Position numbers and translations under genes: made by a program
Origin: a virus
Reading direction: 5' to 3' (one strand)
DNA length: 30,117 nucleotides
Virus record (IMG/VR): IMGVR_UViG_3300022939_000089
Coordinates: 1-30,117 of that record
The notes under the pieces: generated by a model
Database searches by the model: none
Told to the model about the DNA's origin: nothing
Seen by the model: only the letters and a program-made list of their open reading frames with translations
Part shown: positions 1 through 30,117 of the stretch, piece by piece
Layout: each line of letters opens with the position of its first letter
How positions within the stretch are numbered: position 1 is the stretch's first letter

Positions 1-381
1 AGCAGTACCAGAATAAGATCTGATATCGCCTTCTGACCAAGCAGCACCCCACTTGATCGCTACTCCAAGCTCTTCAGCGGCCTGTTTGAAAGCATCACAA
101 ATATCGTCATATACATTAATTTCCCACACAACATCTGACCCATCATAAGCTACCACATCCACCGCATGTGAATAACCAGAGTCTTGAATAAGATGTTTAG
201 ACTTCATAGTCTGTGAGCGACCACTTGCTACAAGTCTCTCCTGTTCTTCAAGCGTTCTAACTCCATAAGTGACACCAAAATCAACTTTAGTGAGCTCTAT
301 GGCTCGCTCAACGACTGCAACCATATCTGGATGCACTCCTTCTAGTTTTGCCTTCGATCTATTTGATAAATTAAATCCCAT
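1..381 (-). CDS. L-Ala-D-Glu endopeptidase-like endolysin (peptidase M15 family), 3' end missing
   Basis: This is a phage endolysin that would cut peptide cross-links in peptidoglycan at lysis. The 127 visible residues begin MGFNLSNRSKAKLEGVHPDM and continue with VVERAIELT, DFGVTYGVRT, LVASGRSQTM, SKHL and SHAVDVVAYDG. This follows the T5/Ply500-type M15 pattern, with the first zinc His (SKH) and the zinc Asp (HAVD) present. The gene runs off the left edge before the last zinc His (GG.W..H region). The start ATG is preceded by AGAAAGGAT. It is the last visible gene of the tRNA-led minus-strand transcription unit. Family assignment is strong; the bond specificity is inferred from the family. 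Confidence 0.85.
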   Translation of the reverse strand, partial: MGFNLSNRSKAKLEGVHPDMVAVVERAIELTKVDFGVTYGVRTLEEQERLVASGRSQTMKSKHLIQDSGYSHAVDVVAYDGSDVVWEINVYDDICDAFKQAAEELGVAIKWGAAWSEGDIRSYSGTA

Positions 382-393
382 TTATAATCCTTT

Positions 394-948
394 CTAATGT
401 AAAATATTATCTTCTTCGTCTACTTCATATTCATGTTTTGAAAAATCTATTTCTTCAATTGGAATTCCACCATATGTGATAGTTTGATCATATTCATCCC
501 ATCTAACATTAAGGGTTTCTGGTGTTATATGCTGAAATGATGTATCCATATTAAACTCTGGAATTTCTTTTCCATCATTTATACTTACAACCTTTGCAGT
601 TCTGTCTATTCCCATCATTCTCTCACCAATCTCAATATTATTCTGTCTTTTGAGTTCTTCTAGAGCACTCTTCAATGAATCTGCTAATTCTAATTCCAAA
701 TCGTCTGGTAATGATCCTAATTCGGTGCTTGTAAACAAATCATTTCTTTTATTTTTTACAGATAAAGTACCTCTCTGAATCCAATCATATCCAGACGCAA
801 TAAGAAAATCTTCGATCTTAGCTAGTACTTCTGGTAATGCAAATTCAGAAGAATCAAACTTATAATCAATCTTTTGACTCTCACTTCCATTTTCTGTTTC
901 TATATAACTAAATTTATAGAAAGATTTCCATTCTGGCAATTCAACCAT
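394..948 (-). CDS. Hypothetical acidic phage protein (184 aa)
   Basis: I do not recognise this protein. It begins MVELPEWKSFYKF, is acidic, and has no obvious signal peptide or membrane segment. It ends in an acidic tail (YEVDEEDNILH). The ATG at 948 was chosen over one at 975 because a strong AAGGAG lies 6 nt upstream of it, overlapping the stop of the Mom-like gene. It sits between that gene and the endolysin with 12 nt on the downstream side, so it is probably cotranscribed with them. Confidence 0.75.
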   Translation of the reverse strand: MVELPEWKSFYKFSYIETENGSESQKIDYKFDSSEFALPEVLAKIEDFLIASGYDWIQRGTLSVKNKRNDLFTSTELGSLPDDLELELADSLKSALEELKRQNNIEIGERMMGIDRTAKVVSINDGKEIPEFNMDTSFQHITPETLNVRWDEYDQTITYGGIPIEEIDFSKHEYEVDEEDNILH

Positions 949-958
949 ATCATTCTCC

Positions 959-1765
959 TTATAAAAAATCGTCAATACTTATTTCTGATTTATACCTTCT
1001 TATATTTGCAGTATTGTGTTTAACATCTTTACTATGTATAAAAGGCATTGTATCAGTGATAGTATATTCTGTTTCGCCTGGTTTTTTTATCTTCCATTGT
1101 AGATCACTATCTTTAGGATAATTATTATCCCAACTACAAGTCGAGTATCTATTCATATACTTTCTATCTTTTTTAGTCAATGGATAGATATATCTAAACT
1201 GCTTTCCCCAAACTCTAGAAAACCCTAGCTGACCCATTTTTTCATCATTTGGTCGTGGGCCATATTTTGTATCAAATCTACCCATCTCTTTTTTCATTTG
1301 TCTTTGGATGGTTCTAAAGTGTACTTTCTCTCCTGTTTCTGAAACATAAACATCAGACCAAATAAAACCGCCATGCAAGAAGTTAGCAGATTGATAAACA
1401 TAGCCAGGCTTGCCCACAATTCCATCTGCCCAAGTGTATAAAAATTTGATATCTGGAGTATTCTGTTTCATCCATTTAACTGTTTGCGATAACATCTGAC
1501 TTTCAGAATTTCTTGGCATTGTCTCGTCCATACACATCTTGCCAATTTCAAAGTAATCTTTTGTTGTCAAGTCTGGAAACATTTTCTTTATTGTTCCCAT
1601 TGGATTTGTGCCCCACCCCAATGTTAGTACACCCATCAATTCTTCTTTGACAAAAAACCCAAGATAATGTTTAGTCAATCTAGGCATAACAGCAGAATAG
1701 TGCCTCTCTGCGACAAACAAAGAGGCTTTATTCTTATGCAAAGGTTTTATGTCAAATTCAACCAT
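959..1765 (-). CDS. Mom-like (GNAT-fold) DNA-modification family protein
   Basis: This 268-aa protein matches the pattern of the phage Mu Mom family, which transfers a modification onto adenines to block host restriction. Visible family features are HYS..MP near residue 24, GVLTLG in the GNAT-like beta strand, FEIGKMCMDETMPRNSES (the usual LNRLW.....PRNSES block), and then FLYTWADGIVGKPGYVYQ followed by ANF. These are the characteristic 'Y.D...G..G.VYQA.N' elements. The start overlaps the upstream stop as TGATG at 1765. A C-terminal extension of about 90 residues (from KKDRKYMNRY) is not assigned. The actual modification, substrate and activity are unproven; it could be a related acyltransferase. 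Confidence 0.6.
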   Translation of the reverse strand: MVEFDIKPLHKNKASLFVAERHYSAVMPRLTKHYLGFFVKEELMGVLTLGWGTNPMGTIKKMFPDLTTKDYFEIGKMCMDETMPRNSESQMLSQTVKWMKQNTPDIKFLYTWADGIVGKPGYVYQSANFLHGGFIWSDVYVSETGEKVHFRTIQRQMKKEMGRFDTKYGPRPNDEKMGQLGFSRVWGKQFRYIYPLTKKDRKYMNRYSTCSWDNNYPKDSDLQWKIKKPGETEYTITDTMPFIHSKDVKHNTANIRRYKSEISIDDFL

Positions 1766-2028
1766 CAAGCATCTTTCATGGAGTAAGCTCTTTGTTTCTT
1801 TGGATCTCCCCAAAGTTCTCTAGCATTTACTCTAATAAATTTTTTGTTTGTTTCATTTGGATTTGGATTTGCCATAGTGATAACAACATTCTTGCCCTCT
1901 TTCCAGGCATCCCTCTGACGAATCAAACGACCGATTGTATTCTTTGGCATTGGTGTGCGGTTGTGCTTAGCAACACTTCTACGTTCGCCCTTAGAAGTAT
2001 ATTTATCTCTTAGTTTTTTCTTTCCCAT
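1765..2028 (-). CDS. Hypothetical basic protein (87 aa)
   Basis: The N-terminal half is Lys/Arg-rich (MGKKKLRDKY, GERRSVAKHNR), followed by WKEGKNVVITMANPNPNETN and RVNARELWGDPKKQ. The second half resembles a small protein I associate with marine T4-like phages, but no function is known to me. The charge suggests nucleic-acid contact. It is coupled to both neighbours: its start touches the stop of the gene above (2028) and its stop overlaps the Mom-like start as TGATG. Confidence 0.7.
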   Translation of the reverse strand: MGKKKLRDKYTSKGERRSVAKHNRTPMPKNTIGRLIRQRDAWKEGKNVVITMANPNPNETNKKFIRVNARELWGDPKKQRAYSMKDA

Positions 2029-2324
2029 TATTCTGGATCTCCGTATTTAATAAGTCTTTCAAATCGAAAGGATCTCCATCCTTCCTTTTCCACGTCCCAT
2101 ACTGAAAAAAGATTTTCATCTTTATTTCTTTTTTCGGAAATGCGCCCTTCTGCTTCAGTAGGGTTATCAGGCCACGGCACTATATTTGGATTTGTTGTAC
2201 ACATCATCTCCCGAATCGTTCCGTCTGCTTTTTCGAACACCACCTTTTGTACTTTTTCGCTTAGCAGAAGTTTTAGTTTTGCTGGTTCTATTTCTAGATG
2301 CCACGGATTTTTTTGTGCTTCCAT
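2028..2324 (-). CDS. Small SH3-barrel-like phage protein (98 aa)
   Basis: The core VQKVVFEKADGTIREMMCTT followed by VWDVEKEGWRSFRFERLI matches a family of small phage proteins with an SH3-like beta barrel ('V.F.K.DGT.R.M..T...VWD.....WRSFR'). Their function is unknown. ATG 2324 was chosen; a GTG at 2333 in the same frame is the alternative, and GAGAG lies just upstream. The first half overlaps the end of the upstream gene by 158 nt in another frame, which is unusual here. Confidence 0.7.
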   Translation of the reverse strand: MEAQKNPWHLEIEPAKLKLLLSEKVQKVVFEKADGTIREMMCTTNPNIVPWPDNPTEAEGRISEKRNKDENLFSVWDVEKEGWRSFRFERLIKYGDPE

Positions 2325-2760
2325 TTTTTTCACTCTCTAATCTAACTTTTAATTTGTTATAAAAATTCCAATGTTTCGATACATCATTATATCTTGCATC
2401 ATATAATATGCTCCAATCTTTTGCAGCACTACAGTAGTAGATCATATGTTTACCATGTTTTGTTTCTTTAGTTATACCATATTTTGCCCCGCCTGGCAAG
2501 ACTATTTCTTCTTCTATTTTAGAAAGATCAAATTTTGGTTTTGGTGGGGGTGGTGGATATTTTTTTATAGGCCTGGATGATTTAGTTGGTATGGGCCTAT
2601 TAGAATATACAGTTGTATTTTGTGGAACCACAAAATTCTTTTCTGCTTCCAACTGCGCTTCTTTTTCACGGGCAGCTGCCATTTCCGCCTTGGTTCGGCG
2701 TTTGCGTTTCTTTTTTGGTTTTTCTTCTAAGACATCAAAAATGTCTCTAAACTTTGGCAT
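2167..2760 (-). CDS. Hypothetical protein with basic ends and a Pro-rich linker (197 aa)
   Basis: Order of parts: a Lys/Arg-rich N-terminus (EEKPKKKRKRRTKAEM), a linker with a run of prolines (KYPPPPPKPK) near residue 90, a compact middle (GGAKYGITKETKHGKHMIYY and WSILYDARYNDVSKHWNFYN) and a Lys/Ser/Arg-rich tail. ATG 2760 is set by GGAG 6 nt upstream. It starts 19 nt after the tRNA-Leu 3' end. The basic tail, about 53 residues, is encoded in the stretch that also encodes the start of the next gene. The tail may therefore be an accident of overlap or a real basic extension. Function unknown. Confidence 0.65.
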   Translation of the reverse strand: MPKFRDIFDVLEEKPKKKRKRRTKAEMAAAREKEAQLEAEKNFVVPQNTTVYSNRPIPTKSSRPIKKYPPPPPKPKFDLSKIEEEIVLPGGAKYGITKETKHGKHMIYYCSAAKDWSILYDARYNDVSKHWNFYNKLKVRLESEKNGSTKKSVASRNRTSKTKTSAKRKSTKGGVRKSRRNDSGDDVYNKSKYSAVA

Positions 2761-2779
2761 AATAATCTCCAAGATTGAT

Positions 2780-2865
2780 TGGTGCCTCCACCCAGACTCG
2801 AACTGGGACGACCTAAGGTCGAGAGATTTTAAGTCTCTTGTGTCTACCTATTTCACCACAGAGGC
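2780..2865 (-). tRNA. tRNA-Leu (UAA)
   Basis: This is an 86-nt class II tRNA. The acceptor stem GCCTCTG pairs with TGGAGGC allowing two G-T pairs. The anticodon loop reads CTTAAAA with anticodon TAA. There is a long variable arm and a TTCGAGT T-loop. The 3' CCA is encoded. It is separated from tRNA-Thr by only 2 nt. Confidence 0.95.
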
Positions 2866-2867
2866 GG

Positions 2868-2943
2868 TGGTGCCGCTCGAGGGACTCGAACCCCCGACCC
2901 ACTGATTACAAATCAGTTGCTCTACCAGCTGAGCTAGAGCGGC
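2868..2943 (-). tRNA. tRNA-Thr (UGU)
   Basis: The 76-nt cloverleaf has acceptor stem GCCGCTC pairing perfectly with GAGCGGC. The anticodon stem-loop is ACTGA-TTTGTAA-TCAGT with anticodon TGT. The T-arm carries GTTCGAGTC and CCA is encoded. Its 5' base directly abuts the stop codon of the upstream protein gene at 2944. Confidence 0.95.
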
Positions 2944-3126
2944 TTATTTCAATACCATATCTATTTTAACCAACACTACACTTCCGTTGATGTTTACTGC
3001 TGCAAATGTATCAGCATCTTGAATACCTAAAGATTTGAAATCTTTAGATGACGATAAACGAATGTTTCCATCATCATCAGTACTCCAAGTATCTTTTACA
3101 TTTGTGCTTGAACCATAACGAGTCAT
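2944..3126 (-). CDS. Hypothetical small protein (60 aa)
   Basis: It reads MTRYGSSTNVKDTWSTDDDG, then NIRLSSSKDF and a hydrophobic beta-like end (FAAVNINGSVVLVKIDMVLK). No family is recognised. ATG 3126 is supported by GGAG 8 nt upstream, which lies inside the end of the SET gene. The stop codon TAA is immediately followed by the first base of tRNA-Thr, so processing of the tRNA 5' end would leave this message with no 3' UTR. Confidence 0.7.
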   Translation of the reverse strand: MTRYGSSTNVKDTWSTDDDGNIRLSSSKDFKSLGIQDADTFAAVNINGSVVLVKIDMVLK

Positions 3127-3128
3127 TT

Positions 3129-3416
3129 TCACTTCTCCACATTATAAAAAGTATATCTACATGTTATTTCTTCATCTGGCAAAATATCTCTTGTAGCCAC
3201 AATAAAGAATCTACTATCCCTTTGAACCTTTAAGATATTAGGTTCTTCGGAATGATTATAGAAAGCACCTAAAGGTGTTCTCTGTAACTGATCGCCCCAA
3301 TAAAAATGAGACAATCCTATTTCGGTTCCTTCCTTAATAGGTTCAACTGCAAAGAGTCCTAATCCATTGATTTCAGATTTTTTAATAGTAACGCTATCAG
3401 GTAAAGGTTTATACAT
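3129..3416 (-). CDS. SET-domain protein (putative lysine methyltransferase, 95 aa)
   Basis: This is a minimal SET domain. INGLGLFAVEPIKEGTEI is the N-terminal G.GlfA...I..G..I strand. GAFYNHSEEPNI holds the NHS..PN signature near residue 54. DEEITCRYTFY supplies the C-terminal EEIT..Y segment with the active-site Tyr. SET proteins transfer methyl from S-adenosylmethionine to lysines of proteins. At 95 residues there is no room for pre- or post-SET zinc domains, as in other small phage and bacterial versions. AAGAGG precedes the ATG. The target is unknown; a host or virion protein is possible. Confidence 0.8.
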   Translation of the reverse strand: MYKPLPDSVTIKKSEINGLGLFAVEPIKEGTEIGLSHFYWGDQLQRTPLGAFYNHSEEPNILKVQRDSRFFIVATRDILPDEEITCRYTFYNVEK

Positions 3417-3429
3417 TTTTGCCTCTTTC

Positions 3430-3504
3430 TGGCTCCGGCGGTAGGGATCGAACCTACGACCAATTGATTAACAGTCAACTGCTCTACCGCTGAGCTACGC
3501 CGGA
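3430..3504 (-). tRNA. tRNA-Asn (GUU)
   Basis: The 75-nt cloverleaf has acceptor stem TCCGGCG pairing with CGCCGGA. The anticodon arm is TTGACTGTTAATCAA, anticodon GTT. The T-arm reads GTTCGATCC, the discriminator is G, and CCA is encoded. Confidence 0.95.
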
Positions 3505-3516
3505 ATAATTTCTGTT

Positions 3517-3593
<77 letters not shown>

Positions 3594-3600
3594 TTTATAA

Positions 3601-3774
3601 GTTGTGGGTAGGATTACCGATTACCTACATCTACTCGCACTGAGCGCTCGGGCTAACTCGCTTTCAAACTACACTGCATCCGCTAAGACAGGGTGCTACC
3701 CTCTTTGTGTATACCTTAGTGGCACGCTTACCACTTATTCAGTCACCACAATCCATAGGCCGTCGCCATGGATT
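3601..3774 (-). ncRNA. Candidate structured RNA between tRNA-Gly and tRNA-Pro
   Basis: About 180 nt lie between two tRNAs and hold no credible gene, but the minus strand folds well. The first element is a 10-bp hairpin at 3774-3750 (AATCCAT-GGC, loop GACG, one bulge). Then a closing helix forms between TTGTGG (3750-3745) and CCACAA (3607-3602). Inside it are a 7-bp hairpin at 3735-3718 (loop AGCG), a 5-bp hairpin at 3702-3690, and GTAGG/CCTAC near 3630-3608. The stretch looks richer in G+C than its surroundings. No T-loop motif is present, so it is not an obvious tRNA. It matches no RNA family I know. Confidence 0.45.
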
Positions 3775-3780
3775 TTTATT

Positions 3781-3854
3781 TGGAGCGGGTAAGGAGAATC
3801 GAACTCCTATCTTCAGCTTGGAAGGCTGTAACATTACCACTATGCTATACCCGC
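3781..3854 (-). tRNA. tRNA-Gly (UCC)
   Basis: The 74-nt cloverleaf has acceptor stem GCGGGTA pairing with TACCCGC. The anticodon arm is CAGCCTTCCAAGCTG, anticodon TCC. The T-arm reads GTTCGATTC, the discriminator is T, and CCA is encoded. Its first base abuts the stop codon of the upstream gene at 3855. Confidence 0.94.
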
Positions 3855-4154
3855 TTAAACTTCTATATCTAAGATTGCTCCTTGTTCAATTTGTTCTTTA
3901 TTGAAATAAGTCCTAAGTCTTAGATCTTCTAAACTATCATCAATTCTATCTTTTTGTTCAACCCATCTTCGTAAAACATCTATATTTACATCAGTCCTTG
4001 TAGATGGTTCTACTACACGTTTTGAATCTTTACCCGCTGGGGGTCTAACATTTTCACTATTAGGATAATGTGGAGCTTGTGGAGTTCCATACATTGTCGC
4101 CTGCATCACTTGATAAACATCAAATGGCATTCCTGTCGATGGTGTTACACCCAT
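3855..4154 (-). CDS. Hypothetical protein (99 aa)
   Basis: It begins MGVTPSTGMPFDVYQVMQAT and has a polar Pro/Asn-rich middle (YPNSENVRPPAGKDSK). The second half is helical (VLRRWVEQKDRIDDSLEDLR). Unknown family. AGAAAGGAT precedes the ATG. The stop codon directly adjoins tRNA-Gly, the same arrangement as the gene before tRNA-Thr. Confidence 0.7.
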   Translation of the reverse strand: MGVTPSTGMPFDVYQVMQATMYGTPQAPHYPNSENVRPPAGKDSKRVVEPSTRTDVNIDVLRRWVEQKDRIDDSLEDLRLRTYFNKEQIEQGAILDIEV

Positions 4155-4177
4155 TTCATTATCCTTTCTAAATTAAC

Positions 4178-4283
4178 GACTACTAGGTGTTCCTTTCTGG
4201 TGCGCGGTTTGAGGGGATTCAGGTCGCTTCAATAAAATCAGAACCATTTCTGCCTTACTGGTTTCTACCTCTTCCTAGTAGTC
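4178..4283 (-). ncRNA. Candidate structured RNA closed by a 10-bp stem
   Basis: The ends are perfect complements, GACTACTAGG (4178-4187) and CCTAGTAGTC (4274-4283), enclosing 86 nt. An inner AACCA/TGGTT stem lies on the tRNA-Arg side. No protein gene fits. It lies between tRNA-Arg and the next gene on the same transcript. It could be a small stable RNA or an RNA-processing signal, but no known family is recognised. Confidence 0.4.
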
Positions 4284-4296
4284 TCCCCTATTTATC

Positions 4297-4373
4297 TGGC
4301 CCGCTCGGAAGGACTCGAACCCTCAACCTACTGATTAGAAGTCAGTTGATCTATCCAGTTGATCTACGAGCGG
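4297..4373 (-). tRNA. tRNA-Arg (UCU)
   Basis: The 77-nt cloverleaf has acceptor stem CCGCTCG pairing with CGAGCGG. The anticodon arm is ACTGACTTCTAATCAGT, anticodon TCT, which reads AGA, a codon used often in these AT-rich genes. CCA is encoded. It is the first gene after the promoter at 4382-4410. Confidence 0.95.
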
Positions 4374-4381
4374 ATATTTTC

Positions 4382-4410
4382 TTTATATCAAATAACTCCG
4401 ATTCTGTCAA
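4382..4410 (-). promoter_or_regulatory. Sigma-70-type promoter of the tRNA-led operon
   Basis: TTGACA (4410-4405), a 17-nt spacer and TATAAA (4387-4382). The tRNA-Arg 5' end (4373) is 8 nt past the -10, so transcription should begin at or within a few bases of the tRNA. The -35 overlaps the TGA stop of the upstream gene. A GANTC site sits in the spacer. Confidence 0.85.
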
Positions 4411-4601
4411 GAAGTTTTCTTTGAAAGAATATTAATCACTTGAGCTTTTTTATGTTCTCTTCCCATAATGTAAGCTCGCTCAAAAATATATGCCTCTTTT
4501 GGACTATCTTCTATAAAGAAAACACCACCTAAAATAACATCTCCTTTTACGGTATCTATCTGCACATCATATAATTTGTCTGCGTAATAATCTATGCTCA
4601 T
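4407..4601 (-). CDS. Hypothetical protein (64 aa)
   Basis: It reads MSIDYYADKLYDVQIDTVKG, followed by DVILGGVFFIED and a basic C-terminus (REHKKAQVINILSKKTS). No family is recognised. It starts as an ATGA overlap with the gene above, so the two are translationally coupled. Its stop lies within the -35 of the tRNA-operon promoter. Confidence 0.7.
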   Translation of the reverse strand: MSIDYYADKLYDVQIDTVKGDVILGGVFFIEDSPKEAYIFERAYIMGREHKKAQVINILSKKTS

Positions 4602-4792
4602 TTGTTACTCATAAAAGAAAGAGTTGAAAGATACATGTGCTCATATTCATTCCAAACTTCATCAAATTGATTTTCTAATAATGATTTTTCTTTATCAGAA
4701 GCATGGCTCAAAAATTCTTTCTGAGCATCATCATAATCAAGTCCTTTAGAATAAAGTTTTCCAACTCTAATAGAAATTTCTTTATCTGCCAT
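4598..4792 (-). CDS. Hypothetical helical acidic protein (64 aa)
   Basis: It reads MADKEISIRVGKLYSKGLDY, then a helical acidic region (FLSHASDKEKSLLENQFDEV). GAGGAT lies upstream of the ATG. The start overlaps the end of the preceding small gene and the stop overlaps the next as ATGA. Function unknown. Confidence 0.7.
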   Translation of the reverse strand: MADKEISIRVGKLYSKGLDYDDAQKEFLSHASDKEKSLLENQFDEVWNEYEHMYLSTLSFMSNK

Positions 4793-4940
4793 TTAATGTA
4801 TCCTCTTCTAATCTTGATATAATATTATGAAGCCTTAAAAAAGACATATCAATACTTATATCAGGTTTTTTAGTTTCATGATACATTTTTAAAAAAACAT
4901 CACGAATTTCTTTTAACTGTGTTATTTCTTCACGTTCCAT
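4782..4940 (-). CDS. Hypothetical small helical protein (52 aa)
   Basis: It begins MEREEITQLKEIRDVFLKMY and ends SRLEEDTLNGR, mainly helix-forming. It is short but well supported: AGGAAGG lies 6 nt upstream of the ATG, it bridges two genes with overlaps of 19 and 11 nt, and it shares their strand. No family is recognised. Confidence 0.65.
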   Translation of the reverse strand: MEREEITQLKEIRDVFLKMYHETKKPDISIDMSFLRLHNIISRLEEDTLNGR

Positions 4941-5137
4941 TCGCGACCTTCCTCTATCGCATCTTGAGCAGCATGTAGATAGTCACTATCTTCATCTGTT
5001 AAATGTGCAATATAGATACTGACCCTATCAATTATAGCAGAGACCCTATCGGGGTCTTCCAAGTGTGCGTTGTTCTCCATGCACCATTGCAATTCGTCCA
5101 TTAGCGGGACGACCATGCGCTGTATTTTATTTACCAT
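4922..5137 (-). CDS. Hypothetical acidic helical protein (71 aa)
   Basis: It begins MVNKIQRMVVPLMDELQWCM and contains IIDRVSIYIAHLTDEDSDYL and DAIEEGREWN. The pattern is amphipathic helices with no membrane segment. It overlaps the neighbours on both sides. Function unknown. Confidence 0.7.
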   Translation of the reverse strand: MVNKIQRMVVPLMDELQWCMENNAHLEDPDRVSAIIDRVSIYIAHLTDEDSDYLHAAQDAIEEGREWNVKK

Positions 5138-5285
5138 ATCCTAAATCCATCCTTCCTGATTGGACATATTTGGTGTTCCAACCAGACCATTGACGATGGA
5201 TTTCACGCGCCTGCTCTTGTGTCAAGCCCTCATATCGAAAAGTTTCATTTGAACCATCAGCAAGTTCATACTGAACATACCACAT
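5127..5285 (-). CDS. Hypothetical small protein (52 aa)
   Basis: It reads MWYVQYELADGSNETFRYEG, then LTQEQAREIHRQWSGWNTKY. The layout is a short beta hairpin followed by a helix with 'LT.EQA..I...W', as in many small phage proteins that modify an amino-acid or codon context; no function is assigned. The start is fixed by a consensus AAGGAG 6 nt upstream. It overlaps the next start by 11 nt. Confidence 0.7.
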   Translation of the reverse strand: MWYVQYELADGSNETFRYEGLTQEQAREIHRQWSGWNTKYVQSGRMDLGYGK

Positions 5286-5302
5286 ATATCACTCCTTATT
5301 GT

Positions 5303-5728
5303 TTAAGCCGTACAAACGTAAGGCTTGTTCCATTTTCCAACATTGATGTCCAAATAGTATGCAGTATCAAAGTAATCAATCATTGCATCACTGTTATCAT
5401 ACCATTTGGGACCACCGTTTGTAAACGCACCTTTCATTGCCGCAACCAAATCTTCAAAGAAAGAAGAAGCTTCTCCATATTGATCGGAATGGTAGGGATT
5501 TGCCTGAAAGTATCCGTTACATTCATAGTAAGGCATATTCCGCCGTTCAGCAATCTCTTGATTTTTTGCATTTGCAATTCCAATCAAGTCAAGAACACCT
5601 TCTTTAATATTCACAACCAAAGAAGAATGGTTGTTAACACCAATCGTGCCTTTCATACCGTACTGTTTTAGTACATTTTTAATTGCAGGGGCAAGAGCTT
5701 TTTTCATGTCTTGTGAAACATATGCCAT
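5303..5728 (-). CDS. Conserved phage protein of unknown function (141 aa)
   Basis: The layout MAYVSQDMKKALAPAIKNVL, YGMKGTIGVNNHSSLVVNI and a C-terminal YFDTAYYLDINVGKWNKPY matches a soluble protein that recurs in large myoviruses. Its role is unknown to me. There is no signal peptide. It is the first gene of an operon behind the promoter at 5768-5796, which suggests early expression and probably drives the small genes down to 4407. Confidence 0.75.
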   Translation of the reverse strand: MAYVSQDMKKALAPAIKNVLKQYGMKGTIGVNNHSSLVVNIKEGVLDLIGIANAKNQEIAERRNMPYYECNGYFQANPYHSDQYGEASSFFEDLVAAMKGAFTNGGPKWYDNSDAMIDYFDTAYYLDINVGKWNKPYVCTA

Positions 5729-5767
5729 AACGTAAGAATCTCCTATGTTTTTTTACCTTACACTACT

Positions 5768-5796
5768 AATATAAGTCATTTGAGCAAAGAAGTCAA
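5768..5796 (-). promoter_or_regulatory. Sigma-70-type promoter
   Basis: TTGACT (5796-5791), 17-nt spacer, TATATT (5773-5768). The 44 bases 5757-5800 are identical to 8540-8583, which carries the promoter of another gene. The -35 overlaps the end of the upstream gene. Confidence 0.85.
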
Positions 5797-6122
5797 GGGC
5801 TAATGAAGAATTTTTTACATATTTCATCAATTTTTCTTTCCTGTAAATCCCATTTATAAAGAAAATGTTCAAGTTTTTGGTAACAATATGCATCTTCCTC
5901 TATATCAAAGAGTTCATAATCATCTTCTTCGGTTTGATATAAAAAAGTTAGTGCCTCTTTCCAAGTAATATTTCTAGATTGCATACAATCTCTCAATTCA
6001 TGCTTGAATCTAGACAGCTGTTCGCTATAATATTCATCAAAATTTGGTTCAGAAGGATTTTCGTCCTCTTCCCAAAGTCCAGTTTCCATTAATTCTACAA
6101 CATAATTTCCCATTTTACTCAT
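5793..6122 (-). CDS. Hypothetical acidic protein (109 aa)
   Basis: It begins MSKMGNYVVELMETGLWEED, is rich in Glu/Asp and aromatics, and is predicted mostly helical. ATG 6122 was chosen because GGAG lies about 6 nt upstream and the start sits inside the end of the SprT-like gene (coupling). The in-frame TTG at 6134 is less likely. Function unknown. Confidence 0.7.
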   Translation of the reverse strand: MSKMGNYVVELMETGLWEEDENPSEPNFDEYYSEQLSRFKHELRDCMQSRNITWKEALTFLYQTEEDDYELFDIEEDAYCYQKLEHFLYKWDLQERKIDEICKKFFISP

Positions 6123-6549
6123 TATTTTCTCCAAATTTTTCAGCTAATTCATCTTCCATTGAAAATGCTTCGATTTCCCAAGGACGCTCATGATATTCTA
6201 GATCGCCCATCAAAGTTTTACGATGCCATTTGTGTGTTTTGAAAGTAATTTGACGTAGTTCATTCTTTGCATATTGTTTTACATGAACTAATTCATGACA
6301 AAGAGTCTTGATAAAAGTTTCTCTATCCAAAGAACTATCAATTCTGACTGTATATTCGCGATCATCTTCATCCATACAATCGCCAAGGACGCCTTCTTTC
6401 TCAGAAAGCTTCGAAATGAGCTGAATTTCCAGCATCACACCTTGTGTTCTAGGGAAAATTTGAGATTTTACGAACTCAGCAACTTGATATGCGAGTTTTC
6501 TTTTGCGAGAGCCGGAACCAGAGACATATAAATTGTCGAAGTGAACCAT
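6115..6549 (-). CDS. SprT-like zinc metallopeptidase-family protein (144 aa)
   Basis: The motif TLCHELVHVKQYAK (HExxH, residues near 88-92) marks the zinc site and catalytic Glu. Downstream, GDLEYHERPWEIEAF supplies the conserved 'Y...PWE.EA' helix with the likely third-ligand Glu. SprT/Spartan-like proteins cleave DNA-bound or misfolded proteins; small phage versions are mostly untested. The start has AGAGG upstream and a promoter at 6580-6608. The family call is good; the substrate is unknown. Confidence 0.75.
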   Translation of the reverse strand: MVHFDNLYVSGSGSRKRKLAYQVAEFVKSQIFPRTQGVMLEIQLISKLSEKEGVLGDCMDEDDREYTVRIDSSLDRETFIKTLCHELVHVKQYAKNELRQITFKTHKWHRKTLMGDLEYHERPWEIEAFSMEDELAEKFGENNE

Positions 6550-6579
6550 TTTTTTACCTCTATCATCAAATACAATATG

Positions 6580-6608
6580 ATTCTGTCACATTTGAGGGGA
6601 TTTGTCAA
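6580..6608 (-). promoter_or_regulatory. Probable sigma-70-type promoter
   Basis: TTGACA (6608-6603), 17-nt spacer, CAGAAT (6585-6580) upstream of the SprT-like gene. The -10 is weaker than in the other promoters. A GANTC site overlaps it. Confidence 0.6.
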
Positions 6609-6617
6609 GGGCTTTTA

Positions 6618-6839
6618 TTAAATTTCTTCTGAAATTTCTACTCTCATTCCTTTATTTTTTGCCATTTTTTCATAAAGACTATCAATTTTTGACCTATCAT
6701 GGTCGAGAGCCTCTTCAACTGAAGTTAATATATCCTGTAGTCCTTGTACATATCCAGTTTTATGGGCAGATTTCATACTAAAGTATAGTGCGACACAAAG
6801 ATAAATGCCGAACCCGATTACAACTGACATAGAAATCAT
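6618..6839 (-). CDS. Small membrane-anchored protein (73 aa)
   Basis: One N-terminal membrane segment (VVIGFGIYLCVALYF, residues 6-20) is followed by a charged helical tail, probably cytoplasmic or periplasmic coiled coil (DILTSVEEALDHDRSKIDSL). GAGGAAAAAA precedes the ATG, and the start overlaps the upstream stop as ATGA. Function unknown. Confidence 0.7.
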   Translation of the reverse strand: MISMSVVIGFGIYLCVALYFSMKSAHKTGYVQGLQDILTSVEEALDHDRSKIDSLYEKMAKNKGMRVEISEEI

Positions 6840-7156
6840 TTTTTTTCCTCTTTGATTGTAATTTTAGAACTAATATCAAAATAATTGTCTATTGTCTCAA
6901 TCATTTCTTTGACTTCATGCGATCCATTCCAAGAATGTTCATAAATTTCTAGAAAATTTTTGAGTTCAAGTCCAATGTTTGTAAGAGCTTGTTCTGAAAG
7001 ATGCAATTTATACTCAGCATCATACATTCTTTCTTTCAAATATGTTTCGAAGTCAGTTAAAGTTGCCGTTCCATCAAGTGCCTCATTTAAATTTACAAGA
7101 TTTTCTGACATTTGTGTAGATTTTTCATCAAAAAAATCAAAATTCATTTGCGTCAT
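6836..7156 (-). CDS. Hypothetical helical protein (106 aa)
   Basis: It begins MTQMNFDFFDEKSTQMSENL and is dominated by helix-forming acidic repeats. No family is recognised. ATG 7156 was chosen from GAAGGTGACAGTA upstream; the open frame extends to 7243 but lacks a ribosome site there. A late-promoter-like CATAAATA lies 27 nt upstream of this start. Confidence 0.65.
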   Translation of the reverse strand: MTQMNFDFFDEKSTQMSENLVNLNEALDGTATLTDFETYLKERMYDAEYKLHLSEQALTNIGLELKNFLEIYEHSWNGSHEVKEMIETIDNYFDISSKITIKEEKK

Positions 7157-7182
7157 TACTGTCACCTTCAGTTTCATTAAAA

Positions 7183-7190
7183 TATTTATG
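7183..7190 (-). promoter_or_regulatory. Possible T4-type late promoter
   Basis: CATAAATA reads on the minus strand, one base from the T4 late consensus TATAAATA, 27 nt before the ATG at 7156. It overlaps the stop codon of the RMF-like gene, so a chance match is possible. Confidence 0.35.
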
Positions 7191-7347
7191 TGTATGCATT
7201 TTCTAAACACCACGTCATACGAGCATCCCAACCTTTTTTCCACTCAGAATATTCAAAAGAATCTTCTTTATATGGATTATCTTTCCAAAGAAGGCCAGAA
7301 GCATGTGCATCTACGCCTTCTTGAAAAAAATTATTCGACCCACACAT
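7186..7347 (-). CDS. Ribosome modulation factor (RMF)-like protein (53 aa)
   Basis: RMF is a protein of about 55 residues that dimerises and silences ribosomes. This one, starting MCGSNNFFQEGVDAHASG, keeps the pattern 'G..A...G....NPY.......W..GW..RM' (EGVDAHASG, NPY, EWKKGWDARM), and its length fits. ATG 7347 was chosen: it gives the family length and has GAGAG 8 nt upstream; the frame is open to 7389. It overlaps the end of the membrane-anchored gene above. Related phage proteins include the CrpP-like group. Ribosome binding is inference. Confidence 0.6.
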   Translation of the reverse strand: MCGSNNFFQEGVDAHASGLLWKDNPYKEDSFEYSEWKKGWDARMTWCLENAYT

Positions 7348-7531
7348 GATGAAATCTCTCTGGAAGGTTTTCACAAGTGAAAACTTCATCAGTGTAATTC
7401 AGAACTCGAACACATTCGCCACTTGAATATGAAAAATGCACGTCAGGCATTTCCAACATGTTCAAAAACGAATTCACAATCATTGCTCCGCCCAGGCCAA
7501 ACGCAGCCGAGTAAAATATTATTCGAAACAT
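7331..7531 (-). CDS. Small exported or membrane-anchored protein (66 aa)
   Basis: An N-terminal hydrophobic segment (MFRIIFYSAAFGLGGAMIVN) acts as signal or anchor and is followed by a short polar domain with two Cys (GECVRVL, FTCENL) that could form a disulfide outside the cytoplasm. The start is fixed by AAGGAG 5 nt upstream, with a TAATG overlap at 7531. Function unknown. Confidence 0.65.
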   Translation of the reverse strand: MFRIIFYSAAFGLGGAMIVNSFLNMLEMPDVHFSYSSGECVRVLNYTDEVFTCENLPERFHHVWVE

Positions 7532-7761
7532 TACCACTCCTTACGATCTTTTTCGTTATCCCAGCCATAACGATAAGCCTCAATCTCACCAACAGTCATG
7601 TTATCTTTTTCAACACGCTCACCTTTGTATGTGCCTAGTGGCCAGTAGTGGGGGTCAAAAGAACGGTGATAATAACGATCGGCAGAACCTCTGTCTTGAG
7701 GGCTGCCATGTAAAGGAATGCCATCAGTTACAATGATATCAAAATCAGGATATATGGTCAT
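7531..7761 (-). CDS. Conserved small phage protein (76 aa)
   Basis: The core DRGSADRYYHRSFDPHYWPL followed by MTVGEIEAYRYGWDNE matches a small protein seen widely in phages ('RGsADsYY.R...PH.......EI.AY..G...'). Its function is not known. It is in a run of coupled genes, with ATGA upstream and TAATG downstream. Confidence 0.75.
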   Translation of the reverse strand: MTIYPDFDIIVTDGIPLHGSPQDRGSADRYYHRSFDPHYWPLGTYKGERVEKDNMTVGEIEAYRYGWDNEKDRKEW

Positions 7762-7949
7762 GAGAATTCTACCCCCACTTCAAACATGTCAACAGCAGAT
7801 ACAAAATCAAATTCCCCATTGGGAAGTTCGACAGTGAATTGAATGTCTGGATTTCCACCAAAACAAACACGACGATCAACAACAGTGTTGCCGGAGATTT
7901 GTGTAGCAGTCCACACAGAATCCATAAAAGTTTTTAAGTTAGAGTTCAT
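7758..7949 (-). CDS. Hypothetical small protein (63 aa)
   Basis: It begins MNSNLKTFMDSVWTATQISG and continues with beta-like IQFTVELPNGEFDFVSAVDM. No family recognised. It lies 3 nt downstream of its upstream neighbour and overlaps the next gene as ATGA. Confidence 0.65.
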   Translation of the reverse strand: MNSNLKTFMDSVWTATQISGNTVVDRRVCFGGNPDIQFTVELPNGEFDFVSAVDMFEVGVEFS

Positions 7950-7952
7950 AAT

Positions 7953-8294
7953 TTAGCTCCCTGTTACCAAGTTCCAAACGCCATTACCTTGCGCTTCTAA
8001 ATCTTCAATAAAGATGTGATGATCTCTATTACCATCACTATCCACTGAATTGCGTATGACAGTTTCACATGTCTGCCAGAGATCTCCCCACGTTTTACCA
8101 TTACAAACAGCAGAGGAATCATATCCCCAAACATCACATTTGTTCTGAATCGTCATGGGAGTTTGAAAGGGATGGTTCTCTCCCATTTTGATATTTTCAC
8201 CATAGATAGACCAACGTGTCTCAAATCCACAACCACTTCCATATGTATCGAAGTAGTTCATTTCATCTATGAATTCTTTAGCAGTCTGTGTCAT
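7953..8294 (-). CDS. Hypothetical protein (113 aa)
   Basis: It begins MTQTAKEFIDEMNYFDTYGS and contains CGFETRWSIYGENIKMGENH and a C-terminal HHIFIEDLEAQGNGVWNLVTG. No membrane segment and no recognised family. It is the first gene of its operon: the promoter at 8325-8353 and the recurring leader AGGTGATTCGTAATG lead into its ATG, implying early, strong expression. Confidence 0.7.
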   Translation of the reverse strand: MTQTAKEFIDEMNYFDTYGSGCGFETRWSIYGENIKMGENHPFQTPMTIQNKCDVWGYDSSAVCNGKTWGDLWQTCETVIRNSVDSDGNRDHHIFIEDLEAQGNGVWNLVTGS

Positions 8295-8373
8295 TACGAA
8301 TCACCTTTCATTACTTATACTACTAATATATGCGATTCGAACTCAAAAGTCAAGGGCCTGTGGCTAAAATTTG
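8290..8373 (+). repeat. 84-bp direct repeat, copy 1 (promoter-leader cassette)
   Basis: 8290-8373 aligns without gaps to 8516-8599. Both halves are nearly identical; differences cluster in the promoter spacer. The unit covers the first bases of a gene, its leader, a whole promoter and the sequence that, in copy 2, is the end of the phosphate-transporter gene. Confidence 0.85.
8325..8353 (-). promoter_or_regulatory. Sigma-70-type promoter
   Basis: TTGACT (8353-8348), 17-nt spacer, TATATT (8330-8325). The spacer holds GAATC (GANTC). It drives the operon beginning at 8294. Confidence 0.85.
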
Positions 8374-8388
8374 GGGGATGTGTTCGGT

Positions 8389-8520
8389 TTATGCCGCGCT
8401 CTCTTCTTCCTCTTCTTCAATTGGAAAGCACACAGTCACAAAATCAAACTCATCAAATGTAATGTTGTGTTTATGCGTGGGGCAAGTCTCCAACCACTCA
8501 AAAAATTCCTCTCTTGTCAT
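8389..8520 (-). CDS. Very small acidic protein (43 aa)
   Basis: It begins MTREEFFEWLETCPTHKHNI and ends in an acidic run (FPIEEEEEESAA). It is short but has its own promoter (8551-8579) and the leader AGGTGATTCGTAATG, identical to that of the gene at 8294. It is therefore very likely expressed early. Acidic mini-proteins of phages often bind host enzymes; nothing here shows which. Confidence 0.65.
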   Translation of the reverse strand: MTREEFFEWLETCPTHKHNITFDEFDFVTVCFPIEEEEEESAA

Positions 8521-8599
8521 TACGAATCACCTTTCATTACTTACACTACTAATATAAGTCATTTGAGCAAAGAAGTCAAGGGCCTGTGGCTAAAATTTG
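8516..8599 (+). repeat. 84-bp direct repeat, copy 2
   Basis: The partner of 8290-8373. It contains the promoter at 8551-8579, and its right end is the last 10 nt of the phosphate-transporter gene. The part 8540-8583 is also identical to 5757-5800. Confidence 0.85.
8551..8579 (-). promoter_or_regulatory. Sigma-70-type promoter
   Basis: TTGACT (8579-8574), 17-nt spacer, TATATT (8556-8551), driving the 43-aa gene. Identical in sequence to the promoter at 5768-5796. Confidence 0.85.
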
Positions 8600-9075
8600 C
8601 TCAAATATTTAGCAATCTGGCCAACAAACGGCAACAACATGATAGCCATTAGAAGGTTCGCTCCTGTATGTGCCATCGCAATTCGTAGTGTGTCTCCCTT
8701 CGGCATGCCATCAGAAACAAAAATTCCCGCAAGCCAGATGGTTCCTGTTGTTCCGATGTTCGCTCCTAGAACTGCTCCAATCGCTGCCGGAAGCGGCAAG
8801 GCACCAGACGCAACCAACGCAATGATGGCGGTTGTACTCAAGCTTGACGATTGCCACAACAAAGTCATGATGATTCCACCAAAGAACATATACAGTGGAT
8901 TTCCCAAGAAAAACGAAAGATGCTCCATGTTTCCCATGGCCTTCATGCCCCCAGAGAATGTTTTTAATCCGATATAGAATATTACCAGACCTACTAGTGC
9001 CGTGACGGCAGGGTTTCCTAAATCCATTTTCTTTACCTTTTTCCAAAGTTTCTTATTTTGATTCTGATTTTCCAT
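8590..9075 (-). CDS. Single-repeat Na+/phosphate cotransporter-family membrane protein (161 aa)
   Basis: It has the signature of the NptA/YjbB Na/Pi cotransporter family (PF02690): LLWQSSSLSTTAIIALVASG (QSSS motif) and then AAIGAVLGANIGTTGTI. Several membrane segments are visible: AVTALVGLVIFYIGL, FFGGIIMTLLW, AIIALVASGALPL, AIGAVLGANIG and GANLLMAIMLLPFVG. Full-length transporters carry two inverted QSSS repeats; this protein has one, so it might work as a homodimer or modulate a host transporter. An Asn/Lys-rich N-terminus (MENQNQNKKLWKKVKK) precedes the first segment. AAGGA lies upstream. A role in phosphate uptake during infection is inferred. Confidence 0.8.
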   Translation of the reverse strand: MENQNQNKKLWKKVKKMDLGNPAVTALVGLVIFYIGLKTFSGGMKAMGNMEHLSFFLGNPLYMFFGGIIMTLLWQSSSLSTTAIIALVASGALPLPAAIGAVLGANIGTTGTIWLAGIFVSDGMPKGDTLRIAMAHTGANLLMAIMLLPFVGQIAKYLSKF

Positions 9076-9172
9076 AGAGTATTTCCTTCTAATACCTCAC
9101 AATATAATTTATGTTAGAATTCCTTGGATTTGACCCGCTGCTTTTGACCGCTAAAAATAAATATGTTTCAGT

Positions 9173-9331
9173 ATGGGAAAGATATATCTTCAAGGAGACA
9201 GCATTCCAGATCAACAAAGGTGGTGGTATGTCATTCACCACGGCCACTTTGTTCGCAAAGTCGATCTGCAAAATGTTTCCAACTTTCCTACTCTAGAAAA
9301 TTCCGAATACATCTACATTCAAGCAGGCTAA
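9173..9331 (+). CDS. Possible small protein (52 aa)
   Basis: It begins MGKIYLQGDSIPDQQRWWYV and ends LENSEYIYIQAG. The composition looks like a real beta-rich protein, but no good ribosome-binding site precedes the ATG. An AATAAATA (late-like) lies just upstream at 9156-9163. Expression is uncertain. Confidence 0.4.
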   Translation: MGKIYLQGDSIPDQQRWWYVIHHGHFVRKVDLQNVSNFPTLENSEYIYIQAG

Positions 9332-9340
9332 AAAAAGCCC

Positions 9341-9370
9341 TTGACTTTCTCTATGAATCTGTTAGATTAT
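9341..9370 (+). promoter_or_regulatory. Sigma-70-type promoter of the sigma region 4 gene
   Basis: TTGACT (9341-9346), 18-nt spacer, GATTAT (9365-9370), with a GANTC site in the spacer. The leader AGGTGATTCGAAATG follows. Confidence 0.75.
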
Positions 9371-9398
9371 AAGAGTAATAAGAGAAAGGTGATTCGAA

Positions 9399-9644
9399 AT
9401 GATTAAGAACGACTCAGACATTCTTCGTACAACTCTTCTTACTCTCTCCCCCAGAGAAGAGCGTGTCATTCGAATGCGCTACGGACTGAACGGTGTCGGG
9501 CAGCACACTCTCGGCGAAATCGGATGCATTATGAACTTGTCTGTTGAGCGCATTCGTCAAATCCAAGCCAAAGCCGAACGGAAACTGAAACATCCTTCGC
9601 GTTCTGCGGATCTTCGCTCGATTTTAGTTGACATTGCTGCGTAA
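9399..9644 (+). CDS. Stand-alone sigma-70 region 4 protein (81 aa)
   Basis: Almost the whole protein is a sigma-70 region 4, the domain that reads the -35 element and sits on the RNA polymerase beta-flap. TLSPREERVIRMRYGLNG is followed by TLGEIGCIMNLSVERIRQIQ, the helix-turn-helix. AERKLKHPSRSADLRSIL then closely follows the end of bacterial RpoD (AL.KLRHPSRS..LRSFL). Regions 1 to 3 are absent, so it cannot act as a complete sigma factor. It could compete with host sigma, alter promoter choice, or serve as an activator. It has its own early promoter and the recurrent leader. Confidence 0.85.
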   Translation: MIKNDSDILRTTLLTLSPREERVIRMRYGLNGVGQHTLGEIGCIMNLSVERIRQIQAKAERKLKHPSRSADLRSILVDIAA

Positions 9645-9656
9645 GTCTGATACATT

Positions 9657-9884
9657 ATGAAAGTAAGAGTTGTAAAAAACACTTGGACATGGCCGACTCC
9701 CAAAAAAGGTTGGTATGGTTGGGTTGTTGTGGATGAAAACATCGAACCAATCATGATGCCTAATTGTCCTTTCAAAACAAAGAAAAATGCCATAGAGGCA
9801 ATCAAAAATGGAAGGTTTGAGAGTTGGGGAGTTACTGAAATAACCCATAAACCGATACCATCTTGGTATTATGAGTCATTTTAG
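9657..9884 (+). CDS. Hypothetical small protein (75 aa)
   Basis: It begins MKVRVVKNTWTWPTPKKGWY and has GWVVVDENIEPIMMPNCPFK and a helix NAIEAIKNGRF, a beta-hairpin/helix layout. No family is recognised. It starts 12 nt after the sigma region 4 gene and lacks a clear ribosome site, so it may rely on coupling. Confidence 0.6.
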   Translation: MKVRVVKNTWTWPTPKKGWYGWVVVDENIEPIMMPNCPFKTKKNAIEAIKNGRFESWGVTEITHKPIPSWYYESF

Positions 9885-9887
9885 GGG

Positions 9888-9916
9888 TTGACAGATTCCT
9901 TTTTGTGTGGTATAGT
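9888..9916 (+). promoter_or_regulatory. Sigma-70-type promoter
   Basis: TTGACA (9888-9893), 17-nt spacer, TATAGT (9911-9916), with GATTC directly after the -35. It precedes the gene at 9946. Confidence 0.85.
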
Positions 9917-9945
9917 TAGACATAATAAGAGAGAGGTGATTCGAA

Positions 9946-10143
9946 ATGACATATGAAGTAAGAACTACGATCACCACTTTGTGTCCTGTGATGGGAACTT
10001 TGGCAATGCCTGCTCTTGTTGTTGAGACTTTGGCAGAAGCGGAAGCATGGTTCGAATGCAGACTCGCACAAAGGCATCTTCACAGAGTTGTTCACACACT
10101 CTTCGGTGAAAGAGGTGAAGTTTTGAGAGTTGTCTTTTGCTAA
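9946..10143 (+). CDS. Hypothetical small protein (65 aa)
   Basis: It begins MTYEVRTTITTLCPVMGTLA and contains a helix (ETLAEAEAWFECRLAQRHLH) between two beta-like stretches, ending GEVLRVVFC. No family recognised. The promoter and the leader AGGTGATTCGAAATG mark it as an early gene. Confidence 0.65.
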   Translation: MTYEVRTTITTLCPVMGTLAMPALVVETLAEAEAWFECRLAQRHLHRVVHTLFGERGEVLRVVFC

Positions 10144-10151
10144 TTTTGCTC

Positions 10152-10180
10152 TTGACAGCTCTCTACAAATATCATAACAT
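10152..10180 (+). promoter_or_regulatory. Sigma-70-type promoter
   Basis: TTGACA (10152-10157), 17-nt spacer, TAACAT (10175-10180). It starts 8 nt after the previous stop and precedes the gene at 10210. Confidence 0.8.
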
Positions 10181-10209
10181 AGTAGAGTGACAAAGAAAGG
10201 TGATTCGAA

Positions 10210-10380
10210 ATGTCTACTGAAGTTGAAAATTTTCGTAACTCAATCCTTGGATACATTGATGCTTGTCGTCAAAATATCTTAGAGTATCGCGCAATGGGAG
10301 ATTCCCGTGCTGTAGAAGCCGCGGAAGGAATGATTGCCGATTTTGAAATGTGTCTACAACAACTAGAAGGAACACAGTGA
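10210..10380 (+). CDS. Hypothetical small helical protein (56 aa)
   Basis: It begins MSTEVENFRNSILGYIDACR and contains EYRAMGDSRAVEAAEGMIAD. It is predicted to be an all-helical hairpin. It has its own promoter and the leader AGGTGATTCGAAATG, and its TGA overlaps the next ATG (TGATG). Function unknown. Confidence 0.7.
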   Translation: MSTEVENFRNSILGYIDACRQNILEYRAMGDSRAVEAAEGMIADFEMCLQQLEGTQ

Positions 10381-10466
10381 TGCTAAAAGACCTCTTGATA
10401 GAAGTCTCTTCTGAAATTTTCTCAATCGTCCTTATCATAGGACTGATCTCTATGTATCTCTACTAA
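10380..10466 (+). CDS. 28-aa single-span membrane peptide
   Basis: It begins MLKDLLIEVSSEIFSIVLII and is nearly all one hydrophobic helix (IFSIVLIIGLISMYLY). It is coupled to the upstream gene by TGATG. The stop codons of this gene and the convergent zinc-ribbon gene overlap (10463-10466). Role unknown. Confidence 0.5.
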   Translation: MLKDLLIEVSSEIFSIVLIIGLISMYLY

Positions 10467-10804
10467 ACACTTTCTTCTAACTTAGCAGAACCACTATGGC
10501 CGCATGTAGGACAATACATGTGGCCTCTTTCTATATCATAATGCTCATTCATAGTAGCATAAGTAAAATATCCCTTACAGACCTTACAAGTCAAATGATA
10601 GATGATTTCTTTTTGTGCTTGAAAAGACATAACTCTCTCCCATTCTTCTTCAAACCCCACTTCCCATATAGACATATCCTCTCCCGCGAAATCATACCAG
10701 ACTCTTTTGAAATATCCATTCGCAGATGCCATGATGGTTTCGTGTGGAGAATTCAAATGACCCTTGACGAGCCAGAACAAACGATATGCCTCTTTGACTT
10801 CCAT
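10463..10804 (-). CDS. Protein with a C-terminal zinc ribbon (113 aa)
   Basis: The N-terminal 75 residues (MEVKEAYRLFWLVKGHLNSP) are unrecognised. The C-terminus has CKVC and CPTC, 25 residues apart, a typical four-Cys zinc ribbon, near residues 73-101. Such ribbons bind nucleic acid or protein partners. It is convergent with the plus-strand island. No canonical promoter is visible upstream. Confidence 0.65.
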   Translation of the reverse strand: MEVKEAYRLFWLVKGHLNSPHETIMASANGYFKRVWYDFAGEDMSIWEVGFEEEWERVMSFQAQKEIIYHLTCKVCKGYFTYATMNEHYDIERGHMYCPTCGHSGSAKLEESV

Positions 10805-11188
10805 GTGAATATGTAGGATCTTACCAAAAAGGGTTTTGGGTTTTTAGCCAGCAAAAAAAATTTTTTTCGGAAAAACTTTTAGAAACACTGAAAGATTCTG
10901 GGGGGCTGGTGCTATACACTTCCGCCTCATTCCAGATGGGAACCCACAAATTTAAAGATACACGCTGAGGTTTAGGGGGGTATCTAATTCAAGTCACGAA
11001 AGCTAAACTGAGCTAAAGCTGTACGAAAGCTTTGCCGGGACCCTACTTCAGAAACTCTCAGAAACTCTCTAAAAGATGCTCATATGGGCACTCTTTGTAA
11101 CTTTTCTATTCATTTCTAGCAGATGAGATTCACAGAATTATAAATAATTGCTCATAAGCTTTTAGCTTGAAGTCACCCCCAGATACGC
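10805..11188. other. Non-coding intergenic region with short repeats
   Basis: About 380 nt without a credible gene on either strand. It holds an A8T7-type tract near 10852-10867, a tandem 10-mer CAGAAACTCT (11049-11068), two copies of ACGAAAGCT (10996-11004 and 11023-11031) with a further AAAGCT between them, G-runs near 10900 and 10975, and a TATAAATA at 11139. An origin, a small RNA or a regulatory zone is possible; nothing decides between these. Confidence 0.4.
11139..11146 (+). promoter_or_regulatory. Possible T4-type late promoter
   Basis: A perfect TATAAATA on the plus strand. The only thing downstream in that direction is the terminator at 11191-11220, so it would make a transcript of some 60 nt, or it may be a chance match. 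Confidence 0.35.
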
Positions 11189-11190
11189 AA

Positions 11191-11220
11191 AAACCCTCTA
11201 GAGATTCTAGAGGGTTTTTT
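11191..11220. terminator. Bidirectional intrinsic terminator
   Basis: A perfect 12-bp stem AAACCCTCTAGA/TCTAGAGGGTTT with loop GAT is flanked by T-runs on both strands. It would end the minus-strand Cys-rich gene (11242-11514) and any plus-strand transcript from the left. Confidence 0.9.
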
Positions 11221-11241
11221 GATAGAAACTTTCTTCTAAGG

Positions 11242-11514
11242 TCAGTCTTTAGGAACTCTCAAATGTTTTCCAATTGTGGCCTCATCGTATTGTCCTTTTA
11301 CTGCCCAGTTTCTAAATGCTGAACACTCTGCATAACTCTCTGCACAAGAGTCTCTTAATGGGCATTCATCACAGGGACATGCCATATCTTTTTCAAAGTA
11401 ATCTCTGATGATTGAAGCATTTAAATTCTCAAAGAATTTCAATCTAGCTTCTTCTGGAGAGACTCCATGTAAGGCATTTAATTCAGCAATTTCTGCTAAT
11501 GATTCGATACTCAT
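11242..11514 (-). CDS. Cys-rich small protein (90 aa)
   Basis: The N-terminal half is helical (MSIESLAEIAELNALHGVSP). The second half has a cysteine cluster, ACPCDECPLRDSCAESYAEC, which could bind zinc or an iron-sulfur centre, followed by AFRNWAVKG. No family is recognised. It is a monocistronic unit with a canonical promoter (11548-11576) and the terminator at 11191-11220. Confidence 0.75.
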   Translation of the reverse strand: MSIESLAEIAELNALHGVSPEEARLKFFENLNASIIRDYFEKDMACPCDECPLRDSCAESYAECSAFRNWAVKGQYDEATIGKHLRVPKD

Positions 11515-11547
11515 TTAATCTCCTAATCATTATTGGCTAGCATAGCC

Positions 11548-11576
11548 ATAGTAACATTATAATCGGCCACTGTCAA
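11548..11576 (-). promoter_or_regulatory. Sigma-70-type promoter
   Basis: TTGACA (11576-11571), 17-nt spacer, TACTAT (11553-11548), upstream of the Cys-rich gene. Confidence 0.8.
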
Positions 11577-11597
11577 GAGCTTTTTAAAACTTTTTTC

Positions 11598-11630
11598 AAA
11601 AAAAAAGAGCAGCCAAAGAAGGACTGCTCT
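11598..11630 (-). terminator. Intrinsic terminator of the orphan RNA
   Basis: AGAGCAG/CTGCTCT plus CC/GG with one bulged A and loop AAAGAA (plus-strand view), followed on the minus strand by nine T residues. Confidence 0.9.
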
Positions 11631-11881
11631 AAGTTACCCATATAGAAAGGAGACAGGGAAAAGAAGAAAAACTTTTTTCCTCATACGCCCAGCTAGTATC
11701 TCCAATCTCTCCGCACGGACTTATTGACGTTGCCGCTCTAGTTTGATTGAAACTAACATCTCTGGGTTTCACGTCACCGATATTTCACGGGCGAATATAT
11801 TCACCAGAGATCGTGCTTTCAGGTGGCCTGCCCTCCGCACGGACATATGAGGAAAAGAGTCTAAAATCTTTTCTTCTTACA
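11600..11881 (-). ncRNA. Orphan structured RNA with its own promoter and terminator (about 280 nt)
   Basis: A canonical promoter (11888-11916) and a strong terminator (11598-11630) bracket a minus-strand transcript with no plausible protein; the longest ATG frame is about 24 codons with no ribosome site. Structure visible: an outer helix TTTTCCTCATA with TATGAGGAAAA (about 11855 and 11685), a perfect 8-bp helix ATCTCTGG/CCAGAGAT enclosing a hairpin GGTGAA-TATA-TTCGCC, and a hairpin AGTTT-CAATC-AAACT. The 12-mer GTCCGTGCGGAG occurs twice, just inside each arm of the outer helix. I do not recognise the family. It could be a regulatory RNA or a decoy that binds protein. Confidence 0.65.
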
Positions 11882-11887
11882 TATATT

Positions 11888-11916
11888 AATATAAGTGATT
11901 CGCAATGAAATGTCAA
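11888..11916 (-). promoter_or_regulatory. Sigma-70-type promoter of the orphan RNA
   Basis: TTGACA (11916-11911), 17-nt spacer, TATATT (11893-11888), with GAATC in the spacer. One of the best matches to consensus in the window. Confidence 0.85.
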
Positions 11917-12107
11917 GGGCAATTCGGCATTTTTTTTAAAATATTTTGGCAGAAATTCTCAGCGGCATCTCTCAGGCGGCTCAGAAAAAAGGCTGGGGGA
12001 TTTACTCAACAGTCTCAAATATTCGCTAAACCCCCAAAAGCTAGAATCTGCAGCGGATTCCTGAAAATCATATCCCTAAGAATCCCAATTTTCCCCATCT
12101 TTTCCCA
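11917..12107. other. Intergenic region without visible gene
   Basis: About 190 nt between the orphan RNA promoter and the next gene. It contains GGGGGATTTA (about 11995) facing TAAACCCCC (about 12027), which could form a long-loop stem. I see no promoter or ribosome site I would defend. Confidence 0.4.
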
Positions 12108-12431
12108 TCAATCTCCATCATTCAATCTCCATTTTTCCCAATTCTCGCCATCATTCTCATGGGTATCCGGCGGCTCGGAATTCTTCTTCAAGACTTCTTC
12201 GAAATTATTCCAAAGTCTCTGAAATTTCCACTCATAGATCTGATTCAATCCTATCATAGCATTGGCAATCTGATCTTCAGTTGGTTCTGGATTTCCATCA
12301 TACATTTCCTTCCAGACCAAGTCAATATCATCACAGACTTTCCAACAGTCTAAGATGTTCTGTTCAAGCTCAAGTATCGGATGTTTCTTCTTGTCGTATC
12401 CTTGCATAATATTTTTCTTTTTCTGATTCAT
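12108..12431 (-). CDS. Conserved hypothetical phage protein (107 aa)
   Basis: The middle HPILELEQNILDCWKVCDDI, followed by IYEWKFQRLWNNFEEVL, resembles a protein common in marine T4-like phages ('LE..ILDCW.V.DDI...Y..KFE.LW..FE'), role unknown. The start is unsure: ATG 12431 gives 107 aa, and an internal ATG at 12407 just before the conserved part is possible. The first 62 nt overlap the upstream gene. Confidence 0.65.
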   Translation of the reverse strand: MNQKKKNIMQGYDKKKHPILELEQNILDCWKVCDDIDLVWKEMYDGNPEPTEDQIANAMIGLNQIYEWKFQRLWNNFEEVLKKNSEPPDTHENDGENWEKWRLNDGD

Positions 12432-12558
12432 TCAAATGTTCTCTTTCATTATTCATTATACTCGCTAAGACTTCCTTACATACAGTCAAAGATCGTGAGA
12501 TTATGAGCACCTTTCCATTGGCGTCATATGCAATATATTTACCTTTTCTTTTCTTCAT
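12370..12558 (-). CDS. Hypothetical small basic protein (62 aa)
   Basis: It begins MKKRKGKYIAYDANGKVLII, with a beta hairpin ('GKYIAYD.NGKVL') and then a helix (TVCKEVLASIMNNERE). No family recognised. ATG 12558 follows AGGA closely; ATG 12570 in frame is the alternative. It overlaps the next gene by 62 nt. Confidence 0.6.
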   Translation of the reverse strand: MKKRKGKYIAYDANGKVLIISRSLTVCKEVLASIMNNEREHLNESEKEKYYARIRQEETSDT

Positions 12559-12574
12559 AAATCCTGTCATACAG

Positions 12575-12639
12575 TTATATATAATTTACTCCAAAAAAGG
12601 CAAAATTCTTCCTCATTGTGAAACCCTTTCTCGTATCAT
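12575..12639 (-). other. Two minute overlapping reading frames (8 and 13 codons)
   Basis: ATG 12639 follows AAGGAG and encodes MIRERVSQ. Its TGA overlaps an ATG at 12616 for MRKNFAFFGVNYI, itself preceded by AAAGGG. They may be leader peptides for the gene at 12558 or chance frames in a short gap. Confidence 0.25.
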
Positions 12640-12676
12640 TTGAAACTCCTTAGAAAGAGAGAAAATGGGCTCCGGT

Positions 12677-12937
12677 CTAGCCGCGGTCAGCAGCGGAAAT
12701 ATGATAAGAAACTATGCGAGGATTATTCCAGACTTTAGATGCTTCTAGAGCTTCTTCATATGTATCATAGAGTACTGGATTGTCCTTTGATTCTTGCCAT
12801 TGTGATCCTTCACAGACATACATCCATTCGTCATTATCGAACTCGATCATGATTGCGTATGGAGGCTTGTTGGAAGATGAAGTTTGTTTGTTGGCTTCCC
12901 AAGGTTGTGGGCCAGACTTATGTAAAATAGTTGTCAT
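12677..12937 (-). CDS. Hypothetical protein (86 aa)
   Basis: It begins MTTILHKSGPQPWEANKQTS and contains YAIMIEFDNDEWMYVCEGSQ and DTYEEALEASKVWNNPRIVS. The second part is the 'Y.T.EEAL.A...W....IV' layout common in small phage proteins. GGAG lies 8 nt before the ATG, within the overlapping upstream gene. Function unknown. Confidence 0.7.
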   Translation of the reverse strand: MTTILHKSGPQPWEANKQTSSSNKPPYAIMIEFDNDEWMYVCEGSQWQESKDNPVLYDTYEEALEASKVWNNPRIVSYHISAADRG

Positions 12938-13103
12938 TTGTCAATCTCCATTTTTCATAACCTTTCCATATCTCCCAAAAGAACCAGCCGAGAATTGTTG
13001 CGCCTGGACTTCCTGTGAGAAATAGAAGTAGAACACTAAAATAAAGCAAGTGAGAAAATATGAGTATCATCATACAATCTAGAAGCGAGAAATTATGCAT
13101 CAT
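12918..13103 (-). CDS. Small two-span membrane protein (61 aa)
   Basis: Hydrophobic segments MILIFSHLLYFSVLLLFL and PGATILGWFFWEIW are followed by a basic tail. The start is weak: ATG 13103 lies in the end of the upstream gene with no clear ribosome site, and the internal Met pair at 11-12 is an alternative. It overlaps the next gene by 20 nt. Function unknown. Confidence 0.5.
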   Translation of the reverse strand: MMHNFSLLDCMMILIFSHLLYFSVLLLFLTGSPGATILGWFFWEIWKGYEKWRLTNDNYFT

Positions 13104-13299
13104 CTAAAACTATCATGCGGCGGCCCAAGTTTTGCTCTATGCAGTTTTCGGTGTAGACTTTTACCGCACCATCGTCAAACATCACAGTGATCAGAGTTTC
13201 GTCATCGGCATCAGTGGAAATCGAAGTGATCTCTCCTGTTGCAACATAGTCTGAATAGCGACGAATGAATGACTGGCCAATTTCAAGAGGTAGGTTCAT
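13093..13299 (-). CDS. Hypothetical beta-rich small protein (68 aa)
   Basis: It begins MNLPLEIGQSFIRRYSDYVA and has TGEITSISTDADDETLITVM and FDDGAVKVYTENCIEQ. It looks like a small SH3-like barrel. AAGGA lies 7 nt upstream. It is the first gene behind the promoter at 13329-13357. Function unknown. Confidence 0.7.
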   Translation of the reverse strand: MNLPLEIGQSFIRRYSDYVATGEITSISTDADDETLITVMFDDGAVKVYTENCIEQNLGRRMIVLDDA

Positions 13300-13328
13300 A
13301 AGAATTTCCTTTTTCTTTCTACATTATC

Positions 13329-13357
13329 AGTATAGATGATTCGTTCTTTCGTGTCAA
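13329..13357 (-). promoter_or_regulatory. Sigma-70-type promoter
   Basis: TTGACA (13357-13352), 17-nt spacer, TATACT (13334-13329), with GAATC in the spacer. Confidence 0.85.
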
Positions 13358-13360
13358 GAA

Positions 13361-13546
13361 CTATTTTAGCGGTTTTTCACCTAATCGAAGAAAAGCGTGA
13401 ACAACAGAAGTTGTTGGCTCAAAGAATGAAAGAAATTTCTTATGAGAGGGTTCTGTGAATTTGAAAAATTCTTGATCTAGCCATACAACAACAATGATGA
13501 CTAGCAGAACTTTATCGACAATGCTTATTTTTTTCTCTTGTGACAT
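13361..13546 (-). CDS. Small single-span membrane protein (61 aa)
   Basis: A short charged start (MSQEKKISIVDK) is followed by the hydrophobic VLLVIIVVVWL and a polar tail with Phe/His. AGGG sits very close to the ATG. It is divergent from the glutaredoxin gene. Function unknown. Confidence 0.55.
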   Translation of the reverse strand: MSQEKKISIVDKVLLVIIVVVWLDQEFFKFTEPSHKKFLSFFEPTTSVVHAFLRLGEKPLK

Positions 13547-13576
13547 ACCCTATATATTATGATGGAGATTTGTAAG

Positions 13577-13852
13577 ATGAATGTAGCACGAATTAGAATG
13601 TACACAAAAGAGAATTGTGGATACTGTAAAGCAACGGCAGCACTCTGTAAAGATCGTGGTATTGAGATTGATGAATATGATATTCAATCCACCAGAGTGA
13701 AAGCAATGCTTGTCAATGATTATGAAAAAGAGTTTTCAACAGGAGCTCGTCCTAAGACTGTGCCTCAAATCTGGGCAGAAGTAAATGGAGAGTGGGAATA
13801 TGTCGGTGGCTATGAGCAATTTGTTGCAAAATTAGTTCCCGAAAGATTTTAG
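13577..13852 (+). CDS. Glutaredoxin (91 aa)
   Basis: The active site is the dithiol CGYC in MYTKENCGYCKATAALC near residue 15. The cis-Pro loop is TVPQIW and the C-terminal glycine pair is VGGYEQF, as in the classical Grx fold. Glutaredoxins donate electrons to ribonucleotide reductase; many T4-like phages carry one for dNTP synthesis. ATG 13577 was chosen over 13559 because GGAG lies 9 nt upstream and it gives the usual length. It is the only plus-strand gene in this area. Its end overlaps a convergent small gene by 21 nt. Confidence 0.85.
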   Translation: MNVARIRMYTKENCGYCKATAALCKDRGIEIDEYDIQSTRVKAMLVNDYEKEFSTGARPKTVPQIWAEVNGEWEYVGGYEQFVAKLVPERF

Positions 13853-13957
13853 AAAACGATACAGGTTCACATAGTAGAGAAATGTCTGTGGATAGTGAGT
13901 GGGGTTAGGTAGATTTGGAAACATTTCTATCATTTCACGAATTTCATCATCTGTCAT
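13832..13957 (-). CDS. Small conserved-looking protein (41 aa)
   Basis: It reads MTDDEIREMIEMFPNLPNPT, then HYPQTFLYYVNLYRFLKSFG. The helical start, the 'FPNLP.P..YP' turn and the second helix recall a short protein of marine T4-like phages. GGAAG precedes the ATG. Its start overlaps nothing but lies 1 nt from the stop of the gene above. Confidence 0.55.
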   Translation of the reverse strand: MTDDEIREMIEMFPNLPNPTHYPQTFLYYVNLYRFLKSFGN

Positions 13958-13958
13958 T

Positions 13959-14057
13959 TTATTTTCTTCCTGTCCACCATGATTCTATCAATTCCGTGAT
14001 AAGAATTATGACACAAACAGCCAAAACAAGCAATCCAATGAGCATCCAATCAGGCAT
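13959..14057 (-). CDS. 32-aa single-span membrane peptide
   Basis: It reads MPDWMLIGLLVLAVCVIILI, then TELIESWWTGRK: one membrane helix and a short basic end. GAGGAAG lies 6-7 nt before the ATG, inside the end of the upstream gene (8-nt overlap). Expressed on this evidence, but function unknown. Confidence 0.55.
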   Translation of the reverse strand: MPDWMLIGLLVLAVCVIILITELIESWWTGRK

Positions 14058-14301
14058 CTATATCTTCCTCTGGTAATTGTATCACCTTTTCTTCAGTGAG
14101 CATCTTTTCTTTGATATCATATATCGTATCTGTCTTTATCATGTTGATAATTGTGTTGGTAAGATTTACTTCTTGGCGCAAATATCCAATTTTACGCTGA
14201 AGTTCTTCCAATTCTTTCAAATAATATTCTAATTCTTTTTCTTTTCTCAATTTTTGTTCGATAAAATCTGTGATGAGTATGAGCTTTGTCTCATTTGTCA
14301 T
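14050..14301 (-). CDS. Coiled-coil protein (83 aa)
   Basis: It begins MTNETKLILITDFIEQKLRK and has a clear heptad pattern (ELEYYLKELEELQRKIGYLR) followed by an acidic tail. It probably oligomerises. It overlaps its upstream neighbour by 11 nt. Function unknown. Confidence 0.7.
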   Translation of the reverse strand: MTNETKLILITDFIEQKLRKEKELEYYLKELEELQRKIGYLRQEVNLTNTIINMIKTDTIYDIKEKMLTEEKVIQLPEEDIDA

Positions 14302-14488
14302 TTTCTTCTTTCTCGCGTTCTTTTATCCATGTCTTTAGGACTTCAATCTTTTTCACGTACATATAATATCCTGCCAACCATTCATTTTCACCACTGAGAG
14401 CCCACTGATATGCACATTGATCTGCATTATTCGTCAAGTTTTCTATAATACCCTGATATTTTTTACGAAACTCTAGTGGGTCTTTCAT
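14291..14488 (-). CDS. Hypothetical small protein (65 aa)
   Basis: It begins MKDPLEFRKKYQGIIENLTN and contains QCAYQWALSGENEWLAGYYM and a basic/acidic helical tail. It is likely helical and soluble. Its ATG shares a base with the stop of the gene above (TAATG at 14488). No family recognised. Confidence 0.7.
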   Translation of the reverse strand: MKDPLEFRKKYQGIIENLTNNADQCAYQWALSGENEWLAGYYMYVKKIEVLKTWIKEREKEENDK

Positions 14489-14847
14489 TATCGCCTCATT
14501 TTTGCAATTTCTTTAGCATCTTCTTTCTTGTCTGCAAAAATAGGCACCATATTTGACTTGTGCATTGTGGCAACTCCTATCAATTGACGTTCACCACTAT
14601 ATATGTTTCTCTCTTTCCTTGATCCATTACTACAAATGACATCAGAAGTTGGAACAATGTTTGTGTTTATACACTTGTAGCTCGGCAGGTCAGCACGATA
14701 TTCTGTCTTACTTTTACCCACGCCCATGCGTTTTAAGAACTTTTCGTGATCAGCTTCTGCTTGTAGAAGTGATTTTGACTTCTTTTTAGATTTTCTTTTC
14801 TTGGTATTTGTTGTGGTCATATATGGCCCAACTAAATGCATACTCAT
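14488..14847 (-). CDS. Conserved phage protein of unknown function (119 aa)
   Basis: A basic stretch (KKRKSKKKSKSLLQAEADHE) leads into KFLKRMGV, then LPSYKC, VPTSDVICSNGSRKE and GVATMHKSNMVPIFADKK. This motif order is shared by a protein family widespread in large myoviruses; no function is known to me. Ribosome site AGGAG. Besides the operon it has an internal promoter at 14887-14915, inside the upstream gene. Confidence 0.75.
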   Translation of the reverse strand: MSMHLVGPYMTTTNTKKRKSKKKSKSLLQAEADHEKFLKRMGVGKSKTEYRADLPSYKCINTNIVPTSDVICSNGSRKERNIYSGERQLIGVATMHKSNMVPIFADKKEDAKEIAKMRR

Positions 14848-15017
14848 ATTCGCTCCTCTGCATCATAAAAATTAGATCTTGCCTTTATACTACCACAATT
14901 ATCGCAAATTGTCAAGATATATCTGACTCTCCATCCATTGGGAGTATAAACTGCCCCTTCCGTTTGTATTATATCAACATCATCACAACATCCGCTTAAA
15001 TGATTCTTGTTTTTCAT
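14844..15017 (-). CDS. Small zinc-ribbon-like protein (57 aa)
   Basis: It begins MKNKNHLSGCCDDVDIIQTE and ends with ILTICDNCGSIKARSNFYDA. The Cys-Cys and Cys-x2-Cys pairs about 30 residues apart could hold one zinc. ATG 15017 was preferred over 15065 (GAGAAG upstream). It overlaps both neighbours. Function unknown. Confidence 0.6.
   Translation of the reverse strand: MKNKNHLSGCCDDVDIIQTEGAVYTPNGWRVRYILTICDNCGSIKARSNFYDAEERI
14887..14915 (-). promoter_or_regulatory. Internal sigma-70-type promoter
   Basis: TTGACA (14915-14910), 17-nt spacer, TAGTAT (14892-14887), inside the zinc-ribbon-like gene and ahead of the gene at 14847. Confidence 0.75.
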
Positions 15018-15285
15018 ATCCGACTTCTCTTCTATAGTACTTTTCTGCAATGTTTTTATAATCATCCATTGCTCTGTGTATGATTTGCCATTTTATCCAT
15101 GCTTCTAGACAATGGCCGTCGCCTTCAAACGCAAATAATTTATCAATGATCCAACATAAATTCCATTTTCCCTGTCTTTGTCTCTCATATTGTTGTGCTG
15201 ATAGAGTTTGATTATTTCTACCGCCAAAGAGACTGTTTAGAAAAATAGAAAATGCTATTGTAACTCTGCCAAGATATCTTATCAT
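14983..15285 (-). CDS. Membrane-anchored hypothetical protein (100 aa)
   Basis: An N-terminal hydrophobic stretch (VTIAFSIFLNSLFGG) is followed by a conserved-looking soluble part (LSAQQYERQRQGKWNLCWII, then EGDGHCLEAWIKWQII). I have seen the 'NQTLSA..Y.R...GKWN.C..ID' pattern in large phages without a function. It starts as an ATGA overlap with the YkuK-like gene. Confidence 0.65.
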   Translation of the reverse strand: MIRYLGRVTIAFSIFLNSLFGGRNNQTLSAQQYERQRQGKWNLCWIIDKLFAFEGDGHCLEAWIKWQIIHRAMDDYKNIAEKYYRREVGYEKQESFKRML

Positions 15286-15815
15286 AGGATTGCCTCATAT
15301 GCCCATGTTGGTTGTTTTTGGGCCTCTCTCTTATGTCTACCGTGAGCAACCCCATCTGCTCCAAAACTTGCAGCCCAACTTTCTGGTTTTAGTTTTGGTT
15401 CAATTCCTGTCATACCTAAAACATAGCCTGCTGCTTCATTTGCAACACAATTACTACCATGTTTTGGGTCTGTGTTAATATCCAGATGTACTTCAATATC
15501 AAATTCATCTATATAAGGTATAACTTGTTGATATAGCTCGCACACCTTTCGCACTTCATTCAACAATCTGATTTTCGGTCTGGATTTCTTTACATCATAG
15601 TCTGGTTCGTAAGATATATTTGAAAAAATCCTACATCCATGCTTTCCGTCCATATGAACAATAAGAACGGTGGCATATCTGCCCATTTTTTTACCTCTTT
15701 TATCTAAAAATCTAATCGAGTCACATCCAAGGTATATTTTTGTATTTGTTGTAAGCTTTGATAGTAATTCTATCAATTCTTCTAAATCGGGATTTGTAAG
15801 CATTCTTGTGTCCAT
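15282..15815 (-). CDS. YkuK-type RNase H-like protein (177 aa)
   Basis: The fold and motifs fit the RNase H-like YkuK family (PF04308). NTKIYLGCDSIRF is strand 1 with an acidic residue, FDIEVHLDINTDPKHGSN is the second acidic site, and PESWAASFGADGVAHGRHKR is the C-terminal Asp/His block. These acidic residues would bind two metal ions for nucleic-acid cleavage. The activity of the family is untested to my knowledge. The first ATG (15815) or the one at 15803 could be used. It overlaps the methyltransferase gene by 34 nt. Confidence 0.72.
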   Translation of the reverse strand: MDTRMLTNPDLEELIELLSKLTTNTKIYLGCDSIRFLDKRGKKMGRYATVLIVHMDGKHGCRIFSNISYEPDYDVKKSRPKIRLLNEVRKVCELYQQVIPYIDEFDIEVHLDINTDPKHGSNCVANEAAGYVLGMTGIEPKLKPESWAASFGADGVAHGRHKREAQKQPTWAYEAIL

Positions 15816-16345
15816 TTTGGGTTTGGATGAAATGTAGTTTCACTAGTAGTATCATTATAATCAAATAAATACCAGCAACTATTATCTTTACCAGTGTGCT
15901 TACTGTCCTCTATCCACTTAACACGCCCAATAGATACCACTTTTTTACAAAGAGGTAGATATTGGACTGCCTGTTTTGTGTGAATCCAGTCAGCATCAAA
16001 CAGTAGCCAAGTGGGTGCTTGTTTAGAAAAGTGTAGTATTAATGGATGTAACAACCACCGAGACCAAGGTGGATTTGTGATGATATAGTCTATATTGAGT
16101 GGAAATTTTACTTCAAAGGCATCTTTCTTTCCTACCCAATCACATTGTGGGTCTATATCTGTGTGGCCCATAGATATTCCTGGCGACAATTTGTGTAGAT
16201 GGTTTACAAGTCTACCATCACCAGCACAAGGCTCGTAAAACTTAAATATGTGTTTTGGAAGGAATTCCACTAGAGGCTGGACTGCTTCTATTGGAGTTGG
16301 GTAAAAGTCATTTTTTCTGTGTTCAAATTTACTTCTTTTACCCAT
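15782..16345 (-). CDS. Class I SAM-dependent methyltransferase, probably DNA-directed (187 aa)
   Basis: NDFYPTPIEAVQPLVEFLP opens the protein, then FYEPCAGDGRLV (motif I, SAM binding, near residue 37) and YIITNPPWSRW (motif IV NPPW, near residue 89). NPPW/NPPY is the catalytic signature of amino-methyltransferases that act on adenine (N6) or cytosine (N4) in DNA. At 187 aa it is small, with no visible target-recognition domain. AAGGTGATATT precedes the ATG. It may work with the Mom-like protein in restriction evasion; target site unknown. Confidence 0.75.
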   Translation of the reverse strand: MGKRSKFEHRKNDFYPTPIEAVQPLVEFLPKHIFKFYEPCAGDGRLVNHLHKLSPGISMGHTDIDPQCDWVGKKDAFEVKFPLNIDYIITNPPWSRWLLHPLILHFSKQAPTWLLFDADWIHTKQAVQYLPLCKKVVSIGRVKWIEDSKHTGKDNSCWYLFDYNDTTSETTFHPNPKWTQECLQIPI

Positions 16346-16354
16346 AATATCACC

Positions 16355-16591
16355 TTATTCACTATGTCTTGCGATGGCTCGCCGAATTTTCTCTGCATCC
16401 GACATTTGTTTGGGTTCCATCATCCGTTTTTGCATGTCTCTTACTTTTTGAGTATGCATTATTTCTTCTTTACTTTTTCCTCGAAATTCTGGAGAGTATT
16501 GAGGGAAGTCTAAATAAAACTTTCTAATAGATTGTCTAATAGAACGAACTTTTGACTCCAGCTCGTCTATAAATTCATCCATTTCGTCCAT
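16355..16591 (-). CDS. Hypothetical helical protein (78 aa)
   Basis: It begins MDEMDEFIDELESKVRSIRQ and is all helix, charged, ending RRAIARHSE. The ATG at 16591 gives a TAATG junction and GGGGA 6-7 nt upstream; a GTG at 16609 is less likely. Function unknown. Confidence 0.65.
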   Translation of the reverse strand: MDEMDEFIDELESKVRSIRQSIRKFYLDFPQYSPEFRGKSKEEIMHTQKVRDMQKRMMEPKQMSDAEKIRRAIARHSE

Positions 16592-16809
16592 TATTTTTCC
16601 CCATGCCACTCTTTCATAGCATAGTCACTTACTTTTGTTACAAATTCTGTATTTGAAGTGTCTTGATAATCTCCATTTGGAAAATATGACCTTTTTACCT
16701 TAGTTGAATACATGCGTCCTTGCGATATATAAGTTCTTTCGAATACCTCAGACACAACCTTATCAAACTTCTGGCATTCTACTGCATATTTTAGTGGGCC
16801 ATCTTCCAT
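16591..16809 (-). CDS. Hypothetical protein (72 aa)
   Basis: It begins MEDGPLKYAVECQKFDKVVS and continues with a basic beta-like part (MYSTKVKRSYFPNGDYQDTS). AGGAG lies 7 nt before ATG 16809, which decides the start over a TTG at 16827. No family recognised. Confidence 0.65.
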   Translation of the reverse strand: MEDGPLKYAVECQKFDKVVSEVFERTYISQGRMYSTKVKRSYFPNGDYQDTSNTEFVTKVSDYAMKEWHGEK

Positions 16810-16823
16810 ATTTCTTCTCCTAA

Positions 16824-17099
16824 TCAATCCCCAACTGGGCCATTATTTTCTCCATAATATCCATATTCATCAAATCCTCTTTGTCTGAGATATTTATTTG
16901 AATATATATCATTAGTTCTTGTTTCATATTCTTGCCAAGATTGATTGTAACCAGTACTGAGAAGAGATAACTCTGACTCTAACCTTGCTACTTCATCTTC
17001 TAAATATTTAATTCTTTCAATCATATTGGTTGGTGTGCCATAATTGACACCATCTTCTTCATATGTTGGTTCTGATACTGTTCTAACTTGAAGGGCCAT
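16824..17099 (-). CDS. Coiled-coil protein (91 aa)
   Basis: The middle IERIKYLEDEVARLESELSL is a clear leucine-heptad coiled coil, followed by a Tyr/Asn/Gly-rich tail (FDEYGYYGENNGPVGD). It probably self-associates. The ribosome site is poor; its start lies within the end of the upstream gene (17-nt overlap), so coupling is likely. Function unknown. Confidence 0.65.
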   Translation of the reverse strand: MALQVRTVSEPTYEEDGVNYGTPTNMIERIKYLEDEVARLESELSLLSTGYNQSWQEYETRTNDIYSNKYLRQRGFDEYGYYGENNGPVGD

Positions 17100-17340
17100 T
17101 TTTAATAATATCCATTAGTTTATCGTTGAAATCTTCTGGTATGTATTTTTTAGAAAGAGATTCAAAATTGCTGTCAATAATTTCTAACTTAATAAGTTCT
17201 ATTAGTGATTCTGCAATTTTTCTTTTTTGAGGATGGCATTGATAAAGATATATTGCAACATCCATATCAGAATTACAGCTCCAGAGTTCGTTCAAAATAT
17301 GATGATATTTTGTTGGAACGTCATGTAATTTTAGGTCCAT
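17083..17340 (-). CDS. Hypothetical helical protein (85 aa)
   Basis: It begins MDLKLHDVPTKYHHILNELW and is helical throughout, with ESLIELIKLEIIDSNFESLS. GAGG 8 nt upstream selects ATG 17340 over 17361. Function unknown. Confidence 0.65.
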   Translation of the reverse strand: MDLKLHDVPTKYHHILNELWSCNSDMDVAIYLYQCHPQKRKIAESLIELIKLEIIDSNFESLSKKYIPEDFNDKLMDIIKNGPSS

Positions 17341-17363
17341 GTTTTTTTCCTCTCCAATCATAT

Positions 17364-17879
17364 TTATTTACCTTTGATTCTGTAAAAAATATGAGAACCG
17401 ATTCGAGTTATTCGATCCAACGAAGGGGCCCAATAGGGTTTTACATATGTTGCATGATAATGTGTTGCTCCTTCGGTTATTCCAACATATTCTCCATGAA
17501 TATAAAAGTCTCTAGCATATTTTCTAGATTTCTCCCAAATATCAGAATTAGAAGGGGTATCTGATTTACCATCACAATACCAACTAAACTGGCAAGTTCG
17601 TTTTCCTACTTCATATCCATCATGTACAACACCACATATTGTATCTGGATACTTAGAATGATGAGCTCGATTTAAAACAACATCTGAAACAGCCATTGCA
17701 TCCGCGAGAGATGAGGCATGTGTCTCAAAGTAAATGTTTAATGCCAAACACTCTATTGACTTTTCATCTTCTACGGTGTATGGACCTGATGCCAATGCAC
17801 TGCTTGTAGTAAGTGCAAATAAAGAAAGAACTGCAATACTTCTAATCTTCTTTTTTACGAACGCTAACATATCCATCAT
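17364..17879 (-). CDS. Secreted cell-wall hydrolase, SleB family (171 aa)
   Basis: A signal peptide is visible: basic start (VKKKIRSIAV), hydrophobic core (LSLFALTTSSALA) and likely cleavage after ALA. The mature part fits Hydrolase_2/SleB (PF07486): ECLALNIYFETHASSLADAM with the catalytic Glu in YFE, AVSDVVLNRAHH, TICGVVHDG, then CQFSWYCDGK and ATHYHATYVKPYWA. This family cleaves the glycan or peptide part of peptidoglycan. Export by Sec means no holin is needed. GGGAG lies 7 nt upstream of the ATG. It is the second wall hydrolase in the window. Confidence 0.85.
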   Translation of the reverse strand: MMDMLAFVKKKIRSIAVLSLFALTTSSALASGPYTVEDEKSIECLALNIYFETHASSLADAMAVSDVVLNRAHHSKYPDTICGVVHDGYEVGKRTCQFSWYCDGKSDTPSNSDIWEKSRKYARDFYIHGEYVGITEGATHYHATYVKPYWAPSLDRITRIGSHIFYRIKGK

Positions 17880-18063
17880 CTGTAGTCTCCCATAACAATG
17901 TATCGCCTATATCCCACCCCATTTGATTTAGTAAATCAACTGGAAAGGGCAACACTAGCTCTTCTCCGTCCTGCTCGACAGTTAGAGTAAACCGATCCTT
18001 TTCATCTTCTTCTCTCATTCGCCTTAACATATACTCATGATATCTTTCTTGCTGTTCAGTCAT
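17842..18063 (-). CDS. AbrB/MazE-like swapped-hairpin protein (73 aa)
   Basis: After a charged N-terminal helix (MTEQQERYHEYMLRRMREED) comes FTLTVEQDGEELVLPFPVDL, then LLNQMGWDIGDTLLWE and DGYVSVRKK. The order 'LVLP.P.DLL...GW..GD.L.W....G...' is the AbrB/SpoVT swapped-hairpin pattern, usually a dimeric DNA-binding or antitoxin domain. It overlaps the SleB gene by 38 nt. DNA binding and target are inferred. Confidence 0.6.
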   Translation of the reverse strand: MTEQQERYHEYMLRRMREEDEKDRFTLTVEQDGEELVLPFPVDLLNQMGWDIGDTLLWETTDDGYVSVRKKED

Positions 18064-18075
18064 TTTTTATTCCAT

Positions 18076-18243
18076 TCAAAATGAATTCAAAAGAGATGAG
18101 ACTTGTTTTTCTAGTTCAGCATTTTGCTGTTCTATTTCGTCTATCTCTTTTCTCAATTCTTCAATTCTCAGTTGACGTTGTTCCATAACTTCTTTTAGTT
18201 CGTCTAGGATTACCGTCAATTTATCAGTAAGCTCAGTAGCCAT
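18076..18243 (-). CDS. Small coiled-coil protein (55 aa)
   Basis: It begins MATELTDKLTVILDELKEVM and is one long heptad-patterned helix (EELRKEIDEIEQQNAELEKQ). The start has a consensus AAAGGAG 6 nt upstream and a canonical promoter 15 nt further (18258-18286), so it heads the operon running down to 13832 or beyond. Role unknown. Confidence 0.7.
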   Translation of the reverse strand: MATELTDKLTVILDELKEVMEQRQLRIEELRKEIDEIEQQNAELEKQVSSLLNSF

Positions 18244-18257
18244 CTAAAACTCCTTTC

Positions 18258-18286
18258 AATATACTATATGATTCTATTTGTGTCAA
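18258..18286 (-). promoter_or_regulatory. Sigma-70-type promoter
   Basis: TTGACA (18286-18281), 17-nt spacer, TATATT (18263-18258), with GAATC in the spacer. The -35 overlaps the end of the ClpP-like gene. Confidence 0.85.
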
Positions 18287-18951
18287 TAAGTTTCTATAAT
18301 TTTATCAGCAATCCCATGTTTTATTGCTTCTTCTGGTGTCATCCATATGTCAGACTCTGGTAATAAATATTTTCTGATATAATCTTTCTTTTTTCCAGTA
18401 CACTTGACATAATGTTCAACTAATTTCTCTGAAGAGATTTCAAATTGTTTTATTTTCGCATATAATTCATGTTCCTTGCCCTTTGACCCCCAGCTGTATT
18501 GATGCGACATGATGCTTGTGTTCTGTGTTAGGTATCTGTGTCCCTTCTCTCCACTCATCATTAGCAGCACACCACAGGACGCTATAGAGCCCATTCCATA
18601 GGTATAAACTGGTATTTTTGACTGTTTTATTACATCTATAAGATGAAATGCAGATGCAACCTCTCCGCCTGGCGAATTGATATATAGATGAATAATCGGA
18701 GGCCTTTTGGGTGCGGGCATCAAATTATATTCCATAATCATTTTTACTAATGGCATACAATTTTCTTGATTGAACTCCTTATCCATAAAGAGAATACCAT
18801 TTTCTTTCAATACAGTGCCTGGCTGTTTTTCAAATGTCAGGTCTCTTGGCATTGGTTCTGGTGGTGGAGTTTGAGTGATTGTATTTGGAATCAAATCAAT
18901 CTTTTCTTCTTCTTTTTTCTTTTTATTTGGTTTGCTCGTTTTGGCCGCCAT
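18283..18951 (-). CDS. ClpP-like serine protease (222 aa)
   Basis: The N-terminal 45 residues are Lys- and Pro-rich (KPNKKKKEEEKIDLI, TPPPEPMPRD). Then comes the ClpP fold: IHLYINSPGGEVASAF, TYGMGSIASCGVLLMM with the nucleophile Ser in ASC, SIMSHQYSWG with the catalytic His, and PESDIWMTPEEAIKHGIAD with the catalytic Asp. The full Ser-His-Asp triad is present. ClpP needs an AAA+ partner (ClpX/A); none is visible here, so it may pair with the host's or act in phage head or protein turnover. It is the last gene of the membrane operon. Confidence 0.85.
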   Translation of the reverse strand: MAAKTSKPNKKKKEEEKIDLIPNTITQTPPPEPMPRDLTFEKQPGTVLKENGILFMDKEFNQENCMPLVKMIMEYNLMPAPKRPPIIHLYINSPGGEVASAFHLIDVIKQSKIPVYTYGMGSIASCGVLLMMSGEKGHRYLTQNTSIMSHQYSWGSKGKEHELYAKIKQFEISSEKLVEHYVKCTGKKKDYIRKYLLPESDIWMTPEEAIKHGIADKIIETY

Positions 18952-19390
18952 TATCTCTAATCCTATCGCTTAGTTTTTTATCTAAATCTTTTAATTGTGT
19001 ATCAATATGTACATATACTGCATCAACATCACTATCTAATTCATCAATCCAATCTTCATGTTTTGCAAAAGTTGCCTGTAGGTCGCTGATCAAACCATCA
19101 TATATCCGATCAATATATTCACCCAACCTATTATCTTCTGATATTCTCATATCATCAATACTAGTTAAACTTGACAAAATATCTTCTTTCATTTTGTCAA
19201 CTTCTTTTCTCAGCTGCTTCACATCATTAATAAGAGTTACTTCTTTTTCTATTTTACTCTTTGCAGTGAGTTCGGCGACTTGCCCTTCTAGTTGATCTAT
19301 GGTTTGTGCCTGTTGTGCAGTCCACCACACAAAGGCACTTACCTGTAGAACAATAGCAATGACAACGCCAATGCTAAATTTACTGTTCAT
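18923..19390 (-). CDS. Membrane-anchored coiled-coil protein (155 aa)
   Basis: One N-terminal membrane span (FSIGVVIAIVLQVSAFVWW, residues 5-23) is followed by a long coiled coil (IDQLEGQVAELTAKSKIEKE onward) that would lie in the periplasm if the short N-terminus stays inside. The architecture resembles an inner-membrane spanin (N-terminal TM plus periplasmic coiled coil), but there is no partner lipoprotein gene nearby. It overlaps ClpP by 29 nt and starts 1 nt after the SbmA-like stop. Function unproven. Confidence 0.7.
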   Translation of the reverse strand: MNSKFSIGVVIAIVLQVSAFVWWTAQQAQTIDQLEGQVAELTAKSKIEKEVTLINDVKQLRKEVDKMKEDILSSLTSIDDMRISEDNRLGEYIDRIYDGLISDLQATFAKHEDWIDELDSDVDAVYVHIDTQLKDLDKKLSDRIRDNGGQNEQTK

Positions 19391-20362
19391 TTATTTCTCC
19401 TGTATCTGTCTTTCAAATTCTCTTAGTCGTTTGTAGACACTCATTAATTCAATAATGGTAGGCCATGCTTTTAGTAAATACTGCATAGAACCTTCTACTC
19501 TACCAAACGCCCGAATAATTTGTTGCATTACACCCAATGTGACTGCACCAGCAACAATAGCGGGGGCAAGAAACACATAAGCACTCAAGACATTTGCCTG
19601 TAAGTATGCAATTCTACCTATATTGAAGTATAGGTATCTTATATAGGATTTAAAATGAATGCCTCTGACACCTTCAAACAATTCTTCAATAGTTTTAGGC
19701 CTGACTGTCTCATCGTCCTCTGCAATCACCAGAATTTTACGATATGCAGCCTCTTTCTTTTGCAAGTCATATTCAACACCTACAAGTCTCAGCAACCATC
19801 CCAACCCAACGAGGAATAATGTGCCCCCAATCGACCAGACTAATGCACCTGTTACAAGTCCGTATTGCCAATCACCAAAGAAAAAGATGGGAATTCCCAC
19901 ACTCAATCCAAGTAAAATAGGCACAAATTGTATCAATACCATAATGGACTCAATAAAACTAGTACCAAGGCCTTCCATAATTCTACTAAACTTGATAGTA
20001 TCTTCTTGCACACGTTGAGCAGCACCTTCGATAGTTCTAGCCTTATCATAGACAGAATGATACCATTCTACCATTGCGGTTCGCCATCTAAACAGATAAT
20101 GTGCTGTGAAAAACGATATTGCGACTGCAATTGCAACATATATTGCTGCGAGTGTAATAAAGGACGCTAGACTGGCCCAATATTCTCCTATTGTAATGGC
20201 ATTAGGTTCTGCTAATGCCCTTTGGATCATGTCGTAAAACTGTCCAAACCATTCATTAATTTTTACATCAATTTGTACTTGTACCCAAAGTGATGATAAG
20301 ATTATTGCGGAACCAATCCAACTCCATAATAACCACTTTCGCTCTTTAAAAAATCTAAACAT
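19391..20362 (-). CDS. SbmA/BacA-family peptide transporter (323 aa)
   Basis: It follows E. coli SbmA through most of its length: QFYDMIQRAL, HYLFRWRTAMVEWYH, TIEGAAQRVQEDTIKFSRIM, SFIESIMVLIQFVPILL, the middle AEDDETVRPKTIEELFEGVR, YFNIGRIAYLQ, and ELMSVYKRLREFE near the end. SbmA/BacA are dimeric, proton-driven inner-membrane importers of peptides, microcins and bleomycin. The phage protein lacks about 80 N-terminal residues (two spans) of SbmA (406 aa) and has no ABC ATPase domain. AAAGGGAAGTT precedes the ATG. It sits in an operon with ExbB/ExbD-like proteins. Cargo in infection is unknown. Confidence 0.85.
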   Translation of the reverse strand: MFRFFKERKWLLWSWIGSAIILSSLWVQVQIDVKINEWFGQFYDMIQRALAEPNAITIGEYWASLASFITLAAIYVAIAVAISFFTAHYLFRWRTAMVEWYHSVYDKARTIEGAAQRVQEDTIKFSRIMEGLGTSFIESIMVLIQFVPILLGLSVGIPIFFFGDWQYGLVTGALVWSIGGTLFLVGLGWLLRLVGVEYDLQKKEAAYRKILVIAEDDETVRPKTIEELFEGVRGIHFKSYIRYLYFNIGRIAYLQANVLSAYVFLAPAIVAGAVTLGVMQQIIRAFGRVEGSMQYLLKAWPTIIELMSVYKRLREFERQIQEK

Positions 20363-20377
20363 AACTTCCCTTTCATG

Positions 20378-20821
20378 TTATTTTGATGGTCCCTGTGTTC
20401 TATCGGGCATCGTCGCTTCCAATTCCATTCTTAATTCACCACCAGCTCCATTTGGTGGCATCATTTTCCCCCTTATCTTAAACCCAGCCTTTTGTCTTTC
20501 TTCGGCTGCCATTAATTTCTTTAGTGTTTCTCTGTCATATGGGAAAAAATATACTCTACTGCCTCTTGTTTTTTCCCAAACCCATAGATGAATTGTATCA
20601 GAACTCTTCATTTTATAATGAAGCATTTCAAATTCGCCCTGAGGCATTCCCTCTATTGGAGACCCTATATTTTCTTTAATCCAGAGGCCGGATACAGATA
20701 AAAAGAATATTGCAAAGGGCAATACTGTGAGTTTGAGGATAAAATCTACATCTGCAAGATATATTATCACTGCAATGACTAGTGATAGCAAAATTCCAGA
20801 CAAAATAATTGTTGTAATCAT
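20378..20821 (-). CDS. Two-span membrane protein (147 aa)
   Basis: It begins MITTIILSGILLSLVIAVII, with a second span VLPFAIFFLSVSGLWI, then a soluble domain of about 90 residues (FEMLHYKMKSSDTIHLWVWE, GSRVYFFPYDRETLKKLM). The ATG overlaps the ExbD-like stop as ATGA, arguing that the two products work together. No family is recognised. Confidence 0.7.
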   Translation of the reverse strand: MITTIILSGILLSLVIAVIIYLADVDFILKLTVLPFAIFFLSVSGLWIKENIGSPIEGMPQGEFEMLHYKMKSSDTIHLWVWEKTRGSRVYFFPYDRETLKKLMAAEERQKAGFKIRGKMMPPNGAGGELRMELEATMPDRTQGPSK

Positions 20822-21558
20822 GGGCCAGTCCCTTTCCAATTAGTGTCGTCCCAACTGGGATATTCATTTCGCGTATTGCCAGGAAAAGATGTTGGTGGAA
20901 TTGCTGGTGGTAATCTAGTAGATGGAGTTATTTCAACATCTCCACCAGCATTTGCATATTTATAGTATAAAGGTATCTGTATATCAGTTCTAAGGTCGCT
21001 GATTTTACCTTTTTTGTCCATCAAAAAAGTTGCAATGGTGTGTTCTTGCCTAAATGTCAATGAAACTCTACCAGTGTAAATCACTCTATATGGATTGAGT
21101 TTTATAATTTCAACTTGTACTGGTGTTGGATATATTTCACCTTCTTGTATTTCTTTATTTGTGTTGTAATGATGTACATTTACAACATATTCGCCAGGCA
21201 CAAAAGTGTTGATTGATATCGTTTCTATATTTCTAAGAATTTTTGTAGGAATTCCATCAACCATAACGAAATCATTACTGATTCCTAGATCATCTCGTTC
21301 AAGAACCATCCAGTTTGCATCTTTTCTCTTGAAACTGACTATATCATCATCTTTCGGGCCTCTTACCCACAAGTCTATGTCCATTATAGATCTGTCGGGC
21401 CATGTTAGTATTACAAGAAACTCCGATTTTGGGTCTATTTTACCCTTGTCTGCAATTGGATTGATTAGCAAAAATGCAATCAACAATAGACTAACAAAAC
21501 CAACAAGAAGATTGAATAAAAGGTCAACAAAACCTAAATTTGTGCTGTATTTTCTCAT
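20818..21558 (-). CDS. ExbD/TolR-like protein with unusual C-terminal domain (246 aa)
   Basis: The N-terminus has the ExbD/TolR/MotB pattern: NLGFVDLLFNLLVGFVSLLL puts a conserved Asp (FVD) at the start of the single membrane helix, the proton-carrying residue of these motors. The rest is not the usual ExbD fold: TWPDRSIMDIDLWVRGPKDD looks like the start of a DUF2135/YfaP-type beta domain ('..DLDLWV..P'), followed by more beta strands and a Pro-rich tail. It would reach into the periplasm. It overlaps the ExbB-like gene as TGATG. Motor function is inferred. Confidence 0.75.
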   Translation of the reverse strand: MRKYSTNLGFVDLLFNLLVGFVSLLLIAFLLINPIADKGKIDPKSEFLVILTWPDRSIMDIDLWVRGPKDDDIVSFKRKDANWMVLERDDLGISNDFVMVDGIPTKILRNIETISINTFVPGEYVVNVHHYNTNKEIQEGEIYPTPVQVEIIKLNPYRVIYTGRVSLTFRQEHTIATFLMDKKGKISDLRTDIQIPLYYKYANAGGDVEITPSTRLPPAIPPTSFPGNTRNEYPSWDDTNWKGTGP

Positions 21559-22022
21559 CACACATTACTTTCACCATCTAACAACACCAGCTGGAATTTG
21601 AGAAGTATTGAAGATAATAATCCTGTCAAAGATGTTATCAATGCGATCCCCATACCAGAAGCAAGCGTTCCTATTATATTTTTGAGCTCTTCGGGAGAAT
21701 AATCCGTTATATTGCTAAATGTTGTTGTGAGAACAATTAGAAATCCCACAAGAGTCCCTACCATACCAATAGATAATACAGCATCAGAGAAAAACCAAAT
21801 TGGTTCAACTGAACTTTGTGTTACTACACGGTTTTTAAACTGTTTGATATATGATTTATAACCGACAAATAAACTACATGATAATAAAATTGTAAGTATT
21901 AGTATGCTAATTTTTGTGCCGTCTTGCACTAGAAGATAATGTGAAATTCCAATCTGTGTTTCTGCAATTCCAATTAATACGACACAGACTACAATTGTAG
22001 TCCACCATTTCCAAAATACCAT
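21558..22022 (-). CDS. MotA/TolQ/ExbB-family proton-channel protein (154 aa)
   Basis: Three membrane spans: TTIVVCVVLIGIAE, ILILTILLSCSLFVGY and the long VLSIGMVGTLVGFLIVLTTT, followed by GTLASGMGIALITSLTGLLS. The last two blocks are the core MotA/TolQ/ExbB signature ('GllGTv.G.......G...AL.tT..Gl'). ExbB-like pentamers surround two ExbD-like helices and turn proton flow into mechanical work. It is shorter than ExbB (244 aa), lacking most of the cytoplasmic domain. It is first in the operon, divergent from the secreted ClpP-fold gene. Confidence 0.75.
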   Translation of the reverse strand: MVFWKWWTTIVVCVVLIGIAETQIGISHYLLVQDGTKISILILTILLSCSLFVGYKSYIKQFKNRVVTQSSVEPIWFFSDAVLSIGMVGTLVGFLIVLTTTFSNITDYSPEELKNIIGTLASGMGIALITSLTGLLSSILLKFQLVLLDGESNV

Positions 22023-22092
22023 TTCAATATCCTTTATGTTTTTAAGTTTATATTTCTATTTATTTCATTTTATAAGTGTGAATTATAATTTA

Positions 22093-22100
22093 CATAAATA
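22093..22100 (+). promoter_or_regulatory. Possible T4-type late promoter
   Basis: CATAAATA lies 29 nt before the ATG at 22129. No TTGACA-type -35 is present. On the opposite strand an AATAAATA (22064-22057) could serve the divergent ExbB-like gene. Confidence 0.45.
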
Positions 22101-22128
22101 GCTATACTTCTTTTTGAAAGGAAAACAA

Positions 22129-22923
22129 ATGAGAAATTTCATCTTTCTCATGGTCATGATGATGGGTTTTGTTTATCCATCGATGTCATATGCACACACA
22201 ATAAATAACAATTATCATTTTAAATATGTGGAAGAAACTCCTTGGGGTCCAATGTTAGAGTTCAGAGGAAATTTTGTAAAGGGACTCAAAGACGATTTCA
22301 TGCGAATGTTAACTATATATCCAAAAACTAAAATTATTTCTATGTCATCGCCCGGAGGCCTTCTTGATGAAGGATATGAGGTTGGACGCCTCTTGTCAAA
22401 CTACAGAGTATCCGTATGGGTTCCTAGAGATCAGGCATGTATTTCAGCATGTGCATTGGCGTTCATTGGTGGAGATAACTATATGGTAAGTGGACTCCTA
22501 GCATTTCACGCACCTTGGCTACCAGCATATGATGGTGGAATGAAGATAATGGATATCTATTCTCAGGGACAGAATACAGGAGCAGTCCAATCATACTGGT
22601 TTGCTTTGAATGGATTTAGAGCTCAATTGTATATGACAATTACACAATATACAAATAGAGACACATTTCTAATGTTTCTAAACACCAGAGATTTAAATTA
22701 TTTTCTAATGCATCCAGAAAGGACATATTCAGAGTATTTGGAGTTTAAAGATATGCCAAAAACAGTCCTTCAAGGAAATGGAGATCTATTAGAAGCAGTT
22801 ATGGTGAGAAAGAGACTTGAAGTTTTAAGAAAGGCGGGAGAATTTAACTTCGATGGAAGTAATTCTAAACTCCCCTCTTATAGAGAGTTACAAAGGCTCC
22901 ATCGGCCAAAGAAAGAGCAGTAA
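22129..22923 (+). CDS. Secreted ClpP/crotonase-fold protein, COG3904-like (264 aa)
   Basis: A signal peptide is clear (MRNFIFLMVMMMGFVYPSMS, cleavage after SYA). Then SMSSPGGLLDEGYEVGRLLS matches the 'l.SPGG.v.eG..la..i' strand, VPRDQACISACALAFIGGDN matches the 'C.SAC......G..R' block with the Ser of SAC in the nucleophile position, and FHAPW matches the His region. This is the periplasmic ClpP-like group COG3904. Protease activity is uncertain. AAAGG 7 nt upstream selects ATG 22129. The 3' end overlaps a convergent gene by 59 nt. Confidence 0.75.
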   Translation: MRNFIFLMVMMMGFVYPSMSYAHTINNNYHFKYVEETPWGPMLEFRGNFVKGLKDDFMRMLTIYPKTKIISMSSPGGLLDEGYEVGRLLSNYRVSVWVPRDQACISACALAFIGGDNYMVSGLLAFHAPWLPAYDGGMKIMDIYSQGQNTGAVQSYWFALNGFRAQLYMTITQYTNRDTFLMFLNTRDLNYFLMHPERTYSEYLEFKDMPKTVLQGNGDLLEAVMVRKRLEVLRKAGEFNFDGSNSKLPSYRELQRLHRPKKEQ

Positions 22924-23110
22924 TCATATCTTGAAACATCTTCGGAGACATTTCTATAAGATCATATACGTCTGTTCCGGCAATTTGATCGTTAAATTGC
23001 CGAATATAAACAACATCGTCGCCTATAATTAGTTGTACATCTTCTAACTTGCCTTGTTCGTCCAAGATAGTTGTTATGGTCGAATCAAACTCAAATTCAT
23101 TGGTAATCAC
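22865..23110 (-). CDS. Conserved small phage protein (81 aa)
   Basis: It begins MITNEFEFDSTITTILDEQG and contains QLIIGDDVVYIRQFNDQIAG and a helical MSPKMFQDMITALSLADGAF. The 'V.IRQ......DVI.LSP.MF..L..A....DGAF' style occurs in several phage early proteins; function unknown. It is convergent with and overlaps the secreted ClpP-fold gene by 59 nt. Confidence 0.7.
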   Translation of the reverse strand: MITNEFEFDSTITTILDEQGKLEDVQLIIGDDVVYIRQFNDQIAGTDVYDLIEMSPKMFQDMITALSLADGAFVTLYKRGV

Positions 23111-23641
23111 TCATACCATCTCCTTATACTCGACTACTCCTAAAAGTTCTTTTATGAGATCTTTGCCATAGGAAGTAAATAATACACCCAATTCCCAAAC
23201 AAAATGTTCAACACACTGTTGGTGATAAAATGTTTCTTGAGATGTGATCCAACGAAGAGCTGTTTGACGATCACCCGCACCAAGATTAATAACATCTTGA
23301 ATACGAGATTCAAACTCAAGAATTGCTTCTTCTTCTGCTTGTCTTTCGCGTTCAAGCTGTTCGGTTGCAGAGTTTCCATAAGAATCTGCAAGTTCCTCTA
23401 GTTCCACTAGAGACATGTTTGCATAATCTACCCAATATTTGTGTCCATATGCAGTCTTTGCAGACTCTGAAATACTACACGCAAGTTGATATTTTTCGTA
23501 GTCCTCTACAGTATAGACACCACATTCTGCCCAAAATTCTGGATCAGTGACAGTTTCACCTGCCCAGCGTCCCTCTTCTTCTGCTGCCCATGCAGCAGAT
23601 TCAGCGTTTTGAGCCTCGATATGAGCAACTAAAGGGTTCAT
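23111..23641 (-). CDS. Conserved phage protein of unknown function (176 aa)
   Basis: It begins MNPLVAHIEAQNAESAAWAA and contains EGRWAGETVTDPEFWAECGV, YTVEDYEKYQL, the Ala/Glu-rich helix ERERQAEEEAILEFESRIQD, and GDRQTALRWITS. This set of motifs is common in a phage protein family without known role. GGAGG 7 nt upstream and a TAATG junction set the start at 23641. Confidence 0.72.
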   Translation of the reverse strand: MNPLVAHIEAQNAESAAWAAEEEGRWAGETVTDPEFWAECGVYTVEDYEKYQLACSISESAKTAYGHKYWVDYANMSLVELEELADSYGNSATEQLERERQAEEEAILEFESRIQDVINLGAGDRQTALRWITSQETFYHQQCVEHFVWELGVLFTSYGKDLIKELLGVVEYKEMV

Positions 23642-23844
23642 TACATTTCCTCCCACATAGAGATTTCGTTTTGAATTGAAGCTTGTTCGTCACACCAAGC
23701 CTCAAATTCCATGATTTCTGTGCGTTTTCGTGTTAACATACCACGCAGAGAATCTAATGCCATACGGCGTTCATCGCTCGCACCTTCTTCAAATGCAATG
23801 ATTGCATTTTCCAAGGTTTCTGCATCTAGTAGTGTATCAATCAT
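23641..23844 (-). CDS. Hypothetical small helical protein (67 aa)
   Basis: It begins MIDTLLDAETLENAIIAFEE and contains SLRGMLTRKRTEIMEFEAWC, all helix. The leader AGGTGATTCGCAATG and the promoter at 23873-23901 make it the head of an early operon (23844 to 22865). Function unknown. Confidence 0.7.
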   Translation of the reverse strand: MIDTLLDAETLENAIIAFEEGASDERRMALDSLRGMLTRKRTEIMEFEAWCDEQASIQNEISMWEEM

Positions 23845-23872
23845 TGCGAATCACCTCTCTCATTACACATAT

Positions 23873-23901
23873 AGTATTACACAACTGAAACCAAGAGTCA
23901 A
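23873..23901 (-). promoter_or_regulatory. Sigma-70-type promoter
   Basis: TTGACT (23901-23896), 17-nt spacer, AATACT (23878-23873), followed by the recurrent leader of the gene at 23844. Confidence 0.75.
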
Positions 23902-23910
23902 TAGCTGTTT

Positions 23911-24234
23911 TTAGATTTCTTTGAACCCAAAAGCAGAAACTTTGTATTTTGTTGTTCCAAGTAACATTTGGTCACCAACACTGGTTGAACGCAAGCCCCA
24001 CTGTTTTCCATTCTCGTCTGTATGTAGAGGAGCCATGACAGTAACATCATCGTTATAATCACCATTTACTTCATCTCCAAGATATTGTTCTTTGATACTC
24101 CAAGAACCCATTACGTTATTAGTCCAACGATACGCATACTCAAGCGCCTCGTCGCCAGTTCTATTTCCAACCTCTACAAACGCTACAGTTTGTGGTACAT
24201 CTTCAAAAGCGGCATGTATTACTGCTACTTGCAT
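23911..24234 (-). CDS. Conserved phage protein of unknown function (107 aa)
   Basis: It begins MQVAVIHAAFEDVPQTVAFV and contains ALEYAYRWTNNVMGSWSIKE, DYNDDVTVMAPL and WGLRSTSVGDQMLLG, ending KVSAFGFKEI. The 'LEYAYRWTQN..GSWS...NDDV.V....GLRSTSVGD' pattern occurs in many unrelated phages, role unknown. It is second in an operon started at 24504-24532. Confidence 0.75.
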   Translation of the reverse strand: MQVAVIHAAFEDVPQTVAFVEVGNRTGDEALEYAYRWTNNVMGSWSIKEQYLGDEVNGDYNDDVTVMAPLHTDENGKQWGLRSTSVGDQMLLGTTKYKVSAFGFKEI

Positions 24235-24247
24235 ATTATATCTCCTA

Positions 24248-24475
24248 TTAGTGGATTAATTCAAAACCAGTGAACCCTTCTTGAGTCCACCCACGAGCCT
24301 TCGCGTGTTCATACACGATTATTCCATATTCTTTCTCTGGCCATAGACCCTCTTTAAGGGCCCATTCCTTCATGTCAAGTTGAATCATTGTAGATAGTTC
24401 GCCTTGAGCAGTCAATGGATAGATACGGAACTCTTCATTTTCAATGAACTTTATTTCATCAGGTGTTGTGTTCAT
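24248..24475 (-). CDS. Hypothetical protein (75 aa)
   Basis: It begins MNTTPDEIKFIENEEFRIYP and contains LDMKEWALKEGLWPEKEYGI and HAKARGWTQEGFTGFELIH. It is soluble and of unknown function. Its leader AAAGGACGAATCATATG is a variant of the recurrent cassette leader, with the TGATTCG core inverted. Confidence 0.7.
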   Translation of the reverse strand: MNTTPDEIKFIENEEFRIYPLTAQGELSTMIQLDMKEWALKEGLWPEKEYGIIVYEHAKARGWTQEGFTGFELIH

Positions 24476-24503
24476 ATGATTCGTCCTTTCTTCTTACAAT
24501 ACT

Positions 24504-24532
24504 AATATAAGTGCTGACAAGCACAATGTCAA
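24504..24532 (-). promoter_or_regulatory. Sigma-70-type promoter
   Basis: TTGACA (24532-24527), 17-nt spacer, TATATT (24509-24504). The spacer holds an imperfect inverted repeat, GTGCTTGTCAGCAC, that could be an operator. Confidence 0.85.
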
Positions 24533-24550
24533 GGGCCTTTGCTAATTTTT

Positions 24551-24706
24551 TTACTCATGTATTCCAAAAATAAGCCACAAAATCCAATTCAAGAATATTG
24601 TGGCTCCAAAGATGATTGTCATTCCATAAAATAGATATATTACTTCTAAATCAACTTTTTTCATCAATTGTCGATGTAAGTCTGTTATATGTTTATAATT
24701 TAGCAT
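24551..24706 (-). CDS. Small membrane protein (51 aa)
   Basis: A polar start (MLNYKHITDLHRQLMKKVDL) is followed by one long hydrophobic stretch (VIYLFYGMTIIFGATIFLNW, then ILWLIFGI), enough for one or two spans. It overlaps the gene above by 14 nt. Function unknown. Confidence 0.55.
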   Translation of the reverse strand: MLNYKHITDLHRQLMKKVDLEVIYLFYGMTIIFGATIFLNWILWLIFGIHE

Positions 24707-24977
24707 TTTCAAGTTTTGATATTCTCTCTTCTAATTCATCTATTTTCTTTGTTACATGGGGATACTTTTTTCTCCACGCATCTTCTGGTTGGTCGAACCA
24801 AGTCCATCCAAAATAATCACGAATTGCATCTAAATATTCATCAAATTTACCATATAGATAAATTCCAGCATGTGTTGAACGAAAATATGCAAGAAATGCA
24901 GCACCAAACAATGCTCCGGCAATACCTGTATAAATCCACAATCTATCTGTGGCCATTCTTTCAAGCATTTCCCACAT
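24693..24977 (-). CDS. Conserved membrane-anchored phage protein (94 aa)
   Basis: It begins MWEMLERMATDRLWIYTGIA, with a span TGIAGALFGAAFLAYF (residues 17-32), a Trp/Tyr-rich middle (DYFGWTWFDQPEDAWRKKYP) and a C-terminal coiled coil (KIDELEERISKLENAKL). The layout resembles a protein of marine T4-like phages without known function. GAGGAAT lies upstream of the ATG. It ends 3 nt downstream of the lipase gene's stop. Confidence 0.7.
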   Translation of the reverse strand: MWEMLERMATDRLWIYTGIAGALFGAAFLAYFRSTHAGIYLYGKFDEYLDAIRDYFGWTWFDQPEDAWRKKYPHVTKKIDELEERISKLENAKL

Positions 24978-24980
24978 ATT

Positions 24981-25715
24981 CTATTCCTCTTTTTCTAGTT
25001 TTTCAGTATATCTTATATAATACTTTATATCGTGGTCGTAAATTCCATCAAAAGGAACTTTCTTTTTAAGGGCCATAATTCTTCCTCTCCATTGATCTTT
25101 CATTCTCTGCCACAAACTCATTTTTCTAATATTTCCATGATAGTTGATATATTTCAGTTCTCCATGATGTCTATAGCATAAAAATGATGGTGGAACACTA
25201 GGAACAATATCATTGTTGTTGACATATCTAACATGTTCACAGGAGATAGATTTTACATATTTATTCCATCCAACTCTAGGAGATCCAAATGTACAGAGAT
25301 AATCAACGTCTTGTATCAATCCTGCTGCGATAGTAGCCATTGCGCCACCCAAAGAATGTCCTGTAAAATATAATTGTTTTTTATGACGCATCTGATCGAT
25401 AGTAATTTGTACTCTATCTAAAACTTTTTGAACTTCACCATTAAAACCTTTATGTACTCTGCCGTTTTTTTCTTTCTGGGGCCATGCTCTCAAATCTGCT
25501 TTTAGGTCATTCCATTCTTTGCCCATTTCTGTTCCCCGAAAACAAATAATTAGATAATTTTGATTCCAAACAGCATAACATTGAGCTCCATCCCAATCAA
25601 TATATTTTACTCTTGGAAACCCAAGTTTTTGATATCTTTCTTCAGCAGCCTTTGGTGGTAGGTACGCAATTGCAGACATTTTGGCAAGTAAAGCATCTAA
25701 TTTTTTTCTTTCCAT
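24981..25715 (-). CDS. Class 3 lipase-family alpha/beta hydrolase (244 aa)
   Basis: It has the class 3 (PF01764) lipase pattern: NYLIICFRGTEMGKEWNDLK (the 'vaFRGT.....W..Dl' block), VHKGFNGEVQKVL, YFTGHSLGGAMATIAAGLI with the nucleophile Ser in GHSLGG, CTFGSPRVGW, and YVNNNDIVPSVPP with the catalytic Asp. The last His is probably in YDHDIKYYI. There is no signal peptide, so it would act inside the cell unless freed by lysis. Its start overlaps the GMP reductase stop (TAATG). The substrate, perhaps host phospholipid or storage ester, is unknown. Confidence 0.85.
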   Translation of the reverse strand: MERKKLDALLAKMSAIAYLPPKAAEERYQKLGFPRVKYIDWDGAQCYAVWNQNYLIICFRGTEMGKEWNDLKADLRAWPQKEKNGRVHKGFNGEVQKVLDRVQITIDQMRHKKQLYFTGHSLGGAMATIAAGLIQDVDYLCTFGSPRVGWNKYVKSISCEHVRYVNNNDIVPSVPPSFLCYRHHGELKYINYHGNIRKMSLWQRMKDQWRGRIMALKKKVPFDGIYDHDIKYYIRYTEKLEKEE

Positions 25716-26890
25716 TAATTTTTCCCTTCGTAGATTCGGTTATGAGTATCTTGACACATAACAAAGGTTGTACACTTACTTAGTCTTTTTAGCTTTGACG
25801 CTCCAACATAAGTACAAGTGCTCCTAATACCACCCAAAATATTTTGAACAGTCATTTCTACGGGGCCCTGATATGGAACCATTACTTCTCTACCTTCTGA
25901 TGAACGATAGTTCTTTAATCCACCAGAATGCTTTCTATTTGCAGTCTCTGAACTCATTCCATAAAAATGCACAAATTGTTTGGAATAAATCGATTTCTTG
26001 GTTGGTGTAGTAAAATCATTCTTAGTGGCATAAACCAATACCTCATCTGTCTCATACCATTTTTCAATGATTTCACCACCCCCTTCATTATGGCCGGCAA
26101 ACATTCCGCCTAACATAACAAAATCTGCGCCACCAGCAAATGCTTTGGCTATGTCGCCAGGAGTTGTGCAACCACCATCAGCAATAATATGCCCACCAAG
26201 CCCATGAGCAGCATCCGCACACTCAATGACTGCGGATAATTGAGGATAACCAACACCAGTTTGTATACGGGTCGTACAAACTGAACCAGGCCCGATCCCA
26301 ACTTTGACAATATCTGCTCCATTTAGTATTAACTCCTGTGTTTGATCTGCTGTAACTACATTACCGGCAATAATTACTAATTCTGGAAATGTGCTTCTCA
26401 GTTCTGATATGAAATTGACAAATCTCTCTGTGTATCCATTTGCCACATCCACGCAGACATATGATATTTTATTATCTGTCATTTCATAAACTTTGCGAAA
26501 CTTATTCAAATCTTCTTCCACAATGCCCATAGAATATGCTGTATGTGTAGGACGCCATGGATAGTTTGGATTATCAAAGAAATCCACCAACTCTGGAACT
26601 TTATAATTTTTCTTTAAACAAGTAAACAATCCTAATTTACCCAAAACATCTGCCATCTTGAATGTTCCAACACCATCCATATTAGCAGCCATGATAGGAA
26701 TGCCTTCATAATGATAATCTTTATGTGCTGGATATCCATGTGGAAGTTCAGACGAAGTATATGTTGGTCTGTAGTTTCTAAATATGAACCTTCGTGTGAG
26801 ATCAACTTCTTTACGACTTGTCAAAGCACTTCTTTTTGGTCGAATAAGGACACTACTGTAATCAAGTTTTAACTCTGGTTCAATTCTCAT
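25715..26890 (-). CDS. guaC: GMP reductase
   Basis: GMP reductase converts GMP to IMP and ammonia with NADPH, letting guanine nucleotides re-enter adenine synthesis. Signatures: [12 protein letters not shown] and [11 protein letters not shown] (N-terminal), [14 protein letters not shown] with the catalytic Cys, [48 protein letters not shown], and FYGMSS, then [23 protein letters not shown] (quoted in parts). These separate it from IMP dehydrogenase, and there are no CBS domains. At 391 aa it is longer than E. coli GuaC (347), with extra residues around 35-60. It is coupled to its neighbours by TAATG on both sides. Confidence 0.92.
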
Positions 26891-27480
26891 TATACATCCA
26901 ACTCAAACTGAATGTTAGATATGGCCTCTTCGATCCAATCCCACTGTAAGTTATTCATCTGTTCCCATGAGGCTTCCCAATCGTCTGGCTGTTCTTCGCC
27001 CTTTTCATCTTCATCCCAATAAAATTCCAAGTCATATTCTTCAAAATCATCTGACTCAAGACGAATATCTTCAAAACATTCTCCACCAAAATACACAGAA
27101 GAACCAAAAAAGTTTGGCATTTCATCTTCATACGAAACTGTGAAGATTGCATTTTTATCCACCTCATATGCCTCTTCTGCAATTCTTTCATAGAGATATT
27201 CTGGAATATCCCAGGCAGAACATGTAGATAACATTTCATCATCGGCATCTTGAATGTTACACCATTTTGCACCAATATTGTCAATATACCAACCTCTGGT
27301 GCTTGTAAATTCTTCATCTATATCTGTCCAAAACATTTCATGAATTGGTTTGTAAAAATCATATTCAGAGGGCCTCTCATCTTCTGGATATGTCATTTTA
27401 CTTACTAAGTCTTTCCACCATTGCTTTACTTCATCATTTCCTTGATGTAAAGTTAATGTTGCATATACGTTATTTGCCAT
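26890..27480 (-). CDS. Acidic protein, YubB/DUF1281-like (196 aa)
   Basis: It begins MANNVYATLTLHQGNDEVKQ and contains WYIDNIGAKWCNIQDADDEM and LSTCSAWDIPEYLYERIAEE. The 'N......N....W...N.G.KW......S.AW..P......' order recalls the ferredoxin-like YubB domain found on plasmids and phages. It is strongly acidic (FDE/WDE/EDE runs) and could mimic DNA, but this is inference. Its last codons join the GMP reductase start (TAATG). Confidence 0.6.
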   Translation of the reverse strand: MANNVYATLTLHQGNDEVKQWWKDLVSKMTYPEDERPSEYDFYKPIHEMFWTDIDEEFTSTRGWYIDNIGAKWCNIQDADDEMLSTCSAWDIPEYLYERIAEEAYEVDKNAIFTVSYEDEMPNFFGSSVYFGGECFEDIRLESDDFEEYDLEFYWDEDEKGEEQPDDWEASWEQMNNLQWDWIEEAISNIQFELDV

Positions 27481-27481
27481 T

Positions 27482-27646
27482 TTAATCTCCTATAACTTCT
27501 TCTTCAAATTCACTTTCATCGGGATTGATAATAATTTTTACGGTATCTCCATCAATGGACAAAAATACTGTTTTTATATCTGGCCATTGTTGTATTGATT
27601 CTTCATCAATCACTTCCAGTTTCTTAAAATTTCCCAATCTAACCAT
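27482..27646 (-). CDS. Hypothetical small acidic protein (54 aa)
   Basis: It begins MVRLGNFKKLEVIDEESIQQ and has VFLSIDGDTVKIIINPDESE and an acidic end. It overlaps the MazG-like gene by 8 nt and ends just before the ATG of the acidic YubB-like gene, whose ribosome site (GGAG) lies in its last codons. Function unknown. Confidence 0.6.
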   Translation of the reverse strand: MVRLGNFKKLEVIDEESIQQWPDIKTVFLSIDGDTVKIIINPDESEFEEEVIGD

Positions 27647-27917
27647 CGATCAAATCACTCCACTTTTTTAGTTTATCTCTCTTTATCTCTGACCTCTCAG
27701 CAATTTCTTTATGTGTCACAATTCCATGATCTATCATCAGTTCAATCATACACTGAACATCACCAATCTCTTCTATTAGAGTTTTTCGTTTCTCTTCCCA
27801 GATTTCTTCTCTATATCTGAATTTTCGAATAATTTTACTACAAGCCTGTGTCAGTTCTCCACATTCTTCCATAGTGATAGTCATTAGTTGTTGTAATTTG
27901 TTTAATGGTTTTCCCAT
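27639..27917 (-). CDS. MazG-like nucleotide pyrophosphohydrolase (92 aa)
   Basis: The all-alpha NTP-PPase motifs are visible: TITMEECGELTQACSKIIR gives the ExxE metal site and LIEEIGDVQCMIELMID gives the second E..D site. MazG-like enzymes hydrolyse (d)NTPs to monophosphates and may lower alarmone or non-standard nucleotide levels. Phage versions are common in marine viruses. It heads the operon with GMP reductase and lipase, behind the promoter at 27948-27976, which suggests a nucleotide-metabolism unit. Substrate unproven. Confidence 0.8.
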   Translation of the reverse strand: MGKPLNKLQQLMTITMEECGELTQACSKIIRKFRYREEIWEEKRKTLIEEIGDVQCMIELMIDHGIVTHKEIAERSEIKRDKLKKWSDLIDG

Positions 27918-27947
27918 AAATAAATCCTTTCAAATAATAATATTTTC

Positions 27948-27976
27948 ACTATATACTATTTCAAGTCGCCTGTCAA
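27948..27976 (-). promoter_or_regulatory. Sigma-70-type promoter
   Basis: TTGACA (27976-27971), 17-nt spacer, TATAGT (27953-27948), driving the MazG-like, YubB-like, GMP reductase and lipase genes. Confidence 0.85.
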
Positions 27977-27983
27977 TAACTAT

Positions 27984-27991
27984 TATAAATA
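27984..27991 (+). promoter_or_regulatory. T4-type late promoter of the fibre gene
   Basis: A perfect TATAAATA lies 24 nt before the ATG at 28016, and is divergent from the early-type promoter at 27948-27976. No -35 element is needed for T4-type late promoters. Confidence 0.75.
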
Positions 27992-28015
27992 AAAGACAGA
28001 ATATGGAACCAATAA

Positions 28016-30117
28016 ATGGCAACTAATTTAACTGAATATGTAAATCCTCAAAACTTCTCAACTGTCTGGATATATCACACCCCAGATTCAGATCTTGACG
28101 GAGATCAGAATCCCGAAGTTCCTTCGAATCTTCAGACACTATCATTTGTCAAAGGGACTTGGACTCTAGTAATAGATGGAGTGGTTAAAGTACAAAACGT
28201 AGCATTCAATGGAGCTCCAGAATTTTCTCAGCTCGATGGTTCAAAGTTTGTATTGGGGGATTTAATAGAAGATGAAATTTATACAAAAGTAACAACAACA
28301 GCAGTCACAGTAGACAAAGATATTCCAGCACAAATCTTTGACGCGCAAATTGTAGGTAGTGGAAGAAATCCAACAACAGCATGGGTCGAAGGAAATGCAG
28401 ACGGAAGCTTTTCGGCGGCAGGGGATATTTGGAGCACTTTAACTGATGGTGAAACTTGGGGGATTATATACGATAATACAATATTAACTTCAAATAATAC
28501 CGCATTAACATATGATGGATATTATGATGGAGCTGTGGATAAACCATATTTTGAAGCTGCGGATGGCACACTATACATTAGATGGCAATCCTCATATTCT
28601 CAAGGCGGAGCAACTGCATATAAAGTTAAAAAAATAATTCCAGCTAGAGTTGAAACTGTTATTGAAAATCAGACAACTAATGAAGAAAGTAGATATAAAT
28701 TTTATAATGTAGAAGGAATTATTCCTTCAGAAGTAAATAATTTCCGAGCAAGAGCAGTAGTTGTTCTCCCGCATCACATATCTCAAAGAACTGTTGCAAA
28801 ACGTCAAGGAAATTATTCTGGGCCTGCTCTGATTTTAGACACAAGCCACATGAGAGTTGTTTTGAACATGTCTCAGGCACTATTAGAAATCGAAGATTTG
28901 AAAGAAAATTATGGAATCGAAGCAAGGGCTCATCCAGTTGAATTACAAATAGGAGCAGAATTCGTGCAAATCTCAAGCAATCAAGTTGTAGATCTTAATA
29001 CTTTTGGAGCAGATCAAAATCATATTTTACAATATGACTCCATTACAGAAAGATATGAAACTAAAATTCCCAACACTTCTACTATTGTAGAGGGTACAAA
29101 TTTATATTATACAGATGGAAGAGTGCAAAATGTGGTTCGAAGCCAACTGACTACAGATGATGTAAAAGAAGGTGACAATAATCTTTATCTAAATGGAGCG
29201 GGAACAACTGACGATTTAACGGAAGGAACGGTTAAACTTTATCTAAATGGAGCGGGAACAACTGACGATTTAACTGAGGGATCGACTAATCTTTACTATA
29301 CAGCCGCAAGAGCAGATTCGCGTATTACAGCAATACTACAAGATGATGATACTTTTGCTGCTGCAAGTGCAACAAATATTGCTAGCAGTGAAAGCATTAA
29401 GGCATATGTAGATACTGCAATTTCAAATCTTGTAGATTCTGCTCCAGACGCTCTCAATACACTAAATGAACTAGCTGCAGCAATTAATGATGACGCAGCT
29501 GTTTATGACACCATAATTGAGAGAATTACCACGCTCGAGACTGACTTATCAACAACAATTGATAATCTTACTATTACAACATACGGAGATACCGCACCAA
29601 CCGATCCACAACCGGGCGAACTTTGGTTTGATACTGCAACTGCCGGCGAATTGTTAATGTGGGATGGGTTTAGTTGGATACAATTAACTGGAGTTGTTGG
29701 TAGTCCAGCATCAGGCGGGGGTGGTGGTTCTACTGACTTGTCGGGATATGTAACAACCACTGCATTAAATACTGCAATCCAAGACATGGTAGAATTTTCA
29801 GATTTATCTGTTGTAACTGCAACTGCTTCTGGTGGCGGTGCATTAGCGTATAGTGCTACAACTGGCCAATTTACATTCACTCCAGCGGTTGGGCCAGACT
29901 TAACTGGATATGCAACTGAAACATATGTCGATGATGCAATTTTAGAGATTACTGGAGCAACAGAAATTCCAGATGATATTAATGATTTGACGGATGTTGA
30001 TGGAATTATTCCAACTTCTCTTACAGATTTAGGCATCACAGATGGAACTAATGGTCAAGTTTTATCAACTGATGGAAGCGGAACATTTAGTTTTATTGAC
30101 ACTGCTACTTCTCTTAC
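28016..30117 (+). CDS. Large tail-fibre/structural protein, 3' end missing (700 aa visible)
   Basis: The open frame runs from MATNLTEYVNPQNFSTVWIY off the right edge. The N-terminal 300 residues include baseplate/neck-like blocks (ARAVVVLPHHISQRTVAKRQ). Then come fibre features: tandem NLYLNGAGTTDDLTEG/NLYYT repeats near residues 390-425, a 'D..TFAAAS..NIAS' coiled region, GDTAPTDPQPGELWFDT and WDGFSWIQL (the 'G..AP..P..GdlWfdt....l...dG..W' fibre motif), a SGGGGGST hinge, and repeated T-G-Y-x-T segments. Such fibres recognise hosts. GGAA lies 7 nt upstream. The exact position (proximal or distal fibre) is not decided. Confidence 0.8.
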   Translation, partial: MATNLTEYVNPQNFSTVWIYHTPDSDLDGDQNPEVPSNLQTLSFVKGTWTLVIDGVVKVQNVAFNGAPEFSQLDGSKFVLGDLIEDEIYTKVTTTAVTVDKDIPAQIFDAQIVGSGRNPTTAWVEGNADGSFSAAGDIWSTLTDGETWGIIYDNTILTSNNTALTYDGYYDGAVDKPYFEAADGTLYIRWQSSYSQGGATAYKVKKIIPARVETVIENQTTNEESRYKFYNVEGIIPSEVNNFRARAVVVLPHHISQRTVAKRQGNYSGPALILDTSHMRVVLNMSQALLEIEDLKENYGIEARAHPVELQIGAEFVQISSNQVVDLNTFGADQNHILQYDSITERYETKIPNTSTIVEGTNLYYTDGRVQNVVRSQLTTDDVKEGDNNLYLNGAGTTDDLTEGTVKLYLNGAGTTDDLTEGSTNLYYTAARADSRITAILQDDDTFAAASATNIASSESIKAYVDTAISNLVDSAPDALNTLNELAAAINDDAAVYDTIIERITTLETDLSTTIDNLTITTYGDTAPTDPQPGELWFDTATAGELLMWDGFSWIQLTGVVGSPASGGGGGSTDLSGYVTTTALNTAIQDMVEFSDLSVVTATASGGGALAYSATTGQFTFTPAVGPDLTGYATETYVDDAILEITGATEIPDDINDLTDVDGIIPTSLTDLGITDGTNGQVLSTDGSGTFSFIDTATSL
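29183..29274 (+). repeat. 54-bp tandem repeat inside the fibre gene
   Basis: Two copies of a 38-bp identical segment, 29183-29220 and 29237-29274, lie 54 bp (18 codons) apart. The frame is kept and encodes two NLYLNGAGTTDDLTEG-like units; a diverged third unit with LYYT follows. DNA-level identity suggests recent duplication. Confidence 0.85.

Follow-up and report, generated by a model that had tools for sequence, protein, structure and literature searches.

A putative stator-family gene trio with a YfaP-like periplasmic subunit in phages and Alphaproteobacteria

Introduction

Members of the stator superfamily supply the power for flagella and gliding, for outer-membrane transport and for defence against phages. 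What would a phage do with a member of this superfamily that carries an unfamiliar periplasmic domain? The question is raised by a gene, here called gene B, in a 30,117-nucleotide stretch of viral DNA (IMG/VR record IMGVR_UViG_3300022939_000089), which we refer to as the window. The window is phage DNA, with a tail-fibre protein, tRNAs and an endolysin-type hydrolase, and an identical B gene is found on a 203.8-kb contig that also encodes a terminase and, at E=1.6e-139, a T4-like gp23 capsid protein. Here we describe gene B, the two genes that accompany it, and the readings of their function that the evidence allows.

Results

A membrane anchor with a conserved aspartate

Gene B (20818..21558, minus strand) takes the position of the ExbD subunit and is made up of a predicted transmembrane helix, a beta-sandwich and a tail. 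A sequence-only reading had given its coordinates but named no strand. Stops are frequent on the plus strand of this region, and on the minus strand the gene is a single intact reading frame, 20818-21561, of 247 amino acids when counted from the GTG at 21561. An in-frame ATG at 21558 gives a protein of 246 residues and is the likelier start, since it overlaps the stop codon of the adjoining gene A as TGATG. Gene B is no chance reading frame, since phages and bacteria together provide hundreds of loci with relatives at ~26-61% identity.

In a structure model of B (pLDDT 79.7), a membrane helix spans residues 6-32 and residues 47-190 form a beta-sandwich of 9-10 strands, while the Pro-rich tail (residues 214-246) is modelled with low confidence. 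The sequence-only reading had described a membrane helix with a conserved 'FVD' aspartate, and this description held. The residue is Asp12 in the 246-residue numbering, it lies inside the predicted helix, and its alignment column contains Asp in 69 of 74 relatives. All five proteins without Asp at the aligned position are chromosomal; four of them belong to a group with a start of the 'FDPxxVML' type, in which an Asp stands three residues earlier. The transmembrane segment of B can be aligned by hhalign with the TPFIDV segment of ExbD, but only weakly. Judged from these features of its sequence, B is most readily taken for an inner-membrane protein with a single helix, a conserved Asp and an ExbD-like anchor.

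A periplasmic head related to YfaP

The ~200 residues that follow the helix had been proposed to be neither an ExbD/TolR nor a MotB/OmpA domain, and our searches bore this out. The C-terminal part of B gave no ExbD, TolR, MotB or OmpA match in Pfam, NCBIfam or PHROGs. For the ExbD/TolR periplasmic domain (PF02472) there was no Pfam match, and profile comparison returned an hhalign score of 14.3 with a probability of 0.3; for the OmpA-like domain there were 0 Pfam matches among 31 members, and none by PDB fold search. A Foldseek search of the B model against the PDB returned nothing of any kind at E<1e-3. The top rows of that search were long spike proteins with a TM score of ~0.1 and were discarded as noise. 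Searching BFVD gave five matches below 1e-3, whose names, one of them tellurium-resistance-like, were uninformative.

The sole family lead from a single-sequence search was DUF2135 (PF09906), with E=0.13 and 12.8 bits, short of the Pfam gathering score of 22 bits. When profiles were compared, the periplasmic profile of B matched a YfaP/DUF2135 profile, built from 29 DUF2135-domain stretches plus E. coli YfaP, over 73 columns with an hhalign probability of 96.7% and a score of 63.2. The best of 40 column shuffles scored 24.0, and the control ExbD profile, consisting of an E. coli ExbD seed and ORFs from sampled genomes, scored 14.3. The alignment is colinear across the elements W...DxDLxVxxPxG, LxxD, E and GxYxVxVxxY, and the earlier suggestion that the DIDLWVRGP segment of B resembles DUF2135/YfaP-type beta folds is upheld by these scores. 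YfaP is the DUF2135 protein of the yfaP-yfaQ-yfaS-yfaT-yfaA cluster of E. coli; unlike B, it has neither a stator-type helix anchor nor a MotA-like partner. Homology of the B periplasmic domain to the wider YfaP-type domain is thus well supported by profile comparison, with formal membership of DUF2135 not met. Within the domain a D-x-D, an R-D-D, E112 and E172 are invariant in 74/74 sequences, save that one D is N once. Such conservation suggests a metal-binding or structural site, which remains an inference.

A four-helix partner

Gene A (21558..22022, minus strand) is predicted to encode a 154-residue, four-helix channel or stator protein of the MotA/TolQ/ExbB family with almost no cytoplasmic domain. 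The window's own copy matches PF01618 at E=5e-4 and 20.2 bits, under the curated cut-off of 22.9, and 25 of 26 relatives match the same family at E<=1, the best at 2e-7. The gene A family profile matches structures of MotA, ZorA and TolQ in the PDB. Four transmembrane segments are indicated by hydropathy, and the AlphaFold model (pLDDT 85.5) shows long helices, for which the top-ranked PDB folds are ZorA, TolQ and ExbB, none of them at E<1e-3. Polar positions of the pore helices are conserved: the pore-helix motif G-T/N has G in 75/75 and T/N in 73/75 relatives, a T/S in the fourth transmembrane segment is present in 75/75, and the corresponding residues in the window are T90 and T130/S131. 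Membership of A in the MotA/TolQ/ExbB family is well supported by the profiles of its relatives and by these pore residues, with pentamer formation and ion conduction only inferred. It is this partner that bears out the suggestion that B is a motor stator subunit. The A proteins of phages are mostly 137-170 residues long and those of chromosomes 173-262. In the examples that were checked, the difference sits in the loop that joins helices 2 and 3, which is the place of the cytoplasmic domain in MotA and ZorA.

A putative third subunit and the distribution of the trio

Downstream of B in nearly all relatives lies gene C (20378..20821, minus strand), which encodes a 147-residue membrane protein of no known family, with two helices and a predicted periplasmic C-terminal domain. 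The list of reading frames starts it at 20839, and an ATG at 20821 overlaps the stop codon of B as ATGA. The relatives of C have two hydrophobic helices and then a C-terminal domain of ~100-150 residues, with a 'PRxYxLPY'-like stretch in most. Most of them carry positive charge between the helices, which suggests that the C-terminal domain is periplasmic. For gene C, NCBIfam and PADLOC returned no match and Pfam none that was convincing, and PHROGs contained nothing useful for A, B or C. With TGATG at the A/B junction and ATGA at the B/C junction, the overlapping stop and start codons make the three genes look translationally coupled.

A tblastn search found B in 27 records of Rhizobium/Sinorhizobium phages, which span several unrelated genome types and include 16-3 (p040) and Pootjesviridae; among the annotations read, these genes are hypothetical or carry a bare p-number. 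Isolated phages with the trio include 16-3, AP-16-3, RL38J1 and RHph_N34. A profile scan of IMG/VR found 37 B loci, and a scan with a profile made from marine relatives found 308 contigs that encode B. The three genes occur together in all but one locus of the first phage set (in the exception, C was not found), and in some phage loci they are separated by small ORFs or homing endonuclease genes. Both partners were present in 76 of the 80 marine T4-like phage loci fetched (A in 78/80, C in 78/80). Among 385 sampled genomes of Alphaproteobacteria, 65 had a B match, which was strong and nearly full-length in 55 (~1/7), and A and C adjoin B in 33/33 bacterial loci fetched as well as in an Azospirillum chromid locus. 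One genome has two tandem B genes on a single contig (G369, C7:39110-40193) and two further B matches. Distances for A, B and C correlate at 0.83-0.87 with a permutation maximum of 0.15, as is expected for any linked, co-inherited genes. The B tree contains two deep groups, one comprising the temperate phages of the 16-3 type with two Azospirillum-type bacterial copies, the other comprising marine and large lytic phages and the remaining chromosomal copies. In the second group phage and chromosomal sequences occupy clades of their own, which means that these phages did not acquire their copies recently from a host.

The resemblance of A and B to ZorA-ZorB of Zorya, a four-helix protein beside a one-helix protein, raises the possibility that the trio serves exclusion or defence. 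The stator would then sense or block the entry of competing phages at the envelope, on behalf of (pro)phages as superinfection exclusion and on behalf of bacteria as defence. This would fit the nearest matches of A, which are ZorA in PADLOC and NCBIfam as well as among PDB folds, the patchy occurrence on chromosomes (55/385 genomes), and the presence of the trio in temperate phages and prophages. However, A lacks the long ZorA tail, B lacks the peptidoglycan-binding domain of ZorB, and there is neither a ZorC/D/E partner nor a nuclease effector gene. PADLOC had no match for B or C, no Zorya genes were found among the recurrent neighbours, which leaves the criteria for Zorya unmet, and the chromosomal neighbours are not defence genes. 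We regard a Zorya-like role as unlikely. A decoy directed against Zorya was also considered and was dropped, as stand-alone chromosomal copies exist.

Those stand-alone copies would agree with a housekeeping motor that serves Alphaproteobacteria in the manner of Ton or Tol, acting in outer-membrane transport or stabilisation, which phages would carry to keep the envelope of the infected cell working. Stator homology with ExbBD/TolQR and a three-gene logic as in ExbB-ExbD-TonB point the same way. Against this, standard ExbD/TolR genes are also present in 30/31 genomes sampled for ExbD, C lacks the C-terminal domain of TonB or TolA and seems not long enough to extend as far as the outer membrane, and no TonB-receptor neighbour was found. 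Such a motor remains possible, though we would not expect it.

Neighbouring genes

Several genes of the window that are not part of the trio are recorded here. A short protein of 161 residues at 8590-9075 (minus strand) has a Na+/phosphate cotransporter domain (PF02690, E=4e-16), and an ORF resembling it is located upstream of gene A in one relative locus (L176). A lipase-like gene at 24981-25715 (minus strand; PHROG 21992, E=2.6e-25) adjoins a gene at 25715-26890 (minus strand) that appears IMP dehydrogenase-like when its translation is read by eye. The gene at 18923-19390 (minus strand) encodes a membrane-anchored coiled-coil protein that weakly resembles Rz spanins (PHROG 7584, E=8e-4); over its first 92 bases the gene shares 89% identity with Methylophilales phage Melnitz.

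Divergent from A in the window is a gene for an exported ClpP-fold protein (22114..22923, plus strand), with a signal-peptide-like N-terminus and a PHROG protease match at 5e-6; by eye, its motifs CISAC, a Ser flanked by two Cys, and FHAP resemble a Ser/His active site. In 18 of 43 non-redundant marine loci A is preceded by an exported ClpP-fold gene, which in most cases shares its strand and lies within a few bases of it. In 16-3-type phages, every locus has a gene for an exported HtrA/trypsin-like protease immediately upstream of A (e.g. L003:6247-7146). That exported proteases of two unrelated folds occupy one operon slot is the strongest hint about the role of the trio.

On the other side, 15 nt after gene C, the window encodes an inner-membrane peptide transporter of the SbmA/BacA family (19391..20362, minus strand; PF05992, E=1.4e-139). 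SbmA/BacA follows C at a distance of <=400 nt in 16/38 non-redundant marine loci, and it is a probable functional partner of the trio in marine phages. Only 4 of 50,697 phage records had a relative of this transporter, yet the gene recurs beside the marine trio. A ClpP protease (18283..18951, minus strand; PF00574, E=4.5e-34) also recurs on this side of the marine cassette, following C in 14 of 33 non-redundant marine loci. For the chromosomal copies, clustering and Pfam analysis of the neighbourhoods revealed no conserved neighbour family in the loci read, and neither a protease nor SbmA was among the clusters found. The protease and SbmA neighbours are also missing from more than half of the marine phage copies, so a partnership with them is optional at most.

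The neighbourhood also bears on whether the motor aids lysis or disruption of the outer membrane, weakening the envelope late in infection and replacing or helping spanins. In the window an endolysin-type hydrolase and a spanin-like coiled-coil protein are encoded only a few genes away, and in two relative loci (L218, L232) an ORF that looks by eye like an i-spanin or an M15 peptidase precedes A. Yet the contexts are mostly replication or mid-genome genes (gyrase, recombination, DNA polymerase, PhoH), the proton motive force needed by the motor would be lost on holin triggering, and stand-alone copies on chromosomes would be harmful. We consider a lysis function quite improbable.

Discussion

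We think it probable that A, B and C form one inner-membrane complex of the MotAB/ExbBD/TolQR/ZorAB stator superfamily, although neither complex formation nor ion flow has been shown. The stator part of this reading is well supported, resting as it does on homology and conservation. By analogy, A would assemble as a pentamer around two B helices (A5B2), and ions, probably protons, would pass Asp12 of B and the conserved Thr/Ser of A and thereby drive a rotation or stroke of B. Since the phage A proteins have hardly any cytoplasmic domain, the work may be delivered on the periplasmic side, where the YfaP/DUF2135-type head of B would deliver it. C would be a third membrane subunit, in the slot that TonB or TolA fills in known systems.

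Such a complex resembles ExbB-ExbD and TolQ-TolR, in which a multi-helix channel protein stands beside a one-helix protein with a membrane Asp and the work is directed toward the periplasm. It differs from them in the YfaP/DUF2135-like head of B, in the loss of most of the cytoplasmic domain from phage A, and in C, which is neither TonB nor TolA. With MotA-MotB it shares the superfamily and the four transmembrane helices of A, but phage A lacks the cytoplasmic domain that contacts the rotor, and B lacks the OmpA-like domain.

What the complex does for the phage is less certain, and the earlier idea of a new sensor or cargo-handling type is unproven. A role in infection, with the motor powering the handling of envelope proteins or peptides, is inferred without substrate or phenotype data, and taken alone we hold it only tentatively, as a reading that may well prove wrong. 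As an example, the motor might present substrates to the exported protease, and SbmA might import the products. The fullest version, in which a new ion-driven stator class of A, YfaP-headed B and C runs envelope-protein turnover together with the exported protease, SbmA and ClpP in phages of Alphaproteobacteria, is speculative and, as a whole, doubtful. Under that version host envelope proteins would be recycled, or receptors stripped, during infection.

There is precedent for stator subunits that gain new domains or partners, both in vWA motor-coupled transducers (PMC12204202) and in generic ion transporters with added domains (PMC12505986), as far as the available passages of these papers go; those passages contain no phage-encoded stators, YfaP domains or A-B-C unit. 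No description of the unit was found in the literature on phage ExbB/ExbD, DUF2135, YfaP, phage 16-3 or rhizobiophage stators, and an earlier description elsewhere is not excluded. A widespread, phage-carried member of the stator superfamily with its own periplasmic head and a third subunit thus seems to be undescribed so far. Because the trio is carried by the isolated phages named above, it is directly testable. It offers a lead from the phage side on energised manipulation of the envelope, and it gives the YfaP/DUF2135-type domain a new physical context outside the yfa cluster of E. coli.
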